From positions 1-64,000 of IMG/VR virus record IMGVR_UViG_3300028840_000888: a stretch of DNA of 64,000 bases. One strand, 5' to 3'. Below, in pieces: positions 1 to 64,000 of this stretch; the first letter of the stretch is position 1; each line of letters begins with the position of its first letter. Source of the DNA: a virus. The position numbers and the translations under genes are program-made. The notes beneath the pieces are model-generated. The model was not told where the DNA came from. It made no database searches and was given only the letters and a program-made list of their open reading frames with translations.

Positions 1-1
1 A

Positions 2-508
2 CTGGGCGGGGCCAAACTGGGCGGGGCCAAACTGAGCGGGGCCAAACTGGGCGGGGCCGACTTGGGCGAGGCCGACCTGAGCGAGGCCAACTTGGGCGAG
101 GCCGACCTGCGCGGGGCCAAACTGCGCGGGGTCAACTTGGGCGAGGCCGACCTGAGCGGGACCGACCTGCGCGGGGCCGACCTGAGCGGGGCCGACTTGG
201 GCGGGGCCAACTTGGGCGGGGCCGACCTGCGCGGGGCCAAACTGCGCGGGGCCAAACTGATCGGGGCCGACCTGCGCGAAATCGACCTGCGCATGGCCGA
301 CCTGAGCGGGGCAAACCTTGATTTTTCGGCGTTCCCGCTATGGTGCGGATCACTAAATTTCAAAGATGAAACAGGCGAGATACTACGTCAATTGGCGTAC
401 CATCTTGCCAGCCTCAAAGTGGCGAATGGCGTGGAATTACTACCCGGTGAGGCTGAATTTGCCAACGGATGGAGCGGCCGTGGGCGCCACGTATTGAAAA
501 AAATTTAG
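2..508 (+). CDS. Pentapeptide-repeat protein, 5' end outside window
   Basis: The reading frame is open to the left window edge, so the true start is not visible; a TTG at 62 is only an internal codon. About 21 consecutive five-residue units of the A(D/N/K)LxG type fill the first 300 bases. They should fold as a right-handed quadrilateral beta helix. The last ~65 residues are not repetitive (LWCGS, then a helix-rich AYHLASLK stretch). Pentapeptide proteins can mimic DNA (MfpA/Qnr type) or act as structural spacers. Nothing here decides between these. The DNA repeat is coding, not CRISPR. Confidence 0.85.
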   Translation: MGGAKLGGAKLSGAKLGGADLGEADLSEANLGEADLRGAKLRGVNLGEADLSGTDLRGADLSGADLGGANLGGADLRGAKLRGAKLIGADLREIDLRMADLSGANLDFSAFPLWCGSLNFKDETGEILRQLAYHLASLKVANGVELLPGEAEFANGWSGRGRHVLKKI

Positions 509-532
509 TATCATAATTCAAAGGAGAGAGCA

Positions 533-1018
533 ATGCAGATAAATAGTAGTTTTACAAAGGGAGTGGCAGAGGCGGTCGCGGTAGAGCAGCTTGTGCGAAC
601 GGCAGTCATCGCAGAGGAAGAAAGCGATGATATTGAAGTGACGCTAGAGCAAGCGCAACTTTTAATGGACATGTTGACCGGCGAGCCCATCGAGGAGCGC
701 ACCGGCATCCGCCTGGCGCATCAGCCGCAATTAACGCCGCAGGCGGCCTTCTCAGTCATCTACTACCTACAAGAGCATCTGCGCCTGATCCCGGATAGCT
801 ACGAGCAATGTATACAGTGCGGAAAATTGCATGATACTTCTTGCGGTGGATATACCGTGGACGCAACTGATGAGGTAGACTTATACACGCTTGATATTTT
901 TGAAACCCTGGGCCTTGACCCAGGCGTCCTCAAAGACCACGACGGCGCGAATTTCTGCGACCAGACTTGCGAGTATGAGTATTGGCGTGCAGTGGCGAAT
1001 GGAGACAGCAATGATTGA
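533..1018 (+). CDS. Hypothetical protein with zinc-type cysteine pairs
   Basis: 161 residues with an AAGGAG site upstream. The N-terminal half is helical and acidic. The C-terminal half has a CIQCG pair near residue 94 and an FCDQTC pair near residue 143, suggesting one zinc-binding unit. The gene ends inside the first codons of dnaB (stop 1016-1018, dnaB ATG 1011), so the two are translationally coupled. No family recognised. Confidence 0.75.
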   Translation: MQINSSFTKGVAEAVAVEQLVRTAVIAEEESDDIEVTLEQAQLLMDMLTGEPIEERTGIRLAHQPQLTPQAAFSVIYYLQEHLRLIPDSYEQCIQCGKLHDTSCGGYTVDATDEVDLYTLDIFETLGLDPGVLKDHDGANFCDQTCEYEYWRAVANGDSND

Positions 1019-2327
1019 CAACCCCGTCCCGCGCAGCCTCAAAGCCGAGGCTGCCGTACTGGGCGCGATCATGATTGACCCGCAGGCCATCGTTAGGGTG
1101 GCGCAGCTCCTCAAGCCGCATGATTTCTATGAAGCGCGCCATGAGACCATCTTCGCGGCATTGACTAGCTTGCATGATGAACACATGCCCATCGACCTAA
1201 TCAGCGTGACGGCGCGCCTCGAGAAGCGTGACAAACTACAGCGTGTCGGCGGCGCGGCTTATCTGACATCCCTCGCAAATCATGTACCATCAGCGTTCCA
1301 CGTTGAGGCTTATGCCCGCGAGGTAGAAGACGCAAGCATCCGCCGGCAAGTTCTGCAAGCATCCATGAAGGCGGTCAAGGCCGCCTTTGATACAAGCAAG
1401 TCACTCGATGAGATTTTGGACATTGCCGAAACGCAGGTGTATAGCGTGCGCCAGCAAATCTACACCGAGAACACCGTCCCGGCATCCGTGGCGGCCAGCG
1501 AGTTGTGGGATGAGTTGGAGAAGGCCCACGCCGCCGGCGCGCCGATTGCCTTCAAAACGGGATACAAGGCGCTGGATGAGTACTATCGCCTGCGCAATAG
1601 CGAGGTGACGATAGTGGCGGCCAGGCCAGGCATGGGCAAGTCGGCGCTTTGTCTGAACCTGGCCCAGTGCGCGGCGAAGGCCAGCAAAACGTCGCTGATC
1701 TTCTCGCTCGAAATGACGCGACGGCAGATAGTGGGCCGTATCGCCGCGAGCCGTGGACACATCACCACACAGCAGATCAAAAACGGCGAAATTCCAGACG
1801 AGCTATGGGGCCAAGTCGCCACGGACATCGAGGAGGCCGCCGCCCTTCCTATCCACATCAATACCACGCCTGGCATGTCCATTGGCGAGTTGCGCGCTGA
1901 GACACTGCGCTTCGTGCAGAAGCACGGCAAGCCGGATGTGGTCTTCATTGACTACATTCAGCTTATGGAATCGCAGAATCGTAGAGAGAAGCGGTATCTT
2001 GAGGTGGGGCAAATCTCACGCGGGATCAAGCGGCTATGTTTGGAGCTTGACCGGCCCTTCGTGGTAGCCTCACAGCTAAACCGCCTCGCCGCCGGTCAGG
2101 TTCCACAACTGCACCACCTGCGGGAATCGGGAGACCTTGAGCAGGACGCAGATAATGTGATCTTCATCCATTACGATAGTGAAGCCTCCGGCGATGTCAA
2201 CGCGCAGATCATCATCGCCAAGCAACGCGAGGGCAAGAAAAGCGTGGTCGTGTACTTGAAGTGGGCACCGGAGCGAGTGTCATTCCTTCCGATGCCGTAT
2301 CCTGTAGTTAGTCCGGGTGACTGGTAA
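1011..2327 (+). CDS. dnaB: Replicative DNA helicase, DnaB family
   Basis: 438 residues from ATG 1011; the frame extends upstream but this start gives the normal DnaB N-terminus. Residues ~5-105 match the DnaB N-terminal helical domain (LKAEAAVLGAIM). The RecA-like motor follows, with Walker A RPGMGKS near residues 205-211 and Walker B VVFIDYIQLM around Asp314. The C-terminal SQLNR and REGKK segments are typical of the family. It unwinds DNA ahead of the replisome. No loader, primase or polymerase is seen in the window, so these must come from the host or from sequence outside it. Confidence 0.96.
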   Translation: MIDNPVPRSLKAEAAVLGAIMIDPQAIVRVAQLLKPHDFYEARHETIFAALTSLHDEHMPIDLISVTARLEKRDKLQRVGGAAYLTSLANHVPSAFHVEAYAREVEDASIRRQVLQASMKAVKAAFDTSKSLDEILDIAETQVYSVRQQIYTENTVPASVAASELWDELEKAHAAGAPIAFKTGYKALDEYYRLRNSEVTIVAARPGMGKSALCLNLAQCAAKASKTSLIFSLEMTRRQIVGRIAASRGHITTQQIKNGEIPDELWGQVATDIEEAAALPIHINTTPGMSIGELRAETLRFVQKHGKPDVVFIDYIQLMESQNRREKRYLEVGQISRGIKRLCLELDRPFVVASQLNRLAAGQVPQLHHLRESGDLEQDADNVIFIHYDSEASGDVNAQIIIAKQREGKKSVVVYLKWAPERVSFLPMPYPVVSPGDW

Positions 2328-2360
2328 TAGTTTACTAAGTGAAAATAAAGGAGAAAGGAC

Positions 2361-2714
2361 ATGAAAGCGAAATATCAAGCGAAGTTGGTTAAGGCGTGGA
2401 ATACATACCTTGAGCAGGTGTATGCAATCGCGGAGGAGGCCCGCGAGGAGATTGGCCCGATACTGGATCAACATGGACTAAAGCTAATGTCGGGCAATGG
2501 CGCTTTTGCAATCGTATCACGCGACACTCATGGATTGTGTGTAAGCCCATACACGCACACATGGCGACAAGACCGGCACTTCAAGGCGTTTGTTGATGAC
2601 GGGCAGACCAATGACATGATTGATGTGCTGACCATTGACGTGTCTGGCATGAACAATGACCTGGGCTCGCTTATGGATGACTGGCCGGACGAGAAAGGAG
2701 AAGGCGATGAGTGA
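2361..2714 (+). CDS. Hypothetical protein
   Basis: 117 residues, start fixed by GGAGAAAGG just upstream. It begins with a charged helix (KLVKAWNTYLEQVYAIAEEAREE) and ends in an acidic tail. It follows dnaB closely and overlaps the next start (ATG 2707) by 8 bases, so it belongs to the same early operon. No family recognised. Confidence 0.75.
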   Translation: MKAKYQAKLVKAWNTYLEQVYAIAEEAREEIGPILDQHGLKLMSGNGAFAIVSRDTHGLCVSPYTHTWRQDRHFKAFVDDGQTNDMIDVLTIDVSGMNNDLGSLMDDWPDEKGEGDE

Positions 2715-3006
2715 GAAATATTACGATGAAGTCATTGCGCCACAGCTTGCGGCTATCGCGCAGGATTGTGCGAATCACGAGATGTCCTTTGCTGCTGTGG
2801 TAGAGTATGAGCCGGGTAGTGCAGCGAGTACGCGCATGATGGTAGATGGCGCAACTGTCCTCTATCACATGGTAAGCGGTGCAATCGAAGCGCAGGGTAA
2901 TGTGGATGCACTTATCATGGCATTGTACAAGTGGACAAAAGAAAATGGGCGCATGGGCGAGTCGCTTATGCTTAGAATGATACAGTTAGGAATGGACGAG
3001 TGCTGA
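2707..3006 (+). CDS. Hypothetical protein
   Basis: 99 residues starting MSEKYYDE; the GGAGAAGGCG site before ATG 2707 favours this start over the longer frame from 2656. It is a compact mixed alpha/beta sequence without recognisable motifs. It is the last gene before the first promoter block. Confidence 0.72.
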   Translation: MSEKYYDEVIAPQLAAIAQDCANHEMSFAAVVEYEPGSAASTRMMVDGATVLYHMVSGAIEAQGNVDALIMALYKWTKENGRMGESLMLRMIQLGMDEC

Positions 3007-3012
3007 TGATGG

Positions 3013-3046
3013 ACCGCATGTTCTAAGACCTTGCGGTCATTTTAGT
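3013..3046 (+). terminator. Terminator-like hairpin ending the dnaB operon
   Basis: GACCGCA pairs with TGCGGTC across a ~14-base loop and is followed by ATTTTAG. The T-run is short, so termination may be partial. The right arm is part of the recurring CCTTGCGGTCATTTT element. Confidence 0.45.
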
Positions 3047-3117
3047 ACCAATTTAGAAATTGGGTGTCTAAATGGTCTGTTTGGGTATTGACAATAGCTT
3101 AGTTATATGGTAGAATA
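3016..3117 (+). repeat. 102-bp promoter block, copy A
   Basis: Matches 8220-8321 at all but about three positions over 102 bases with no gaps. It holds the tail end of a coding sequence (codons reading ATG TTC TAA), the CCTTGCGGTCATTTT element, the palindrome CAATTTAGAAATTG, a GTCTAAA box and a sigma70-type promoter. Looser relatives occur at 5667-5802 and 11752-11838. Confidence 0.9.
3088..3116 (+). promoter_or_regulatory. Sigma70-type promoter P1
   Basis: TTGACA (3088-3093), 17-bp spacer, TAGAAT (3111-3116). The upstream palindrome CAATTTAGAAATTG and GTCTAAA box look like operator sites. It should drive the genes from 3170 onwards. Confidence 0.8.
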
Positions 3118-3169
3118 TATCTAATGAGGGAGGGACATCCCCACCCGATAGCGAGAAGGAGATAGAGAG

Positions 3170-3442
3170 ATGAAAGAGCAAACAGAGGTTCGGCTTTGCC
3201 TGGCAGATTTAGAAGAGTGGGTTACGAGTGGCGATGATGTAACCGCAGAAGATGTCGAGCAATACATCACCAAGTACGTGGGCGCAATGCAGAAGGCAAT
3301 GGGTGACGAGTACGAGGTGTGGGCGACTGATGACGTGATCCAAGACCGGATCGCAGGTCAGCCCGCCAAGTACGCGAGCGAAGAGGACTTCAACGCATAC
3401 AATGCGGCGATGGAGGAGGTGACGAGCAATTGGACTTGGTAG
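3170..3442 (+). CDS. Hypothetical acidic protein
   Basis: 90 residues, GAAGGAG upstream of ATG 3170, first gene behind promoter P1. Strongly acidic and mostly helical by composition (DLEEWVTSGDDVTAEDVEQY). Small acidic first genes of phage early operons often target host proteins, but there is no direct sign of that here. Confidence 0.72.
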   Translation: MKEQTEVRLCLADLEEWVTSGDDVTAEDVEQYITKYVGAMQKAMGDEYEVWATDDVIQDRIAGQPAKYASEEDFNAYNAAMEEVTSNWTW

Positions 3443-3450
3443 CCATCACC

Positions 3451-3505
3451 GGGGCCAACGCCCCGGCCTTCCCTACTGCTGACAAGTGCAAATTTGTCGG
3501 CAGTG
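3451..3505 (+). other. Two adjacent hairpins between genes
   Basis: CCGGGGC-CAAC-GCCCCGG near 3450-3467, then a 10-bp stem with one G-T pair, CTGCTGACAA with TTGTCGGCAG, near 3475-3504. The first is terminator-shaped but lacks a T-tract. Both lie directly upstream of the tRNA-like element, so this whole 190-base gap may be a structured RNA. Confidence 0.4.
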
Positions 3506-3603
3506 GGGACGGAGGAGCAATTCAACAAACCACATCGCGCTCCACAGTAAGGCGCTGGTAGCACATCACTACCAGGCTAGGGTTCGAATCCCTAGTCCGT
3601 CCC
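3506..3603 (+). ncRNA. tRNA-like element with enlarged D region
   Basis: The ends pair as GGGACGGA with TCCGTCCC, a perfect 8-bp acceptor-like stem. The 3' half is a convincing tRNA: arm GGTAG-CACATCA-CTACC with CAT in the loop, then T-arm TAGGG-TTCGAAT-CCCTA. The 5' half is wrong for a tRNA. Where the D-arm should be there are ~42 bases with a GGAGC/GCTCC pairing, and base 33 is A instead of U. It may be a decayed tRNA, an intron- or insertion-bearing tRNA, or a tRNA-mimic. No CCA is encoded. Confidence 0.45.
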
Positions 3604-3632
3604 TTTAGAAGAAAATACAGACAAGGAGTATA

Positions 3633-3890
3633 ATGGAAGCACTGAGCGATCAAAACACGAAAAACACGCCCTCTGTTGCGGCTTGTAGCCTGCCAGGTCA
3701 AACCCTGGTAGTAGAACAGACGTACAAACTACTGCCAGCGCATGAGCGCCTTGAGGTCGTACCGTTTGAACTTTGCGCCCTTTGCGGTCAGCCGGTTGAG
3801 CCGTGGCACAATGGTCTACATCCTGAGTGCGAGGCGCTGATAGATGCGCAGGCATGGGCTAGGCATAGCATTGGAGGCGATGACTTCTAA
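3633..3890 (+). CDS. Small zinc-finger-like protein
   Basis: 85 residues; AAGGAG sits upstream of ATG 3633. CALCGQ near residue 49 and HPEC near residue 67 form a C2HC-type zinc site. The gene lies just after the tRNA-like element. Function unknown. Confidence 0.7.
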   Translation: MEALSDQNTKNTPSVAACSLPGQTLVVEQTYKLLPAHERLEVVPFELCALCGQPVEPWHNGLHPECEALIDAQAWARHSIGGDDF

Positions 3891-3951
3891 GGGCCTGGTC
3901 AGCCTATCATCTATTATTTTAGTTTAGTAATTCATTCAAAGGAGTGAGATC

Positions 3952-5151
3952 ATGACAGAAGAAAAAGGGACGGAATTAGCAGAGCAACAGAGACAGCATG
4001 ATATTATTGGATATGAGGGGAGCGAGGCGTATCAGCAGCAACGTGCTATCATCAAGGCATCGGCGCCGTTTGCAGAGAAAATGACGGCGATACAAATTGA
4101 CTATGTTGCACGGCGCTCTTATGCCTTAGGCGTTGATCCGATGAACAGCCACGAAGGCCACTGGTATCTCGACAAGAAGAACAAGGTGCAGTTTCAATGG
4201 GCTTACCAGCTCATTGAACAGTTTATAGCCAAGTTCCACGGCCAGCATACCATGCCCAAGTACCGTGAGCTTGAAACTGAGGAATTGGTAGCACGCGGCC
4301 TTAATCCCGATGATCATGCCGTCGAGGTCGTCTTCTTCATGAATGACGACCTACCAAAGGTTTATGAGGCAGCGGCATCCGGTGCCTTCGATGTCCATGA
4401 GGCCCGCGAGATGTTCATGATGCGCGGGATCGGAACGGCGACGGCTAAGGAGTGGGATACGTGGTATTTCGCCCCGGCAGGGCGCGACAAGCGGTGGAAG
4501 ATTGAGAAACGGGCGGTCACGGACGCACTGATCAAGCGTTTCGGGACGCCAAACCGCGCTCAGGTCTCGCAGTTGCGCCGTGATCGTGGTCAAGATGTGA
4601 TCGAAGCCGAGGACTGGCAAGACACCGAGGGCTTAGCACCTGGCGATGCCGTAGCCCTCGCAAAGTTACATGCCCAGGATCGTCAGCGCGCGCCGATGAG
4701 CCGCGAGGATATGTGCGCAGCAAAGGAGGCGCTATTTGGTGCGCCCAAGAAGCATGCAGGGGAGCAAGCGCCGGATGAGGATGTGCAGGACGGCGAGTTC
4801 ACCATGACGGATGAGGCTACGCCAGAGCCGCCACCGGATCCGCTGGATGAGCACTTCCCACGTGAGGATGACGAAGCTGCCAGCGACACTGAGCCCAAGC
4901 CGGCACCAAAGCTGGAAACCAAAGGCGACTATTTCAACGCCATCCTTGCGGCAGTGAAGGAGTTCCATGCCCTCACGAGCTTGGATCTCAAACGAGTGCC
5001 TGATGGCAAGTGGAACATCGAGCGGGCACGAAAGGCGCTTGAGATAATCGTAGTTGCAAATTCCTCAATAATGGCATCACAAGGGCTTGACGAAGCCGTT
5101 GATTTCTACGACATCCACAGCGAGGTCGGTCAGGCCCTCGCACAGGTATAG
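3952..5151 (+). CDS. Putative RecT/Bet-like single-strand annealing protein
   Basis: 399 residues, AAAGGAGTGAG before ATG 3952. The segment YALGVDPMNSHEG followed by a beta-rich stretch and QLIEQFIAKF resembles the core of RecT/Bet annealing proteins, which have a GL.P...E...I pattern. KRAVTDALIKRFGTP around residue 190 is also seen in such proteins. Residues ~230-340 are low-complexity, acidic and proline-rich. The C-terminal 60 residues are helical. This assignment rests on pattern only; a different replication accessory role is possible. Confidence 0.45.
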   Translation: MTEEKGTELAEQQRQHDIIGYEGSEAYQQQRAIIKASAPFAEKMTAIQIDYVARRSYALGVDPMNSHEGHWYLDKKNKVQFQWAYQLIEQFIAKFHGQHTMPKYRELETEELVARGLNPDDHAVEVVFFMNDDLPKVYEAAASGAFDVHEAREMFMMRGIGTATAKEWDTWYFAPAGRDKRWKIEKRAVTDALIKRFGTPNRAQVSQLRRDRGQDVIEAEDWQDTEGLAPGDAVALAKLHAQDRQRAPMSREDMCAAKEALFGAPKKHAGEQAPDEDVQDGEFTMTDEATPEPPPDPLDEHFPREDDEAASDTEPKPAPKLETKGDYFNAILAAVKEFHALTSLDLKRVPDGKWNIERARKALEIIVVANSSIMASQGLDEAVDFYDIHSEVGQALAQV

Positions 5152-5161
5152 GAGGAATACC

Positions 5162-5614
5162 ATGACTATTGATAAGCTAGTACAGGAGTTAGCAGTTTTA
5201 CGCGCTGACCTTGAAAGCGCACAAAATGACGTTAAGGACGCGCAGGAGGCGCTTGAGGCTACGCTTGAGCATGATCATCTAAAGCGCACTCAAGATACCG
5301 TGATTATCATCAAAGAGCGCATCGCCACCGCAGAGATGCGCGTGCGTGACGCCGCAGTCGCCATGTATGACGACACTGAGAACAAGCACCCACACCAGGC
5401 CGTTAGCATCGCCGTTACGAAGACGGCACGATACGACCTCGGAAAGGTTCTTGAGTGGTGCAAGGAAAACGCGCGTATCTTCATCAAGGAGTCGTTAGAC
5501 AAGAAGCCGTTTGACAAGGCTGCCCGACAAGGGATTATCGCACCGGAGCTGGTCACGATTGAAGAGATCCCGACGGCTAGGATCTCAAGCGACCTGTCGG
5601 AGTACATCAGTTAG
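5162..5614 (+). CDS. Coiled-coil phage protein, possible recombination accessory
   Basis: 150 residues from ATG 5162, which has TAGGAGG at ideal distance; the longer frame from 5087 overlaps the previous gene. Residues 1-65 form a heptad-like coiled coil (LVQELAVLRADLESAQNDV). The C-terminal part has YDLGKVLEWCKENA and a small beta region, a layout seen in uncharacterised phage proteins next to recombinases. A strong terminator follows. Confidence 0.7.
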   Translation: MTIDKLVQELAVLRADLESAQNDVKDAQEALEATLEHDHLKRTQDTVIIIKERIATAEMRVRDAAVAMYDDTENKHPHQAVSIAVTKTARYDLGKVLEWCKENARIFIKESLDKKPFDKAARQGIIAPELVTIEEIPTARISSDLSEYIS

Positions 5615-5638
5615 GAGAAGGTGGTCAATCTAAACAAG

Positions 5639-5665
5639 CTCCCGGTGAAGGCCGGGAGTTTTGCT
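5639..5665 (+). terminator. Rho-independent terminator
   Basis: CTCCCGG (5639-5645), loop TGAAGG, CCGGGAG (5652-5658), then TTTTGCTT. It ends the 3170-5614 transcription unit just before the next promoter block. Confidence 0.88.
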
Positions 5666-5666
5666 T

Positions 5667-5802
5667 AAAATGACCGCAAGGTAGTGTCTAAATGAGGGCT
5701 CAAAAACGGGCAAGCCATGCGGTCACTTTAGCTACTTTTCCGAAATTGACTGTCTAAACGGCCTGTTTGGGTCTTGACAAATGCTTAGTTATCTGTTATA
5801 AT
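5667..5802 (+). promoter_or_regulatory. Promoter block with sigma70-type promoter P3
   Basis: TTGACA (5774-5779), 17-bp spacer, TATAAT (5797-5802). Upstream lies AAAATGACCGCAAGG (5667-5681), the exact reverse complement of the element in the other blocks, then a second TGCGGTCA in direct orientation. This makes an 8-bp inverted repeat about 47 bases apart. Two TGTCTAAA boxes (near 5684 and 5751) are also present. Confidence 0.82.
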
Positions 5803-5844
5803 AAGACTATAAAGTTAAGTGAGTAAATTATTAAGGAGAAGATC

Positions 5845-6192
5845 ATGAACAAGCAAAAGCAAGAAATCAAGGGCAGAGTATTCGTAGCAGATTATCAGTT
5901 TTCAATGGAGATCGGTGACTTGAAGTTGACAGTTCGCAGCGACTTCAATGACAAGCCACAGGCCCCGGCAGTCTCATGGGCCGGCAGCGGTGAGCATGAT
6001 CAAGAAGAAGTCGCGCAAATGCTGGTAGATTTGACATTCTTCAACGAGGTCATGAAGGCCCTGGAAGGGCTAGAAGACTTCTCACAATTGCTTGTATACG
6101 AGAGCGAATACTGTGAAGTGCAGAAATTTAGAAGTGGACGACTGCGCCTGTGGGTAGATGCCCGGTTCGTCATCGTTGATCGCAGAAGCTAG
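5845..6192 (+). CDS. Hypothetical protein
   Basis: 115 residues, AAGGAG before ATG 5845, first gene behind promoter P3. Predominantly beta by pattern with short charged loops. No cysteine motif except a single one and no family recognised. Confidence 0.72.
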   Translation: MNKQKQEIKGRVFVADYQFSMEIGDLKLTVRSDFNDKPQAPAVSWAGSGEHDQEEVAQMLVDLTFFNEVMKALEGLEDFSQLLVYESEYCEVQKFRSGRLRLWVDARFVIVDRRS

Positions 6193-6213
6193 AAACAACA
6201 AAGGAGAAGAACA

Positions 6214-6510
6214 ATGTTACAAAAGCAAGTTGTCAAGGAATACATGGAAAATGCGGTGTACGACTTTATTGATGATGACGGCATAGCCCAGGTAAGAGAC
6301 CTAGAAGCCGATGCGATTAACTTCTTTAACATCGGTGACGATGATTATGACAACCAAGACCTGATCCTTGATGTTGCCCTGGAAGTATCTAAAGAGCAGG
6401 AACAGGTTTACTGCTATGTTTGCGACCAGACCAGTGAGATCACCGATGATAATGCCTGCCCTATCTGCGGCAGCATGAGCTATGGTTACGGGATCAAGAT
6501 TCATGCATAG
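6214..6510 (+). CDS. Small zinc-ribbon protein
   Basis: 98 residues, AAAGGAG upstream. An acidic N-terminal half is followed by CYVCDQT and CPICGS (residues ~67-85), a C4 zinc ribbon of the rubredoxin-like type. It overlaps the next gene by 8 bases (ATG 6503 inside its last codons). Confidence 0.75.
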   Translation: MLQKQVVKEYMENAVYDFIDDDGIAQVRDLEADAINFFNIGDDDYDNQDLILDVALEVSKEQEQVYCYVCDQTSEITDDNACPICGSMSYGYGIKIHA

Positions 6511-6850
6511 CACACAGATCGTCATTCAGGAAGACGGCAGCGTTTTAGCCGTCTTCCACCCAAACCAGGAATCCGAAGTAAGTCCGCTTGAGACTTTCGG
6601 CACAATCAAGGAAGAGCGGCGAGGCGGTCATGTGTGGCCCATGAATCCGGTAAAGCGCATGTCATTCAAGTTACTACGTAAAGTTTTTGGTGGTGCAGGC
6701 CATGTCGCGGACTGGACGCGCACATGGCGCGGGCCGTGGTCGGTATGGGATGCGGTGACGCTTGAGCAGGTTGCCGTAGAGCAAGCCACGCATGAGGATG
6801 CGGTGGCGGCTGAAATTGAGTGGATAGTAGAGGAGAAAAGTCATGAATGA
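6503..6850 (+). CDS. Hypothetical protein
   Basis: 115 residues from ATG 6503 (MHSTQIVIQ); the upstream GTG at 6482 is less likely because it would overlap the previous gene further. Starts with a beta hairpin and ends in an acidic helix (EDAVAAEIEWIVEEK). Overlaps the next ATG at 6843. No family recognised. Confidence 0.68.
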   Translation: MHSTQIVIQEDGSVLAVFHPNQESEVSPLETFGTIKEERRGGHVWPMNPVKRMSFKLLRKVFGGAGHVADWTRTWRGPWSVWDAVTLEQVAVEQATHEDAVAAEIEWIVEEKSHE

Positions 6851-7229
6851 GCAAGAATTTCGGTTTGAGGTACGTCACGTGTTTATCGATCGGCCTGAGC
6901 AAGTTGGGCGAGATGATCTAGTATTCAATGCCCCGCGTCCTATCCCTGGGCGCGTGGTATTCAACGGGCAGTTTATTCATGGCCGCTTCTATGCGGCCTT
7001 TGAGTATAGCGACGATGACTACCGGCTATGCCTCAAGCGGTGCCATGAGCTTGATGCGGTGCTCGTGATGTACCATGACAAGGATGCCGAGATTGCCGGG
7101 ATTCGTGAAGCCGTTCAGGAGTTCTATGATGCACAAAGGCCCGGATTAGTAGATGTGTCTGAGCATGGTGACAATGTTGTTTTGCGGTCATGGTTACAGC
7201 ACATCGCCGTAAAGGAGATTATGCTGTGA
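6843..7229 (+). CDS. Hypothetical protein
   Basis: 128 residues, GAGGAGAAAAG before ATG 6843. The middle part (FNGQFIHGRFYAAFEYSDDDYRLCL) is beta-rich and the C-terminus helical. Its stop overlaps the GTG start of the next gene (GTGA). No family recognised. Confidence 0.7.
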   Translation: MNEQEFRFEVRHVFIDRPEQVGRDDLVFNAPRPIPGRVVFNGQFIHGRFYAAFEYSDDDYRLCLKRCHELDAVLVMYHDKDAEIAGIREAVQEFYDAQRPGLVDVSEHGDNVVLRSWLQHIAVKEIML

Positions 7230-8230
7230 ACGCCCCGCAATACCCGGAGCGCGGCTGGCTTCTTCCATACCTCCTACTCCTGGATGGCGTGAAGGCCACC
7301 CGCAATGACTACCCGACAGACCTTAGCAAGAAACAACTTGCCAAAATTGGGCCGCTGCCGTATAGCGGCCCTTGTCGTTGGATGTACTGGTCGTGGATAT
7401 GTGAGCATGTTGATCTGCCCGCCGCGCCCATCCCGCAACTACACTTTACCGCAGCGCCGCAGCACGTAGACATGCGCCACATCCAGGAGTGCTTGCGCTA
7501 TCCTGTACGTAGGCATTGGCAATGGTACGACGAGGCTTGGATATTCATGGTCAAGTGGTTATTGCACGGCTTCGGGCGCCGCGACCTTGAGGACGAGGTG
7601 GCACGCATCCCGGAGGATGTACGTGAGCAATGGTACAGGTTTTTCAACCTGGCCCACTTGCTACACTCGCCCTGCGACTGGTCGGCCTTCATCTTGCAAG
7701 GCGGCCTACAAGACGACAAGCGCACGAAGTCACCCTGGGCCAGTACCACCGGCTTCTACTCCACGCCCATGCCTGTGATCAAGCTAATGAGTGATGTCAC
7801 GATGGGCGAAGCTGATCCACTCATTGACCAGCGCCTTGTGTCCGTCCACGACTGCTGCTGCGGTAGCGGTTCCATACTCCTGGAAGCCAGCAACCGATCA
7901 CTACGGCTATCCGGCCAGGACATTGTACACTCGCTGTGCCTGTGTGCGGAGTTGAACGGCTATCTATTCGCGCCCTGGCTGGTCATAATGCCGAACAATG
8001 TGCGCGAGATGTTGGATCACAAGTACAAGCAGATGATGGCCGTTGTGAGGATGCGCGACTTGCTGCGCGGCGATGTGTGGGCGATGCCGGACATCCAGGA
8101 AGCGCCGGTGGGCATTGAGGTATCCACGGATACGGCGACAGCCGAGAGGGCCGTAGAGCGCGCAGTGAAGGCCGCGAGCTTTTGGGAACATGTACAGGCG
8201 GGCGAGATTGAGCAGATGAGCATGTTCTAA
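7226..8230 (+). CDS. N6-adenine methylase-like protein lacking the NPPY motif
   Basis: 334 residues from GTG 7226 (AAAGGAG nine bases upstream; overlaps the previous stop). Residues ~175-215 carry the hallmarks of type I/HsdM-like methylases: a TPMPVIKLM target helix and the SAM-binding motif DCCCGSGSILLEA. After this, the expected catalytic (N/D/S)PP(Y/F/W) tetrapeptide is absent; the equivalent region reads APWLVIMPNNV. The SAM pocket is kept and the catalysis probably lost, so it may be a SAM-dependent regulator or DNA-binding protein. Its last codons are contained in promoter block copy B. Confidence 0.65.
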   Translation: MNAPQYPERGWLLPYLLLLDGVKATRNDYPTDLSKKQLAKIGPLPYSGPCRWMYWSWICEHVDLPAAPIPQLHFTAAPQHVDMRHIQECLRYPVRRHWQWYDEAWIFMVKWLLHGFGRRDLEDEVARIPEDVREQWYRFFNLAHLLHSPCDWSAFILQGGLQDDKRTKSPWASTTGFYSTPMPVIKLMSDVTMGEADPLIDQRLVSVHDCCCGSGSILLEASNRSLRLSGQDIVHSLCLCAELNGYLFAPWLVIMPNNVREMLDHKYKQMMAVVRMRDLLRGDVWAMPDIQEAPVGIEVSTDTATAERAVERAVKAASFWEHVQAGEIEQMSMF

Positions 8231-8321
8231 AACCTTGCGGTCATTTTGATACCAATTTAGAAATTGGGTGTCTAAATGGTCTGTTTGGGTATTGACAATA
8301 GCTTAGTTATATGGTAGAATA
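8220..8321 (+). repeat. 102-bp promoter block, copy B
   Basis: Near-perfect direct copy of 3016-3117. Here the first 11 bases are the real 3' end of the methylase-like gene (M-F-stop), while in copy A they are an orphan. The copy includes the palindrome CAATTTAGAAATTG and a full promoter. Confidence 0.9.
8292..8320 (+). promoter_or_regulatory. Sigma70-type promoter P2
   Basis: TTGACA (8292-8297), 17-bp spacer, TAGAAT (8315-8320), same operator-like upstream sequence as P1. Drives the genes from 8362. Confidence 0.8.
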
Positions 8322-8361
8322 AGTATATTAGATTAACAAGTGAAGTTCAAAGGAGAGAGCA

Positions 8362-8622
8362 ATGCAGAAATTATACCGGTTTTCACGTTATCCGATAGTG
8401 GGTGAGTGGATTGTGTTACGCGATGAGGAGAAGCAGGCCGCGATGGCAGCCATCACAGATGAAGAAAAGTTACGCCTTGAAACGATAGGGCATGCAAAAG
8501 TGATCTATAAAATTAACAACATCACATGGTATGCAACCGTCGCAACGGATTTGATGTTTGAAATTATGCGCCAGAATGAAGAGCGTAGGTATAGAGTTGT
8601 CAAAGGAGAAAGCGATGACTAA
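8362..8622 (+). CDS. Hypothetical protein
   Basis: 86 residues, AAAGGAGAGAG before ATG 8362, first gene after promoter P2. Short beta strand and helix pattern, no motif. Overlaps the next ATG (8615) by 8 bases. Confidence 0.7.
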   Translation: MQKLYRFSRYPIVGEWIVLRDEEKQAAMAAITDEEKLRLETIGHAKVIYKINNITWYATVATDLMFEIMRQNEERRYRVVKGESDD

Positions 8623-9817
8623 AGTACAAGACGTACAGGAGCAATTAGGCATCCCCGTGTCAAGCGTGGAACTTGACATCCGGGGTCTGTTGAGCAAAGG
8701 CCTGCTGATCACCGTGAGTGTACACGGGGCCACGATGATGAGCCGGGGTCTGAACTTGGCTCACTTGGGGATGAGCAAGAAAACAGTGGGCGAGAAGATC
8801 AAGGCCGGACGTGAGGCCATTGATCAGCTTGCCGACCGTGCCCTCAATTCCTGGTCAACGCAGTGTCGCCACTGTGTTGACAAGTATGCCCTGCGACTTG
8901 ATAGCATCGACAAACTGACGGCCTCCAATTCCTGGCGGCTGTTGCTGTTTGATGCCTATGACGATTTCAAGGCGCGGTGGGAGGAGTTGCAGGTCAAGCG
9001 TGAGGCAATCATTGAAGACATCCTCTTTCGCTATGATGACATCATCGTGGTGAATAGGGAGTTCTGGAAGGGCCTAGCGGAGGAGAACTGGCGCGCACTA
9101 CAGGCGCGTTATCCTGAAGGGTTCGCGCTTTCGGTGGGCGATGAGATGTTTGAGCCGGAAGACGGTGAGAAGTACATCGCCTACGTGGTAAGTAGCGCCC
9201 TGGCCGCAATGCCCACGAAGGATCGGATCAAGGCCGGGATCACGGCGAGCTATCACACCTCTATCCTGTTCACCACCGCTGAAGCAGCCAAAGAGGAAGC
9301 AGAGTACTTGGAGGCGGAAGCAGCCCAGGCCCAGGCGCGTGCAAAGATCGCCCAGGCCAATGACATCACATTCACCAAGAAAGCCCGCCAGGAAGCAATC
9401 ATGCAGGCCGAGCTTGACCGTGCGCGGGAAGCCGTGACAGAAGCGGCATCGCCCATCGAGGAGGCCCTGAGCGCGCTATTCGCGCAACTTGAGGCGGGGT
9501 GCAACTCCCTGCTCAAGGGATACAAGAAGAACGGGAGCTTTCGCGGTCGCAGTCTTGATACTGCCAAAGGTTTTATCGACCTGTGGCGGTATATGGGCGG
9601 ATCAGCCTTGTCGGGCAATGATGACCTGGCGCGACTGATCGAGGAAGTGAAAGCGAAGGCCGAGGGTGTGGCCGGCGCAGAGGGCGAAACTAAGGCCATT
9701 GCAGCCGATGGTGTGGCGGAAAGCCTGGCGCAACTCAAGACGATGGTACGGGATCAGGCGAAGGAAGTGGAACGTAAGAGTAAAGCCGCGACCAGGGCGG
9801 CGATGTTGGAACTATAA
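8615..9817 (+). CDS. DUF3150-like helical protein
   Basis: 400 residues from ATG 8615 (AAAGGAG at good distance). The opening, GLLITVSVHG followed by a leading LG motif and a long helical region with YD..V segments, resembles DUF3150 proteins of phages, which are usually found near AAA ATPases; one follows here at 10150. Residues ~220-300 are alanine and glutamate rich and probably coiled coil. I infer a partner role for the ATPase, but the family assignment is only by pattern. Confidence 0.5.
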   Translation: MTKVQDVQEQLGIPVSSVELDIRGLLSKGLLITVSVHGATMMSRGLNLAHLGMSKKTVGEKIKAGREAIDQLADRALNSWSTQCRHCVDKYALRLDSIDKLTASNSWRLLLFDAYDDFKARWEELQVKREAIIEDILFRYDDIIVVNREFWKGLAEENWRALQARYPEGFALSVGDEMFEPEDGEKYIAYVVSSALAAMPTKDRIKAGITASYHTSILFTTAEAAKEEAEYLEAEAAQAQARAKIAQANDITFTKKARQEAIMQAELDRAREAVTEAASPIEEALSALFAQLEAGCNSLLKGYKKNGSFRGRSLDTAKGFIDLWRYMGGSALSGNDDLARLIEEVKAKAEGVAGAEGETKAIAADGVAESLAQLKTMVRDQAKEVERKSKAATRAAMLEL

Positions 9818-9828
9818 GGAGAAAGATC

Positions 9829-10065
9829 ATGAAAGCAACCGAATTGATCGAGTGCAGGGGCAGGATGTACCACGGAAAGCACCATGCCTTCCGAGACTAT
9901 GGAAGCATCACCGGCAAGGATGCACGCGAGTATGTTCTTGAGGATTCAGACGGCAACACACGTTATGAAACGAGCACAGAATTGATCAGCGCAATGTGTG
10001 AAGTTGCGCCGATTGAACTGTGGACAGTAGATGAAGTGAAATGTTACACATTGCTCAGGCAATAG
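9829..10065 (+). CDS. Hypothetical protein
   Basis: 78 residues, AAGGAGAAAG before ATG 9829. Contains RGRMYHGKHHAFRDYGS, a basic patch rich in histidine, and an acidic C-terminus. It sits between the DUF3150-like gene and the ATPase. No family recognised. Confidence 0.7.
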   Translation: MKATELIECRGRMYHGKHHAFRDYGSITGKDAREYVLEDSDGNTRYETSTELISAMCEVAPIELWTVDEVKCYTLLRQ

Positions 10066-10149
10066 AAAGACAGGGGAAGTCACTGATTGGCTTTATAGAT
10101 TTTCACCAGATGGTTGAGCAACATCATGACAATATTTAAGGAGAAAGCA

Positions 10150-11751
10150 ATGAATAGCAAGCAGACGCAAGCCAAGCTGTACCGGATGATCCGGGCACGC
10201 CAGCCCGTGATCGCGGTGCAGTCTTATGAAACCCAGCGCGTTCTGGATAGCATCATCGGTATCATTGATGCTGATGCGGAGCGCACGGGCGCCCGCAAGG
10301 AGCTTTTTGTGTGGTCAGTTACACAGGGGCTACGGCGCATGGGTACGAAAGCCGGGGAGTTGTATGATATGGATGCACCGAAGAATCCTCCGGCAGTACG
10401 GGCGGAGGACGAAGCCGAGTTGTTACCCATGCTTATAATTGATGAGTATGGCGACGCGGAAGATGAACCGGCGCCCAACTGTATCTTTGTCGTCAAGGAC
10501 CTGCACCCGTTCTTGGGAAATCCGTTAGTCGCCCGCGGCATCCGCGACCTTGCCGAGGTATTGACCGTGCGACGCCAGACCGTGATCATGGTGTCACCAT
10601 CTTTCAATCTTCCGGGAGACCTAAAGAAGGACGTGGCCATGATTGACTTGACGCTACCAGATGCGGCCGAGCTTGACGCCCACATTGACGACTTCTTGTT
10701 CAGGGTGCAATGCGAAAGCGCATTGAATGGCGACAAGACCAGCTTGGTGCAAGCCCTTCAAGGTCTGAGCAAACAAGAGGCCGATGCAGTGCTGGCCTCA
10801 GCGGTGATTGAACATGGTGAGTTGGATAGTCGGGCGATCAAGTTCTGCTTGGAGCAGAAGGCCGGGATCATCCGCGAGTCGGGCGCCCTTGAGTACTACC
10901 CGGCAGATGTATCACAAGCAGACGTTGGCGGCCTGGACATGCTCAAACAGTGGCTTGACAGCGCCGGGCTTTCCAATAGTCCGCAGGCGCGGGAGTTCGG
11001 GATTGAACCGGCGCGGGGCACACTGGTTGTAGGTGTCCCCGGTTGTGGAAAGAGCCTCACCGCGAAGATGGTCAGCGCGATGTGGAACCAGCCCTTGCTG
11101 CGCCTTGACGTGGGGGCGCTGTTCGGTAGCCTGGTCGGGGAGAGTGAGGAGCAGGCACGTAACGCTCTCAAGATCGCGTCAGCGGTGGCCCCGTGCATCC
11201 TCTGGATTGACGAGATCGAGAAGGCCCTGGGATCAGGCGGCGGTGAGTCGGATGGTGGCACCAGCAAGCGGGTACTTGGCACCATCCTCACGTGGATGGA
11301 GGAGCAGGGAAACGGTGTCTTCATTTTTGCCACTGCCAATGACATCACCAGTCTACGCCCGGAGTTGGTACGCCGCTTCTCGGAGGTCTTCTTTGTTGAC
11401 CTTCCCGGCGAAGCAGAGCGCGAGGAGATACTATCTATTCATATTATGAAGGTAAATCGAAAGCCGGACGACTTCGACCTTAGCGCGGTAGTCAAGGCGA
11501 CAAACGACTTCACCGGGGCGGAGCTTGAGAAGGTCGTGCAAGCGGCCCTGTGGGCAGCCTTCAAGGAAGACCGCGAGGTCAACACCGCCGACCTGCTGCA
11601 AGCAGCGGGTGACACGGTTCCCTTGAGCGTCACGATGGCCGATGGGATCAAGACCATGCGCGCCTGGTCAAACAAAGCCAAACCTGCCAGCAGCAAGCAA
11701 GAGACTGGGCGTAAGGCTAAGACATCACGCGGGCTGGCTTTGGAACTGTAG
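10150..11751 (+). CDS. AAA ATPase, Ycf46 type
   Basis: 533 residues from ATG 10150 (AAGGAGAAAG upstream). Residues 1-250 are the helical N-terminal region seen in Ycf46 proteins, with a QPVIAVQSYE opening. The AAA module has Walker A GVPGCGKSLTAK (residues 295-306, Lys301), Walker B ILWIDEIEK (Asp354, Glu355), sensor-1 FATAND and an arginine finger region ELVRRFSE. In cyanobacteria and plastids Ycf46 is an AAA protein of poorly known function. Here it is followed by DUF1257 and DUF2997-like genes after a promoter, the gene set found together in many bacteria. Likely a remodelling ATPase acting on partner proteins. Confidence 0.88.
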   Translation: MNSKQTQAKLYRMIRARQPVIAVQSYETQRVLDSIIGIIDADAERTGARKELFVWSVTQGLRRMGTKAGELYDMDAPKNPPAVRAEDEAELLPMLIIDEYGDAEDEPAPNCIFVVKDLHPFLGNPLVARGIRDLAEVLTVRRQTVIMVSPSFNLPGDLKKDVAMIDLTLPDAAELDAHIDDFLFRVQCESALNGDKTSLVQALQGLSKQEADAVLASAVIEHGELDSRAIKFCLEQKAGIIRESGALEYYPADVSQADVGGLDMLKQWLDSAGLSNSPQAREFGIEPARGTLVVGVPGCGKSLTAKMVSAMWNQPLLRLDVGALFGSLVGESEEQARNALKIASAVAPCILWIDEIEKALGSGGGESDGGTSKRVLGTILTWMEEQGNGVFIFATANDITSLRPELVRRFSEVFFVDLPGEAEREEILSIHIMKVNRKPDDFDLSAVVKATNDFTGAELEKVVQAALWAAFKEDREVNTADLLQAAGDTVPLSVTMADGIKTMRAWSNKAKPASSKQETGRKAKTSRGLALEL

Positions 11752-11838
11752 CCTTGCGGTCATTTTTGGCCAATTTCCGAAATTGACTGTCTAAACCAGG
11801 AAATTGGCCCTTGTAATTGCTAAATTATGTGATATAAT
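11752..11838 (+). promoter_or_regulatory. Promoter block with promoter P4
   Basis: CCTTGCGGTCATTTT (11752-11766), a palindromic pair CAATTT/GAAATTG, a TGTCTAAA box, then TTGTAA (11811-11816), 16-bp spacer, TATAAT (11833-11838). Weaker -35 than P1-P3. It separates the ATPase gene from its DUF1257 partner, which allows them to be expressed separately. Confidence 0.7.
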
Positions 11839-11871
11839 AAGTTAAGTAAGTGAAGGTACAGGAGGAAAGTC

Positions 11872-12342
11872 ATGAGCAAATATAAAAATTATACAAGCGT
11901 CATCAAGGATGTCGAACTCTTTAAGGCCGTCCTTGATGACCTGGGTATCCTGTATGAGGAGGGCGACAACATGCCCTTATACGGCTATCTGGGAAAACAG
12001 CGCCAGGAGCACGCTGACCTGGTGATCCGACGGCGCCACGTGAGCCGGGGAGCCAATGACATCGGGTGGAAGCACACCGAAGACGGCTATGTTGCTATCG
12101 TCAGCGACTTCGACCGTGGGCAGATTGAGGACAAGACAACTCGCCAGCACCTCATCTTGTGCAAGGCCATGCAGGAGTATAGCCGTCGGGATGTTCGGCG
12201 CAGGTATGAGGAGAAGGGATACAGAATTGTTAATGAGCGACGTGTCGGGGATCGTATTGAATTTGAGGTTGAGCCGACGCGCCGGGTACGAGTAGCACGC
12301 ACGCAAGTTGAACGCCAGGCGCGCGTAAGGGTGCGGAGGTAA
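11872..12342 (+). CDS. DUF1257 (Ycf35-like) protein
   Basis: 156 residues, AGGAGGAAAG before ATG 11872. The opening SVIKDVELFKAVLDDLG with a later DIGW and EDGYVAIVSD, then a helix QEYSRRDVRRRYEEKG, matches the DUF1257/Ycf35 pattern (an N-terminal alpha-beta unit, a YDIGF-like strand, and a tyrosine-rich helix followed by two strands). The last ~25 residues are very arginine-rich, an extension that could bind nucleic acid. Family function is unknown; it travels with Ycf46 ATPases and DUF2997. Confidence 0.75.
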   Translation: MSKYKNYTSVIKDVELFKAVLDDLGILYEEGDNMPLYGYLGKQRQEHADLVIRRRHVSRGANDIGWKHTEDGYVAIVSDFDRGQIEDKTTRQHLILCKAMQEYSRRDVRRRYEEKGYRIVNERRVGDRIEFEVEPTRRVRVARTQVERQARVRVRR

Positions 12343-12345
12343 GTC

Positions 12346-12543
12346 ATGGAAAAGATCATTATCATTATTGAAGCAGACGGCGAGGTAAAGACGCATGTTG
12401 AGGGAGTAGAAGGCCCGGCATGTGAGGCACACCTGGCTCCGCTTGATGGGTTCGGAGAAGTGCGCGAGGAAGGTCACACCGACGACTGGGAGAAGACACA
12501 GCGGCGCGTGGTGAGTGTGCGCCGGGAGGTGAGGGCACGATGA
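12346..12543 (+). CDS. DUF2997-like small protein
   Basis: 65 residues starting four bases after the DUF1257 stop. The start, KIIIIIEADGEVKTHVEGVEG with a following PACE, matches the DUF2997 signature (a beta hairpin I.I...G.V...V.G..G..C). This conserved Cys and the position directly after DUF1257 both support the call. The C-terminal 20 residues are basic. Confidence 0.72.
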   Translation: MEKIIIIIEADGEVKTHVEGVEGPACEAHLAPLDGFGEVREEGHTDDWEKTQRRVVSVRREVRAR

Positions 12544-12806
12544 GAGAGGCAACTGAGCAGGTGTTGAAATTAAAGGTCGTGGAGTACATTGATGTCGCAG
12601 ATCGCAAGGCGCACAAATTATACCAGGATTATCGCGCCACGTGGCGTGAGGTGGAAGAGTTGCGCCGGATCATGTCAGGCGTCCTAGACATTGACGCCGA
12701 CCTCGGCGGTGATGGCGTGGAGATCCGTGAAGGCATTGCCGCAATCCTGGAAGACGAAAACCTGATTGAGTTGATCTTCCCGGAGAAAGGCAAGCATGGC
12801 GCGTGA
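12540..12806 (+). CDS. Hypothetical helical protein
   Basis: 88 residues; ATG 12540 overlaps the previous stop (ATGA). Charged helix (KAHKLYQDYRATWREVEELRRI) followed by an acidic region. Overlaps the next gene by 11 bases, so it belongs to the same operon as DUF1257/DUF2997. No family recognised. Confidence 0.7.
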   Translation: MREATEQVLKLKVVEYIDVADRKAHKLYQDYRATWREVEELRRIMSGVLDIDADLGGDGVEIREGIAAILEDENLIELIFPEKGKHGA

Positions 12807-13185
12807 TCGGGCTAAAGACTGGGCGCGTATCTGGCAACAGTTCGCGCCCAAGTCGCTCAAGCGCCTTGAAGTACGCCATACAGAGAGTGGCGGTGAGTTG
12901 CAGTTTGCCCGCCAGGAGCTTGGCCGGCGCTGGCGCTTCGACTGGGCCATGCCATCCGTCAAGGTTGCGGTCGAGATTGATGGCGGGAAGCGCATTGCGA
13001 AGTACCTGCCACACAAGCGTCGGTGCGTGGTGGTTGGCCGCCACAACCTTGAAGGCGACATGGAGAAGATGAACGCAGCGGCGATGTTGGGGTGGACGGT
13101 CTTGCACTTCACGCCGCAGATGCTCAAGCGAGATCCGCTTGGGTGTGTCGCAATAGTGGCAGAAACTATAAGGAGGAAGACGTGA
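12796..13185 (+). CDS. DUF559/VSR-like PD-(D/E)XK endonuclease
   Basis: 129 residues, start ATG 12796 with GGAGAAAGG upstream. WRFDWAMPSVKVAVEIDGG (residues ~50-68) is the nuclease core: strand, Asp53, then the E-x-D region; KMNAAAMLGWTVLHFTPQML is the matching C-terminal helix-strand of DUF559/VSR-like phage nucleases. These are thought to act as Holliday-junction or mismatch-type endonucleases. Likely a recombination or packaging-intermediate resolvase; exact substrate unknown. Confidence 0.75.
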   Translation: MARDRAKDWARIWQQFAPKSLKRLEVRHTESGGELQFARQELGRRWRFDWAMPSVKVAVEIDGGKRIAKYLPHKRRCVVVGRHNLEGDMEKMNAAAMLGWTVLHFTPQMLKRDPLGCVAIVAETIRRKT

Positions 13186-13574
13186 GCAACTATGAAGGAA
13201 ATGAGAAGGTACTAAAAGCCGTGCTCGCAATGATCAAGCAGCGCGGCCCAATTTCAAGCGGGCTGATTGGATTTCATGCAGAAAACGAGTGCGGGCTTGT
13301 GCTATTCAATGAGGACATTGAGGCGGCTATTGATGCCCTGCGGATGCAGGGCCATTGCATCATTGAAGTGGAAGGCGGCCTCAAGATCACGAGTGATGCC
13401 GTCGAGTTTGAGAAGTGGCGGGATGAGGTGCTATTGCCAAAGGTTGAGCATACCCGCGATATGCTGGCGAAGATGTCAAGCAGATTGCGCGGTTATATAC
13501 ATGTTCGTGACATCATGATCATGGAAAGGGGAACGCGAGCCGTGCATTTGCATTGTAAGGAGGTGATTGCATAA
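13182..13574 (+). CDS. Hypothetical protein, possible winged helix
   Basis: 130 residues from GTG 13182 with AGGAGGAAGA upstream and stop-start overlap (GTGA) with the nuclease gene. Residues 5-65 (LKAVLAMIKQRGPISSGLIGFHA... IEAAIDALRMQGHCIIEVEGG) have the helix-helix-wing layout of winged-helix DNA-binding proteins. The C-terminal half is helical and basic. No closer family recognised. Confidence 0.62.
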   Translation: MSNYEGNEKVLKAVLAMIKQRGPISSGLIGFHAENECGLVLFNEDIEAAIDALRMQGHCIIEVEGGLKITSDAVEFEKWRDEVLLPKVEHTRDMLAKMSSRLRGYIHVRDIMIMERGTRAVHLHCKEVIA

Positions 13575-13707
13575 GGCGTAGATAAACAATGGGCAGGTAG
13601 AGGATGTGCAGATAGTTTTGTAAAAGGAGAATCCTCCACGCCGACCGCGCACAGTGGAAAAAGCTGCCGCAACAATTCTACAAAGGCGATACTGTTTCAA
13701 TTACATA
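13575..13707 (+). other. Intergenic stretch with possible gene remnant
   Basis: A 25-codon open frame 13631-13708 reads like protein (ADRAQWKKLPQQFYKGD) directly behind TAAAAGGAG, but begins without ATG, GTG or TTG. It could be the remnant of a small gene, or use a rare start such as ATC. Low confidence either way. Confidence 0.25.
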
Positions 13708-13740
13708 GGCCGCATGGCAAGAAGTCATGCGGCCATTTTT
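13708..13740 (+). terminator. Rho-independent terminator
   Basis: GGCCGCATG (13708-13716), nine-base loop, CATGCGGCC (13726-13734), then ATTTTT. It ends only 14 bases before the next ATG, so it may work as an attenuator for the PP-loop gene rather than a full stop. Confidence 0.75.
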
Positions 13741-13753
13741 CAAAAGGAGAACG

Positions 13754-14815
13754 ATGAACATACAAGACTACGACTATTATGCCCTCGGCGTTAGCGGTGG
13801 CAAGGACTCAACCGCTCTCCTGCTGTGGTACAAATACATGTCTGGGCTACCAATGTCTAAGCTACGCCTTACCACAGCAGATACAGGTAATGAGGATTTG
13901 TTGACCTACGCCTACATTGATATGTTGCGCGACGAAATCGCGCCTATTGAGCGTCTGCAGCCGATGTGTGGGCGTGTTGGCGAGCGAGTGCCGTGTGATT
14001 TCAGCAGCCTGGCAGTATGGAAAAAGCGATTCCCGTCGCGGCGTGCGCGATTCTGTACGCAATGGCTAAAGGTTATTCCGTCGCGTGAGTATGTGGCCGG
14101 GCTAATGCACGAGGGGTCAAGTGTTCATACTGTGCAGGTGGGTGATTTCGACATCACCACAACCGGCCCCATGAAGCATGTCCTTGTGCTTTCCGGCGTT
14201 CGCTGGGAAGAGGGTCGCGCCAGTAATACACGCGGCGAGCGCGCCAGCTTTGAGTTTGACGACGGGTGGATGACGGACGTATACCGCCCTGTCATTGATT
14301 GGGACATCGACGATGTGTGGGCGATTGCCAGCGAGTATCTGAGCTTGGAGCGTGTGGCGCAGATCATACAAGATGACCCGCTGCTCTCAGAACAACATAA
14401 GCGCGATTTGATAGCTAGGCAAGCGGCGCACGGCATCCCGCGCAATCCGCTGTATGACATGGGAGCGCGGCGGGTTGGGTGTTTCCCATGCGTCAACTCT
14501 GTAAAGAGGGAGGTGCGCGCAATGGCGAAGTATCGCCCGCAGCGAATAGACGAGATAGAGCGGATGGAGTGCGATGTCAGCGCCGTGTCATCCGTGGAGT
14601 ACTCCTCGTTTTTCCACCGTAACACTGTACCGATAGCGCATCGCTCAAAAAACATTACCACGAAAGAGGGCGAAAAAATGCGCGTGGCTACAATAATAGA
14701 CATTGTGCTATGGTCAAAGACTCGCGCATTTAATCCTAATCAATTTGATTTCGACCCCGATTTCATGGAACCGCCTAGCGTTTCTGCATGTGATATTGGC
14801 GGAATGTGCGAGTAA
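13754..14815 (+). CDS. PP-loop ATPase, PAPS reductase family
   Basis: 353 residues from ATG 13754 (AAAAGGAGAACG upstream). The PP-loop SGGKDST is at residues 14-20, followed by the TTADTGNE strand. A paired GCFPC cysteine motif near residue 245 and PLYDMGARRVG are typical of phage-encoded members of the phosphoadenosine-phosphosulfate reductase/DndC-like family. They activate a substrate by adenylation, often for sulfur transfer. The exact reaction cannot be told: it may be nucleic-acid or tRNA thiolation rather than sulfate reduction. The phage also encodes a PAPS-type sulfotransferase at 22845. Confidence 0.82.
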   Translation: MNIQDYDYYALGVSGGKDSTALLLWYKYMSGLPMSKLRLTTADTGNEDLLTYAYIDMLRDEIAPIERLQPMCGRVGERVPCDFSSLAVWKKRFPSRRARFCTQWLKVIPSREYVAGLMHEGSSVHTVQVGDFDITTTGPMKHVLVLSGVRWEEGRASNTRGERASFEFDDGWMTDVYRPVIDWDIDDVWAIASEYLSLERVAQIIQDDPLLSEQHKRDLIARQAAHGIPRNPLYDMGARRVGCFPCVNSVKREVRAMAKYRPQRIDEIERMECDVSAVSSVEYSSFFHRNTVPIAHRSKNITTKEGEKMRVATIIDIVLWSKTRAFNPNQFDFDPDFMEPPSVSACDIGGMCE

Positions 14816-14846
14816 TGTTGCTGTATACGCCTAAGAATTGACTTGG

Positions 14847-14864
14847 GCAATGATTTTACATTGC
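14847..14864. terminator. Small bidirectional hairpin between convergent operons
   Basis: GCAATG-ATTTTA-CATTGC followed by TAATTTATT. It lies between the end of the early operon and the end of the late operon. The stem is only 6 bp, so efficiency is uncertain. Confidence 0.5.
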
Positions 14865-14871
14865 TAATTTA

Positions 14872-15636
14872 TTAGCTGGTAGCCCTGGCCGCATCCGCTA
14901 TCACCTGCACGGTTCCACGCGATAGCTGGTTCACATCACCGGCAGCAATCTCCTGCAACTCATAAGCCATGCCACCCTGGATGGCAAGCTCAGCGGTGGC
15001 ACGGGCGGCAATCTCTATCGTTACGGTTCCTGCGCCTACATTGACGGCAAAGGTAACATCGCCGGGATTGGCCGCCGCTGCGCCATTGAGGTAGAGCAGG
15101 CCGGTGGTAGTATCCGCGAATAGGATCGCCTGCGCGTCCGTATCTTCCTCCACGTCATCCTTGATGGCGAATTGGATTTTGGTGTACCCGGCAGTGATGG
15201 TGCGTCCGGTGAAGCTAATCGTCGTAGTTGCGCCACGTACTATCTGGATATCGTCACCGTCTAGGGCCTCTGAAATAGTGCAGCCGCCGGCGCAATCCCA
15301 CACGTCGCACAGATCCGCCGCTGCCAGCAGGTCGTCAATGTCCTGCTCTACAGTTTGCAGGCTCCACAGTTGATCATCCCACTCGGCGCCAGCCACATCA
15401 CGGAAAAGTACGGCCACGCGATCCGCGTTCATTTCGGCGGCTGTAAGGGCCACATGTACCACGCGCCCGGTAGAGGTGGGTAGCGCGGCGATATTGGCAA
15501 GGGCGCCGCCATCCTTGCTTACCTGCACGTCACCTGCGGCTAAGGTCGGCGTGTTCTGGAACTGCGGGCGGTTCGCCTGTGAAGTCAGGGCGGTATCGAA
15601 TGTGTATGCTACGTTCTTCTTGGGTGGTACTGGCAT
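14872..15636 (-). CDS. Tail-fibre-associated structural protein
   Basis: 254 residues from ATG 15636 (AGGAGGGACACC upstream); the longer frame from 15654 has no good site. The N-terminal part (PKKNVAYTF, then TLAAGDVQVSKDGGALANI) is a beta-sandwich domain common in phage tail and receptor-binding proteins. A CDVWDCAGGC segment around residue 107 may form disulfides. It is the last gene of the late operon, next to other fibre genes, so a tail-tip adhesin or fibre component is likely. Confidence 0.72.
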   Translation of the reverse strand: MPVPPKKNVAYTFDTALTSQANRPQFQNTPTLAAGDVQVSKDGGALANIAALPTSTGRVVHVALTAAEMNADRVAVLFRDVAGAEWDDQLWSLQTVEQDIDDLLAAADLCDVWDCAGGCTISEALDGDDIQIVRGATTTISFTGRTITAGYTKIQFAIKDDVEEDTDAQAILFADTTTGLLYLNGAAAANPGDVTFAVNVGAGTVTIEIAARATAELAIQGGMAYELQEIAAGDVNQLSRGTVQVIADAARATS

Positions 15637-15646
15637 GGTGTCCCTC

Positions 15647-16753
15647 CTAAACAATAACTCCGGGCGTATTCACTGACACACTACGCCCCAACTGCGGCGC
15701 GAAAACATTGCGCACAAATACGCCAACTGATTCGCCCTTGACGAAGCCGCCGCGAATCGCCACGCCGCCACAGGTCTCCGGGATGCTGTCAACGTAAGGC
15801 ACAACATCAGGATTGGGCCCGGACACCCCGATCACTGCACCGGCTCCCAGGTAACGCGATAAAATATCCGGGCTTGGCGTATCGGACGCAAAGAGTAGCG
15901 TTGATCCATCAAGATAGATACTATCTTGATCCGCGACTGCCTGTGTTGTGTAGGCTCCCCACGCATTAGCCGTTTCATGAAGCAGTTCTGTCGAGAAGTC
16001 GTATACCTTCTGTGTCAAGGCATCCTCAAAAACCATCGAATCAGGGCGAAGCGGCCTAACGCCTGCCTGCAATAACAGTGTGCTGGCGTCAAAGTTTACC
16101 CGGTACAAATCATCCCCGGCTATCCCGCCACGGCAATAGAAGAAGGTCGGTGCATAACTATTGATGAAGACCCACGCGGCGTAACGAGTTGCGCTAAAGC
16201 TGGCTGTCGGCGTCCACGTCGCCGCACTGTCAGTACTCACGAATACTGTCGAGCGCCCAGGGATGCGCCAGCCTGACGAACATGCTACATTGCCATTATT
16301 GGCAACGATATTTCCGATCACCGAATGGCGCCCGGTAGCCTCCACCACATAAGCCGCCCACGTCCCGCCTTGATCTCCGCTACGCAGGGCATAGAGCGGA
16401 ACCGTGGAGGCTAATGATTCAACTGTGAAAAGTGCGTACACATCGCCATTGACCTGATCCACGCCGATGTCAATGATGGTGCTGTTGGGATCAGCCTCAC
16501 CGGTAAGCACGCGGGCCTGAGCAGTTGTTAGGATAGGAGACCACGCGCCGGTGGTGCGTGTAGAGATTACGCGAGTAGCAAGTGCCGCACCGTCAAGACA
16601 ATACTGGCGCAGGTTGTCGTCTTCCGGCGCGATTTCGATAATGTTGGTGCTACCCAGGCCGCCATTAGCCGCTGCCCACGCTTGCGGGGCAGTTAGCGAA
16701 TCAGTGGCATATACTCCTAGTAGTCCCGTTCCGATTATGTATTGTGTTGTCAT
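15647..16753 (-). CDS. BNR/sialidase-like beta-propeller tail protein
   Basis: 368 residues, ATG 16753. Asp-box style repeats are visible (RSGDQGGTWA, VSTDSAATWTP), with spacing of ~40-50 residues as in BNR/sialidase propellers. It is not possible to see sialidase catalytic residues, so a carbohydrate-binding tailspike is the safer reading. It follows a promoter/terminator region at 16755-16873, and no strong ribosome site is visible. Confidence 0.65.
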   Translation of the reverse strand: MTTQYIIGTGLLGVYATDSLTAPQAWAAANGGLGSTNIIEIAPEDDNLRQYCLDGAALATRVISTRTTGAWSPILTTAQARVLTGEADPNSTIIDIGVDQVNGDVYALFTVESLASTVPLYALRSGDQGGTWAAYVVEATGRHSVIGNIVANNGNVACSSGWRIPGRSTVFVSTDSAATWTPTASFSATRYAAWVFINSYAPTFFYCRGGIAGDDLYRVNFDASTLLLQAGVRPLRPDSMVFEDALTQKVYDFSTELLHETANAWGAYTTQAVADQDSIYLDGSTLLFASDTPSPDILSRYLGAGAVIGVSGPNPDVVPYVDSIPETCGGVAIRGGFVKGESVGVFVRNVFAPQLGRSVSVNTPGVIV

Positions 16754-16754
16754 G

Positions 16755-16783
16755 TTGTGCTTTCCGATACTCTATGGTATAAT
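16755..16783 (+). promoter_or_regulatory. Plus-strand promoter inside the late operon
   Basis: TTGTGC (16755-16760), 17-bp spacer, TATAAT (16778-16783), facing against the surrounding genes. With the terminator at 16824-16873 it could make an RNA of about 85 bases. Confidence 0.5.
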
Positions 16784-16823
16784 TTCATTATCGCTGGGCC
16801 CATTGGGCTTTTGCTTATATTCT

Positions 16824-16873
16824 GAAAAAAACCTACTCCGTATGGGCTGCCACCCAGGATGTGGGTTTTTTTC
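16824..16873. terminator. Bidirectional terminator between tail genes
   Basis: GAAAAAAACC (16824-16833) pairs with GGTTTTTTTC (16864-16873), with a smaller CCCA/TGGG stem inside. Seven T residues end it in both directions. On the minus strand it lies just after the 16879-18015 gene, so the last two fibre genes may be expressed at a lower level. Confidence 0.7.
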
Positions 16874-16878
16874 ATGCC

Positions 16879-18015
16879 TCACCCACTTGCCCACCCCGCT
16901 AAAAGCTCGGACTCCTCAAAGGCCGCCGTCTTCAAGGTGACATTGCCCTCCTGACTTACTTCTACCTCCTCAACCAGAATGTCCCGGATGTCCTCATAGA
17001 TGGTCGCGCCGTCCAACGGCACCCCACCGACCGGATACCGCATGTCACGATAGATGCCGGGCTGTAGCAACCACGGGTTAACGGTCTGGTTTGCGCCAAT
17101 GCGTTGGAAGATGCCGCCGGGTAGGATGTAGTATTGCGGCGTAGTATCAAGCGGTGCATAGACTACACCGCGCCCCGGTATCACCTTGAGAGTGTAGACG
17201 CTTGTACCGTCACCCAATGCGGTCATGTCCTGTAGCACATCCCAAGCCCGCGCGGCCTCACCCAGGGTACGCTTGACCTGCAAGGCGTTGGTAGTGATTT
17301 GCGTTGAGCTAAGGAACTCACAATCGGTAGTCACAATGCTATCAATCCAGGCTGACACGTTGCCGGTAGCATCATCGTTGGTAGTGACATGCTTCCATTG
17401 GGCGGTGAAGATGTAGCCGCAGAGTTGTACGGCTACAATAGCATTACGGGCGCCCATGATCTGACCTTGCGCCTTGTCGTCGGCCCCGTCAAGATTGATA
17501 CTGATCGGCACGCTCGGCGCATTGGCGTATAGCTCAAGATAGCGGTCGCGGCGGCTATTGGCTACCGCTGCGGCATACTCGCCCTCGCCGGGCGATAGTA
17601 TCTCCTCATACTGACCATAGCGTTTGATACTTTCGGCATCTGTGGCGGCTGCTGTAGTCTGTGGGTTGCTGCTAGTATCCGTGTAGTTTGCCTTGACATG
17701 GTTTGCGAATGTCTCAAACCCACGCCGCCTGCGTACCCCGGCAACTTCAAGCTCAAGGGCGTATGCCATCGCCTCATAACTGATGGCAGCCCCGGCGCGC
17801 TCCTCGATGTGATAGCCAAGCCAGTTGTAGTACACTTCCTGAGCCTCGGACTCCGGCAACATCATATCGAATGAGCCTTCCCAAAAGCCGCCTTGTAAGC
17901 GGATCGAGCGCCGATAGTTGCGCGCCAGTGGCATTAGGTCGCGTACAAAGGCATTATTCTGTAGCACAGAAGAAAATGCACTCAAGCTATAGTTGGGCTG
18001 ACTAAAATTTACCAT
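16879..18015 (-). CDS. Tail tip/hub protein
   Basis: 378 residues, ATG 18015. Mixed beta-rich sequence without recognisable enzymatic motifs. Gene order (tape measure, tail components, this gene, fibres) places it at the distal tail. It may correspond to the hub or tail-associated protein of siphoviruses, but no direct sequence signature is seen. Confidence 0.6.
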   Translation of the reverse strand: MVNFSQPNYSLSAFSSVLQNNAFVRDLMPLARNYRRSIRLQGGFWEGSFDMMLPESEAQEVYYNWLGYHIEERAGAAISYEAMAYALELEVAGVRRRRGFETFANHVKANYTDTSSNPQTTAAATDAESIKRYGQYEEILSPGEGEYAAAVANSRRDRYLELYANAPSVPISINLDGADDKAQGQIMGARNAIVAVQLCGYIFTAQWKHVTTNDDATGNVSAWIDSIVTTDCEFLSSTQITTNALQVKRTLGEAARAWDVLQDMTALGDGTSVYTLKVIPGRGVVYAPLDTTPQYYILPGGIFQRIGANQTVNPWLLQPGIYRDMRYPVGGVPLDGATIYEDIRDILVEEVEVSQEGNVTLKTAAFEESELLAGWASG

Positions 18016-18024
18016 GATAATCTA

Positions 18025-19491
18025 TTAGGTATCCCGATAGCTCATCCACCGTGGCACATAACTCATTGTACCCGTGATCGTGTCACCTAGTACGCTCCCG
18101 GCGGCGCGCTGGGCAGCCATCACCACAACACCGTCACCCTCAGGCAGATACCAGGTGCGTGGCGAGAAGTCGCCGTATTGCGCCGGTACGCTGGCGCCCT
18201 CAAGGGTAACGGCGAGTAGGGTATCATCAGGGCGCGTGTAGATAGCCAGCAGGTCATCCACATACGCGCCTTGCTCTATGGCGGTATTGTCGATGCGGAT
18301 CATGTGATCTGAGGGTATGAAGATGAAGGTATCACAATCGAATTTGTCAGTTGCGGCGGTTCCCGTGATGTGCTCGGCCCACATCTGCATACGGAAGTAG
18401 CTACTTTCAATTCCATAAGCGCCTATTTCCGGGAAGGTGCCGTACTCGGGTATCTGAATCTCGCCAAGCTCATACAAATGCCATGCGCTATCCGATATGT
18501 AGACATCCTGGGATGGCTGTAGCCTGGTTGAGCCGGCGGCAACAGAGGAGCCATAGCGTAACTGCGCTCGCACGGTTGCCCCGGCAGTAACTTTGGCGCG
18601 CATCAATACTGAATAACGGCCTATCATGTGCTGTGAGTAGACAAGCCCAATGTCACCGAAGCGAGTGTCAAAGCGGATGCCGAAAGTTGCGAGGACATTG
18701 AATGGAACCTCGACCTTGTTCCCACTGCTCGCCGTTGCATCGGCCTGCACGATGGCGCCGGAATACAAGGCCCCACTAGCCAGAGCAGCATTTTCGCACT
18801 CGTGACGCGCATTGAAGGATGCCGTACCGGCGTACTCCTCGCGTATACCTATCCAGGCCCTAGTGAGTGCTGTGGTTGAGTTCGTCCCGAATATCGAATA
18901 GGCCAGGCGTGCGCGGGCGGTTCCGGGTACATTCGTGTATGTGAATGATGTGCCGATAGCATCAGCCCCGGCGCCGCCGCTGACGGTCGGTAGATCGTCG
19001 GGTACATCCTCGTAGTAGCTTTCCCAAAATGGGTGGCGGTCGAGGGACATGGCCGCGACTAGCACGGCACTCGGTGCGCCATCAAGGAAGAAGTTCGCGC
19101 CGTTGCGCGGCGGGAAGGCACACATGGCGCGGTAGATCAGGCTACGCTTTTCGCTTTCATCATCCGTCTTGACCTTGAGCCATGTGTAATCCGGGCGTGA
19201 CGGGTCTACATTGGAGCGCAGCGCCTTATTGAAAAATGCCTCAAGCGCCGTCTGGATGCCGTGAACATTGGCCTCGGTATCTTTAGTAACGATAGAGAAT
19301 GATTCCGAGTGCGGTGTATAGTGTGAGAAGGAGACTTGCGCGCCGAACTCAACATGGCGGAAGTCACCTTCCGGCCACGGGTTAGCGGGCGTCCACATTT
19401 TTTCTATGATCTCATAGTCACCATCCCATAGATCATAGGTTAATGGCCCACCGTTTATTGAGTCACTGTGTAGCTCGAACTCAACGGCCAT
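18025..19491 (-). CDS. Tail protein with distal-tail-like N-terminus and sugar-binding-like domain
   Basis: 488 residues. The start (VEFELHSDSINGGPLTYDL, then a FSIVTKDTEANVHGIQTALEAFF segment) is reminiscent of Dit-like tail proteins. The central part (residues ~170-360) has the alternating strands of a jelly-roll, possibly a carbohydrate-binding insertion. The last ~90 residues contain RIDNTAIEQGAYVDDLLAIY, close to Dit C-terminal strands. Overlaps the upstream small gene by 11 bases. Confidence 0.6.
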   Translation of the reverse strand: MAVEFELHSDSINGGPLTYDLWDGDYEIIEKMWTPANPWPEGDFRHVEFGAQVSFSHYTPHSESFSIVTKDTEANVHGIQTALEAFFNKALRSNVDPSRPDYTWLKVKTDDESEKRSLIYRAMCAFPPRNGANFFLDGAPSAVLVAAMSLDRHPFWESYYEDVPDDLPTVSGGAGADAIGTSFTYTNVPGTARARLAYSIFGTNSTTALTRAWIGIREEYAGTASFNARHECENAALASGALYSGAIVQADATASSGNKVEVPFNVLATFGIRFDTRFGDIGLVYSQHMIGRYSVLMRAKVTAGATVRAQLRYGSSVAAGSTRLQPSQDVYISDSAWHLYELGEIQIPEYGTFPEIGAYGIESSYFRMQMWAEHITGTAATDKFDCDTFIFIPSDHMIRIDNTAIEQGAYVDDLLAIYTRPDDTLLAVTLEGASVPAQYGDFSPRTWYLPEGDGVVVMAAQRAAGSVLGDTITGTMSYVPRWMSYRDT

Positions 19492-19672
19492 TTAATTTAA
19501 TCACCGCGTGGGCAACTATACGCCCATCTATTATCTGAGGTATCGCCGTTAGTATACACCCGTGCTTTTCGAGCACCTGATCAATTTCTAGCTTGCAGTG
19601 CGCCAGGATCATGGCGCGCGTTTCTTCAATTACCTGCTGTGGAGTTTTGGTGACAACTTCCTGCTCGTCCAT
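19481..19672 (-). CDS. Small hypothetical protein in tail operon
   Basis: 63 residues. Helical N-terminus (TPQQVIEETRAMILAHCKLEIDQVLEKHG) and a short beta C-terminus. Overlaps the start of the Dit-like gene by 11 bases and shares the stop/start base with the upstream gene. Small chaperone-like role possible but unsupported. Confidence 0.65.
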   Translation of the reverse strand: MDEQEVVTKTPQQVIEETRAMILAHCKLEIDQVLEKHGCILTAIPQIIDGRIVAHAVIKLNGR

Positions 19673-20037
19673 TATACTGCGCTCCTTACCCGGTTAATCG
19701 TGGGCATGTAGTCGCCTTCTGCCGGTGTGCCGTTGGTGAGAAGCGTTTGAATCTGTGAAATAAGATTGAGCGCATTGAACATATCATCGGCAGTAAAACC
19801 GAGCGCACTCACATCACCATCAGTAAAGGCGTCAGCCTGCCCTTGTCCATATTCCTTCGCATTGACTACATCCAAAGTATCATCCAGTGAACCAAGTCGC
19901 GTTACGAGTGTCTGTACATCTCCTGCCAAAGCCGCTTTATTCAACATCGCATAAGCCTCCTTTTGTGTTAGGTTAGTAAATTTTTGAATCCCATCGAAAT
20001 ATATCCATGATCCGTTGCTTGCCTGGTATACTTTCAT
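19672..20037 (-). CDS. Hypothetical tail-region protein
   Basis: 121 residues, GGAGGCAAC before ATG 20037. Helical with a hydrophobic LTQKEAYAMLNKAAL segment. Located between the large fibre gene and a small protein. Possibly a fibre accessory or attachment protein. Confidence 0.65.
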   Translation of the reverse strand: MKVYQASNGSWIYFDGIQKFTNLTQKEAYAMLNKAALAGDVQTLVTRLGSLDDTLDVVNAKEYGQGQADAFTDGDVSALGFTADDMFNALNLISQIQTLLTNGTPAEGDYMPTINRVRSAV

Positions 20038-20045
20038 GTTGCCTC

Positions 20046-22376
20046 CTATGGTTCCGTGGCGAGTATTTGTACCGCGCCCGTGTTAAAACGCACGGCCAAT
20101 TGCGTCTTACCTGCTCCATTATCAACAGCGTATAGTATGGCGCCATTAGCCGCCGGTGCGCCAGGAGCGGTCATTTCAGCGAATGTCATGGCGCCTGCAC
20201 CTATATCTATTCGTGATGCTGGCGCAGCAACGCTAAAACCAACCTGTCCGCTAGTGTCAAGATGCACTTGATCTGCGTTTCCACTTGTAAAAATCACTAT
20301 CGGGCGCAGTGTACCCGTTCCCGTTGCTGCGGTATATAATTGGTATTCGCTGTCGCCTTCGTCCCATCCGAACGCGCCGCGTTCGCTGTTGGTTAGGTCG
20401 TCCGGATCACCAACACCCCATGCCTGAAATCCTACATCGTCTGTACCGTCCCCATCGGATGTGTATAGCTCGAGTTGTGTGCGCTTTGCTGATATATTAT
20501 TCATTATGTAAATGCCGCCCAGTGTACCACGCGCACCCAGGCCGTAATCTACATTGCTCGAATCAAAGATAAATCTTGCTGTATTGTCATTGTAGAAAAT
20601 AACGAAATTTTCTGTATTCGCAGTAAACACGGTATCATAGGAGCGGAACCACAAATTTTCCCATACAGTGCCGTCACGGTCAAATGATTGGAAAATTGAA
20701 GCGCCCGGACCGCCTGTATTAGAGTTATTCACTGGGTCAGCATCGGTTCCAAAGCGTATCTCGAATCCGACATCCGCTGTCGGATATACGAAACTGGCGT
20801 CATTTGTTCCCGTAACTCTGAAAATGCCGGCTTTTACCTCAAGCAGTGCTTCGGGCGTATTTGTGTTTATTCCCACATTTGAACTCATGATATATGAAAA
20901 ATCTGTCGCACCGCTGCTATTAAAGCCCATGCGCGCAGTTGCCGCGCCATTCCCTATGTATCCAGCATCAGGCAGGGCAATGGTATTATCTGCGGCAATC
21001 GGCGCAACGCCTATACCAAGACGCGCTAGTCGTAGATCACCATTCGCGCCGGATTGTAGCGGCGTTGACACATTGGTCTGTCCATCTGCTGTTGTGGGGC
21101 CTAAGAGTTGCCATACTGCGGCGGTAGCAGTGTCATCAGTGCAGATGAAGTACTCACCGCTGGTCGTGTTCAGCCAGAAATAGCCGGTCAGGAATACACC
21201 ATTTCCGCCGCTATTAGCTATGTCGTCATTGGCATCCGGGTCGCCCGCATCCTCGAAGACAATGGGCTGGAAGCCTACATGCCCGGATGGGGAAAAGGCC
21301 AGGTCGCCAAGCTGCGCATGGCTTCCGGGGCTCCCGGTGCTTGAGAATTTGAAGCCGCGAAAGTCCACGTAGTTGTCGCCCTCGTCGGTAGTGCGTACAC
21401 GACAATTGGGCGTATTTGCGTACCCGCCATTCGTCTGGTAGATCACACTCCCGATAGGCGTAAACTCTGCTCCAGGTAAACCCGCGGTTACAATTGCGTT
21501 AATTTCCGTCGCTGCCCCTTCACGGGCTGCGTTGATATTGGTATACTCGACCTCACCCTGTACTGCAATGACTGGCTGATCCGGGTCGGTGGTAGCAAAG
21601 TAATGCATGAGAATGAAGTCGTTATTCGTACTCACCTCAGTCAGCACCCAATTGCCACCGCTGAACTCATTGAATGGTACACGACCATTTGCCCCCACAT
21701 AGCCCGATCCGTCCCCGGAATAGATCATGGGGAAGTTGTTAGCTGTGCGCCGCCGCCATACGCCGGTCGCGCCGGATTTGTAGAATACCGAAATCTGCGC
21801 CGGGGCGGTGTCGGCTACGTTGTCCGATTCAATGTCCTCGTCGCGGATCTGCCCGGCGGTGTAGCCGAACTGCGCATGAGTTTCCAGGCTGCCGTCACCG
21901 ATTGTAAAGCCGTCCAGGGCCAGGCCCGTTACCCATTGCGTACCCAGTACCAGGTGCAGGTGTGCATGAGTCTCGGCACTCATTACGCGCCCGTGACGTT
22001 CATCGGCTACTAGTAGGGCGGCGTTATTGTCAGCATCCCAGTACACAATGGATACGAGTGCTTGTATGTAAATGAAGTCAATATCAAATACGGCAGTCTC
22101 TTGTAGTACGGCATCTTCATCGTAATAGATGTAATGCAGACCCTCAACGTCTGAGATGGTCACCGTTTCGGCTGCAGCCTTCGTCACCTCGCGGCCCTGA
22201 TACCAGTAGGTAAAGGATGCGCCTACCGGCGCGATGGTGAAGACATTGCCGGCCACGCTGATAGTTGAGTCTGTGCGGTCGCGCGGAAAGCCGGTCAGGT
22301 CGGGCAGTGTGCGCCCGATAAAGCGCCTAACTGATTTGTTGGGCGGGTTGCCTATCAAGCTCATTTTATTCTGCAT
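20046..22376 (-). CDS. Large tail fibre/adhesin
   Basis: 776 residues from ATG 22376, which has AGGAGG five bases upstream; the longer frame from 22409 lacks a site. The N-terminal ~170 residues look like a virion-attachment domain. The middle has glycine- and asparagine-rich beta repeats (GINTNTPEALLEV; IALPDAGYIGNG) typical of trimeric fibres. The C-terminus ends in GAILYAVDNGAGKTQLAVRF, a pattern often found at fibre tips. No intramolecular chaperone Ser-Asp pair was recognised. Receptor binding is the probable job. Confidence 0.75.
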   Translation of the reverse strand: MQNKMSLIGNPPNKSVRRFIGRTLPDLTGFPRDRTDSTISVAGNVFTIAPVGASFTYWYQGREVTKAAAETVTISDVEGLHYIYYDEDAVLQETAVFDIDFIYIQALVSIVYWDADNNAALLVADERHGRVMSAETHAHLHLVLGTQWVTGLALDGFTIGDGSLETHAQFGYTAGQIRDEDIESDNVADTAPAQISVFYKSGATGVWRRRTANNFPMIYSGDGSGYVGANGRVPFNEFSGGNWVLTEVSTNNDFILMHYFATTDPDQPVIAVQGEVEYTNINAAREGAATEINAIVTAGLPGAEFTPIGSVIYQTNGGYANTPNCRVRTTDEGDNYVDFRGFKFSSTGSPGSHAQLGDLAFSPSGHVGFQPIVFEDAGDPDANDDIANSGGNGVFLTGYFWLNTTSGEYFICTDDTATAAVWQLLGPTTADGQTNVSTPLQSGANGDLRLARLGIGVAPIAADNTIALPDAGYIGNGAATARMGFNSSGATDFSYIMSSNVGINTNTPEALLEVKAGIFRVTGTNDASFVYPTADVGFEIRFGTDADPVNNSNTGGPGASIFQSFDRDGTVWENLWFRSYDTVFTANTENFVIFYNDNTARFIFDSSNVDYGLGARGTLGGIYIMNNISAKRTQLELYTSDGDGTDDVGFQAWGVGDPDDLTNSERGAFGWDEGDSEYQLYTAATGTGTLRPIVIFTSGNADQVHLDTSGQVGFSVAAPASRIDIGAGAMTFAEMTAPGAPAANGAILYAVDNGAGKTQLAVRFNTGAVQILATEP

Positions 22377-22384
22377 GATACCTC

Positions 22385-22858
22385 CTATAGTGAGGCGCGT
22401 AGCGGCCACACGATAATAATACTATTGGTGGCGGTCTCACGGATGAAGCGGGCTGCGGTTGCCATGTCTACTGTCCATAATGTTTCGTCACCATCTTCAA
22501 GCAGCACGAAGTTACCGCCCGCCGTCGGGTTCGTGCCGTCAATCGTTACGCGGCAATCAGCCGTCTGCACCTGCAACTGCACATGCGTTGTGTTCGCGGG
22601 CAGAGCGGCCATGATAGTGATGGCATTGGTGACGGTGACAACCTGCTGTAAGCCGTTGGGCACATAGACGGAAGTGTCAACGTGTTGCGGAGTAGTCGCG
22701 CCGCCGCCGAGGGCCGCGAGGATGTTTTGTAGGGCCGTTAGTCCATCACCGCCGAGTCCGCGCACAATCGCATAGGTGTTGCCGCTTAGCAATTCGTAGC
22801 GTGTCGCGGCGTTGGCATTTACATTCTCAATACTGGTATTGTTCCTAATGTCTGGCAT
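22385..22858 (-). CDS. Structural protein next to fibre gene
   Basis: 157 residues from ATG 22858 (GGGAGGGAAAAC upstream). Beta-rich with TTHVQLQVQTADCRVTIDG, resembling small head- or tail-decorating beta proteins. Overlaps the 3' end of the sulfotransferase gene by 14 bases. Confidence 0.62.
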   Translation of the reverse strand: MPDIRNNTSIENVNANAATRYELLSGNTYAIVRGLGGDGLTALQNILAALGGGATTPQHVDTSVYVPNGLQQVVTVTNAITIMAALPANTTHVQLQVQTADCRVTIDGTNPTAGGNFVLLEDGDETLWTVDMATAARFIRETATNSIIIVWPLRASL

Positions 22859-23645
22859 GTTTTCCCTCCCATGTCCGCTCATCATTTAGAAAACGGGCAT
22901 ACTTAGTATTTGAAATTACCTTACTAAATTCTTTGTAGTTAGACAACCACGCACTCAACGGGTGACTATGCACGCGCTTTAGGTCGCACTTGAGTACCAA
23001 CCGGCGCACGCCCAAGAAGTCGCATGTCTTCTCGGATGCCGACCTCTTCATGCGCGCAACTGTAGGGCCTTCGCCGCCAACCATTTCGCCATAGGTCATG
23101 TGTAACACCTCAAGCCCGGATAATGCGAGGGCTTTGGCATAACGATCCTGGCGATTATCAAGCCACTGCATCATTTTGACAACGGCCTTCGGATTAACTT
23201 CTGTGGGCGTGATTGTGAGCTTGTGTTTAGTGGTATGCACCGGGTAGTAGGGGGCCTTGCCCTTGCGCACGATCTGATTGAAGACAATACTCGTGGCCTG
23301 GCGTAGTTTGTTGTCACGGGTAAGGTGGATGATGCGTGCCGGCGGCTGCATCTCCCTGATTCGCGCCCAAGCGTGTTGTTCAAAGAACTGGGTATACACG
23401 AGTTTGATCCCGCTGGCATGATAGCCCTCCTGGTGGCAAAGCATGTCGATAAGCTGTGGAACAGGTAACTTGCGGGCATAGCGTCGCCACACGCTGGCAT
23501 GGTGCACAGTCTCGGCGCGGTCACAATACACCTGCGGGTGATTGCTGAGACAGTGTGACAGGTAGGTTCCGCCGGCGCGCCGTTGCGCGCAAATCACGAA
23601 TGGTTGTGCAAGGTACTTGGTATCGTCATTGTCAACTTTCGGCAT
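22845..23645 (-). CDS. Sulfotransferase, PAPS-dependent
   Basis: 266 residues from ATG 23645 with AGGAGGAAG upstream. Residues ~16-32 read FVICAQRRAGGTYLSHC, the 5'-phosphosulfate-binding loop (R.G.T.L) of the sulfotransferase fold. RIIHLTRDN near residue 125 is the 3'-phosphate-binding strand-Arg, and HMTYGEM near residue 200 is in the usual later position of Stf0/NodH-type carbohydrate sulfotransferases. The likely substrate is a glycan. It is the last gene of a sugar-modification cassette inside the structural operon and overlaps the methyltransferase gene. Confidence 0.8.
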   Translation of the reverse strand: MPKVDNDDTKYLAQPFVICAQRRAGGTYLSHCLSNHPQVYCDRAETVHHASVWRRYARKLPVPQLIDMLCHQEGYHASGIKLVYTQFFEQHAWARIREMQPPARIIHLTRDNKLRQATSIVFNQIVRKGKAPYYPVHTTKHKLTITPTEVNPKAVVKMMQWLDNRQDRYAKALALSGLEVLHMTYGEMVGGEGPTVARMKRSASEKTCDFLGVRRLVLKCDLKRVHSHPLSAWLSNYKEFSKVISNTKYARFLNDERTWEGKHARH

Positions 23646-24120
23646 GGTCTTCCTCCTCCGGTGGGCGCTTGATGAGCTTGAAAATAATGCTGGTACGCGC
23701 CTCGCTTGAGTAGCGTTTTTCGATGATCTTCCATTTGAAGGGCGTATAGAAGTCGTACTGCTGTCCGCGCTTGGTATCCGGGTCAAGCTGATCCATTAGC
23801 TGCAAGGACGCAAACCAGCGATGTGTCATATCGGCATGTGATATTTCGGCGTTCCAGTAGGGCAGCTTGATCCACGCGAGGCCGCCCGGCTTGGTGATGC
23901 GCCACACCTCGGCCATAATTGCCAGTCGGTCAATGTGTAGGTGCTCAAGTACTGATGATGCGATGACGGTATCAAACTCTTCGTCTTCCCAGGGCCACGG
24001 CAGTACATTTAGATCATGCGCCACATCCACATGCGGCGCGTGCTTGAATAGGTCATGATTCACTGCGCCGTCACGCGGCTTCTTTCCACATCCTAAAACT
24101 AAAATTCTTGCATCATCCAT
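23632..24120 (-). CDS. SAM-dependent methyltransferase (class I)
   Basis: 162 residues. Motif I ILVLGCGKKP is at residues 6-15, followed by FDTVIASSVLEHLH (motif IV region) and VWRITKPGGLAWIKLPYWN (post-II). This is the UbiE/Methyltransf_11 layout, slightly short. In a cluster with glycosyltransferases and a sulfotransferase it may methylate a sugar. Sits 4 bases after the bifunctional glycosyltransferase gene. Confidence 0.82.
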   Translation of the reverse strand: MDDARILVLGCGKKPRDGAVNHDLFKHAPHVDVAHDLNVLPWPWEDEEFDTVIASSVLEHLHIDRLAIMAEVWRITKPGGLAWIKLPYWNAEISHADMTHRWFASLQLMDQLDPDTKRGQQYDFYTPFKWKIIEKRYSSEARTSIIFKLIKRPPEEEDHAES

Positions 24121-24123
24121 AGC

Positions 24124-25806
24124 TTACCCCTTCAAATTGACGCGTCCATCTTCAAAATGCGTGCGTGACATCGGTATTACCTTATCCCATGCGCGTGGAT
24201 CACATAGCCCGTCCGGTGCGCTTATCTGCCCACGCCAGCGCCGTCCACGCATCGGGAAGTGGAGTATACCGGCGGTGCCTTTGCGCCCCGGCGGGTACTC
24301 CTCACCCTTCGCCGTGATGAGCGTGTTCCATTCATTGCCAAGCCAAAAGATGCGCAATGGCTCCGTATACATGGCGCGCATCCATGCGCCCTGGTCGCGG
24401 CCCTTGTTAATGCTCCACTCGTCAAGCCAACGCTTGAAAAATGACTTTGTGCGCGCGCACCTACGAAAGGCCCACACGCCGCCGTTGATCTGTAGGGCCT
24501 CAGTTGTACCGAGCATGTTTATGGTGCGGTGGTATTCGGGCTTGTTATTGCGCCGCTCAAAGCTCTTCATTGTGTCATGCAGATGTGGGTCTTTGCAGAT
24601 CACGTACTCCCAACCATCACGGAGTAGCTTGAAGAAGAACTCCACATTTGCCACGACTTCCGTGTCAGCGTCCATGTATAGAATGTACTCCCAGGTCTTG
24701 GGAGCGAGATCATAGATACTGAGCTTGGCAATGCGCCCGCCAATGTCCTTGTCCGGAGCCTTGACGAAAATATGCTCAGGCCCTAGTCGTTTATCACTTA
24801 CCAAAGCAACTGGAATATTCGGCATGTGCTGGCGGATCATCGGGATACAGATTTTGGCGCAATATCGTGACTGTTCACCGAAGGCCACCATATAGATACC
24901 CTGTTTACCATCGCGGTCGGGTAGCGCAGTGATGGCCGGCTTATCATATATCCAGTGCTCGAAGGTGCGCGCAATGCCAGATGTCCATGCCTTGACGCCG
25001 TGCGGCTTGGTTGCAGCACGCAGGGCCTCGCGGTCGATGCTATCACGTTCCTGTATGGCCCGGTCAACGGCGCGTTTCATTGCCGCAACATTGCCGCGTG
25101 GATACTTGTAGATACCGGGCATGTCTGGCAGGTCGGGATGTATGCCGACTTCTGCCGGAATGACTACCGGCACACCGCAGGCCATAGCCTCAAGCGTGGA
25201 CATTGGGCCGCCCTCAACCAGGGATGTGTTGAGGAAAATATCAAGGCTCTGGAAGAAGCCCGGCATGTCTTTCCACTTATACATAGTGGTGGGGATGGGC
25301 CAGCCGCGCCCGGCGGCTTTCCATTCTACAGGTAGATTGTGCTTCAGCAACTGGTCGAGCAACCCCTCTCCCTTGCGCCCGCTCTTGTAGCGGTATCCGG
25401 CCACGCCAATGACGGGACGCGAGCGGCGCGGATGTTCCTTGATTTTGAAAAAGTCCAGCTCTAAAGGCAACGGTAGCACAATGCCTTTCCCGAACTGCTT
25501 AAGGTGCGGAAGCTGGCGTGCGTTCATGGCAATACGCCAGGTTGAGGCTTTGGCGGCAGCATCATAAAGGTTGCGCTTGGCGGATCCGTTATCGCCTTCC
25601 TCATAGTGCGTCAAGTAGGCCACGGTCGGCGTTTTGTCAAATCCGCGATGCTTGCCATACTCGAAATAGCCAAGCCAGAAATTGATGTCTGCACCGGGGT
25701 CAGGGTCGGCGCTCACTGTCCACTGATGCGCCTCTACCAGGTGGCGCGCAAAGCGCGGAATCACCCGGTCATCTCGCCAGTTGCGGCATATTATATGTGT
25801 TCTCAT
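24124..25806 (-). CDS. Two-domain glycosyltransferase (GT-B plus GT8-like)
   Basis: 560 residues. Residues 1-300 form a GT-B enzyme: SLVEGGPMSTLEAMACGVPVV around residue 200 is the C-terminal nucleotide-sugar motif (E-x7-E) of GT4. Residues ~305-560 form a GT-A domain with LYMDADTEV (the DxD metal site near residue 380) and a terminal DQGAWMRAMY...WLGNEWN motif. The fusion suggests that two sugars are added in sequence. Its C-terminal domain is paralogous to the next gene upstream. Confidence 0.84.
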   Translation of the reverse strand: MRTHIICRNWRDDRVIPRFARHLVEAHQWTVSADPDPGADINFWLGYFEYGKHRGFDKTPTVAYLTHYEEGDNGSAKRNLYDAAAKASTWRIAMNARQLPHLKQFGKGIVLPLPLELDFFKIKEHPRRSRPVIGVAGYRYKSGRKGEGLLDQLLKHNLPVEWKAAGRGWPIPTTMYKWKDMPGFFQSLDIFLNTSLVEGGPMSTLEAMACGVPVVIPAEVGIHPDLPDMPGIYKYPRGNVAAMKRAVDRAIQERDSIDREALRAATKPHGVKAWTSGIARTFEHWIYDKPAITALPDRDGKQGIYMVAFGEQSRYCAKICIPMIRQHMPNIPVALVSDKRLGPEHIFVKAPDKDIGGRIAKLSIYDLAPKTWEYILYMDADTEVVANVEFFFKLLRDGWEYVICKDPHLHDTMKSFERRNNKPEYHRTINMLGTTEALQINGGVWAFRRCARTKSFFKRWLDEWSINKGRDQGAWMRAMYTEPLRIFWLGNEWNTLITAKGEEYPPGRKGTAGILHFPMRGRRWRGQISAPDGLCDPRAWDKVIPMSRTHFEDGRVNLKG

Positions 25807-26420
25807 TACCTCGCCTTCCCGAAGTCGTGCCTGATGACTTCGCCGTCCATATCATTGTACGGATACCCTAGCAGCCACACATGCGGCTGTACAATCTCAA
25901 TCGCCCTCACAAGCGCTGCCTGATCCTGCTTTCTCCACCGTGACCACTGCTTACGCCATTCTGAGAATAGTCGCTCCGTGGTCTCGTTGCGCTTCCAATA
26001 CACCACGCCTGCCTGGAATTGCAAGGGTGGGAATAGCCCGACCTCTTCACAGGTCATGGCGCGCTCTTGGTTCTCGATGTGGGCAAAGGCTGCGTTGCTC
26101 TGATTGCGGCTATAGGTAAGGGCGATGTCAAAGCCATTACGCAGAGCATCAAATGGCCCGTCGATGTCTTTCCTTGCCACGGTGTCAGCGTCCATATATA
26201 ATGTTTCGTCAAAGTCTGTGAGCAGGTCTTGGTTAAGTTTCGCATCCCTTACTCCAAATGAATTATCTTTGTAAAATATTGAATGAGTGCCTTTTATGTT
26301 CAGTGATTCGGTTATGATCGTGATATGTAGGTCACAAACTGCGCGGATACTATCCACGCACGCTTTAGCTGCCTGGTGTGCCTTGACGCCATAGGCTACA
26401 ATCACGATACCTCTGTTCAT
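25806..26420 (-). CDS. GT8-like glycosyltransferase
   Basis: 204 residues from ATG 26420, overlapping the upstream stop as ATGA; an earlier start at 26447 cannot be excluded. GIVIVAYGV opens the GT-A fold, LYMDADT near residue 80 is the DxD metal-binding site, and QDQAALVRAI with WLLGYPYN closes it. The same motifs are in the C-terminal half of the 24124-25806 product, so the two derive from a duplication. Confidence 0.8.
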   Translation of the reverse strand: MNRGIVIVAYGVKAHQAAKACVDSIRAVCDLHITIITESLNIKGTHSIFYKDNSFGVRDAKLNQDLLTDFDETLYMDADTVARKDIDGPFDALRNGFDIALTYSRNQSNAAFAHIENQERAMTCEEVGLFPPLQFQAGVVYWKRNETTERLFSEWRKQWSRWRKQDQAALVRAIEIVQPHVWLLGYPYNDMDGEVIRHDFGKAR

Positions 26421-27061
26421 TGCATCCACGTAATAGGCAAAGCGCACATGGTCGGCTTCGCCTTGTAGAGTGCGCGCATAAAGGCGTGTTGTGGATCACC
26501 TCCCTCCTGTTGCCAATGGCGTATGAGTTTTTGGGTATCATCACAGCGTCGAATGAACACGGCGCGCACATCATAGACAGGGAAGCGTAGGTCATGAATA
26601 AGCGCATCGGTCGTGGCCTTGTCCTTTGCGGAGCCAATATCACGCGCCAGGATACTATAGCGCCAGAGCGGAGCCGCCACTTGCCAGCCACGGTTGAGAC
26701 GGTGGAAGCCCACGGAAACTAGCTGCGGCTTGATCGTAGAGTTTCCCGCCATGATCAAAGTGCGCGGCCAAGCAAGTTCTCGCTTGCCGACCTTTACCTC
26801 AAGGTCAGGATATTGGCTAGTTAGTTTGGCGCGCAATGTCTCACTATCGCTGGTCAAGATCACACCACAGTGATCTAAGGCGAAGGCTTGACGGCGGTAT
26901 TCAGGTGTTACGTAGGGTGAAAGCCTAGCGTCGCCGGAGGCGATTAACTGCTGCGCACGTTGGCGTCCTACTGAAAACCAATCGCCGGGGCGATTGATGA
27001 CTATCTGCCCGTGTTTATCGGTCGTATGTACGATGTGCTTCGCTACAAGCTGTATGGGCAT
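26417..27061 (-). CDS. Degenerate GT8-like protein with unknown N-terminal domain
   Basis: 214 residues; AGGAGC upstream of ATG 27061. The first ~50 residues (LVAKHIVHTTDK, PGDWFSVGRQRAQQLIASG) resemble small domains of phage head proteins. The C-terminal ~60 residues (VFIRRCDDTQKLIRHW, HAFMRALY, ALPITWM) line up with the ends of the two glycosyltransferases below, but no DxD is present. It may be an inactive accessory subunit, or a bridge between virion and glycosylation enzymes. Confidence 0.55.
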   Translation of the reverse strand: MPIQLVAKHIVHTTDKHGQIVINRPGDWFSVGRQRAQQLIASGDARLSPYVTPEYRRQAFALDHCGVILTSDSETLRAKLTSQYPDLEVKVGKRELAWPRTLIMAGNSTIKPQLVSVGFHRLNRGWQVAAPLWRYSILARDIGSAKDKATTDALIHDLRFPVYDVRAVFIRRCDDTQKLIRHWQQEGGDPQHAFMRALYKAKPTMCALPITWMQ

Positions 27062-27076
27062 GTAAAGCTCCTGTGT

Positions 27077-27105
27077 GGGCGCGCCGTCATGACGACGGCG
27101 CGCCC
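27077..27105 (-). other. Perfect 12-bp intercistronic hairpin
   Basis: GGGCGCGCCGTC (27077-27088), five-base loop, GACGGCGCGCCC (27094-27105). It lies right after the decoration gene stop and before the next ribosome site, without a T-tract. A 3'-end-protecting or partial-termination role would give more capsid mRNA than glycosylation mRNA. Confidence 0.7.
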
Positions 27106-27115
27106 AATATGTGAG

Positions 27116-27544
27116 TTAGTCCACAACGCTGTCAAGGTTTGTGGTATTGACCGCCATGTGGCGCGGAACAAGGCCCCAAATCTGCACAACGTAGGTCTCG
27201 CCCTGTCCTGCGGGGGTAGTTTCGATATTGATGGCATCGAAGCCGCCGTCAACGTCAAACTCCTCGCCGCGAATCTCGATAATCGTGGGGTTAGTGTCAG
27301 CGGCTTGGACGGTGGTGTCCTTGCCACCGGCATCAAAAGTCTTTGCCCCGGTTCCGGCGGCATCCGTTGCCTGCTCCACGTCCACGTCAATGTCACCGGT
27401 AAGGGTGACGGGCGTGATAATGACGACAAGACGGTGGAAGCGAGTTGAAAGGACATAGCCGGTGTTGTTCTCAACGGCGCTGGCTACCACAACATCATTA
27501 GCCAGTAATTCTGCTTGTTCAGTAAAACGTGCGGTGTAATCCAT
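27116..27544 (-). CDS. Putative head decoration protein
   Basis: 142 residues, GGAGGATAATC before ATG 27544. Beta-rich, with DVDVEQATDAAGTGAKTFDAG, a pattern common in small structural proteins encoded beside major capsid genes. Directly downstream of the capsid gene. Role by position and pattern. Confidence 0.65.
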   Translation of the reverse strand: MDYTARFTEQAELLANDVVVASAVENNTGYVLSTRFHRLVVIITPVTLTGDIDVDVEQATDAAGTGAKTFDAGGKDTTVQAADTNPTIIEIRGEEFDVDGGFDAINIETTPAGQGETYVVQIWGLVPRHMAVNTTNLDSVVD

Positions 27545-27558
27545 GATTATCCTCCTCC

Positions 27559-28902
27559 TTAGCTGCCACTCACGGCACCCAAGATGACGAACGGGCTAAC
27601 CTGAGTCGTCCCGTCCTGATACGTCAGCGGTGCGCTCATCCAGGGCTGACCATCTACGCGATACACCATGCGGAAGCTCGTTTGATCGTGGCGGAAAAGC
27701 TCAATATCGGTACTGCGGAAGGTGACTTCCTGGCGCTGTCCGATCACGTACTTGCTCCAATCTGCCAGCAAGATACTGCCTTGCGTTCCGGGTAGCGGTA
27801 GCTTTTCTTCCCAAATGATCGGATAGCCGAACAAGGTCGAAGGCACGCCCTCGCGGGCGTTCGGGATGAAGACGTAGGAGGGGTTGGCAGCCGGGCCATT
27901 GAGTTGGATCAGGTTCGCCATGTGCTGGCGGTTGATGTGCCATACGGGGCTACGGCCCTGGAAGGCCATGAGCATGTTGGCAAGGTCGCCAACGGAGAGG
28001 TTGGCGGCTGCCTGGGCCACAACGAGCGTGGGCTGGTTCACGGCAGTAATGACGCCGAGCGGTTGCCCGGTGCCGGTGCCTTGCAGGTAGGCGAGTTCAG
28101 AGTACCAGCGGATCGCCCCGGCGAAGCCCATCTCAGACTGTAGCCAAGTATCCAGGCTGATTACGGCATCTTCCAAAAGTTCATCAGAACTAATCGAGTA
28201 GCACACGAGCTTGTGTGCCACGAGCTGCATCTGTTTGAACTGCGGCGTGCTTTCATTTTTATTACTAGCTTCTTCCGTCCATGATGCAGTCATCCCGCCG
28301 AACCATGCCGGAGTCCCGGCGGTCGTGTTGGTCTGGTCAAGCACCGGAATGCGCAGAGCGCGCCGACGCATGGGAATGACCATTGCACGGGTGGCAATGG
28401 GCTGCGCGATAGGATCAAGGGCCAGCAGTTGATCGCGGTATTCGGTCGGGACAAGGAAACCACCATCGGCCCCCACATTTTCCACGAGCGCCTTGTTCTC
28501 CCATTGGCCGTCAACGCCGCCAGACGGCGCGCTTTCACTGTACAGCTTTGAAGCGGGCTCACTCCGATCTTGCCAATCGTGTAGGCGCGCATCAACATGA
28601 AAGCGGTGCTTTGAGCTTCCGGCGACATGCACGTGATAGGCGAAGTCGCCCAGGTTCCTGAATCCACCAGGCGCGACGGGTGCAGGCTGCCGGTTAGTCT
28701 CGGCCTCGATGTTTTTGAGCTCCTTCTGTGCATCGGTCAGAAGCTCTAACTGTGCAGCCTGGTTGCCGTAGGTCTGCGCCTCGGCATACAACTCCTCAGA
28801 GCGCTTGATGTCTTCGGGCGTTGCCTGGTCGCTACTGACCAGGGCCAGGGCCTCGTTAACGCACTGAGTACGCTTCTCTTGAAGTTCTCGAATTTTAGAC
28901 AT
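27559..28902 (-). CDS. Major capsid protein, HK97 fold
   Basis: 447 residues. Residues ~1-75 are a helical coiled-coil delta domain (MSKIRELQEKRTQCVNEALALV), expected to be removed by the protease. The HK97 core starts near residue 135 (GGFLVPTEYRDQLLALDP) and includes SWTEEASNKNESTPQF, ISSDELLEDA, GTGTGQPLGV and a C-terminal FVILGAVSG. The gene follows the prohead protease. Confidence 0.95.
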   Translation of the reverse strand: MSKIRELQEKRTQCVNEALALVSSDQATPEDIKRSEELYAEAQTYGNQAAQLELLTDAQKELKNIEAETNRQPAPVAPGGFRNLGDFAYHVHVAGSSKHRFHVDARLHDWQDRSEPASKLYSESAPSGGVDGQWENKALVENVGADGGFLVPTEYRDQLLALDPIAQPIATRAMVIPMRRRALRIPVLDQTNTTAGTPAWFGGMTASWTEEASNKNESTPQFKQMQLVAHKLVCYSISSDELLEDAVISLDTWLQSEMGFAGAIRWYSELAYLQGTGTGQPLGVITAVNQPTLVVAQAAANLSVGDLANMLMAFQGRSPVWHINRQHMANLIQLNGPAANPSYVFIPNAREGVPSTLFGYPIIWEEKLPLPGTQGSILLADWSKYVIGQRQEVTFRSTDIELFRHDQTSFRMVYRVDGQPWMSAPLTYQDGTTQVSPFVILGAVSGS

Positions 28903-28914
28903 GATTGTCCTCCA

Positions 28915-30873
28915 TTAAGTTAGTTTGTTAAGTTTTTGATACATCTCAATCCGTTGTCGTAACAGTTCCGCTTCGGTGGGTGCCTCATCAGGCGGCCCGG
29001 CCTCAGTGTCGCGGCCCTTATTTTCCTCATCTTCATTACCTGCCATGTCGTCTTCCGGTTCCACGGGCTCTTCCTCAGAAGGCATGGCGGTATCCAGCAT
29101 CTCCTCAAGCGCGGTGGCTGCGGCATGGATCTGGTCAATGGTTGCGCGTATGCGTTGTGCGTTGGCCTTGCTAATGGCGCGCCTGGCCTTTACCTCGCTG
29201 ACAGCATCCTCAAGCGCCATCATATAAGAGTAGGTAGTGTGCGACGGCATTTCGTAAATCTCTTGCGGGCACCTATCAGAGAATAAGTCAAGCATATCAC
29301 CAAGTATACTGCTCATTAGCTTGCGCTGTTCGCGGCCTATGTTTCCGTACATGTACGAGTCGTCACAAATCATGGTGTACATCTTATGAATACAGCCCTG
29401 TAAATAGTCACCGAACATGGGCATACCTTGCATTTTTGATTCATTGCCTTTGTTCGCGCCCATTTCCTCTTGATCCCACGGAGGTACAAGCCCGTCGTCG
29501 TCAAACTCCTCGCGCATCTTGGCATAGTAGCGCGCAACTTGCGTCTTGACGCGCTCTTGCTCTGCTTCTGGAATACCCACACCGCCACGTGCTCCCTGTA
29601 GCACTCCGGCAACGGCAAAAATTGCGCTAGGAATTGCAGTGAGTTCGCCGTTGATCACATCAGCATAGCCGAGCTTGTATCCACCAACCTGCTCGTCGGC
29701 TTCTGGATCACGGTAAAAGAAGGCATTCGCATATCGCTTCCAGTCTATCGTATCCAAGTCTTCGCTTTCGTCTTCACTTGCCCAACGACGTACACGCCCC
29801 TCCGCTTCCGTAGAATCCCATGCGCGATCACGCGATGCAAGTGGTAAGTTCTGATAAGTCAGCACGGCCTTTTTATCTTTCTTCATATCGCCCTCCGTTT
29901 TCTTCGCTGAGAGTGTGGCGGTCGCGGGATTCATGCCCCACAACACGTTGCTATACTCCCATAGCCTGATTTCCTTTAGTTGTCGCACGCTGCATTTCTC
30001 ACCGTTGCAGTTGGCTTCGACAAACTCAATCTGTACCGGGTCATAGCCGATGCTGCTTTCCGTGACGAAGCCGCCAGCCACGAGATTGAAGGCATTGCGC
30101 CCGTTATCCGTCTTCATGGCGTACTGTGTAGCCACGAGCAGGCCGCCGGTGGCATCGGGGGCATAACGTAGCACCTCCACGGGTAATTGATCCTGCCCGA
30201 CCTCACGCATCCATAGCGGCTTACCGATGACATTGTGAATTGAGTGCGCCTGGTGATTATCAAGGACACGCACCCGGCGGGCACTTTCGTCAATGCTCTT
30301 GGTGAAGGCTCCCGGCATGATCATGTCGCCGCCATCGTCAATATTGCCAATGACGGCCACGACCTGCTCAACTATGCCCTGGGCCTCATCGGCCTTGACC
30401 ACAAAGGTAGGCATCCGCTTGACTTCATAGTCTGGAAGATTGCGGTATGCGCCCGTCTTGCGTAGCTTCTGCGCATCAATTTTCTTTTTCATAGTGTTTA
30501 GAACCTCCTTCATACGACCTTCGCCCAACTGCCCAACGACGCCCCACTTCACCCATGCCACGACTCCGGCGATATTTGAAATGTTCGGCTCATCCGGGCT
30601 GCTGCCGGTAAAAGCGTCGCCGTTGTCAAAATGTCTTGCGGCCCATGCTTCACGTTCGCGGATCCATTCAAGCACGGCCTCACCTTCACTGCCGTCACGC
30701 GCACGCCCCCATAGCGTAAAGGCTTCATTACCGCGAATATTACCACCGGCATCCCATATCTGTGGGTAGTCGTCGCGTAAATCCTCAGCCCATGCCCGGT
30801 CAAACTGCGGATAATTGGAATTGCGCAGGCTTACCTTTAGATCATCGCCCTGTTGCGGGAAGTTAGTCGGCAT
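28915..30873 (-). CDS. HK97-type prohead protease with large extra domains
   Basis: 652 residues from ATG 30873 (AGGAGAAGCAAC upstream). Residues ~150-320 are the herpesvirus-like U35 protease: GDMIMPGAFTKSI, catalytic His in VLDNHQAHS, Ser in ESSIGYDP. Residues 1-127 are an additional N-terminal domain (WARDLRDDYPQIWDAGGN-like). The C-terminal ~230 residues are acidic and coiled-coil-like, suiting a fused scaffold. A strong internal ribosome site AAGGAGG (30510-30504) precedes an in-frame ATG at 30492, so a 525-residue form without the N-terminal domain is likely. Confidence 0.88.
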   Translation of the reverse strand: MPTNFPQQGDDLKVSLRNSNYPQFDRAWAEDLRDDYPQIWDAGGNIRGNEAFTLWGRARDGSEGEAVLEWIREREAWAARHFDNGDAFTGSSPDEPNISNIAGVVAWVKWGVVGQLGEGRMKEVLNTMKKKIDAQKLRKTGAYRNLPDYEVKRMPTFVVKADEAQGIVEQVVAVIGNIDDGGDMIMPGAFTKSIDESARRVRVLDNHQAHSIHNVIGKPLWMREVGQDQLPVEVLRYAPDATGGLLVATQYAMKTDNGRNAFNLVAGGFVTESSIGYDPVQIEFVEANCNGEKCSVRQLKEIRLWEYSNVLWGMNPATATLSAKKTEGDMKKDKKAVLTYQNLPLASRDRAWDSTEAEGRVRRWASEDESEDLDTIDWKRYANAFFYRDPEADEQVGGYKLGYADVINGELTAIPSAIFAVAGVLQGARGGVGIPEAEQERVKTQVARYYAKMREEFDDDGLVPPWDQEEMGANKGNESKMQGMPMFGDYLQGCIHKMYTMICDDSYMYGNIGREQRKLMSSILGDMLDLFSDRCPQEIYEMPSHTTYSYMMALEDAVSEVKARRAISKANAQRIRATIDQIHAAATALEEMLDTAMPSEEEPVEPEDDMAGNEDEENKGRDTEAGPPDEAPTEAELLRQRIEMYQKLNKLT

Positions 30874-31174
30874 GTTGCTTCTCCTGTGCCCTCGCCCACT
30901 TCTCATCTATCACGAGGATATGCAGGCGTTCTGTGTAGCCGCCGCGCACAGTTTTTCCACTGACGGGTAGCTTTTCGATGGTCACGACCTCGGTGTCTAA
31001 AATGTGCGGCGGTATTGACTTATTACCATAATTTAATACTGTGTAGCTTGGATTTGCGGCCATACCCGCGACTCTAACTGATGTTGTTCGTGCCGTTAGG
31101 TGCGCGAAAAATACACACAGGGCGTTTGGTTCAATGCCCAACTCTCTACAAAGCTCAATAATTGCGTGGTTCAT
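30863..31174 (-). CDS. Hypothetical protein in head operon
   Basis: 103 residues; overlaps the protease start by 11 bases and the upstream zinc-ribbon gene by 4. Helical N-terminus (NHAIIELCRELGIEPNALCVF) then beta strands. No family recognised. Confidence 0.65.
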   Translation of the reverse strand: MNHAIIELCRELGIEPNALCVFFAHLTARTTSVRVAGMAANPSYTVLNYGNKSIPPHILDTEVVTIEKLPVSGKTVRGGYTERLHILVIDEKWARAQEKQHAD

Positions 31175-31365
31175 TTTACCTCACTCGGTCCAGGTCGGCG
31201 CGCCGTGTCTGTTTCGGTTTTGCGCTCAAAGATCACGCGCAAGCCACACCCTGGGCATGTCTTGACTATCTGCTGTCCCGGCGCAATAGGGCGCTGGATA
31301 AAAATGCGCGCCTGACATTCCGGGCAGTGTACCACTGCCACTTTTTGGTATGTGTAATCCTGCAT
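31171..31365 (-). CDS. Small zinc-ribbon protein
   Basis: 64 residues with CPEC and CPGCG pairs ~23 residues apart, a classical C4 zinc ribbon similar to the small Com-like regulators of phages. Lies in the late operon. DNA or RNA binding is likely; target unknown. Confidence 0.72.
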   Translation of the reverse strand: MQDYTYQKVAVVHCPECQARIFIQRPIAPGQQIVKTCPGCGLRVIFERKTETDTARRPGPSEVK

Positions 31366-32282
31366 TATACTACCCCCTGCGTTACGTCCTGCGTAATCAC
31401 TGTAAATGTAGCAATAAGCGGCTCTGCACTATTACGCGCATTGGCCCCCGGTACTTCCATATCCACGATGTAGCTATATGTTGCATCTGTAGTGAAATTG
31501 TAGTCGCCAACAGCGCCGCCGGTCGGCGCCCAACGCAGCATTAGGAGCTCATTGTTTTCAAAACGCTGCCGCAACGCATTGAATACCATCCCGTCGGCTT
31601 CCGTGTAAAGTACCTCAATAGTCACGCGTTCGGCAATACGCTTTCCCATTGACACGATGGGCGTGTCCGTTGCCTGCGGCTGCGTCTCAGAAAAACGCCG
31701 GGAGCGGCGCGGGGTGCGGATTGAATTGGCAAAGCCGCTGACATCCACCCAGTTAATGTTATCGGTCGAGTATTCTATGAAATAGCAGCCCTGTGGATTG
31801 GCGGTTACATGCGCCTCAGTAAATAGTCCACACCATGCTGCCTCGGCATCACTATTAAGCGCCCCGACCACAGCCGGGAAGCCTGCCGCATAGCCGCCGG
31901 TAAGACGGTCGGTGCGAATTACGGATGGGTCATCGCTGCCGGTCTCATTAATAAATGATGTGTTGTTATTGACCTGGCGTGCGATCCACACGTAATCTGT
32001 CGTCAGCACTACACTGCCGGCTAGTGCTATTTCATATTGCGCCGCTCCGACCGCCACGGCAAAATCTGCCGTCTGAGCAAGCAGGGCCGATGGTAGACTT
32101 GCCACATCGCTGTAAATCCCTAATCTGTAGCGCGCTCCGGCGGGTGCAGTTACAACACGGAAGCGCAGCATTGATGCAGTTATAGGCGGCTGAATCGGGC
32201 AGCGCATGAAAAATGTCCATGTCTGGTTGATGTCCTGCTTGGAGGTAGCAAGACGTCCGCCCACATCATACCAGGTTCCCAT
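31365..32282 (-). CDS. Tail protein with a second tail-tube-like domain
   Basis: 305 residues. The N-terminal ~140 residues form a beta-sandwich (LGIYSD...LLAQTADFAV), like carbohydrate-binding or fibre domains. Residues ~165-305 repeat the pattern of the major tail protein gene at 35368: Q-x-x-x-TPI-x-x-x-GKR, then RWAPTGGAVGDYN and a PGANARNSAEP segment. It may form a decorated tube-end ring or a minor tube subunit. One base overlaps the tape measure stop/start. Confidence 0.65.
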   Translation of the reverse strand: MGTWYDVGGRLATSKQDINQTWTFFMRCPIQPPITASMLRFRVVTAPAGARYRLGIYSDVASLPSALLAQTADFAVAVGAAQYEIALAGSVVLTTDYVWIARQVNNNTSFINETGSDDPSVIRTDRLTGGYAAGFPAVVGALNSDAEAAWCGLFTEAHVTANPQGCYFIEYSTDNINWVDVSGFANSIRTPRRSRRFSETQPQATDTPIVSMGKRIAERVTIEVLYTEADGMVFNALRQRFENNELLMLRWAPTGGAVGDYNFTTDATYSYIVDMEVPGANARNSAEPLIATFTVITQDVTQGVV

Positions 32283-34750
32283 TACCCTACCCCCATGAAT
32301 GAGTTAAGGCGTCGGGAGCGCCGGTCTTGAATCATTGCGCCAAGTACGCGGGCGGCCCCGCCATCATAGACATTAGTAATGAAGGTGTCACCGCCGCCGG
32401 TAGCCTGCGCCCGTGATCCTTCAAGCGGCGCAACTGTGACCTGCTCGGCACCAGCTTCACCTGCCACGAAGTTGAAAGCTGTGGGTCGGTTTACGAAACG
32501 CGTCATGCCTGCTTGGAAGAACTCTTGCTCGGTGCGTCCCGTGAATCCACCGGCGGCACCGCCTTCACCGGGTAGCTTGTCGCCGGTGACATTGACGTTG
32601 ATATTGATGTCACGCGGAATTGCAGCGGCAGCACTGGATACGCCTTCAAGGTTTCCGGCTGCGGTACGCGCCCTTCCGCTCAGATTTTCCATAGCCCCGC
32701 CAAGATTGCGCGCAGCGTTCGAGCTTTCATGTAATGCCCTGCGGTTCGCGCTGAACCTTTCCTCCATTGCACTACCAACTTGTGCGCCGCGCTCACCCGC
32801 CTCTGATAGTGTGCCAACAAACTCGGAAGTGCTCTGGCTCATGCCGACTATACTTTCATCCACTGTCTGCATAGATTCGACTATGGCTTGCATACGTGGC
32901 GCCGCTTCTACTGCAACGGTATCTAGTCCCTGTGTTAAATTGCGCGTTTCACGAACTGACATGCCTAATGTTTCGCGCATGTTAGCCATGCGCTGATCAA
33001 TCGCCTCTATTGATTTGCCGCCGCGCTTCCCCACCTGCGTCATTTCTTTAGTGATTTCTTCTGTGTCTTTCGCAAGCCCTTGTACTGCACCATCCATAGC
33101 AAGTAGTTTGTCGGTGCGCTTTTCTATCGGGTCGCCCTCAATGATCTCTACATCACTGATCCCATCCAGTTCTCTTGAGAGTTTACCGGCGGCATCCGCC
33201 ATGCCCTGTGCGTCAACTGCGCCGCTCTCAAATTGTGAGGCAATTTCATCTATACCTTGAATGGCCTCAAGCGTTGCGTCATCCAGCAGGCCCCACTCAT
33301 TGGCAACCTGCTGTAAGCCCATAAGCTCAGCTTGTGTAAGCCCATCTAGGGCCAGGCGTTGCTCAAGGAATCCTAGCAGTATGCGGCGTGTCGCTTCTTC
33401 ATGGGCCGCTGCATTATCCTCAACGGCTTGCTGTGCGTCGCGCAGGCTGCCTTGCAGGTCTGAAAGTTGGCCCTTCTGATCATCTGTAAGATACCGCCGA
33501 CCTTCAAGTTCGGCTATCTGGTCTTTGAGTTCACGCACTTTGACACGGGCCTCATGCTGTTTCTCGGTGAAGCTCTCAACCTCTTGACTTATTGGCCCGC
33601 TCAATAATGTGTGGTATTGTGAAACGGCGTCTTTGGTCGCGGCAATTGCGCCCTCAAGTGTCTCGGCGTCTTGGGATGCGCTTCTCATGCTGACGCCCAT
33701 ATCACTAAAGCCCTCGCTGGCATACTCGCCGGCGCGGGCCGCTTGCGTAGTCTCAAAGGTGACACGATCCATAGTGTCGCCAAAACCCACGCCCAGGCGA
33801 ATGGCCTCATCAATGACCAAGTTATTATCGCCAAAAATCTTGTCAACTTCCTGCGCGGCCATGCCTTCTTCAAATAGTGACTTGCGTACAGTTTGGGCAA
33901 CCCGGTCAAATTCTGCGGTGGTCTGAATAGCAACCATCTGAGTGCGCGCGTAGTCTTCCCATGTGCGGCCCGCATCAATGGCCTGTTGTGTGTTGTCAGC
34001 TAGTGCGTCGCTTAGGTCGCGGGTGAAGGTAAAGACCTTGCTGGCGCTGTTCAGAACCGGGACTATGCCGTCAGCCACCCAAGAGACAAAGGCGTTCTTG
34101 GAGTCTGTGACAATGGCGGTAAGCCGGTCAATGCTGGCCTGTTGGCTATTCACGGAATCACCCAGGCGCTCCATAGACTGCGCCCCGATTTCAAGCACGG
34201 CATTGTTAAAGGCTGCCTCGCGGGATAGTCCGGGCATGGCGGCTTGCAGTTCCTCAATACGCGTGCGCACCTGAGCGCTGCTGATCCCGAAGTTGTCAAG
34301 ACGCGGGATTGACTGGTTTGCCAGGAGCGCGCTAAAGTCTCCAATACGGTCGCCCGCGCTCATGGTCTGGTCGCCCAATGCCACGGCCATGCTGGTCAGC
34401 TTGGCTGCTTGGTCAGCATTGTCAGCGAGGCCCATTGACAGGAATTTCGACACGGCCTGCATAGAGGTCATGCTGTCAATAGTGCCGTTAGTCGCCTGGC
34501 GGATCTGGCGTAGGAATTTGTCAGCCTCTTGCTCACTACCGGCAAGTGCAGTAAAGCGGTCGGCTACCGTGTTCACGGAAGCGCCGAGCTTCGCCATTTC
34601 AAACGTAGCAGTTAAAGCCCCGGCTGCTGCGGCGGCCCCTGCGAATGGCGCGGATTTACGCAGGGCATCAAAGGCATCTTCAATATTCTTAATGCCTTTA
34701 GTGTCCGATGATGTATCGACCTGTACTTCTACCCTGTTTCTACGCGCCAT
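32282..34750 (-). CDS. Tape measure protein
   Basis: 822 residues, largely helical and alanine-rich, with an N-terminal FDALRKSAPFAGAAAAAGALTATFEMAKLG segment and the TMP-core pattern (AGSEQEADKFLRQI, LGDQTMSAGDRI). At about 0.15 nm per residue this gives a tail near 120 nm. It follows the frameshifted chaperone pair as in most siphoviruses and overlaps the T-frame by 11 bases. Confidence 0.92.
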   Translation of the reverse strand: MARRNRVEVQVDTSSDTKGIKNIEDAFDALRKSAPFAGAAAAAGALTATFEMAKLGASVNTVADRFTALAGSEQEADKFLRQIRQATNGTIDSMTSMQAVSKFLSMGLADNADQAAKLTSMAVALGDQTMSAGDRIGDFSALLANQSIPRLDNFGISSAQVRTRIEELQAAMPGLSREAAFNNAVLEIGAQSMERLGDSVNSQQASIDRLTAIVTDSKNAFVSWVADGIVPVLNSASKVFTFTRDLSDALADNTQQAIDAGRTWEDYARTQMVAIQTTAEFDRVAQTVRKSLFEEGMAAQEVDKIFGDNNLVIDEAIRLGVGFGDTMDRVTFETTQAARAGEYASEGFSDMGVSMRSASQDAETLEGAIAATKDAVSQYHTLLSGPISQEVESFTEKQHEARVKVRELKDQIAELEGRRYLTDDQKGQLSDLQGSLRDAQQAVEDNAAAHEEATRRILLGFLEQRLALDGLTQAELMGLQQVANEWGLLDDATLEAIQGIDEIASQFESGAVDAQGMADAAGKLSRELDGISDVEIIEGDPIEKRTDKLLAMDGAVQGLAKDTEEITKEMTQVGKRGGKSIEAIDQRMANMRETLGMSVRETRNLTQGLDTVAVEAAPRMQAIVESMQTVDESIVGMSQSTSEFVGTLSEAGERGAQVGSAMEERFSANRRALHESSNAARNLGGAMENLSGRARTAAGNLEGVSSAAAAIPRDININVNVTGDKLPGEGGAAGGFTGRTEQEFFQAGMTRFVNRPTAFNFVAGEAGAEQVTVAPLEGSRAQATGGGDTFITNVYDGGAARVLGAMIQDRRSRRLNSFMGVG

Positions 34751-35099
34751 TGTTTTCTAATTCACTTCGTAATTTGATTATGTCCTGTATGAGCGGCCAT
34801 TGCTCTTTGTGCTGTGCCAACCAGTCCGAGATTTTGCCATCTATCTGCCGATTTGTCCAAGCTCGCCACGCGTCATAGTAAGCCCATGATGCCAAGATGC
34901 GGTTTAGCTCCCCCGCCGGCCATTCATTGAAGGCCCCTGGGTACGGCTTGATATTCCAACCGCGCATCCTGAACGCATGCGTTAGCTCTCGCGGCGGCGT
35001 TGCGCTGGCGTCATCAGCCGTTGCAACCGCCGCGAGTATCATGCTTTTGGGATTTGTGCATAGCTCAGTATTTCGCGCTGCGCAATGCTGGAAATCCAA
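34740..35099 (-). CDS. Tail assembly chaperone T-frame (expressed by -1 frameshift)
   Basis: Open frame whose first ~18 codons overlap the end of the gene at 35039-35359. No usable start of its own is needed: at the slippery sequence C CCA AAA (35051-35045) ribosomes slipping back one base leave the G-frame and continue as SMILAAVATADD, giving a fusion of about 206 residues. Ends overlapping the tape measure gene. Equivalent to lambda gpT. Confidence 0.82.
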   Translation of the reverse strand: MDFQHCAARNTELCTNPKSMILAAVATADDASATPPRELTHAFRMRGWNIKPYPGAFNEWPAGELNRILASWAYYDAWRAWTNRQIDGKISDWLAQHKEQWPLIQDIIKLRSELENNGA

Positions 35100-35359
35100 G
35101 TCACGGCACGCGGGTCAAGTTCATGCACGGCGCTCTCATTGTAGCTGCACCAGCCGAGCCGGGCCAGGGTGCGCGCGACGACGCCATTGTATTCAGGCCC
35201 ACTCATGCCCTGGTCATCCTTACCAGTGCGCTTATTACGCGCCTTGATGTACTCGTCCTTGACGTTTCGCTCCGTGCCGAAATACAACTCCATCGCGCCC
35301 TGCGTGAACGGTTCCGGGATGCTGACTTTAATATTGTACTCTTTAAGTTCAGCTTTCAT
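35039..35359 (-). CDS. Tail assembly chaperone G-like
   Basis: 106 residues, ATG 35359, AGGAACC upstream. It precedes the tape measure gene and ends with the codons CCA AAA GCA TGA; the heptamer CCCAAAA at 35051-35045 fits X XXY YYZ. The short form and the -1 fusion together form the usual G/GT chaperone pair. They bind the tape measure during tube assembly and are absent from the virion. Confidence 0.8.
   Translation of the reverse strand: MKAELKEYNIKVSIPEPFTQGAMELYFGTERNVKDEYIKARNKRTGKDDQGMSGPEYNGVVARTLARLGWCSYNESAVHELDPRAVTWISSIAQREILSYAQIPKA
35045..35051 (-). promoter_or_regulatory. -1 ribosomal frameshift heptamer CCCAAAA
   Basis: Reads C CCA AAA in the G frame, two codons before the G stop at 35041-35039. 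Slipping gives CCC AAA in both tRNA sites. This is the expected place for the programmed shift of siphovirus tail chaperones. Confidence 0.8.
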
Positions 35360-35367
35360 GGTTCCTC

Positions 35368-35844
35368 CTAACTCGAAATGGTATCGCGGTGAATCTTGTC
35401 GCTGAATAGCGAGAAGGAGAACGGAATAGGCGAGGCTTCGGACGCTTCGCCTCCGGGATAGTCAAAGTCCTGGATCACACCGCAGCGCACCTCATACTGC
35501 TTGTCGCCAATGGCGCCACCGGCAGGAGACCAGCGCGCGCAGTAGCGGGCATCATCACAATCCTCATCCTCAAACTTAGCGGCAATCGCCAAAAACGCAT
35601 CTGTCGGCTGCTCGGTATACAATCCTGCAAATAGCGGATTGACCGCAGTGCGCTTGCCGCCGTTGATGATAGGCGTGTCGTCACCGAATACCTGCGTCTC
35701 AGCAGTTATGCGCGTTTGTGTCGTATTGCTCACGCTCATAAAATGTCCGCTAATGTCCGTCCATGATCCACATACGCCAGCGGCGCATGGTGCGATCTCT
35801 AATTTTACACAACTCTGCGGAATCGAATAACCAGTTTTAGCCAT
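35368..35844 (-). CDS. Major tail (tube) protein
   Basis: 158 residues from ATG 35844, placed eight bases after GGAGG; an ATG at 35850 is too close to the site. Beta-rich with TPIINGGKR near residue 60 and RWSPAGGAIGDKQY near residue 108, both repeated in the 31365-32282 product. Its position upstream of the chaperone pair and tape measure fits the tube protein. Five of its cysteines occur in pairs (CAAGVC, CDDARYC). Confidence 0.75.
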   Translation of the reverse strand: MAKTGYSIPQSCVKLEIAPCAAGVCGSWTDISGHFMSVSNTTQTRITAETQVFGDDTPIINGGKRTAVNPLFAGLYTEQPTDAFLAIAAKFEDEDCDDARYCARWSPAGGAIGDKQYEVRCGVIQDFDYPGGEASEASPIPFSFSLFSDKIHRDTISS

Positions 35845-35849
35845 CGTCA

Positions 35850-36191
35850 TTACCTCCGTTTACAGTTGCAGCCTTCGCCATCCGGCGCGGGTGCAGTGAT
35901 AAATGAAAACGCCTGATCCTGCCAGGCTTTAAGCTCCTCTGCCTCTACGTCATCAATTTCGGCCGCATCTGCATACAGCAGGTCGCCAACCGTCTCGATC
36001 TCGTACTTCTTGAGCAGGGTTGCACGTTCTTGCCAGCCCTGCAAGATGTTAAGCGGCGGCGTATTGATCTTGTAAATCACGCCCTTTTCCTCTAGTATAC
36101 GCAGGGCCTTTGCGCTAAGCGCCTCACCACGAAAAACCTGCCCGCGCCGCTGTCCGGTACTCAAATTGTCCGTTGTGCGATAAAGTGCCAT
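35850..36191 (-). CDS. Head-tail region protein with helix-hairpin-helix
   Basis: 113 residues. Residues ~60-92 (LLKKYEIETVGDLLYADAAEIDDVEAEEL) look like a helix-hairpin-helix module. The first 35 residues resemble small phage head-tail domains (QVFRGEALSAKALRILEEKGVI). The end CNCKRR is cysteine-basic. Stop overlaps the next start (TAATG). Function not known. Confidence 0.62.
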   Translation of the reverse strand: MALYRTTDNLSTGQRRGQVFRGEALSAKALRILEEKGVIYKINTPPLNILQGWQERATLLKKYEIETVGDLLYADAAEIDDVEAEELKAWQDQAFSFITAPAPDGEGCNCKRR

Positions 36192-36694
36192 TAGAATACC
36201 CTCACCTGAATTGTGCAGCGCAGCCCGGCGTAGAGGTCGCTAGTGTATGGAAAGGTGGCGCGCTGGATGTTGTATTGAAAGTTGCGTATACCATCTATGC
36301 CGAATAGCGATCCGCATGATTGATCATCAAAGATGGTCTGCAAAGCATCGAAGGCGCATGTCTGATTATAGATGTTTTCACCAAGATGATTGCGCTTTGA
36401 AATGTACAAGTCGGCTATGATAGTGAAGTCGTATTGAATGGTGCCGTTGGATTTGCTAAAGGTCGTCTTGCTCGTGTCACCCTGGGAGTCTACCGTCCCG
36501 CTGTTGTCCCAGTACACCTGTAGTGTGCCATTGTCATTGATGCCTTCAGTGATAGGGCCAAGACATACGCCTGAGCATGATGTCTCTTGCTGCCTGACGC
36601 CGGAGCTTTGCACGCGCTTCACAACGGTTGTCGCCGCGCCGAGTGTGCGCGCCACTGCATTGACTATCTGCACTAAGGTTATCGTTCCACTCAT
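36191..36694 (-). CDS. Putative tail completion/terminator protein
   Basis: 167 residues, located between the gp10-like gene and the tube protein, which is the usual place of the tail terminator. The start (VQIVNAVARTLGAATTVVKRV) and later beta strands with FTIIADLYIS agree. The call rests mainly on position. Confidence 0.55.
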   Translation of the reverse strand: MSGTITLVQIVNAVARTLGAATTVVKRVQSSGVRQQETSCSGVCLGPITEGINDNGTLQVYWDNSGTVDSQGDTSKTTFSKSNGTIQYDFTIIADLYISKRNHLGENIYNQTCAFDALQTIFDDQSCGSLFGIDGIRNFQYNIQRATFPYTSDLYAGLRCTIQVRVF

Positions 36695-37053
36695 TTTTCC
36701 ACTATCCAGGCCACTGCATCATCGAGTAGCTTTTCGATCTTCGCCAAGTTCTTCTCAAGTGCGCCTTGCAGATAATGACGGCGGCGCTCTTGTTTGGGCG
36801 CATACACCACATTACTACCCACTACGCCCATGATACGCTTCCCGCCTGCGCTGGTTCTGATCTCTGGTGTAATGCTGGCGCGTAGTCTGCCGGTTTTTAC
36901 CGGAGACAGGCGCTTGGCGTCACGCTGTACAAGGAGTGTAGCCTTGCGCATGGCATTGAGCAAGCCGTCGCCATCCAAGTCGCGGATGACTTGCTCTACC
37001 TTCTTTTGGGCCTCTTTTAGTCCCTTGATTTCTATTTGTATATCTGTGGGCAT
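36691..37053 (-). CDS. HK97 gp10-like neck protein
   Basis: 120 residues from ATG 37053. It has the gp10-like sequence pattern: LVQRDAKRLSPVKTGRLRASI (residues ~40-60) with a later GVVGSNVVYAPKQE and a helical C-terminus. The protein belongs to the head-tail joining complex. The start lies only a few bases after a terminator-shaped hairpin with no obvious ribosome site, so expression may depend on read-through. Confidence 0.82.
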   Translation of the reverse strand: MPTDIQIEIKGLKEAQKKVEQVIRDLDGDGLLNAMRKATLLVQRDAKRLSPVKTGRLRASITPEIRTSAGGKRIMGVVGSNVVYAPKQERRRHYLQGALEKNLAKIEKLLDDAVAWIVEK

Positions 37054-37055
37054 AA

Positions 37056-37094
37056 TGCAAAACGCGCCGCAGCACAATTAAGTGCTTGCGGCGC
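37056..37094 (-). terminator. Terminator/attenuator before the gp10-like gene
   Basis: Stem GCGCCGC plus AGCAC (with one bulged base) around loop TTAATT, then GTTTTGC on the minus strand. It lies 3 bases upstream of ATG 37053. With the promoter at 37132-37160 it could end a ~70-base leader RNA. Confidence 0.7.
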
Positions 37095-37131
37095 TCCTTT
37101 CGGGCTGCCTAATGTTTTACCTTACTACTCT

Positions 37132-37160
37132 ATTATACACCATAATCGCTATGGACGCAA
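37132..37160 (-). promoter_or_regulatory. Minus-strand promoter inside head operon
   Basis: TTGCGT (37160-37155), 17-bp spacer ending ATTATGGTG, TATAAT (37137-37132). The spacer end and -10 match the promoters at 53025-53053 and 59412-59440. It starts an internal late transcript. Confidence 0.72.
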
Positions 37161-37289
37161 CTTCGCCATGGTCTTGAACTCCCGGCGTATCTCTGCGGTA
37201 GTGGGCGACATGCCTAATTCATCCTCAATCGCATCTACGATCATGAGAAGGCCCTGGCGTAGTTTCATCCAAAATTGCCTACTCATCAT
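37149..37289 (-). CDS. Small conserved-looking phage protein (46 residues)
   Basis: Frame from ATG 37289 (or 37286) that overlaps the connector stop as ATGA. It reads MSRQFWMKLRQGLLMIVDAIEDELG then PTTAEIRREFKT. Small proteins of this kind (a hydrophobic helix IVDAIE..LG followed by a TAEIR segment) are common beside phage head genes. The length and coupling support it. Confidence 0.6.
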   Translation of the reverse strand: MMSRQFWMKLRQGLLMIVDAIEDELGMSPTTAEIRREFKTMAKLRP

Positions 37290-37990
37290 CGCCGCCCTAT
37301 CGCGGGCTTGTAGTAGCGGCTGTTTACCAAGATCATCTTAACGTCAGCATCCAACACCTGACGGTATAGAATTGTACCAAAGTCATCACTCGCTAGGGTA
37401 ATATCCTGTGCGCCTTGTAGTCGCTTGTACCAGCGTGCTGTTTGCATGATGCAGGCCGTGGTGATCTCCTCCGGCGTCGTGATTGAATGGCCCCATCTCG
37501 CCGTAACCTGCACCGTGGGCGTGGCGCGCTGGCGGTCAAGGTTGCCCGGCGGGAAGCCCGCCGGACCATTGAAGCTACCACTCGTAAAGATACCGTAGCT
37601 TGAGTTGGCGGCAAGAAGGAGCCCGGTGTAGGGTATGCGGTTAAAGTTCGGATCCGCTGCCGGGCCGGAGAAGGCTATCCAGTCCGTACCTGCCGTCCAT
37701 GCGGTGTAGGTTGCGGATGTGACGGAATCCTTCACTGCAACTGCTGTGATTTCCACGCACTCCTCAATCCATTGATGCGCGAGACCACTACCTGCGTATA
37801 TCTTCGTCGTTGCAGTGGTTGGCGCGAGGAAGGCTTCTATATCGTTCCCGTCGCCGTCTTGTTGATAGTGTCCGGTAAAGCGGTCGATAGCATTTCCGGC
37901 GGCGAGGATCAGGGCCTTGATTACTGGATCATCTTCCTGGACGGTTTTGTCTATGTGTTGACGTACTTCTCTAACGGTTGTATAAGGCAT
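37286..37990 (-). CDS. Head-tail connector (gp6-like adaptor)
   Basis: 234 residues. Starts YTTVREVRQHIDKTVQEDDPVIKALILAAGNAIDRFTG, the typical opening of gp6-like head-tail adaptors, and ends with a helical TTACIMQTARWYKRLQGAQ. It is longer than usual because of a central beta insertion (residues ~55-160). Position between portal and gp10-like agrees. Confidence 0.82.
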   Translation of the reverse strand: MPYTTVREVRQHIDKTVQEDDPVIKALILAAGNAIDRFTGHYQQDGDGNDIEAFLAPTTATTKIYAGSGLAHQWIEECVEITAVAVKDSVTSATYTAWTAGTDWIAFSGPAADPNFNRIPYTGLLLAANSSYGIFTSGSFNGPAGFPPGNLDRQRATPTVQVTARWGHSITTPEEITTACIMQTARWYKRLQGAQDITLASDDFGTILYRQVLDADVKMILVNSRYYKPAIGRR

Positions 37991-38011
37991 GTTTTTACCT
38001 TCCTAAGTTAT

Positions 38012-38233
38012 TCATTTGCTCTTTTTGAGAATCTTGCGTGCGATTATGTATGGGCAATCACGCTTGTGTGCCTTCTGGCTGTCAGGATTTGACACAGCGG
38101 TCAAATCGGCCTCGCAGTATTTACATGTCCACACTGCGGTTAGGCGGTGGGATGTGGCATCAATACCGATCTCCGTCAAAAACGGTTCGTCATAAACTAT
38201 TGACTCTAGTATCTTGCGAATAGATTTCTTCAT
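38012..38233 (-). CDS. Small C2HC zinc-finger-like protein
   Basis: 73 residues; CKYCEADL and HKRDC (residues ~36-58) form a C2HC zinc site. Basic N-terminus. First of a set of AT-rich accessory genes between connector and portal. Shares the same Cys/His pattern with its upstream neighbour. Confidence 0.65.
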   Translation of the reverse strand: MKKSIRKILESIVYDEPFLTEIGIDATSHRLTAVWTCKYCEADLTAVSNPDSQKAHKRDCPYIIARKILKKSK

Positions 38234-38454
38234 TATGACACTCCTGGGTAGTATCCGAGAATCTCATAGAATGTCTCGGAATGTCGATTGACGAATTCCA
38301 TAACGGCAACACGCGCACAGTCGTCTTTGTGGTCGCTGTCCGCGTACACATTATCGATCACCTCTCCGCAAAATGCGCAATGATTCGGGGTTAACTGTAC
38401 TTTTCCTGAAGCATGTATGCTATTAGAGATTCTTCCATTGACGTGGCTATACAC
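38233..38454 (-). CDS. Small C2HC zinc-finger-like protein
   Basis: 73 residues, CAFCGEVI and HKDDC (residues ~26-46), same layout as the gene at 38012, suggesting duplication. The ATG at 38454 overlaps the neighbouring gene by 64 bases; no later start is visible, so the start is uncertain. Confidence 0.55.
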   Translation of the reverse strand: MYSHVNGRISNSIHASGKVQLTPNHCAFCGEVIDNVYADSDHKDDCARVAVMEFVNRHSETFYEILGYYPGVS

Positions 38455-38768
38455 ACCATTTTCTGAGACACACCATCATTGATCTCTAGCACATCAGTTA
38501 TAGCGAAAAATCCGTGGTTTGCTAGGTCTTGCGCCTTGACATTCATTTCTGTAAGAATTGACGCATGAACATTAACCTCTATATACCAAGTTTTCTGGTC
38601 TTCTTCGACCTCTCTAATCATTGCCTGAGACCAATTGTAGCAAGCATTGATTAGGAAGTGCGTGGTTATCATGCCGCCAATGGGCTCCCATCCATACTCT
38701 GAGAGAACACGCACCTTATTAGTTAGTTCTGGCGCTGACCTTGCGGATACAATTGTATATTGTTTCAT
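38391..38768 (-). CDS. DUF1737-like protein, copy 1
   Basis: 125 residues, AAAGGAGTTAAGTC before ATG 38768. YTIVSARSAPELTNKV followed by GWEPIGGM is the DUF1737 pattern; NWSQAMIRE follows. Paralogous to the gene at 39173-39664, including similar upstream leaders (CGAAAGGAGTT). Confidence 0.65.
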   Translation of the reverse strand: MKQYTIVSARSAPELTNKVRVLSEYGWEPIGGMITTHFLINACYNWSQAMIREVEEDQKTWYIEVNVHASILTEMNVKAQDLANHGFFAITDVLEINDGVSQKMVCIATSMEESLIAYMLQEKYS

Positions 38769-38789
38769 GACTTAACTCCTTTCGGGTTT

Positions 38790-39176
38790 TTATTGTTTTG
38801 CATACCTCATCACCTTTTTATAAAATGGCTCAAGTGAATCGAGGATAAGCGCAGTAATGACAACCATAGAATAAAATCCTATGGCATAGTGGGAATCATG
38901 TACAAGCACATTGACGCCAACATGTACACATGGCAATATGATTATGGAAGTAAGCACGAGCAAAAATAAACTTACAGTGAGCCATTTGATGATGTTCACG
39001 CCGGAACATATCTCAATGAGACGCATTGAATTGTACGCAGTTAGCAGAAAAGACGCAATCGCCGCTATGCCTCTATATTCATAGTTCGAGTGCATCGTTA
39101 TTTGCGCCATGATCATGGCTGAACATGACCATGTGAAGTGCGCAAGTTCTCTATTCTCGATGTCATTCATGGTCAA
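38790..39176 (-). CDS. Membrane protein
   Basis: 128 residues with about three hydrophobic helices (AAIASFLLTAYNSM; WLTVSLFLLVLTSIIILP; GFYSMVVITALIL). It sits between two DUF1737-like paralogs and overlaps the upstream one by 4 bases. Possibly a superinfection or envelope factor; this is inference from position and type only. Confidence 0.65.
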   Translation of the reverse strand: MTMNDIENRELAHFTWSCSAMIMAQITMHSNYEYRGIAAIASFLLTAYNSMRLIEICSGVNIIKWLTVSLFLLVLTSIIILPCVHVGVNVLVHDSHYAIGFYSMVVITALILDSLEPFYKKVMRYAKQ

Positions 39177-39664
39177 CTCCTGGAGGGTGGCTTTTGTCCG
39201 ACCCTAAGATGATCACCATACCTTTCGTTAATCCAGCGTTCATCAAATCTATGGTAGGATGTCAAAAGATCAGATGCGTTCATGGTTTCATCATGAGATG
39301 TCGCATAATACAATAGTTCTTGGTAGAACATTTCTTCATCATCCTTAGAAATGATTGCCTGCGCAATGAATCCATGATTTGTGAATACCTGCACATCTGC
39401 TATGAGTTCTAAGTACTCTCTGTTTTGCAATCGTATGTTTTGCTTGAACTTGACGCAATGCTCCGGTATTGTCCTTACCATTGCTTGATACCAGTTAAAA
39501 CCAGAGTTTACACAGGCAAATGTTGTAATGACGCCACCTGATGCACGCCATCCGCGCTTATTTAGATCGTTCACATAACTAACAATGCCTGGCGCGTCCA
39601 TTGCTGATACGACTATGTATTGATGTACCTCATCATGATATAGTACGGGCGTTATTTCATTCAT
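39173..39664 (-). CDS. DUF1737-like protein, copy 2
   Basis: 163 residues, AAAGGAGTTGAGAC before ATG 39664. QYIVVSAMDAPGIVSYV, RGWRASGGVITTF and NWYQAMVRT match copy 1 in the same order. A longer C-terminal tail is present. The gene is visibly AT-richer than its structural neighbours, as expected for a late-acquired insertion. Confidence 0.65.
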   Translation of the reverse strand: MNEITPVLYHDEVHQYIVVSAMDAPGIVSYVNDLNKRGWRASGGVITTFACVNSGFNWYQAMVRTIPEHCVKFKQNIRLQNREYLELIADVQVFTNHGFIAQAIISKDDEEMFYQELLYYATSHDETMNASDLLTSYHRFDERWINERYGDHLRVGQKPPSRS

Positions 39665-39704
39665 GTCTCAACTCCTTTCGGGTTTAGTTACGTCTTTCAT
39701 TGCT

Positions 39705-42104
39705 TTATGGAAACTCATCTGCAAATAGTACTAACTCTTGACAGCGGCATTGTATGATATTTCCCAATGATGCGCCCATGCTTTCATCACCTGGATACAT
39801 CAGGCGCTCGCCGCTAACTGTAAATGGCGTATCTATAGGTCGCTGTTGTCCGTTGGCCGCTCGATGGTTAAAGTTATCTGTCGGCTTAGCTCCGCGCTCC
39901 CTCCCATCCAATGTCGTCAGCCACTCATGCCCGGTGATGTCCACGCCATCCTCGCGCCACACATCATACAGGCGCCGCGTCCCGGCATTGCTGGCGCGTA
40001 GCGTTTGGTCACGGGCGATTAGCTCAAGCCGGTTGGTGGTCAGTCGCTTGCAGGCGAAGAAGGCAGCCTCGCTCAGGTCGTCGGCTTCACAATCTGCCTT
40101 CCCTATCCATCGCTTGAAGAGGGTGTCAATTGATTCCATAGTCTGCGGGATTGACCACCCGCGCACCTGGGCTTCCTGGATGATCTCATTGATTAGGGAT
40201 GAGGAAGTCTGCGCTATCTCGTCGGCAAAGGTCATGGTGTAGTCGTTTAGCCAGTCACCGGCAAACAAGTTGGTCACGTCGAAAGCGAAGCCGTATGCCA
40301 GGGAGGTTAGGTTTGCCTGCGCCGTCACGAGCCCCTCAAGCTGCGGAATGAATATCCCGGCCCATTCGTCGCCGGATTCATTGAGGAAATAGTCTCGCAA
40401 CTCTTGGCTGGTTGCTTCCCAGTTGATGGTTTGTTTCGCCTGGCGGGCCTTTTTCTTTGCCCGCATGATGATCTGCATTACAGCGCGGCGGTCATTCTTG
40501 AAGCCTTCAAGTGCGGCATCCTGCAAGATGGGCTCATACTCAATGGCTACGGCATCGCGCTGCTTCCATAGCATTTCCTTCTGCTCGTGGTCAAGACGCT
40601 TGATCTGACGCGTTTTGGCGCGGTCGGTGTCGTCTTCGGTAGCCTCTACTGCCCCCGCTTCATCATCTGGTAGTTCCTCAAAGACCGGCTGCATGATGGT
40701 TTGCAAGTTCACCTTGAGCACATCACCATTGGGTAATTCCGACAAGCCGGCGGCGCGGCGGTATTCATTCATCGTCACGGCGCTGGCATCCCATCCCTCA
40801 AGTAGCGCCGCCTGCCTATCTGCGCGGATGTCTTCAAATGCGGGTATCTGCGAGTAGTCAAAGCGGATGAAGTAACCGCTATCGGGCTGCCCCAAGTAGT
40901 AGTTATACTCCTGCTCAAACCAGCCAAGTTCTGGCACCATCGTATCTTCCCAGAACGCCTTGCGCGCCTCTCGATAGTTTTCGTAGGTAGAACGCAGTAG
41001 GCCCAAGCGGGCGCCGACAAGGATCAGCGGAACGCCGAACACCATCGCTATCCGGCTTTCATTGCGCTGGTCTATGAGGTCTAAATCCATTTCTTCCGGG
41101 CTTAACATGATACGCTGATACTCACCGTCGGCATCCGTCACGCCGACCTCCCCGCCGTATAGCTCCTGCCAGCGCTCCTTGATACGACCCATGACTTCCT
41201 CGTCAAGCGGCATACTAAAGTTGAGTATGCCGTCCATTGTCTTCCGCATCTTGTCGATGAGTTCTGAGAAGTATAGGGTGATGTCGTTGTCCATGTCCAC
41301 GTTGTATGCGGCGGCTGACAAGGGAGAAAGGCCATAGCCCATGCCCTCAAGCGGATCCAACAGATTCGGCAATTTGACATGCATCATGTCTTGGGCCGGG
41401 ATACGGACGGCCCGCTCGGTGTCACCCGGCAGCACACCTTCGGGCGTGTAGATGTAGCCGACCTTCGCAAAGCCGTTCTTGGAACGCACTAACTGTCCGT
41501 AAGCCTTGCGCTCATATCTGGTCATGGGCCGGCGCCAAGTATCCATGACATTATTGCCGCGCTTCTTTGCTGTGATGATGTCATAGTTTTGCAAGGCGAT
41601 TATCCACACGCGGTCGGGACGCAAGGGGTGTAAGCCAATGGGTAAGCCGGTCTTGGGGTCGCGATCAATCATCACGAATGAGTTGCCGTCGATGTTCAAA
41701 TAGGCTTCATTGAGGCCCTGAAACTCCGGCTGACTCTGGTATGTGTTCGGGCGGTCGAGAAGCTTGGTCAAGTCGTTGTCTGCGGGCAATACTTCGGGCT
41801 GATCCCGCGTACCCTCGTAAGCCCGCAGCGGCGCGGCGGTGATGGCGCGAACCTTATACATGATGCAGGCATACACCAGGGCGTTGCGGTTGAATCCGTC
41901 CAGCACATAGCTTTGGTAATCCGTGATGTGGTGCTGTGGTATCTCGGCGCGTGAGGAGAAGTCTAGCGGCATGAATTTGGTGTTTACGTTGCGCATCCGG
42001 CGCTCCACGTACATCATCATTTGCAGGTCTTCATCGCGGCGCTGCTTAAATAAATTAGCTTTGTAAACCTTTGGCCTAAATAATCGATCAATCCATTGCG
42101 GCAT
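39705..42104 (-). CDS. Portal protein fused to MuF head-morphogenesis domain
   Basis: 799 residues. Residues ~55-470 are an HK97-type portal (NALVYACIMYKVRAITAAPLRAYEG; HPLRPDRVWI; GMGYGLSPLSAAAYNVD; NESRIAMVFGVPLILVG). The C-terminal part is a Mu gpF domain: IARDQTLRASNAGTRRLYD, WLTTLDGRERG, then MYPGDES and CRC near the end. Fusions of portal and MuF are known but uncommon. It forms the packaging vertex, and the MuF part probably sits inside the head. Confidence 0.92.
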   Translation of the reverse strand: MPQWIDRLFRPKVYKANLFKQRRDEDLQMMMYVERRMRNVNTKFMPLDFSSRAEIPQHHITDYQSYVLDGFNRNALVYACIMYKVRAITAAPLRAYEGTRDQPEVLPADNDLTKLLDRPNTYQSQPEFQGLNEAYLNIDGNSFVMIDRDPKTGLPIGLHPLRPDRVWIIALQNYDIITAKKRGNNVMDTWRRPMTRYERKAYGQLVRSKNGFAKVGYIYTPEGVLPGDTERAVRIPAQDMMHVKLPNLLDPLEGMGYGLSPLSAAAYNVDMDNDITLYFSELIDKMRKTMDGILNFSMPLDEEVMGRIKERWQELYGGEVGVTDADGEYQRIMLSPEEMDLDLIDQRNESRIAMVFGVPLILVGARLGLLRSTYENYREARKAFWEDTMVPELGWFEQEYNYYLGQPDSGYFIRFDYSQIPAFEDIRADRQAALLEGWDASAVTMNEYRRAAGLSELPNGDVLKVNLQTIMQPVFEELPDDEAGAVEATEDDTDRAKTRQIKRLDHEQKEMLWKQRDAVAIEYEPILQDAALEGFKNDRRAVMQIIMRAKKKARQAKQTINWEATSQELRDYFLNESGDEWAGIFIPQLEGLVTAQANLTSLAYGFAFDVTNLFAGDWLNDYTMTFADEIAQTSSSLINEIIQEAQVRGWSIPQTMESIDTLFKRWIGKADCEADDLSEAAFFACKRLTTNRLELIARDQTLRASNAGTRRLYDVWREDGVDITGHEWLTTLDGRERGAKPTDNFNHRAANGQQRPIDTPFTVSGERLMYPGDESMGASLGNIIQCRCQELVLFADEFP

Positions 42105-42116
42105 CTATCACCTCGC

Positions 42117-43541
42117 TTACCCGAATCCTATCCCACGCCGTGTCTTTATCGCGGTCTCTGACATCGCCCCGGCGACTATGCTATCCGGCGGATGTCCACT
42201 GCCGTAAAGGTCGTCGCGTGCAGCATACTTGTACTCATTATACATCCATTTTATCATCGGCGCAACTATGCCACGATCCTCAACAGTCGCAATGTGATTT
42301 GTGAACATATTCTTGCGCGTGTTGCCGGTCATGATGATAGCCTGTGAGCGCACCGTGGAGTAGTCGGCTACCACGTCACCTACGCCCGTACCATCATGCG
42401 CCGCCTTGCCGCCGTAGCGTTTAACACGGCGGTCATAGCGTGATACCATCTTGGGCCACGGCTTGCGCTGATGCCGCTCGAAGGCTACGAGACGCCAGGG
42501 AGACACATCATAACGGATGGTAACAATGACGGTGTGATCTTGCTTCTTGGCCCAGTCTGCGCCCGTGGCATAGCGGGCATTGCGGAGCTTACTCTTGCAT
42601 ACGGCGCACTTCTTATGCGTGGCGTCGGCGGCTATGATCTCCCAACCGCAGACAGGACACACAAGCATGGGCGGCTCGATCTCGATGTATTCACCGTTGC
42701 GCCCTTCAAATGTTCCCAATTTGGGATCAAACATCTGCTCAACCTTCTCCGGCATAATGGCACGGCCTTCCGGTGACGGTTCGTTAAGGTCATATTCCAC
42801 CTTCCACATTTGCGCCGGGATCACGGTGCGCTTGTTTTCTACCTCGGAAGGGAGAAGCCAGCCGCCCTCTGCGCTTGTCTCTTGGTATCCCCAATAGTGG
42901 ACGGGCCAGCCGTGCTTGTTGGCGCGTTTGAGCACTTCCGTCATAACGCCATCGGCTTTGTGGTGCGTGGAGCTAAGGACGGTCTGCGCCTTGATGACTA
43001 CCTTGCCATTTTCTACCACACTCATGGGTTGACCCAACGCCGCGTCTAGGAGGTCGATGGACATTTCATCAACTTCATCCCCGCGCAGCTTGGGTGCGTG
43101 TGGCCCTCTAATGCTCTTCTGTGATGCCGTTAGTGCATTGACCGTATTGCCCCACACAAAGCGGTGCAATGTTGTCAGCGGTTCGCCTTCCCATAGATGC
43201 TTGGGTGAGTTCTGCGCGCGGTAGAATTGTGTAATGTAATCCTGGATCCGCTTTGCCTGCTCAAAGCTGCCGCCGAGGATACTCACATCGGCTTTCTGCG
43301 TCAATGCCTCTACGGTAGAAAGGAGTGCGAGCAGGTATGACTTTCCCGCGAAGCCACGACTACCTACCCACACGACAACAGGTGATTTGGCGAAGTACGC
43401 ATCACAGAAGGCCCGCCACGGTGTTGAGTGTCCCTCTACCACTACCTGGTCAGGGATACATGCGCCGAAGCATAGCTCTACGAATTCACGAAGGGCGCCC
43501 TCGGAGGTGATGGGTAGCTTGAACTTATGTGCGGTTGTCAT
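42117..43541 (-). CDS. terL: Terminase large subunit
   Basis: 474 residues. ATPase: Walker A-like VGSRGFAGKS (residues ~59-68) and Walker B near LRGDEVDEM. Nuclease: TGADWAKK, HDGTGVGDVV and PPDSIVAGA supply the acidic RNase H-like residues. Between them (residues ~285-320) is a C4 zinc ribbon, CPVCG and CAVCK about 20 residues apart, unusual for a terminase. It packages DNA through the portal encoded next. The start lies 100 bases from the divergent radical SAM start. Confidence 0.92.
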   Translation of the reverse strand: MTTAHKFKLPITSEGALREFVELCFGACIPDQVVVEGHSTPWRAFCDAYFAKSPVVVWVGSRGFAGKSYLLALLSTVEALTQKADVSILGGSFEQAKRIQDYITQFYRAQNSPKHLWEGEPLTTLHRFVWGNTVNALTASQKSIRGPHAPKLRGDEVDEMSIDLLDAALGQPMSVVENGKVVIKAQTVLSSTHHKADGVMTEVLKRANKHGWPVHYWGYQETSAEGGWLLPSEVENKRTVIPAQMWKVEYDLNEPSPEGRAIMPEKVEQMFDPKLGTFEGRNGEYIEIEPPMLVCPVCGWEIIAADATHKKCAVCKSKLRNARYATGADWAKKQDHTVIVTIRYDVSPWRLVAFERHQRKPWPKMVSRYDRRVKRYGGKAAHDGTGVGDVVADYSTVRSQAIIMTGNTRKNMFTNHIATVEDRGIVAPMIKWMYNEYKYAARDDLYGSGHPPDSIVAGAMSETAIKTRRGIGFG

Positions 43542-43576
43542 TGTTTTACGTTCCTAAAACATTAGAGTATATCAGT

Positions 43577-43605
43577 TTGACAAATATTAAGTTATCGTGT
43601 ATAAT
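43577..43605 (+). promoter_or_regulatory. Sigma70-type promoter P5
   Basis: TTGACA (43577-43582), 17-bp spacer, TATAAT (43600-43605). Spacer and downstream TTAGATTATC resemble the early promoters. Drives the radical SAM gene only. Confidence 0.83.
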
Positions 43606-43639
43606 TAGATTATCATTATCATCACAAAAGGAGAAAGTC

Positions 43640-44500
43640 ATGACCATATTATACGAGCCCAAAGGGCGCGCCCGTGAGTACGCCCCGCTTGCTGTGAATT
43701 TGTACTCAGGATGCACCCACGGGTGTCGGTATTGTTACGTGCCGACAATACCGCCATACAAGTTCAAACCCGATGCCCGCGCAGCTTTTCACGCCTGCGC
43801 AAATCCACGCCGCGATGTCATTCGCCAGCTAGAGCGCGATTGCCGCAAGCGTCCCGGCAACGGAGAGCGCGTGCTGTTCTGCTTCACCACCGACCCGTAC
43901 CAGGACGCAAATAATGAGCACGACCTGACGCGACAAGCAATTGAAGTTTTGCACGCCGCCGGGTATAATGTCCAGGTGCTCACGAAGGGCGGGAAGAACG
44001 CATTGCGCGACTTGGAAGTTTTTCTTCCAAGTGACGCCTTCGCCGCCACCATGACACTGCTCTCGCCGGAGCACTCGCGCAAATGGGAGCCTGGGGCGGC
44101 GGTGCCGGAAGAGCGCATGGAAACTTTAGAGCTGTTCCACGCCGCAGGTATCCCGACATGGGTATCATTGGAGCCGGTGCTAAATCCTGACAGTGCTCTC
44201 GAAATCATCCGCCAAACTCACTCCTTTGTCGATCTGTTCAAAGTCGGCAAACTCAACCATCACAAACTTGCCGAGCGATTCGACTGGCGAGCCTTCGGAA
44301 TCGCCGCCGTTGACTTACTCGAATCGTTGAGCAAGTCATACTACATCAAGGACGACCTGCGGGCGTTCTTTGAAGATGTGGAGTTAGGCCCACATCACGT
44401 AACCGTTACAGACATCGAGCACGCTCCATTAGTCAAGCATGAAGCCCAAGTAATGCTTCCTATGATGATGCCTATGCCAAACCTCGCCAACTCCATGTAA
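43640..44500 (+). CDS. Radical SAM protein, spore-photoproduct-lyase-like family
   Basis: 286 residues from ATG 43640 (AAAGGAGAAAG upstream). Cys25, Cys29 and Cys32 in SGCTHGCRYCYV bind the 4Fe-4S cluster. FCFTTDPYQ and VLTKGG, then WVSLEPVLNP, follow the SplB-like/Rv2578c layout. SPL enzymes reverse UV-induced thymine dimers; the wider family acts on unknown targets. Isolated on the plus strand between two minus-strand operons, with its own promoter and terminator. The last 24 codons overlap the opposite gene. Confidence 0.85.
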   Translation: MTILYEPKGRAREYAPLAVNLYSGCTHGCRYCYVPTIPPYKFKPDARAAFHACANPRRDVIRQLERDCRKRPGNGERVLFCFTTDPYQDANNEHDLTRQAIEVLHAAGYNVQVLTKGGKNALRDLEVFLPSDAFAATMTLLSPEHSRKWEPGAAVPEERMETLELFHAAGIPTWVSLEPVLNPDSALEIIRQTHSFVDLFKVGKLNHHKLAERFDWRAFGIAAVDLLESLSKSYYIKDDLRAFFEDVELGPHHVTVTDIEHAPLVKHEAQVMLPMMMPMPNLANSM

Positions 44501-44974
44501 GGCGAGGAAGTTCTTAAAATATTCCCACCCGTTTCTAAAGAAAAGTGTGGGAATATTTTTTATCATTTCTTTTGTGAATCCATTTTCGACTAGCATCAAT
44601 CTAGGAAGCGATCCAACTACGCTTTGAATAAAGGTTACAAAGACTATGCCCCGGTAGTTTCTCTTAAATATCACGCTTAGTTGATCGTATGGTACGCCGT
44701 AGGCGTCTAAGTCTATTACATCAAATTTGTCTATATTCATTGACGGCAAAAATGACATATTATTTCCAGGCAAATGAAAGCCTACTCCGTGGTCATCTTT
44801 AATCTCTATGGAAATTCTGTTTATGTTTCTGCCAGTTGATGATGAAACTGCGCTCCAAACCAATCCGCCGCCACCAAAACAATCTAATACAGATATTCTA
44901 TCTGTTTTTGTCGGAAGATGACCAGCTCTCAGCGCCACTTTGTCCGCAAAAAAGCTATTGTCAGTTTGAACCAT
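44429..44974 (-). CDS. Class I SAM methyltransferase next to ParB-like gene
   Basis: 181 residues from ATG 44974 (GAGGTGC upstream). VLDCFGGGGLVW is motif I, and DLDAYGVPY resembles the DxDPFG motif of Trm1-like and related methyltransferases. ParB-like/methyltransferase pairs are common in phages. The 3' end overlaps the convergent radical SAM gene by 72 bases and contains that gene's terminator stem within its codons. Confidence 0.72.
   Translation of the reverse strand: MVQTDNSFFADKVALRAGHLPTKTDRISVLDCFGGGGLVWSAVSSSTGRNINRISIEIKDDHGVGFHLPGNNMSFLPSMNIDKFDVIDLDAYGVPYDQLSVIFKRNYRGIVFVTFIQSVVGSLPRLMLVENGFTKEMIKNIPTLFFRNGWEYFKNFLALHGVGEVWHRHHHRKHYLGFMLD
44516..44561 (+). terminator. Strong Rho-independent terminator inside the opposite gene
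   Basis: AAAATATTCCCAC (44516-44528) pairs over 13 bp with GTGGGAATATTTT (44547-44559), followed by TT. It ends the radical SAM transcript but is part of the coding sequence of the convergent methyltransferase gene. Confidence 0.85.
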
Positions 44975-45542
44975 ATAGCACCTCGATTCCTGGAATTTCG
45001 TCAAAATCGCTTATTGCATCCCTAACTTCATCTGCCCTGTCAACGTCTACGCTTATGAGAACATGTAGCATTTTTCTTTGTCTGATACGCTCTGTTTCTT
45101 CTTTCAATAACTGCTCTGTTTCCCCTAATTCGCTTTCTATAATGTAAAGCAACTCATCCTCAGTGAACAGTCCCTTCGTCACCTCCGGCGTCTCACTCTC
45201 CAAGCATCCAAGCACCGCCGCGTCCCACTCGGCTAACTCGGCGGCGCGGTTATCGTAAAGCGAAAGGCGGCGCTTCTGCTCCTCAGTAAGCCCTGACCTA
45301 CGCACGGCAATAATAGTCTCGCCGTCAGCTTCAATGACGCGCACCTTCTCAATACCGGCCAGGGCTGCGGCTTCGATGGTGCCGTTGCCGGCCAGGATGT
45401 TGCCGTCTTCATCCACTACGATGGAGCGCGCTGCGCCCACTTCATTCAGGGACGCCTCAATCATTTGCAGGTTGCGCTCGGTACGGCGGCGCGGGTTCAT
45501 TTGGTCGGGCTTAAGGTCTTTGATGTGGGCTATTTCTTTCAT
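44961..45542 (-). CDS. ParB-like nuclease-domain protein
   Basis: 193 residues. The N-terminal ParB/sulfiredoxin-type domain is clear: NPRRRTERNLQMIEASLNEVG, ARSIVVDEDGNILAGNGTIEAA, then RRLSLYDNRAAELAEWD, a pattern typical of phage ParB-methylase operons. It lacks the long DNA-binding part of chromosome ParB. It may direct the neighbouring methyltransferase or bind CTP. Overlaps the methyltransferase start by 14 bases. Confidence 0.82.
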   Translation of the reverse strand: MKEIAHIKDLKPDQMNPRRRTERNLQMIEASLNEVGAARSIVVDEDGNILAGNGTIEAAALAGIEKVRVIEADGETIIAVRRSGLTEEQKRRLSLYDNRAAELAEWDAAVLGCLESETPEVTKGLFTEDELLYIIESELGETEQLLKEETERIRQRKMLHVLISVDVDRADEVRDAISDFDEIPGIEVLYGSN

Positions 45543-45556
45543 GTTACCTTCCTAAT

Positions 45557-45724
45557 TCATTCATCATCACTTTTCAGGTATTGCAGGCTCGCCATCTGCA
45601 TACCTAGCTTCTCAATAGCCTCTATAATTGCGTCCGTCACTTTGTCCACATCCTCAATGGTGCATGTGCTTCCGTCCACCTTGAATATAGATGCTTCAAG
45701 TTCTATGTGTTTTTGATCATTCAT
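45557..45724 (-). CDS. Small acidic protein (55 residues)
   Basis: ATG 45724 overlaps the end of the upstream gene by 8 bases. It reads NDQKHIELEASIFKVDGS then an acidic helix VDKVTDAIIEAIEKLG. Compact, codon use like its neighbours. Function unknown. Confidence 0.6.
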   Translation of the reverse strand: MNDQKHIELEASIFKVDGSTCTIEDVDKVTDAIIEAIEKLGMQMASLQYLKSDDE

Positions 45725-46352
45725 GTTCGATCACAATTATCTCCGTGTCATTAAAAAGCGGAGCGCCGCCCTTGCCTGTCACCTCTTGCCGCTCGGCGCG
45801 GTCGGGAATCTCAAGCACCTTCGCCAGCAAATCCTCAGAGGTATCCAGGGCCGTGGCAAGTTGGGAGATAGACACATCGGGCTTGATGGTGCGAACGATG
45901 ACCTTCGTGCCATCCGGCTCTTCCGTTTTGGTCTCGCTGATCTTCCACTTCTTGAGCATGGTCAGCATTTGCGCCGCGGCCTCTTGCAGGTCGGCGGCGG
46001 TCTCATACGTGCGATGGTAGTACTCGGCGCGGCGCTTGGCCCATAGCTCGCGCTCCTCTTGCTCCTTGCGTGCAAGTTCTATCTGATCAAGTTCGTTCTT
46101 GATCTCTTCTTGTCGGGCGATGCGCGCCTGCCAATCGTACATTATAGACCATTTGCTAATTGTATTTAATTTTGTGGTCGGTGGGGCATTTTCACTGGAA
46201 GGATACTGTAAATATTTCTCTATCAGGGAAGCGTGGGATCTCTTTGGCCCTAAGTCATAGTAGTCATTCAGGGCTTGCGTGTGTCGCTGAAGCTCGCCCT
46301 TTGCGCGAGCCAGAGGCCTGTCATTGTCCCACTCCACTCCGTCCTTGACCAT
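45717..46352 (-). CDS. Terminase small-subunit candidate
   Basis: 211 residues. YYDLGPKRSHASLIEKYLQYP, TTKLNTISKWSIMYDWQARIARQ fits the N-terminal helix-turn-helix of small terminase-like proteins in phages; the remainder is a coiled coil and a C-terminal tail. It sits just downstream of the AT-rich iteron region at 46353-46706, a plausible binding site. It is separated from terL by three genes in the same strand and one inverted gene. Confidence 0.55.
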   Translation of the reverse strand: MVKDGVEWDNDRPLARAKGELQRHTQALNDYYDLGPKRSHASLIEKYLQYPSSENAPPTTKLNTISKWSIMYDWQARIARQEEIKNELDQIELARKEQEERELWAKRRAEYYHRTYETAADLQEAAAQMLTMLKKWKISETKTEEPDGTKVIVRTIKPDVSISQLATALDTSEDLLAKVLEIPDRAERQEVTGKGGAPLFNDTEIIVIEHE

Positions 46353-46706
46353 TATGCCGTCCTCACTTTGTCCACATTTTGCTTAATTATAAGGTATAAA
46401 TATACTACTATTTTGGCTCATATTAACTACTTGATACAATGTACTAGCTACTATAGTATGGCGTATCTACTATTAGATACAATTTCCGAATCCTCAAAAT
46501 GCTCCCACGCGGGTATTTTTACGAGTTGTTTCAACACTTCATTTTTGTACCATCTACCTAGTACAATGATACCACATGTTAGTACGATATGCTACCTAGT
46601 TAGTACAATCTCGATTCTGTAAATTGTAGCATTTTTCGTACCTACTAGTAAATACAATATACTAACTAGTGATAACATTGTGCTAACTAGCTATAACTAG
46701 CTTGTC
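46353..46706. repeat. AT-rich iteron region, candidate origin or packaging site
   Basis: About 350 bases without a gene, far more AT-rich than the rest. A motif TA(G/A)nTACAAT recurs: AT-ends at 46440, 46483, 46567, 46588 (variant TAGTACGAT), 46609 and 46658. Three copies at 46559, 46580 and 46601 are exactly 21 bases apart, and several other spacings are near multiples of 21. CTAG palindromes (ACTAGT; ACTAGCT) are scattered among them. Spacing of two helical turns suits a protein assembling on one face of DNA. Confidence 0.75.
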
Positions 46707-46889
46707 CTAGCATCGTTTAGTGCGATTTTTAGCACGAAACCGCCACCACACCGCTAGTGCCCATGCCTGCATGAAGTCGCGTAGCTCAACGTGCTTGATG
46801 CTGACCTGGTGAGGGCGAATCTTACAACTGCGCTGATCACGTTCGCACTCATGACAGGCCCACGGAGTTGAGCATGTGTTGCGCTTCAC
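46707..46889 (-). CDS. Small cysteine-rich basic protein
   Basis: 60 residues from GTG 46889, overlapping the upstream stop as GTGA. Four cysteines in NTCSTPWACHECERDQRSC suggest zinc binding. The C-terminus is aromatic and basic. It lies beside the iteron region. Unknown function, DNA binding plausible. Confidence 0.55.
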   Translation of the reverse strand: MKRNTCSTPWACHECERDQRSCKIRPHQVSIKHVELRDFMQAWALAVWWRFRAKNRTKRC

Positions 46890-47146
46890 TGGGCCGCCTT
46901 CTTGTAAACTCGGCACTGCCTCCCGTCAACATAGGCCATGCGGGAAGTCAGCGCGCCACCGGTGCGATACTTATCAAGCTGCCGGCGGGCTTGTCCATGA
47001 TTGATATGAGCATCCGGCTTTTCAGAGTTGTAACGCGCCATGTACTCATTAACGGTAAATTCATCCTCCTGGCGCTCCTCCGATTGCCGCATGGCTAAAA
47101 GCTCGGCAATCGCATCATCGTCATTCGTCCACTTAACTTTCATCAT
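46886..47146 (-). CDS. Hypothetical protein, possible winged helix
   Basis: 86 residues, CAGGAGTACTG before ATG 47146. EFTVNEYMARYNSEKP...HGQARRQLDKYRTGGALTSRMA has the layout of a small winged-helix regulator: helix, helix, then a wing with VDGRQCRVYKK. Upstream gene overlaps by 14 bases. Confidence 0.6.
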   Translation of the reverse strand: MMKVKWTNDDDAIAELLAMRQSEERQEDEFTVNEYMARYNSEKPDAHINHGQARRQLDKYRTGGALTSRMAYVDGRQCRVYKKAAQ

Positions 47147-48008
47147 TGACAGTACTCCTGCTCCTAATATCTAGCCGTTTCTTGATGGGCTTAATGCGCC
47201 CGACTTCACCGTCTACAATTTCAATCGCCAGCAATCCGAAGTCCTGATACTGCACTGATCGCGTAGCCTGATGCCCGTAACTGCCCAGGCCGCAATATGA
47301 GGGTAAGGTGATATAGTCATAAGTCAGCAGCTCGCCGTCCCATTCCTGATGATGTGTAATCCACACGAATGAGTGATAATGCCCGGATAGATAGATGCGC
47401 GCCGGCTGCTCACCGAGGCTGCGCTGGCGATAGATCAAATCCTTCAAATGGTAAAGCACCTGATTTCCGCGCGTCCAATCGCGTATCCCCGGCCCAGGCC
47501 CGTGGTGCTTGTAGTCTATCTGTACCCCGTCAATGTCTACCAGTCCGTGATAGAAAAGTTCAACTGCGAGATCGGGAAACTTGTCCTTGAGGAAGCCTGC
47601 AATTAGTGTCTCAGATCCCGCATCACCAAACGTGTGGGCATTGGTGCCCGCGCTCATGTAAACGTGCGTCGGCTTGAGTGCTTCTACGATATGCATGGCA
47701 TTGGCCCTGGCGATCAATACCTGATCAGCAAGTCGGTTGGTCATCAGTCCATCGGTGTGCTTGCGCCCGTGCGTCATGTCGCCCAGGTTCTTCAGGATGA
47801 TCGGGTCGTTACCGGCGAAGGCTTTGGCTTGCTCGATCTGCTCAACCCGATACTCCCATAGCAACTTCTGAAATGGCCCAAGCTGTGGCTTCGCGGGCTC
47901 CGGCCTCCCGACCTCATTGTCTGCGGGTAGCACTGCATTAGGATTGCACAGGCCAAGCCGATGGCCGGCATGTTCATCGGAGGTGACGATAACGACGTAA
48001 CGTGCCAT
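47133..48008 (-). CDS. Metallophosphoesterase (calcineurin-like)
   Basis: 291 residues. All metal ligands of the fold are visible: SDEHAGH (Asp11, His13), LGDMTHG, GTNAHTF in the GNH(E/D) position, KHHG and GHYHS. Members cleave phosphodiesters or phosphomonoesters. In phages some act as DNA nucleases or cyclic-nucleotide phosphodiesterases; the substrate cannot be deduced here. Shares one base with the next gene. Confidence 0.84.
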   Translation of the reverse strand: MARYVVIVTSDEHAGHRLGLCNPNAVLPADNEVGRPEPAKPQLGPFQKLLWEYRVEQIEQAKAFAGNDPIILKNLGDMTHGRKHTDGLMTNRLADQVLIARANAMHIVEALKPTHVYMSAGTNAHTFGDAGSETLIAGFLKDKFPDLAVELFYHGLVDIDGVQIDYKHHGPGPGIRDWTRGNQVLYHLKDLIYRQRSLGEQPARIYLSGHYHSFVWITHHQEWDGELLTYDYITLPSYCGLGSYGHQATRSVQYQDFGLLAIEIVDGEVGRIKPIKKRLDIRSRSTVNDES

Positions 48009-48556
48009 TAGTTACGGCCCTCAAACATCTTCAAATAGTAGGCATACTCATGCATTAGCGCTTTCCTCCCCCCTTGTGAACATGGCCTAAACTCTCCACA
48101 TAGCCCGCCACGATACACGCACTTGGGAACCATGACTGAGGCTAGTGCAGGATCGACCTCACGCAGCGCATCCCGGATGCCAAGCATTACGGCGCGGGTA
48201 TCCTTATGCGCCTTGAAGCATAGTCGTACCTTCGCCATGTCAATGAGGCCCTGTGCATTAATCTGCATGGTAATGTCCCGCGTTCCCTCCTTGCCACCCC
48301 GGTCGGGCCGTTGCGTCCTTACCCAGGGCTGTACACCGACGTGATGACGCACAAGGTGCGTATGCACCCGGTTGCTTATCCCATCAATCTCTATCCAGAA
48401 AAGCATGGCCCTAATCGGGCTATGCTCTGAGAGATAGGCACGTAGTAGGAAGTCGCCACGGTCGGCCATGCTAAGCCGCTTCTCGGTCGCTGCGCACCGA
48501 GCAAAAGCCTGGTACATGTCATGGGCCGTTGATTTGCGCCACACTCTAATTTTCAT
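48008..48556 (-). CDS. Divergent ThyX-like protein
   Basis: 182 residues from ATG 48556, overlapping the upstream stop (ATGA). The segment FWIEIDGISNRVHTHLVRHHVGVQPW fits the flavin-dependent thymidylate synthase signature (..R...HQ.VRHR..S), but the canonical RHRxxSxNExSxRY is altered: RHHVGVQPWVRTQRPD. GLCGEFRPCSQGGR may replace the late conserved helix. It may have lost or changed activity. Confidence 0.5.
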   Translation of the reverse strand: MKIRVWRKSTAHDMYQAFARCAATEKRLSMADRGDFLLRAYLSEHSPIRAMLFWIEIDGISNRVHTHLVRHHVGVQPWVRTQRPDRGGKEGTRDITMQINAQGLIDMAKVRLCFKAHKDTRAVMLGIRDALREVDPALASVMVPKCVYRGGLCGEFRPCSQGGRKALMHEYAYYLKMFEGRN

Positions 48557-48764
48557 TTCCACGTGATGCCTCCATCTGTATGCACTTGGCATAAAGCGCG
48601 CCAGCGCAAAATGACGCGAATTTCGCGTCCACTTCATCAGGATCATACCCGGCCTCCCGCAACATCTCGTTTATCTCTTCGCCCGTCTCCGGCTCTACCT
48701 CGTCAAAGAGTTGGGCAAAAGCGTCTATTAGTTCCTGGTCGCTCTTTCGCTTGCCTGTGTTCAT
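48546..48764 (-). CDS. Small acidic protein
   Basis: 72 residues, ends overlapping the ThyX-like start and begins overlapping the stop of the methyltransferase gene. DEVEPETGEEINEMLREAGYDPDEV is a pattern seen in small uncharacterised phage and plasmid proteins. Function unknown. Confidence 0.65.
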   Translation of the reverse strand: MNTGKRKSDQELIDAFAQLFDEVEPETGEEINEMLREAGYDPDEVDAKFASFCAGALYAKCIQMEASRGNEN

Positions 48765-50251
48765 TAAAACAGCCTCCGTTGTTCAGCCCGCGCCCGTTCG
48801 CGCCGGGGCTGCTGCCCTTGAAATAGCGGCGCGTCCAGTTCCACCGCGCCGGTGATGTCCCAATGTTGTACCCTAGCGCGGGCGATGTCTAGGTAGTCGT
48901 CTACCATGTCAATGCCCACCACCTCATCCCACCCGTCCTGCAATGCCGCGAGAACCTCGGAGCCTGAGCCGCAGAATGGGACTAATAGCCGCCTTGGGGT
49001 TTCGCGTGGCGGGGGGAGCAGTAGCGTAGCGATGTAACGCAGGATTTCGAGCGGTTTCACCGTCGGATGGATATTGCCCGTGGCGCGCTGGCGTTTGGGC
49101 GTCTGCTCCCACGTCTCTTTGTCTATCCGGCGGAATCCCGACGGGCGCCGTTTGTCGCGTACCCAATAGAAGTCATCAAGGCCCTTATGGCGCTCACTCG
49201 GTGAGGATTTCGCGCAGTAGTAGAAGCGGGCGGCGGTGCCTGTGTCGGCTCCGCGTGGGTTATTGACCACACGTGCCTTATGGCCGGTGCGCCACGCGCC
49301 ATGTTTCATTTCTGGCAGACTTCGCCCTTGTCCACCACTTGGCCGCTCCCCGCTCTGCTCCGCAAGGGCACGGACTTGGCAGCCGGGCCGCTCGTGGTCG
49401 TCGGTCTCGCACTCACAGCTTAGTAGCGTATTCTGTGGGAAGGCACCTTTGGTGGTGGTGCCGCTATACTGTTGTTTAGCTCGTGTCCCTGACCCTTCGC
49501 CTAAAAGCTGCCCATTCTGATAGGCATTATGGCATAGCGGCCTCACTGTGCTTTCTCCCCACCTCTCAATCCTACACCCGCCCACGTTCAGCCCACCGCA
49601 GCCCCACACGCGGGCGTTGTTGGCGAAGGTGCCGTCGCGCTGATTCTGCGCGATGATGATGGGCTCGTGTGACGGGCGCAGGTTGCTGTGGTAGTCGTCC
49701 CAATCGCGGGCGAGGTCGGTGGCGGGTGCGGTCTGCTTCGCTTGTCCGCGTGTTTCGCTATAAAGTCCCGCCCTTGCTGTGGCGCGCTGATACGTTCCGT
49801 TTGCGAAACGCTTGCGCCCCACAACCTCCCGTTCCGCCCCCGCCTCCTCATCCAACTTCTTGGAGATATTGGCACCCTTCGCAAATCCCTGCGAGTGCAT
49901 CCACGCGATGCAATCACGGATTTCGTACCCGCCGAGCCGCAGCCCTAATGACAGGAAATCCTGTGTGCGTGTCCCGCCAAACGCAAATAGCAGCGCGCCG
50001 GGCTTCTGCACCCGTCGCACGGCTTGCCACGCCGCAGGCGAGGGCATCACATCCCACTTGCGCCCCATAAACCCGGCGCCAGTGTTGTACTCTTGCATAG
50101 CAAGCCACGCCTGCAGCAGGTCGATGGTTTTACTCGTCGTCATGTCCGCCAACGCATACGGCGGATCCGTCAGCACCGCGTCAAACGTGCGCGGTTCCAT
50201 CTGCGCGAGCACTTCAGCCACGTCACCGAGGTAAAAGGTTGCAGTACTCAT
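48764..50251 (-). CDS. DNA methyltransferase, DPPY type
   Basis: 495 residues. Motif IV DPPYAL is at residues ~30-35 and the SAM-binding motif I LVPFCGSGSEVLAAL near residue 440, the beta-class order for N4-cytosine/N6-adenine methyltransferases. HPTVKPLEILRY precedes motif I, as usual. The long middle part is the target-recognition region. No partner endonuclease is encoded nearby, so protection of phage DNA from host restriction is the probable role. Confidence 0.9.
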   Translation of the reverse strand: MSTATFYLGDVAEVLAQMEPRTFDAVLTDPPYALADMTTSKTIDLLQAWLAMQEYNTGAGFMGRKWDVMPSPAAWQAVRRVQKPGALLFAFGGTRTQDFLSLGLRLGGYEIRDCIAWMHSQGFAKGANISKKLDEEAGAEREVVGRKRFANGTYQRATARAGLYSETRGQAKQTAPATDLARDWDDYHSNLRPSHEPIIIAQNQRDGTFANNARVWGCGGLNVGGCRIERWGESTVRPLCHNAYQNGQLLGEGSGTRAKQQYSGTTTKGAFPQNTLLSCECETDDHERPGCQVRALAEQSGERPSGGQGRSLPEMKHGAWRTGHKARVVNNPRGADTGTAARFYYCAKSSPSERHKGLDDFYWVRDKRRPSGFRRIDKETWEQTPKRQRATGNIHPTVKPLEILRYIATLLLPPPRETPRRLLVPFCGSGSEVLAALQDGWDEVVGIDMVDDYLDIARARVQHWDITGAVELDAPLFQGQQPRRERARAEQRRLF

Positions 50252-50436
50252 CGCCGCAACCTCCGTGCGTTAGCGCGCCAGCGCCAGTTATCCGTATCGC
50301 GTACCGTTATCCAGATCCGCCGAAACACACGCCGTAATCCGGTCGCCCGTTGGTATCTGCGTACCACTGCCTTGTTGTACGGGCATGTGTCGTCGCAACG
50401 GTACAGGCTGCACCAGTTACACTGCATAGTATTCAT
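50248..50436 (-). CDS. Small cysteine-rich basic protein
   Basis: 62 residues from ATG 50436. CNWCSLYRCDDTC near the N-terminus is a zinc-binding candidate. The remainder is very arginine-rich (RRVFRRIWITVRD), suggesting nucleic-acid binding. It overlaps the methyltransferase start by 4 bases and the upstream gene by 20. Confidence 0.58.
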   Translation of the reverse strand: MNTMQCNWCSLYRCDDTCPYNKAVVRRYQRATGLRRVFRRIWITVRDTDNWRWRANARRLRR

Positions 50437-50626
50437 ACCCCCGCTTGTGTTGTCCACCGTAAACAATGCGGCGCTGCTCAATTTTCTTCAAGGATACCAA
50501 AACCCTCAAATTATGCTGAATCCCACCTCGCGTCACTCCGAACCTTCGTGCTATCTCGGCACTTGTGCGCCCAGGATATTCACGAATCACGTCAAGGATG
50601 TCAGCTTGTGCCGGTGATAGTTTCAT
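50417..50626 (-). CDS. Winged-helix DNA-binding protein
   Basis: 69 residues from ATG 50626. SPAQADILDVIREYPGRTSAEIARRFGVTRGGIQHNLRVLVSLKKIEQRR is a clean MarR/IclR-like helix-turn-helix with wing. It ends in aromatic residues. Likely a small regulator of this lysis/modification region. Confidence 0.7.
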   Translation of the reverse strand: MKLSPAQADILDVIREYPGRTSAEIARRFGVTRGGIQHNLRVLVSLKKIEQRRIVYGGQHKRGYEYYAV

Positions 50627-50789
50627 CAGGTATTCTAAACTCCTTGCGGTCTTTGAACTCCTGCTGCTTCCCCACATGCCACCCCTGTACAGGCGATAGG
50701 TAGCCGACGATGCGTGAGAAGACATCGCACGGCACGCCCGTCGGTACTTCTTCCTCTGTTTCTTCTTCCAATGGTTCGACCTCGTTCAT
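50601..50789 (-). CDS. Standalone NrdD C-terminus-like peptide
   Basis: 62 residues. PCDVFSRIVGYLSPVQGWHVGKQQEFKDRKEF is strikingly close to the C-terminal end of anaerobic ribonucleotide reductase (NrdD), including RIVGYL, which corresponds to the glycyl-radical segment. The rest of NrdD is absent. Short NrdD-tail proteins may be glycyl-radical spare parts, but no activase is seen here. Overlaps genes on both sides. Confidence 0.65.
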   Translation of the reverse strand: MNEVEPLEEETEEEVPTGVPCDVFSRIVGYLSPVQGWHVGKQQEFKDRKEFRIPDETITGTS

Positions 50790-51100
50790 TCCTCACCACC
50801 CATGCCAGAAAAGAACTCGAACAGATACCCTAGTGCAACGCCCATGCCGAAAAACAGAAAGGCGATGAAATAGGCGATGGTAAAGATCACCTTTAGCGTT
50901 TCAATGAATGGTAAAAGTTCAGGCGTGAGCCTCTTGATGAACATCTCAAAAAAGTGCAAGGAAAATGGGAAGGTGAAGGTTACACCAATAGTACACTTAG
51001 ACATAAACCGCCAGCCCTCGCCGTTAATCCGGTTCATGTAAAATCTTGTGAAGTGTATCACAAAGGCACTCGCAATCGTAATCAGCCCTGACGCTATCAT
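50786..51100 (-). CDS. Membrane protein of the lysis region
   Basis: 104 residues from ATG 51100 (AAAGGAGTCGTTACT upstream). Hydrophobic segments: an N-terminal IASGLITIASAFVIHF, a middle IGVTFTFPFSLHFFEMF, and IFTIAYFIAFLFFGMGVALGYLF. Three membrane helices next to endolysin fit a second holin or antiholin. No family signature recognised. Confidence 0.6.
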   Translation of the reverse strand: MIASGLITIASAFVIHFTRFYMNRINGEGWRFMSKCTIGVTFTFPFSLHFFEMFIKRLTPELLPFIETLKVIFTIAYFIAFLFFGMGVALGYLFEFFSGMGGEE

Positions 51101-51666
51101 AGTAACGACTCCTTTCTTTTGTTTGGTATGGGTGGCGTAAGGTTCTCGTAGTACGACGGATCGGGCGGCGTCCAGTCCGGCGTGATCCCGGCGTCGCACA
51201 TCTGCGTGGTAATGATCTTGATGCCGCTGTACAGTTCCTTGCGCTCAATCGTCAATGTACTTACGACTCCTCTGAACTCCTGTATTTGTAAGTTGGCCTG
51301 TAGCATCTCCGCAGAGTGCTCTTCGCGCATTTCGGCTATTTGCTTCTGGGCGCTCACGAGCTCATGGGTTACTGCCCGCTTATCCTTTTCACACTCTGCG
51401 CGCACCATTTTAATCTCGTCTGATAACTGCTTGCGCTCAGTGATTTCTTCACGTAGGCGCTGCTCAAGTGGGCCGATGATGTTCTCGCGCACTTCTGCCA
51501 GTATGAGATCATAGGTCTGCGCGGTGGTCTGCTGACTCGTGGCGTGGGCCTGCTCCTGGGTGACGTTGGCCTCAGCCCGCGACTTGCGCCATTGCAAAAG
51601 CATGTCAATGAGCTTGTTCACAATGAGCGTGCCACCACCTACGCCGATGATCTCATACCATTCCAT
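51097..51666 (-). CDS. N-terminally anchored coiled-coil protein, possible spanin
   Basis: 189 residues. Residues ~5-25 (IIGVGGGTLIVNKLIDMLL) form a short membrane anchor. Residues ~35-150 are a long coiled coil (heptads in REEITERKQLSDEIKMVRAECEKD). The tail is proline-rich. An inner-membrane spanin (Rz-like) would have this form, and it lies between amidase and membrane protein. Not certain. Confidence 0.55.
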   Translation of the reverse strand: MEWYEIIGVGGGTLIVNKLIDMLLQWRKSRAEANVTQEQAHATSQQTTAQTYDLILAEVRENIIGPLEQRLREEITERKQLSDEIKMVRAECEKDKRAVTHELVSAQKQIAEMREEHSAEMLQANLQIQEFRGVVSTLTIERKELYSGIKIITTQMCDAGITPDWTPPDPSYYENLTPPIPNKRKESLL

Positions 51667-51669
51667 AGC

Positions 51670-52335
51670 TCACTCCGCGTCCATAAACTCGGCGTAGTCG
51701 TGATCAATATGGGCCATGCTGATGCCGTAGGACACACCGCCAAGCATAGCGTAAAACTGATCACGCCAGCCGGCGCCGTTCCACCCTGGGCAGGCTGTGG
51801 TGAAATAGTCACAATGGCCCTTTACCGTGTGGATGCCGGGATAGAGTTGCATCAGGTACTCGCACAGGTCAGCGGCTTTGCGCATCTGCACCAGCGGCGG
51901 CGGTTCATAATCCCACCGCCCTGCCAGGCCGATGCTCAGGTGCAGGTTGGGATCGTCCGGCGTGTGGTCATGCCAAAAGCCGTCCTCAAGGTCCACACAA
52001 TACAGGGCCTCTCCGCGCGCTGTGATCCAAAAAGTATACTGAATCGTCGGGATTCCCTTACCGCCCTGTGCCTGCGGGCGCGTTGACCATGCCGCAAATG
52101 AACTGAGATTATGCGCCATCGTGTGGTGAATCGTAATTGAGTTGATTGCTGCAGTCGTGCGCTTTGTCCACCAGGTGCGTCCGTTTGCAACAAACCACGG
52201 ATGGTCAGGCGCGTGGTTCTCCGGCATGTCGGCGCGCATGTCCGTCCAGGGATGCTCCGGCGGTGTATCCGGTTCGCGGGCCTCAATGGTCACGCTTTCG
52301 CCGTGTAATAGGTAAATCGTCTGTGTTTCGGTCAT
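51670..52335 (-). CDS. N-acetylmuramoyl-L-alanine amidase (endolysin)
   Basis: 221 residues. Amidase_2/PGRP fold: SITIHHTMA (first zinc His ~residue 70), WHDHTPDDPNLHLSIGLAG, and KGHCDYFTTACPG with the second His and the Cys ligand. It cleaves between MurNAc and the stem peptide. There is no cell-wall-binding domain: the N-terminal 60 residues are polar and proline-rich. Adjacent holin-like genes complete the lysis block. Confidence 0.9.
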   Translation of the reverse strand: MTETQTIYLLHGESVTIEAREPDTPPEHPWTDMRADMPENHAPDHPWFVANGRTWWTKRTTAAINSITIHHTMAHNLSSFAAWSTRPQAQGGKGIPTIQYTFWITARGEALYCVDLEDGFWHDHTPDDPNLHLSIGLAGRWDYEPPPLVQMRKAADLCEYLMQLYPGIHTVKGHCDYFTTACPGWNGAGWRDQFYAMLGGVSYGISMAHIDHDYAEFMDAE

Positions 52336-52412
52336 CGCAACCTCAGCAATGATGCAAAGCCAGCGGCAATACGCAGCGGCAATTCAATAATAAACTTGAT
52401 AAGCTCAAGCAT
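52332..52412 (-). CDS. Tiny hydrophobic peptide (26 residues) coupled to endolysin
   Basis: From ATG 52412 with AGAGGTGC upstream, reads MLELIKFIIELPLRIAAGF then a basic end, and its stop overlaps the endolysin start (ATGA). It could be a leader peptide for translational coupling, or a small membrane-active peptide. Confidence 0.45.
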   Translation of the reverse strand: MLELIKFIIELPLRIAAGFASLLRLR

Positions 52413-52432
52413 AATGCACCTCTAAAACAGGT

Positions 52433-52462
52433 TTGCCAGGGCTGCTAATGCAACCCTGGCAA
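52433..52462 (-). terminator. Hairpin after the holin-like gene
   Basis: TTGCCAGGG (52433-52441) pairs with CCCTGGCAA (52454-52462), 9 bp with a 12-base loop. On the minus strand it is followed by ACCTGTTTTAG. A partial terminator between holin and endolysin genes. Confidence 0.55.
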
Positions 52463-52511
52463 GTGAAAGGAGACTGACATGAACCGGCAGGGGTGCCGGA
52501 TTTGGAGCGAT

Positions 52512-52898
52512 TCATTTTTGCATCTTCGCCAGGCGATAAAGCCCGGAACTCCCAAAGCCGCCGGAAATAGCCAATACCAGCAAGTCGATGATCTTCTTGG
52601 CCCCGCCGGTGATCAGGCCGTCCTGAATAGCCAGGGCGATGCCGGAGAGCACCGTGCCAATGACCAGAGCCGTAAAGCGCACGGCCTCTCCCTGGATGCC
52701 GGTATACTCCTTGATCGCCTGTACTAGCAACAGGGTGAGCGCGGCTACACTTACTGCGCCGATTGCCAGTTCACCGGACTGCGGCGCGGGGTATGGGTAC
52801 TGGCCGCCTGCGCCCTTAGCAAATACTGGCAGGGCCACCATCAGGGCCAGGACTGCGGCCAATACTACCATCAATTCAAGTTGCTGTCTCTTATTCAA
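52512..52898 (-). CDS. Holin-like protein
   Basis: 128 residues, GGAGGTAAGACATTG before ATG 52898. N-terminal hydrophobic helix (LMVVLAAVLALMVALPVFA, signal-like) then two or three further hydrophobic helices with AIGAVSVAALTLLLVQ and VIGTVLSGIALAIQDG. Size, topology and position upstream of the amidase fit a class I holin. Confidence 0.72.
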   Translation of the reverse strand: MNKRQQLELMVVLAAVLALMVALPVFAKGAGGQYPYPAPQSGELAIGAVSVAALTLLLVQAIKEYTGIQGEAVRFTALVIGTVLSGIALAIQDGLITGGAKKIIDLLVLAISGGFGSSGLYRLAKMQK

Positions 52899-52938
52899 TG
52901 TCTTACCTCCATAAGTTAAAGGAATAGATGTTCGGCTA

Positions 52939-53011
52939 AAGTGGGAGAGGGATTCGAGCCCTCGACCTCAAGATTATGATTCTCGCGCTCTGCCATCTGA
53001 GCTATCCCGCA
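52939..53011 (-). tRNA. tRNA with CAT anticodon (Met or lysidine-Ile type)
   Basis: Cloverleaf on the minus strand: D-arm GCTC...GAGC, anticodon arm CGAGA-ATCATAA-TCTTG (loop with CAT), variable GAGGTC region, T-arm GAGGG-CTCGAAT-CCCTC. The acceptor stem TGCGGGA/TCCCACT has two mismatches (first pair T-T, third pair C-A). CCA is not encoded. A promoter lies directly upstream. Confidence 0.8.
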
Positions 53012-53024
53012 ACTATACAATACC

Positions 53025-53053
53025 ATTATACACCATAATTATTAATGGCGCAA
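53025..53053 (-). promoter_or_regulatory. Promoter for the tRNA
   Basis: TTGCGC (53053-53048), 17-bp spacer ending ATTATGGTG, TATAAT (53030-53025). It overlaps the end of the 53042-53278 gene. The start would lie about 7 bases before the tRNA. Confidence 0.72.
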
Positions 53054-53278
53054 CTTTACGTCATTCACAGCAGCGATGACCTTTGTCTTGATCTCGTCGC
53101 CGTAGGCCCGGAACGCAGATTTTAGCTCGCTAGGCGTCATGGTATGCCATGCGCCGTCATACTTAAAATTACGTTCATCTGCAAGATCAAGGATTGCTCC
53201 ACACTCACACATGTACACATCGCCAAACGGGAACCAGTCAAGACACGTATTGCCCTTATCTTCGCCATGATCACACAT
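53042..53278 (-). CDS. Hypothetical protein with cysteine pair
   Basis: 78 residues, AAAGGAGATTTGAAA before ATG 53278. CxH and CECG elements in the first 30 residues could bind zinc; the C-terminal half is a basic helix (RAYGDEIKTKVIAAVNDVKLRH). Function unknown. Confidence 0.65.
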   Translation of the reverse strand: MCDHGEDKGNTCLDWFPFGDVYMCECGAILDLADERNFKYDGAWHTMTPSELKSAFRAYGDEIKTKVIAAVNDVKLRH

Positions 53279-53323
53279 TTCAAATCTCCTTTGTTGTTAG
53301 GTTAGTAAGATATTAGTTGCTGA

Positions 53324-54778
53324 CTAGAAGAGCCTGATCTGCACTTTCTCGCGCTCTCGCGCCAGTTCGTCATAGTCCGGGTTTAGCTCGATGCTGGCGG
53401 CCCGGCGGCGGTGCTGGTGGGCTACGCGCGCGGTGGTGCCTGAGCCGCCGAATGGGTCAAGGACGAGTTGCGGGCGCTTGGGGGCTGCATCGAGTTTGGC
53501 GAGGGTAGCGGCGATGTACTTAGGCGGGTGTTCTGGTAGCTCGTCAAGTTGCACTTGCAGGATGGCGCGTTTGGCGACGTTGGTTTCGTTGTCAATGCGG
53601 CGTTGTAGCTTGCGGCGCTCGATGTAGTCGTGGAAGGATTGCATGTCGATGTCGGGGTAATGGTTGCATTGAGGGATAAAGGCGAGGGTGTTGTGTTCAT
53701 GCGCCGCCATTCTGCCCATGTTACTATGCCCGCGATTCAAAAAACACGCGCCGCTCTTTTCGCGGCCCTCGCCGCCGCCGGTGCTGGTAGCACTGCCCAA
53801 TTGCACAACCCTTCTCCACGCCCTCCCACACACCGGGCACTCCCCCACCGCTGACGTGGACGCCAACAAAAACGGCTCCACGAGATCCGGCGGGAATACC
53901 GCGAAGTGCGCGCCGCTGTAGGGGCGGGGGTTCACGCGCAATAATAGCGGGTTGCCGTCGTCGGCGTGGTGTAGGTCCTTTTGCTGTAGGGCTTCGAGTT
54001 CTGCGAGGTGGGCGCGGGCTTGCTGGATTTCGTGGACAAGGTGCTGGTTGAGGGGGTCGGTGGTGCGATAGTTGCGGCCAGACCCACGCTCATATTCTAT
54101 GATGCTCCCATCCCGACATGAGACCATATTTGTTTTTTTGCTACGTCTAGGAGGTCCGCCACCACTATCGCAACTTGGCACCCGCACCGCATCCGCATCA
54201 TAATAATACCGCTGCGACCGCACGAACTGAAAAATGTACTCGTGCACTTTCGTGGGTCTGTCCTTCACCGACTCCGGCATGGCGTTGGCCTTTATCCACG
54301 GCGGATCACTGCGTAATATCCAGCCGTCGGCTTGCAGGGCGAAGGCGATTCTCCACGGGATGCCGAGGAGGTTTTTTGCGGGGATGCCGGTGCGAGGTGG
54401 CCTTACGCGATTACCTTGCCTCATACCGGGCTGTCCAACTGTGCCGCCGGGTGCATTTTGCGACAAGCCACCAGACTCGTATGAATCACCCAAGTTCAAC
54501 CAAAGCACTCCATCATCCCGCAGCACTCGCGCAACCTCACGAAACACCTGCACCATGTGCAGCGTGTACAGCTCCGGCGTAGGCTCTAGTCCCAAACAGC
54601 CTGTCCACGCCGGGAACGTCAACGAGGGCAGGTTCGGCATAGGGCGGTATTGGCTGGCGGGCCAATATGTACCGGGTAAGCCGTAGTCACGCTGCTGGTA
54701 ATACGGCGGCGAGGTAATACAGCACTGTGCTACATTATCAGCCAGAAAAGGCATATTTAGTGCGTTGGCGTTTATCAT
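53324..54778 (-). CDS. DNA methyltransferase, SPPY type with zinc insert
   Basis: 484 residues from ATG 54778, six bases beyond AAGGAGATG; 54784 is an alternative. ITSPPYYQQRDYG (residues ~22-34) is motif IV of N4-cytosine-type beta methyltransferases and LDPFGGSGTTARVAH (~440) motif I. A cysteine pair at GECPVCGRAW (~315) with later cysteines may form a zinc element in the target-recognition part. Overlaps the initiator-like gene. Confidence 0.9.
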   Translation of the reverse strand: MINANALNMPFLADNVAQCCITSPPYYQQRDYGLPGTYWPASQYRPMPNLPSLTFPAWTGCLGLEPTPELYTLHMVQVFREVARVLRDDGVLWLNLGDSYESGGLSQNAPGGTVGQPGMRQGNRVRPPRTGIPAKNLLGIPWRIAFALQADGWILRSDPPWIKANAMPESVKDRPTKVHEYIFQFVRSQRYYYDADAVRVPSCDSGGGPPRRSKKTNMVSCRDGSIIEYERGSGRNYRTTDPLNQHLVHEIQQARAHLAELEALQQKDLHHADDGNPLLLRVNPRPYSGAHFAVFPPDLVEPFLLASTSAVGECPVCGRAWRRVVQLGSATSTGGGEGREKSGACFLNRGHSNMGRMAAHEHNTLAFIPQCNHYPDIDMQSFHDYIERRKLQRRIDNETNVAKRAILQVQLDELPEHPPKYIAATLAKLDAAPKRPQLVLDPFGGSGTTARVAHQHRRRAASIELNPDYDELAREREKVQIRLF

Positions 54779-54780
54779 CG

Positions 54781-55758
54781 TCATCTCCTTGTCATTACTT
54801 CAACCGCCGTCGGCGGATCCGCAACCATGTCAATCGGCACACGCCACATGCCGGAGTTCTTTGCGCACGTCGTCAAGTAGTTAAGCATCCTGTCCGTGCT
54901 ATTGATTCCCTGACCTGAACCGCTACACAATGCCTCCGCGAATAGTTGCCAGTCACCGCCGAATCGTTCTGTCACGTCTCGTAGACTGGCGCTTTGCTTG
55001 GCGTTAAGCTCCACCGGGCGCCCATCGCCCACGGCCATCGTCATCATCTGCACGAACCACAGTTCATAGCTCTTCAACTCATACACGCGTACCTCATATT
55101 GATCTGTCATGTACCCGGCCATATCCTCAGCGAAAACTTGAGGAGGCGACGCTATGGAGGTAGTAGTATCAGGATGTGTAGTAGCATCAGGCGGTGTAGT
55201 GTCATCTTTTCCTTGAATGACAGGAGTGCCGTGGGCTTTTGCCTCAAAAGCCGGATCCGTACTTTTACATGAATCTTCTATAGCGTTAGGAGGTGCTAGA
55301 GCAAGAGTAATCTTTTGTAGTAATCTTATGGTAATGGTTTGCCCATTTTGGCCATGTGCCTTGTCCATTTTGGCCATGTGGTCAGTCACCCTATCGCGCC
55401 ACACAATCAGTGTTTCTCTTGAAAGCTCTGCGATTCGCTCATAATTTATCGTGTACCAGCGTGTCTGATCACCTGGGCGTTTGTTATAGTTGCCCGTAAC
55501 AATAACTTCAAGGTCTTCCAGCGCATTGACAATTCTACGTATGGTATGCGATGACCAAAACGGGAACTGCTTTTGCCACTCTTTGTAACTATTGTACACC
55601 CACACCTTGTCGTCATTGAAGTGCTTGGAGCGCATAAGCCAGTAGTGAAGCTGAGACAAAAACATGGCCTGGCGGTCACTTTTTAACACGGTTGCGAGGC
55701 GAGTGTCAACTATACGTACTTGCGCTTTTTCGGAATTTGTGGTATTATTATCATACAT
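54781..55758 (-). CDS. Replication-initiator-like protein (DnaD/phage replisome organiser type)
   Basis: 325 residues, AGGAGGTTTTATCTA before ATG 55758. The N-terminal winged helix (residues ~25-105: QAMFLSQLHYWLMRS, WVYNSYKEWQKQFPFWSSHTIRRIVNALE, NKRPGDQTRWYTIN) is the typical start of phage replication proteins. A low-complexity linker (DDTTPPDATTHPDTTTS) leads to a helical C-terminal domain ending QGINSTDRMLNYLTTC. It is separated from dnaB by half the window, and could act at the iteron region. Confidence 0.68.
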   Translation of the reverse strand: MYDNNTTNSEKAQVRIVDTRLATVLKSDRQAMFLSQLHYWLMRSKHFNDDKVWVYNSYKEWQKQFPFWSSHTIRRIVNALEDLEVIVTGNYNKRPGDQTRWYTINYERIAELSRETLIVWRDRVTDHMAKMDKAHGQNGQTITIRLLQKITLALAPPNAIEDSCKSTDPAFEAKAHGTPVIQGKDDTTPPDATTHPDTTTSIASPPQVFAEDMAGYMTDQYEVRVYELKSYELWFVQMMTMAVGDGRPVELNAKQSASLRDVTERFGGDWQLFAEALCSGSGQGINSTDRMLNYLTTCAKNSGMWRVPIDMVADPPTAVEVMTRR

Positions 55759-55787
55759 TAGATAAAACCTCCTGCGGTTTTGATTTG

Positions 55788-55810
55788 GCCCGGCGCTGGT
55801 AACGCCGGGC
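55788..55810. other. Perfect 8-bp intercistronic hairpin
   Basis: GCCCGGCG-CTGGTAA-CGCCGGGC between the RHH gene and the initiator-like gene. No T-tract on the minus strand. Same arrangement as at 58750-58780 and 27077-27105. Confidence 0.6.
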
Positions 55811-55818
55811 CGCTTTCT

Positions 55819-56070
55819 TTACTCCACTCTTTGTGACCATGATCGAGTAGCAAAGCTGCCCTTTGAGTCTGGCGCTGTCGCCTCGATCATCTTCTCCTTT
55901 ACATCGTCATGCGTTTCAAGATTCATGAACCATCGCAACGCATACCGCACAAGCGCGGAACGCTTCACGCCTATGCGCTTCGCCTCTGCGTCAAGGACAT
56001 CACGTAGCTCTTTCGTGATCCTCACGCCCTCTGTTACCTGCAAGTCATATACGCCCGGTTTACCTGTCAT
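55819..56070 (-). CDS. Ribbon-helix-helix DNA-binding protein
   Basis: 83 residues, GGGAGGTTAAACAAG before ATG 56070. GVRITKELRDVLDAEAKRIGVKRSALVRYALRWFM is a CopG/Arc-type ribbon-helix-helix: strand, helix, turn GVKRS, helix. Has its own promoter; may repress the operon, perhaps at the inverted TATAAT repeats near 59357-59451. Confidence 0.82.
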   Translation of the reverse strand: MTGKPGVYDLQVTEGVRITKELRDVLDAEAKRIGVKRSALVRYALRWFMNLETHDDVKEKMIEATAPDSKGSFATRSWSQRVE

Positions 56071-56088
56071 CTTGTTTAACCTCCCTCT

Positions 56089-56117
56089 ATTATACCATAC
56101 TCGCCCTAGTCATGCAA
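56089..56117 (-). promoter_or_regulatory. Promoter for the RHH gene
   Basis: TTGCAT (56117-56112), 17-bp spacer ending GTATGG, TATAAT (56094-56089), about 20 bases before the start codon. A TTGC-type -35 as in the other minus-strand promoters. Confidence 0.72.
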
Positions 56118-56126
56118 GTCACACTA

Positions 56127-56363
56127 CTACTTCACCTCTTGAATATACCAACCGCTTGACACCTCATCGGCGGCTATCTTGACGTATTCCAGGTCGTCTT
56201 CCTCGTTTACCATGTGTATTACGCGCCTTACCCTGAGTATGATTTTTCCGTATTTGTTATCTTTGGCGCGCGATATTATATCATCCTTACGTGGCACAAT
56301 ATCGCTCCAATAGACAAAGTACTGTACTTTGCCATGATGTGAATATGATACACCTATCTTCAT
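56127..56363 (-). CDS. Hypothetical protein
   Basis: 78 residues, AAAGGAGATAGATC before ATG 56363. Beta-rich and basic in the middle (KIILRVRRVIHMV). Possibly a small DNA-binding or inhibitor protein. No family recognised. Confidence 0.65.
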   Translation of the reverse strand: MKIGVSYSHHGKVQYFVYWSDIVPRKDDIISRAKDNKYGKIILRVRRVIHMVNEEDDLEYVKIAADEVSSGWYIQEVK

Positions 56364-56381
56364 GATCTATCTCCTTTCGCA

Positions 56382-56597
56382 TTATGATGGTAAGTTCATT
56401 ACCTCAACCTCATCCGCTATACATCGACAAATCTCCTCGGCGGTATGCTCTCCCTCGATAATAACGGGCAGATACCACTCGCGCCCGCGCCACAGGATGA
56501 TCACGAGGCGGGCGCCGTCGGTCATGATGCTGTGCTGCTTGCTGTCAATCGGCGGAAAGTGCTTATTTAGCTCCTGCATGATCTTGTCAGGCGTCAT
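56382..56597 (-). CDS. Hypothetical protein
   Basis: 71 residues from ATG 56597 (GAGGGTAAAGGGC upstream, overlapping the previous gene); an upstream TTG at 56612 is less likely. ARLVIILWRGREWYLPVIIEG forms a beta hairpin; short helical ends. Unknown function. Confidence 0.62.
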   Translation of the reverse strand: MTPDKIMQELNKHFPPIDSKQHSIMTDGARLVIILWRGREWYLPVIIEGEHTAEEICRCIADEVEVMNLPS

Positions 56598-56967
56598 GCC
56601 CTTTACCCTCAACTGTCAGTAGGTACGCCCGTGCTATCTGCTCCGGGGTGGCCCTGATACAACGCCACACTGACTCCGTACAACTATCTGGTGAAAAATC
56701 CAGAACGTCACCGAGACGATATGCGAACTTGCGCCATAAGTCGCGCCGTTCGATGTCATCAAGCAGCATGTCGGCGTGCTCGCGGTTGATGCATGGCTCG
56801 AAAAACACACGCCAATTTTCACTCGGTGGACGTCCGATATTCCACAGCTTGCCCTCACTATCATGCCACATTGTCCAGGGCGGGCATAGATGTACGCCTG
56901 CTGATCTCCAACCCAGAGCCCGTGCGCAGCGTCGGGCGATGTCCTCTTGCATTTGTAAGTCACTCAT
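56587..56967 (-). CDS. Hypothetical protein
   Basis: 126 residues, AGGAGGCGTC before ATG 56967. Starts with a helix (QEDIARRCARALGW), has several tryptophans and ends ATPEQIARAYLLTVEG, a pattern known from other phage small proteins. Overlaps genes on both sides by 4-11 bases. Confidence 0.66.
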   Translation of the reverse strand: MSDLQMQEDIARRCARALGWRSAGVHLCPPWTMWHDSEGKLWNIGRPPSENWRVFFEPCINREHADMLLDDIERRDLWRKFAYRLGDVLDFSPDSCTESVWRCIRATPEQIARAYLLTVEGKGHDA

Positions 56968-57296
56968 GACGCCTCCTTATTCTCTTGCCACTCAAGGACA
57001 TGGAACTCGTGGAGCTTGAGGCCAAACGGCTCGCCATCAACCATGATGCTAACTGCACCGTACTGGTTGCATATCGCGTCGTAGTCGCCGGGCAGTGCGC
57101 CGCAATCCCAACCACGCACATAGCTATTAAGCCGTATGCGCTTTGGCATGAAGTCCGGCTTAGGGCATACATGCCTACCCTGGATAGCTGCGGCCCGGTA
57201 GTAGTTGAGCGCCTTTAAGAGTTCGTTGCGCTCCTCGACCAGACACGCAAAGCAGTAGTTTTCAAACAATACGCCTTTATGTTTTTCACAGCTCAT
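56964..57296 (-). CDS. Hypothetical protein with cysteine-rich start
   Basis: 110 residues from ATG 57296 (AAGGAGAAAAACA upstream). CEKH and CFAC in the first 25 residues suggest a zinc site. Then a helix and a compact beta region (SIMVDGEPFGLKLHEFHVLEW). Function unknown. Confidence 0.65.
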   Translation of the reverse strand: MSCEKHKGVLFENYCFACLVEERNELLKALNYYRAAAIQGRHVCPKPDFMPKRIRLNSYVRGWDCGALPGDYDAICNQYGAVSIMVDGEPFGLKLHEFHVLEWQENKEAS

Positions 57297-57307
57297 TGTT
57301 TTTCTCC

Positions 57308-57628
57308 TTACCAAAAATTAAACCGACATAGCGGCCTAACAATGCCGACCAACTTGTCCTTTGTGATCCAGTCAATAAGAATCTTCTCGAGCTCAGGAGA
57401 CGGCAAAAAGGTAATCTCATCCGCAAAGAATCGCATCGGCACGCCATTCTTGCGTATGATGGTCTTGTGCGCATATCCTCGCACTTGAACCACGTCAATT
57501 ATGCCAACCTCAATGATGGCGCTCTGATCTCCGCTTGTGTAGAGCTTCCAGTAAATACTGCCTTCAATTGGCTTGATGCTTCCGCGAGCGTAGTGCCTTC
57601 GTAACCATTGGCGGTATTTCCTTTCCAT
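57308..57628 (-). CDS. Hypothetical protein
   Basis: 106 residues from ATG 57628 (AAGGAGTGAA upstream). Basic N-terminus (MERKYRQWLRRHYARGS) and a beta-rich body with IIEVGIIDVVQV. No family recognised. Confidence 0.65.
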   Translation of the reverse strand: MERKYRQWLRRHYARGSIKPIEGSIYWKLYTSGDQSAIIEVGIIDVVQVRGYAHKTIIRKNGVPMRFFADEITFLPSPELEKILIDWITKDKLVGIVRPLCRFNFW

Positions 57629-57650
57629 TTCACTCCTTCGTATTATCAAA

Positions 57651-58730
57651 CTAAAACAATAACGGCTGTACTGGCTTAACTTCTTCCGTATCACCGTCAG
57701 CCTCAATTATCGCGGATACCCCGGCGCTGGCGATGCGTTCGGCGGCCACGTCTACCCAATGGCGGTCGATGTCGCAGCCCACGAAGCGGCGACCGAGCTT
57801 GACGGCGGCGACGCCGGTGGAACCGGAGCCGAGGAAGGGGTCGAGGATAAGGTCACCGGGTCGGCTGCTGGTTTTAATGACGTGTTCTAAGAGCGCGGCG
57901 GGTTTTTCGCAAGGGTGTTTGCCCTTGTACGTCTGCACCGTCGGGAATGTCCACACGTCGGTGTACTGGTCTTGAGCGGTGACTTGGAATGGGCGGCGGA
58001 GGTCGTCGTATTCGCGGCGGAGGTAGTCGCCGCCGTGTTGGTTGAGTAATTCGCGTAACTTGGTGTAATGCTCTTTGGTTGGCAATAGCCATTGAGACAC
58101 TGAAAAATAGTGTCTTGACGCCATCCCGCCGGAAGTTGGGCTAAATCCGCACGCCACATTAGCCGCGATTTTACCCGTAGTGCTGAGCATCCCGGCGCGT
58201 TTAAATTCATCTACGATGTAAGTTCTTAGTGGCTCAAACACAAACCCGCGCAACTTATCACACTCGCGCTGGTATCCGCTTTCACTTTTCGCGCTGCTGT
58301 CCGCGCCGTAATGCTCCGCAAAGATGATGCGCTCGGTTTGCGGAAAGTATGCCCGCAACATCTCTTGTTGTACCTTCTTGTGCCATCCCGCATCTTTTAT
58401 CCACACCACCGAATTTAGCACATTAAACCTCTCCCCCACCAAAACTTCCACCCGCGCCGCCTTCGTCGGGTAAGCGCACACATACAGCGAGCCATTGGAA
58501 GCAAGCACGCGGGCGATCCCCTCCAACACCGTATCCAGCCAAGCTAGAAAGGCGTCATCGGTCGGCCATTTGTCCCACGTCGCCTTATTGATGTTATAGG
58601 GCGGGTCAAGGAAGGCCAGCGCCACACTCCCAGCCTCCATCCTCCGTATAAAATCCAGACAATCTGCATGGGCGATGTTTACCGACCCACCTTGCACCTT
58701 TCCTGTTTTCATGGTATCATGTATGCACAT
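57651..58730 (-). CDS. DNA methyltransferase, DPPY type
   Basis: 359 residues, AAGGAGAAAGTC before ATG 58730. FLDPPYNINKATWDKWP (residues ~41-57) is motif IV and ILDPFLGSGSTGVAAVKLGR (~290) motif I of the beta class; HPCEKPAALLEHVI precedes it. Third methyltransferase with this order in the window. Site specificity unknown. Confidence 0.9.
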   Translation of the reverse strand: MCIHDTMKTGKVQGGSVNIAHADCLDFIRRMEAGSVALAFLDPPYNINKATWDKWPTDDAFLAWLDTVLEGIARVLASNGSLYVCAYPTKAARVEVLVGERFNVLNSVVWIKDAGWHKKVQQEMLRAYFPQTERIIFAEHYGADSSAKSESGYQRECDKLRGFVFEPLRTYIVDEFKRAGMLSTTGKIAANVACGFSPTSGGMASRHYFSVSQWLLPTKEHYTKLRELLNQHGGDYLRREYDDLRRPFQVTAQDQYTDVWTFPTVQTYKGKHPCEKPAALLEHVIKTSSRPGDLILDPFLGSGSTGVAAVKLGRRFVGCDIDRHWVDVAAERIASAGVSAIIEADGDTEEVKPVQPLLF

Positions 58731-58749
58731 TGACTTTCTCCTTGTCGTA

Positions 58750-58780
58750 GCGGCTCCCGGTAACTTGCGCCGGGGGCCGC
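58750..58780. other. 11-bp intercistronic hairpin
   Basis: GCGGCTCCCGG with CCGGGGGCCGC (one G-T pair), nine-base loop, between the 58791 gene and the methyltransferase gene, without a minus-strand T-tract. Confidence 0.55.
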
Positions 58781-58790
58781 TTGGTGTTTC

Positions 58791-59063
58791 TTAGAACCAG
58801 TCCGCGCTCAGCGAATTTATAAGACCGCCAAGCCCGCATATAGGCCATGATGATTTGTCACGCCTATCAATGGTATAGCGCGGGCGGCGATAGTTAGAAT
58901 GGCCACTGTGTGTGTATACCGCTATGTAAGAGTATCCACACCGCCAATCTAAATAATGCGCCCGTAATATTGCTGCGTCACGAGTGGCATGATAGCTTTC
59001 CACGCTCATAAACGGGTCACGCGCGTCAATCTCCATGCTCACAGCCACTAGCCATTTGCTCAC
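58791..59063 (-). CDS. Hypothetical protein
   Basis: 90 residues. KWLVAVSMEIDARDP opens a beta-rich chain; the middle is rich in tyrosine and arginine (HSNYRRPRYTIDRRD). Start ATG 59063 overlaps the stop of the upstream gene by 4 bases (ATGA). Unknown. Confidence 0.62.
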   Translation of the reverse strand: MSKWLVAVSMEIDARDPFMSVESYHATRDAAILRAHYLDWRCGYSYIAVYTHSGHSNYRRPRYTIDRRDKSSWPICGLGGLINSLSADWF

Positions 59064-59338
59064 AGCAGCGCCTCAACCAGCGCCATGATCTCATCAAAGT
59101 GCGCCGTAAAAATGCTGTGCCACTCCTCGCGTGATAGCGCCTGTAGAAAGTGCGGACCTTCTACATCCAGGTACTCAACATCTTTCCCGGACACGCGCAC
59201 CCTATTGTACTCAATGCGATCATCGGCGCCGGTTATGCCGACATTGGCGACTATGCTGTCACCCTCACGCCAGCATGATTGTATGACGACGATGCGTTTG
59301 GGTATGCTGATTTGATTTTTAGGGCCGGTCTTTTGCAT
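59060..59338 (-). CDS. Hypothetical protein, first gene of the minus-strand operon
   Basis: 92 residues, GGAGAAAGGC before ATG 59338, 30 bases downstream of the divergent promoter. Beta-rich first half, helical end (FTAHFDEIMALVEALL). First genes after such promoters are often early regulators; no family recognised. Confidence 0.66.
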   Translation of the reverse strand: MQKTGPKNQISIPKRIVVIQSCWREGDSIVANVGITGADDRIEYNRVRVSGKDVEYLDVEGPHFLQALSREEWHSIFTAHFDEIMALVEALL

Positions 59339-59356
59339 TGCCTTTCTCCCTCACTC

Positions 59357-59451
59357 AATATGATTCTATTATATCACACTATTGGAATAGTTGCAAGTCG
59401 CACGCCTAGACTTGCGCCTTTCTCAATAATGGTGTATAATAGAATCATATT
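59357..59451. promoter_or_regulatory. Divergent promoter pair with inverted TATAATAGAATCATATT repeats
   Basis: Minus-strand promoter: TTGCAA (59396-59391), 17-bp spacer, TATAAT (59373-59368). Plus-strand promoter: TTGCGC (59412-59417), 17-bp spacer, TATAAT (59435-59440). The 17 bases TATAATAGAATCATATT, starting at each -10, occur in both directions, so one regulator could bind over both transcription starts. Confidence 0.8.
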
Positions 59452-59469
59452 AATTGAATGGAGGAAAAT

Positions 59470-59883
59470 ATGAACGAGAACACTGTACAAGAGGAGCATA
59501 TCCTCAAGACGGCCCTGATGAACCACCACAAGCAGATCGCCGCGCTAGTCAACTCCGGCGTTACCGTCATTGCGCATGATGGTCGTACCGGCCCACGTAA
59601 GCCCGGCTCGCTGGCTTATGCCCAAAATGATATGCCGTGGGTTATCCGGCTGCTTGCCGATGATGAGGAAGTGCCCGACTACGCCCGGCATTTCGTCAAG
59701 ACGGATCTCATGGTCAATCGCAATGAGGTCAGCGTATACGTCAACACCACCATCCCGGCGGTGATTCATGACGGTGTGCCGGGGCGCCGGGCCAATGGGT
59801 TCGAGGGCGTGCGGTATGCAGAGAATGACGTGCGCTGGTGGGTGGAGCTTGACATGTCGCGGCGGGAGTTGCCGGATGGGTGA
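59470..59883 (+). CDS. Hypothetical protein with internal duplication
   Basis: 137 residues from ATG 59470 (GGAGG upstream). Two homologous halves: VIAHDGRTGPR, SLAYAQNDMPW, then L..D.EVPD; and VIHDGVPGRR, GVRYAENDVRW, then LDMSRRELPD. Each about 42 residues long. First gene behind the plus-strand promoter. No family recognised. Confidence 0.68.
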   Translation: MNENTVQEEHILKTALMNHHKQIAALVNSGVTVIAHDGRTGPRKPGSLAYAQNDMPWVIRLLADDEEVPDYARHFVKTDLMVNRNEVSVYVNTTIPAVIHDGVPGRRANGFEGVRYAENDVRWWVELDMSRRELPDG

Positions 59884-59986
59884 GGTCGTCAAGGTTAATT
59901 TCTGCGGGCGATGCAAGGCCGCTGGGCCGCGTGGTCGTGACGGCATTGCCAAATGGAATGACATGCCACGACGGGAGGGGACATGA
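59876..59986 (+). CDS. Small basic CxxC protein (36 residues)
   Basis: ATG 59876 overlaps the previous stop and its own stop overlaps the next ATG (ATGA at 59983), so it links the two genes. CGRCKAAGPRGRDG is a half zinc-knuckle, basic tail. Short but well placed for a coupled reading frame. Confidence 0.5.
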   Translation: MGEVVKVNFCGRCKAAGPRGRDGIAKWNDMPRREGT

Positions 59987-60702
59987 AACACATAAAAGAC
60001 GCCATAGTCAATAACTCACTTTGGCTTATCGGCCTCGGTCTAATGCTCGCATCCTCCGGTATCGACGGGGCCTACATGTCTCAGTGGATGCCGCCGGGAT
60101 GGGAATGGTTGGGCCTAGTGCTCAACACAATGGCTGACATTGGGGGCATGGTGTTGATGTACTGGTTCGGGCGATTGCGGCAGGATCGCAGCAAGGCAAA
60201 GCGCCAGTTAGCCTATGCGCTACTGGCTTCTGAAATCGTCAGCGTGGTATACTCGTGGGGATTCTCTTACCTGCAACTGCGCCGCGTTTTGGTTGCAGTC
60301 GAAGGCGACGAAGCCGAGGTGGTCGCGTTCTTTGCCGCCGGGTTTATCCCGCTGCTGTTGGCGTTTGTCGGATATGCGCAGGCGCTCTTGGAAGGGCGCA
60401 TTGTGACGCCGAAAGCGTCGCAGCAAACCGCACAGACTGCGCAGCAAGTGCCGCAGAATGTGCCGACAAGTGCCGCCACTGATGTGGTAGTGACGCTTAG
60501 TGACGCGGCAGTGACGCTGAAAAAACCGCAATTTGACGCATGGATCGCATCACTAAATGGCGAGCGCGATACACTGACGCGGAAAGACGTGCTGGATTGG
60601 GCCGAGTCACGCGGGCTTGACGTGAGTACAGCGACGGGCAAAGCGGCGCGCGACAAGGTGCTGCGCTGGTGTCGCGGCGCTGGCGTGGAGGTGTTGCAAT
60701 GA
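59983..60702 (+). CDS. Four-helix membrane protein with cytosolic C-terminal domain
   Basis: 239 residues. Four hydrophobic segments lie within residues ~10-135 (LWLIGLGLMLASSG; GLVLNTMADIGGMVLMYW; a helix around ALLASEIVSVVYSW; FFAAGFIPLLLAFVGYAQALL). A Gln-rich linker follows, and the last ~60 residues (RKDVLDWAESRGL, KAARDKVLRWCRG) resemble a small DNA-binding fold. Lies upstream of the FtsK/HerA-like ATPase. Similar pairs occur on plasmids and integrative elements. Confidence 0.66.
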   Translation: MKHIKDAIVNNSLWLIGLGLMLASSGIDGAYMSQWMPPGWEWLGLVLNTMADIGGMVLMYWFGRLRQDRSKAKRQLAYALLASEIVSVVYSWGFSYLQLRRVLVAVEGDEAEVVAFFAAGFIPLLLAFVGYAQALLEGRIVTPKASQQTAQTAQQVPQNVPTSAATDVVVTLSDAAVTLKKPQFDAWIASLNGERDTLTRKDVLDWAESRGLDVSTATGKAARDKVLRWCRGAGVEVLQ

Positions 60703-60902
60703 ACGAGCATGACACGCTGGTAAGCGCCATACAAAACGCAATCGAGCCGTACCGTCGCCAGCGTCGCCACCTGACCGGCTGGTTTGTCGAAGCTGTACTG
60801 AATACCATCTATGAGCAATACGAGCTCATAGAGGATTATACCGGAGAGAACCCAGTCGAGCGCATCACAGATACCGGGCAGATGGTCGAGGTACGGCAGT
60901 GA
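60699..60902 (+). CDS. Small hypothetical protein
   Basis: 67 residues from ATG 60699, overlapping the previous stop (ATGA). Helical (VSAIQNAIEPYRRQRRHLTGWFVEAVLNTIYEQYE) and mixed charge. Followed by a GTG start coupled through GTGA. No family recognised. Confidence 0.66.
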   Translation: MNEHDTLVSAIQNAIEPYRRQRRHLTGWFVEAVLNTIYEQYELIEDYTGENPVERITDTGQMVEVRQ

Positions 60903-61192
60903 AACTCCTGCAGCTCGTCCTCAAAAAGCGCTGGTTTGAGCTCATAGCCAGCGGACGGAAAAGCGTCGAGTATCGCCAGGCAACCGACTACTGGAAGGCG
61001 CGTCTTCACAACCGCGAGTTTGATGCCGTGCGCTTTCGCAACGGCTACGCCAAAGATGCGCCGGAAGTGACGCGGCGCTGGTTGGGGTGTGAATTGTACC
61101 TTTTCGATAATGCTGTAGGAGCCAATGGTGAGGAGTTGGATGGGTGGTACTACGTAATCAGCTTGGGTGCGGTGGTTGAGGTATTGCAATGA
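60899..61192 (+). CDS. ASCH-like (PUA-fold) protein
   Basis: 97 residues from GTG 60899. LKKRWFELIASGRKSVEYR near the N-terminus followed by FDAVRFRNGY is the ASCH-domain pattern (K..yf..i..G.Kt.EyR). ASCH domains bind RNA or modified nucleotides. Overlaps the next ATG (61189). Confidence 0.7.
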   Translation: MKLLQLVLKKRWFELIASGRKSVEYRQATDYWKARLHNREFDAVRFRNGYAKDAPEVTRRWLGCELYLFDNAVGANGEELDGWYYVISLGAVVEVLQ

Positions 61193-61683
61193 AACTCCTG
61201 CCGCGCATACTAAGGGCATTGCAGGAGCCTGGGGATGATCAGGGTATAGAGATACCGGATCAGGCCACGCTAAAGCTGCGTCGTGAGATACGCGAAATGA
61301 ACGAGCGGTTTAAGTCTCCTCCTGGTGCGGATATAATGGCGGCCCTTGATGAAATGGTACGGCGCGCGTTCAATCAAGAGTCTATGCATGACTGGCTTTT
61401 GAGTCGGGTATCGCTAAAAGCTCCACGAGGAACTGGTGCGGCCGATGATATGTATAGGATTCCGCTGCGGATGATGTGGCGCGCCGATGCTCCCAGTCTA
61501 GGCGACTACACCACTCCCGATATGTTGGCACAAAGCTACACCCTGAGAAATTCTTTAGCATGGCTTGACCGTGTGCAATTCCGTACCAAGCAGCAATACG
61601 ACATCTACGGCATTGAGGTCGAGGAGTGCAGCGCGGAGGAAGTAGCAGCAATGCTTGAAGACAGGCACACTATCGAATTATGA
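61189..61683 (+). CDS. Hypothetical protein
   Basis: 164 residues. Helix-rich N-terminal half (RREIREMNERFKSPP; AALDEMVRRAFNQE) and aromatic C-terminal half. It immediately precedes the ATPase gene. No family recognised. Confidence 0.65.
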   Translation: MKLLPRILRALQEPGDDQGIEIPDQATLKLRREIREMNERFKSPPGADIMAALDEMVRRAFNQESMHDWLLSRVSLKAPRGTGAADDMYRIPLRMMWRADAPSLGDYTTPDMLAQSYTLRNSLAWLDRVQFRTKQQYDIYGIEVEECSAEEVAAMLEDRHTIEL

Positions 61684-61693
61684 AGGCAAAACA

Positions 61694-62965
61694 ATGAACA
61701 ATAAGCGCAAGGCGTTAGTATCACAATTACGGCGAAGCCTCGGTCATGCTGTGGGCGGGTTCCCGTCACTCAAGCGGGCCCGCAACGTACATCTGCGGAT
61801 GCCGGAAACGCTAGGACATCGCGCCGGTATCCTGCGGGTAAGTGCCGGGATGCATACGGGTCTGATCCGTAAAGACCTCGAAGCCGATGGGCGCGCCCGG
61901 CTGCGGCAACTTTTCCCGACAGAATGGCTTGGGCAAGGCGAGCCATCAATCTATTGGGAAGGCGCGGAGCTATGTATTGAAGCGCCCTGGCCGGAAGGGC
62001 TACGTACCGAGGCGATCATGCTCTCACAGATGTCCGAGCAGCCGCACACGCCCGGCAGTTTCACCCTGGGCCAGAATGATCGCAATGTAACGGTGACGCC
62101 GCGCTTTGATACCTACACCAGCGCGCACATGCTCCTTGCGGGTGCGCCGGGTGGCGGTAAGACGACCACTGCCACCTCTATTGCCGTGCAATTGGCGCGC
62201 AATGATCCACGGGCGCAATTCGTCATCGCCAATGACAAGAACGACCTTGAGCACCTGGATACCCTGCATGGCCTGCTTGGGCCGCTGGCAGGCACTTACG
62301 GCGAAGTCCTGACCGCCCTCGCCTTCGTAGATGCTGAGCGCGGGCGCCGGGAGCAGGCCGGCGGAAAGCACGCGCCGCTGTACTTCCTGTGGGATGAACC
62401 GCAGATCGTCTTGATGGAAGACAAGCAAGCGCCCAAGACATTGTTCTACCTCATGAGTCGGGCGCGATCGGCTAACATCCATGTCATTCTTGCTACGCAA
62501 AGCCCGAAGCAGAGCCTTTTCGGGGTGAACATGACGCGCGGGCAATTCGGCACGCGCATCTGTCATCTTGTTGCCAATGCGCAGGAATCAAAGGCGGCCC
62601 TGGATGTGACCGAGCCACGCGCCGACTACCTGACCGAAAAGGGCGATGCAATTGCCAGCTTCCCGCCCTACTTCCACAGGGTATTGGTGGCGCTTCCTGA
62701 TCAAGACATCATTGAAAGCGTCCTGGGCCATGATCCTGCAATGTCACACTGGCCCGTGTCACTCGATGATCTTCCAAGTAGGCCAGGGTGGACGCCGGAG
62801 CAGGTGGCCGTGGGCATAATGGCCCGGCGGCGTGGATGGAACCGCCGCGAGTGTCGTGAGGAGCTAGGTCGGCTTGGCGGATCCGTGAGCAATGCCGACT
62901 ACTCTGAGATGCGCGCCTTTGGGCAGCGTGTCGATGAGATTATAGAGGATGTTGGCAATGCCTGA
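61694..62965 (+). CDS. FtsK/HerA-like DNA translocase ATPase
   Basis: 423 residues from ATG 61694; GAAGGCAAAAC upstream. Walker A GAPGGGKTTTATS lies near residues 152-164, Walker B LYFLWDEPQIVLM near 231, and a sensor-type VILATQSP near 265. The N-terminal ~150 residues are a divergent beta domain; the end (TPEQVAVGIMARRRGWNRRECREELGRLG) is a winged-helix-like tail. FtsK/TraB-like proteins move dsDNA in segregation and conjugation. In a phage it may serve replication-intermediate transfer or plasmid-like maintenance. Confidence 0.78.
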   Translation: MNNKRKALVSQLRRSLGHAVGGFPSLKRARNVHLRMPETLGHRAGILRVSAGMHTGLIRKDLEADGRARLRQLFPTEWLGQGEPSIYWEGAELCIEAPWPEGLRTEAIMLSQMSEQPHTPGSFTLGQNDRNVTVTPRFDTYTSAHMLLAGAPGGGKTTTATSIAVQLARNDPRAQFVIANDKNDLEHLDTLHGLLGPLAGTYGEVLTALAFVDAERGRREQAGGKHAPLYFLWDEPQIVLMEDKQAPKTLFYLMSRARSANIHVILATQSPKQSLFGVNMTRGQFGTRICHLVANAQESKAALDVTEPRADYLTEKGDAIASFPPYFHRVLVALPDQDIIESVLGHDPAMSHWPVSLDDLPSRPGWTPEQVAVGIMARRRGWNRRECREELGRLGGSVSNADYSEMRAFGQRVDEIIEDVGNA

Positions 62966-63152
62966 TATACCATGCTACTCATTCATTGATGGAGATTGGC
63001 AGCGAATAGAGCTTGACAGTGACGGTATGTCAGGAGAATGGAGTCTAGCTGAGATTGAGCAGCCGATGATCATGCAAGCTATCTTCATAACGCCAACTGA
63101 CCGTATTGTCATTGAAACGAAATCACATGAAATCATAGAGGAGATGTCATGA
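62958..63152 (+). CDS. Small hypothetical protein
   Basis: 64 residues from ATG 62958; overlaps the ATPase stop by 8 bases. Acidic, beta-rich start (YSFIDGDWQRIELDSDG), ends in a glutamate-rich tail whose stop overlaps the next start. No family recognised. Confidence 0.62.
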   Translation: MPDIPCYSFIDGDWQRIELDSDGMSGEWSLAEIEQPMIMQAIFITPTDRIVIETKSHEIIEEMS

Positions 63153-63382
63153 AAGAGTGGAATGACGAAAACAAGGAAAAGCTAATTACATATTGCGTAA
63201 TGGCATGGTACGCCATGACGCAACACATTGACGAGAAGATCATGACCGAGTTCACGAAAAACGTGGGCATGGGGCAGTATACCACGTACCGCCTATTCAG
63301 TTGGATGGCGGAAAACTACCCGCAGCAATTGTATGATGCGTACCTAAGCTACCTGCATGATGTTGAGTGCGGTGAGCTATAG
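63149..63382 (+). CDS. Hypothetical helical protein
   Basis: 77 residues, GAGGAGATGTC before ATG 63149. Helical throughout with aromatic residues (YCVMAWYAMTQHIDEKIM; WMAENYPQQLYDAYLSYLHD). Last gene before a short intergenic region. Unknown. Confidence 0.66.
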   Translation: MKEWNDENKEKLITYCVMAWYAMTQHIDEKIMTEFTKNVGMGQYTTYRLFSWMAENYPQQLYDAYLSYLHDVECGEL

Positions 63383-63500
63383 CGCCCGTCCGTCCCGTCC
63401 GTCCGCGCAAAACAACGCCCAATTTTCGCCCGGACAAGGCCAAAACGGACGTATTGACCAACGGACGGACTAACAAATTACCAAGTAAAGGAGAAAGACA
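63383..63500 (+). repeat. Intergenic inverted GTCCGTCC repeats
   Basis: Tandem GTCCGTCC units near 63390-63403 pair with CGGACGGAC near 63460-63470, giving a stem of 8-9 bp around a ~60-base loop containing CGGAC copies. Could be a terminator-like or protein-binding structure. No T-tract follows. An AAAGGAG site for the next gene is at 63487. Confidence 0.5.
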
Positions 63501-63722
63501 ATGAGTAAAGTAAAGTTTCAAGACAACTCAAAAGCGGGTACATGCCCGGAGTGCGATGGTGACATGCTAGTCAAGACGAACCGCCACACCGGGCACCAGT
63601 TCTTAGGATGCGCTAATTATCCAGAGTGCCGGCATACTGACCAGATACCGGAGGCCATGAAGCTGCGCGCATTGGGCGCCGCTACGCTATTTGAGATTGA
63701 TGAGGAGGAAGGCCATGAATAA
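63501..63722 (+). CDS. Standalone topoisomerase-type zinc ribbon protein
   Basis: 73 residues, AAAGGAGAAAGAC before ATG 63501. GTCPECDGDMLVKTNRHTGH then FLGCANYPECRHTD is the C4 zinc ribbon of topoisomerase IA C-termini, here without the enzyme. Single copies are common in phages and may bind single-stranded DNA. Confidence 0.8.
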   Translation: MSKVKFQDNSKAGTCPECDGDMLVKTNRHTGHQFLGCANYPECRHTDQIPEAMKLRALGAATLFEIDEEEGHE

Positions 63723-64000
63723 TATCTTTGGAATGGGCGCCGGTCCGTACCAGAAGCAGACCGGCGCGAGTGAGAAATGGCAAGCCGTCGAGCATACCCT
63801 TATTGCCATTTGTATTGAGGGGGCCATGATCATCGTGATACTGGCATGGGCCTTACTCATAGGGCGCGCCGTTGGGACGATGATTCTGGTGGCGTGCGTG
63901 GCATTGGCGCGGTTCGGCCCGCGCAGCAATGAGTGGCTTTTCATCACCGCCGTATTCACATTGACCGGCGCGCTATTCAGTTATGAAGCCGTGTTCGGCG
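63715..64000 (+). CDS. Membrane protein, 3' end outside window
   Basis: At least 95 residues from ATG 63715 (GAGGAGGAAGGCC upstream), frame open at the right edge. Hydrophobic helices: AICIEGAMIIVILAWALLIG, AVGTMILVACVALARFG, and WLFITAVFTLTGALFS. Start overlaps the zinc-ribbon gene by 8 bases. Function unknown. Confidence 0.65.
   Translation, partial: MNNIFGMGAGPYQKQTGASEKWQAVEHTLIAICIEGAMIIVILAWALLIGRAVGTMILVACVALARFGPRSNEWLFITAVFTLTGALFSYEAVFG

Follow-up and report, generated by a model that had tools for sequence, protein, structure and literature searches.

The window analyzed here, 64 kb of a 73,774-bp IMG/VR virus record that may itself be a fragment, carries genes for a Ycf46-type AAA+ ATPase, a DUF1257 (Ycf35 family) protein and a DUF2997 protein together with a gene for a DUF3150-like helical protein, and the strongest association found for the trio is with NrdG-like radical-SAM proteins. 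We tentatively read this gene set as an ATP-driven AAA+ remodeling machine with dedicated adaptors that might serve a radical or Fe-S enzyme; the remodeling machine itself is well supported, and its target is the part that we infer. Ycf46, Ycf35 (DUF1257) and DUF2997 occur in cyanobacteria, plastids, many bacteria and phages and have no agreed joint function, and DUF1257 or DUF2997 is named in just three papers of the literature searched. In cyanobacteria, the genes for Ycf35 and DUF2997 are clustered with the ferredoxin gene fed7 (PMC4284462), SigD control is common to fed7 and ycf35 (PMC8875361), and the title of a 2015 paper by Jiang, cited in PMC12172450, links Synechocystis Ycf46 to CO2 use. 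The cyanobacterial and plastid proteins belong to the same families as the window trio; unlike in the window, no DUF3150 has been reported in that system. What is added here is the radical-SAM link, the DUF3150 assignment, a degenerate first tier of the ATPase and a common C-terminal tag, none of which was found in the literature searched (most subscription journals lay outside its coverage). The radical-SAM protein, DUF3150 and the tag provide concrete partners for testing three long-unexplained families, and cultured phages with the trio (infecting Rhizobium, Rhodobacter, Aeromonas and Pseudomonas) make a knock-out feasible.

Gene order and control elements

On the + strand of the window, the genes follow each other in the order DUF3150-like protein, 78-aa orphan, AAA+ ATPase, promoter block, DUF1257 and DUF2997, with the following features.

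8238..8361, + strand: promoter/operator block before the first gene group (sequence, recurring element)
8615..9817, + strand: DUF3150-like helical protein, 400 aa (hhalign to a DUF3150 family)
9829..10065, + strand: small ORF, 78 aa, between the helical protein and the ATPase (no family)
10150..11751, + strand: Ycf46-type AAA+ ATPase, 533 aa (PF00004, E = 1e-26; phrog_8638, E = 4e-129)
10150..10893, + strand: predicted degenerate N-terminal AAA+ domain of the ATPase, approximately residues 1 to 248, no Walker A (AlphaFold2, Foldseek)
11752..11871, + strand: promoter/operator block before DUF1257 (sequence, recurring element)
11872..12342, + strand: DUF1257 (Ycf35 family) protein, 156 aa (PF06868, E = 2.8e-11)
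12346..12543, + strand: DUF2997 protein, 65 aa, with G-x-x-C at 12412 to 12423 (PF11211, E = 3.9e-6)

Pfam searches placed all three families of the trio where a sequence-only reading of the same DNA had seen them, each above its curated cutoff: profiles put ORFs 11872 to 12342 and 12346 to 12543 inside DUF1257 (44 bits against a PF06868 cutoff of 22.2) and DUF2997 (27.1 bits against a PF11211 cutoff of 24.1), respectively. The AlphaFold2 model of the DUF1257 protein (pLDDT of 83) had no fold match in the PDB (best E of 0.45), and its sequence had no match there. The cysteine of the DUF2997 motif was retained in 67 of 69 collected family members. No significant match in Pfam or PHROG was found for the 78-aa ORF, whose sole other copy lies in the near-identical contig L010 (IMGVR_UViG_3300017971_000861, a 20.5-kb contig of another record). 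The ATPase and DUF1257 genes of that contig are identical to those of the window, so this virus has been observed more than once.

The sequence-only reading had also noted a promoter block between the ATPase and DUF1257 genes and had taken it to separate the ATPase from its partners. The block is real, consisting of AAATTGACTGTCTAAA at 11780 to 11795, TTGTAA at 11811 to 11816, a spacer of 16 bases and TATAAT at 11833 to 11838, and it has a counterpart before the first gene group, with AAATTGGGTGTCTAAA at 8261 to 8276, TTGACA at 8292 to 8297, 17 bases and TAGAAT at 8315 to 8320. With up to two changes allowed, the 16-base element was found in four copies (at 3057, 5743, 8261 and 11780), all on the + strand, versus 0 copies expected in first-order Markov sequences. 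Because the same element stands before both gene groups, the promoter block does not cut the ATPase off from its partners, and both groups appear to be under common control. The gene group may be early and the phage lytic, as the same reading had supposed from the look of them.

Predicted tandem architecture of the ATPase

The ATPase starts with ATG at 10150, is covered over its full length by phrog_8638 (a family of unknown function) and aligned full-length with cyanobacterial, Bacillota and Treponema homologues at 38 to 43% identity. Its Walker A (11032 to 11055) and Walker B (11203 to 11214) motifs occupy residues 295 to 302 and a stretch ending at 354 to 355, as previously read from the sequence, and G295 to S302 and D354-E355 were conserved in the alignment. 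In a tree without plastid sequences, it fell in a clade (starred in the tree) of eight viral DUF1257/DUF2997-linked ATPases (SH-aLRT of 99). The N-terminal half (AlphaFold2 pLDDT of 87) matched RUVBL1/2, Vps4 and p97 D1 in Foldseek (E down to 2e-7, probability of 1.00), and none of the 130 relatives that have a recognizable C-terminal Walker A showed a Walker A motif upstream of the C-terminal AAA domain. The AAA+ fold match and the missing Walker A together point to two AAA+ domains in tandem, of which, on these models, the N-terminal tier is predicted to be degenerate (dead) and the C-terminal tier active (live). At 11371 to 11392, the ATPase reads RRFSE, two residues short of the usual arginine-finger loop R(K/R)GR(F/L)D.

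The AAA domain also matched IetA models (7e-28) and an NCBIfam antiphage ATPase model (8e-24, far below the cutoff of that model), which would fit a host-takeover, antidefense or defense module in which the ATPase keeps a toxin or protease under control, like the IetAS pair. We consider such a module improbable. The similarity is limited to the AAA domain, with a different N-terminal half; IetAS has a subtilisin partner, whereas no subtilisin-like protease was found among the neighbors scanned; neither DUF1257 nor DUF2997 had a PADLOC match; and the system is common to chromosomes, plasmids and phages of many kinds.

The DUF3150-like protein and a shared C-terminal tag

The helical protein had no direct Pfam match, PF11348 included. 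When its seven-member family was compared with a DUF3150 family whose members match PF11348 at 1e-18 to 1e-20, hhalign returned a probability of 98.2 and an E value of 3.4e-14 over 283 columns, making the protein a remote DUF3150 relative and upholding its earlier description as DUF3150-like. The protein is conserved upstream of the ATPase in six other viral loci as well, and we infer that it is a dedicated adaptor or client of the ATPase. A Pseudomonas plasmid locus combines a CbbQ_C-type AAA gene with DUF3150 and CobT; since DUF3150 thus also stands beside a CbbQ-type AAA+ and CobT, it appears to be an adaptor serving two AAA+ types.

That plasmid locus likewise favors a chelatase-like metal-insertion machine, in which Ycf46, DUF1257 and DUF2997 would replace the CobS/CbbQ-type AAA+ and CobT (vWA) that usually accompany DUF3150. 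The MoxR/CbbQ AAA+ and vWA machines (CbbQO, NorQD, RavA-ViaA, CobST and BssEF) do resemble the window in joining an AAA+ protein to a dedicated adaptor, and DUF3150 occurs with their CbbQ/CobT version. However, the window ATPase is of the PF00004 type rather than CbbQ/MoxR, falls in the classic AAA clade, has a first tier predicted to be degenerate and, unlike those machines, has no vWA protein (no vWA gene was found among the window neighbors scanned); no chelatase subunit or tetrapyrrole gene was seen. Metal insertion is therefore, in our view, very unlikely.

In 51 IMG/VR loci (L004, L132-L185), the ATPase occurred without DUF1257 or DUF2997 and with a 280-aa helical partner in their place, usually directly 3′ of the ATPase (47 of 53 viruses lacking DUF1257/DUF2997). 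This partner was never found with DUF3150, making the two partner sets mutually exclusive, and its identity as a DUF3150 homologue was ruled out (probability of 0.2).

The last residues of the ATPase are SRGLALEL (11725 to 11748) and those of the DUF3150-like protein TRAAMLEL (9791 to 9814). Under a strict tag pattern (R-x(0-3)-hydrophobic-[DE]-hydrophobic at the C-terminal end), the tag was found in the helical protein at six of seven loci of the window-type clade, defined for this count as the window plus six loci, and in the ATPase at five of seven, with a background of 1 in 619 opposite-strand proteins. It was also commoner among same-strand neighbors within 2 kb (19/491 versus a background of 2/618, P = 1.5e-5). 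The tag form was carried by 21 of 47 cellular trio ATPases versus 2 of 39 cellular solo ATPases; other subtypes had a different C-terminal tag, and the C-terminal ends of DUF1257 and radical-SAM proteins, when checked, had none. As 41 of 47 ATPases from viruses without DUF1257/DUF2997 have the tag form too, the tag is not read by DUF1257 or DUF2997; it may be a docking peptide whose reader would be the ATPase or a common partner.

Distribution and genomic setting of the trio

The trio in phages is not new: it is known as annotation, unexplained, and its three genes are already annotated in GenBank for Rhizobium phage RHph_I4. The trio was also found in the same order in Rhizobium phage L338C, Rhodobacter phage RcMenchie, Aeromonas phage HJ05, Pseudomonas phage SM1 and Agrobacterium phage JP1, so that the combination picked out in a single virus by the sequence-only reading recurs in other phage genomes. 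In RHph_I4 and these five phages, ATPase, DUF1257 and DUF2997 share one strand, as in the window; unlike the window, they have a different protein of 200 to 240 aa between ATPase and DUF1257 (with a further one in SM1) and no DUF3150-like gene in the loci tested. In a set of 80 IMG/VR loci surrounding the ATPase, DUF1257 and DUF2997 were both present in 24, one of them in 5 and neither in 51. The trio also occurs on plasmids, and Candidatus Manganitrophus plasmid CP114559.1 carries AAA, DUF1257, DUF2997 and DUF3150 contiguously, the same four families that adjoin in the window, though with DUF3150 last rather than first and on a plasmid rather than in a phage. The trio is thus confirmed as a set of families, yet it is not the whole system, given the DUF3150-like partner and, often, a radical-SAM partner. 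A cellular subtype (L013, L048, L049, L063, L066, L073, L087, L088 and L090) has added Hsp70, GrpE-like and WD40/HEAT genes, and many of its ATPases have a different conserved tail, QFVPLQLE.

DnaB (and PolI) is encoded a few genes downstream of the trio in phages of Rhizobium, Pseudomonas and Agrobacterium, the window DnaB gene (891 to 2327) is on the same strand as the ATPase gene group, and a Pseudomonas DUF3150 locus comes after RecT and a lambda-type exonuclease. This setting would suit a machine that remodels the complex with which the phage replicates or recombines its DNA and that might, for instance, load the replicative helicase or dissociate it. We regard that as unlikely: the argument is one of neighborhood alone, and the genes beside cellular relatives are those for radical-SAM, Hsp70, GrpE and WD40 proteins rather than for replication. 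The protein at 3952 to 5151 looked RecT-like and had no profile support.

Three spirochaete loci (L012, L024 and L035) lie next to the gene for baseplate V or have its neighboring gene family in common, which would fit a factor for assembling virions or tails, comparable to the ATPase gene found in contractile injection systems. In the window, however, the trio is grouped with DnaB and sits on the other strand from the portal gene (39708 to 42104) and most of the long reading frames in the interval from 14.8 to 58.7 kb, and most relatives are not adjacent to structural genes, leaving a role in assembly with little probability. The three loci combine the ATPase with a radical-SAM gene (plus DUF2997 in L024 and L035) and baseplate-type genes, and they resemble a contractile injection system or prophage.

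Association with NrdG-like radical-SAM proteins

Among cellular or plasmid loci, an NrdG-like radical-SAM gene (PF13353) was present in 31 of the 48 that have DUF1257 or DUF2997 versus 1 of the 39 that have neither (Fisher P = 3e-10; the single exception was a Treponema plasmid), and among viruses, it was present in 12 of 33 with DUF1257/DUF2997 versus 0 of 53 without (Fisher P = 2e-6), related loci not being independent in these counts. In independent tree pairs, all differing pairs agreed that the radical-SAM gene goes with the trio, with only about 3 of 8 pairs differing, too few for significance. Proximity was marked: 28 of 32 cellular radical-SAM copies had a trio gene on their own strand at a distance of approximately 100 bp or less. 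The gene was missing from 17 of the 48 cellular DUF1257/DUF2997 loci. Among the window-type relatives, six of seven records held it (L106, L107, L108, L111, L114 and L121; not L109), approximately 3 to 18 kb from the ATPase; no PF13353 gene was found in the window record (73.8 kb and possibly a fragment), nor was a radical-SAM gene found in the cultured trio phages tested. No NrdD was found in the cellular loci with trio-adjacent radical-SAM copies. The identity of the proteins as the plain NrdG of a viral NrdD was rejected, as a full NrdD was present in only 1 of 11 radical-SAM virus records searched and the proteins scored slightly under the NrdG cutoff.

In six of six radical-SAM proteins from window-type viruses (L107, L108 and L193 to L196), the C terminus reads R-(M/C)-C-G-(Q/E)-(T/V), or P-R-C-G-E-V in L194, and this C-G tail recalls the NrdD radical loop RxCGY. 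The window itself encodes, at 50601 to 50789 on the − strand, a stand-alone 62-aa NrdD C-terminal glycyl-radical domain with the motif RIVGY (PF13597 positions 533 to 562, E = 8e-9), whose start codon overlaps the 3′ end of the gene before it; the body of an NrdD was not found in the window record. A C-terminal hairpin of the radical-SAM proteins was considered as a DUF2997 domain and was unconvincing (best E of 0.006).

Proposed mechanism

The sequence-only reading had proposed a protein-remodeling machine acting on a host or replication target. The machine is borne out by the active and degenerate AAA tiers, the DUF3150-like partner, the tag and the plasmid unit; the host or replication target is not. 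In the mechanism that we favor, a two-tier hexamer would pull on or open a target protein, the DUF3150-like adaptor or client would dock through the common C-terminal tag R-x-x-x-L-E-L, and DUF1257 and DUF2997 would form a cofactor pair in which DUF2997 acts via the near-invariant cysteine of G-x-x-C. We are less sure that the target would be a radical or Fe-S enzyme, with a buried site opened for a radical-SAM activase; in the window virus, such an activase would come from the host or be encoded outside the contig. The closest logic to the proposed radical-enzyme target is that of the bss operons, in which the genes of the AAA+/vWA pair BssE/BssF stand beside those for a glycyl-radical enzyme and its radical-SAM activase (PMC7285207), so that AAA+/vWA proteins accompany benzylsuccinate synthase.

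A more specific version, which we hold to be distinctly unlikely, is that Ycf46, DUF1257, DUF2997 and the NrdG-like protein constitute a tag-docked, AAA+-assisted system for radical-enzyme activation or repair. Phages would use it to keep a host radical enzyme (e.g., anaerobic ribonucleotide reductase) working, and the stand-alone NrdD domain could be a spare part.

Additional observations

At several planctomycete and other loci (L025, L031, L046, L053 and L056), the DUF1257 proteins have a hydrophobic N-terminal stretch and may be anchored in a membrane. For a natural DUF1257-DUF2997 fusion there was a single weak candidate (L123, E = 0.0018); several others were artifacts of over-long reading frames. 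Elsewhere in the window, the protein encoded at 13727 to 14815 is PAPS-reductase-like and matches SspD (5e-15) and DndC of DNA phosphorothioation. Three N6/N4 DNA methylase genes lie on the − strand (48767 to 50251, 53327 to 54784 and 57654 to 58730), and a fourth, N6-methylase-like gene is located upstream of the ATPase gene group (7190 to 8230, + strand).
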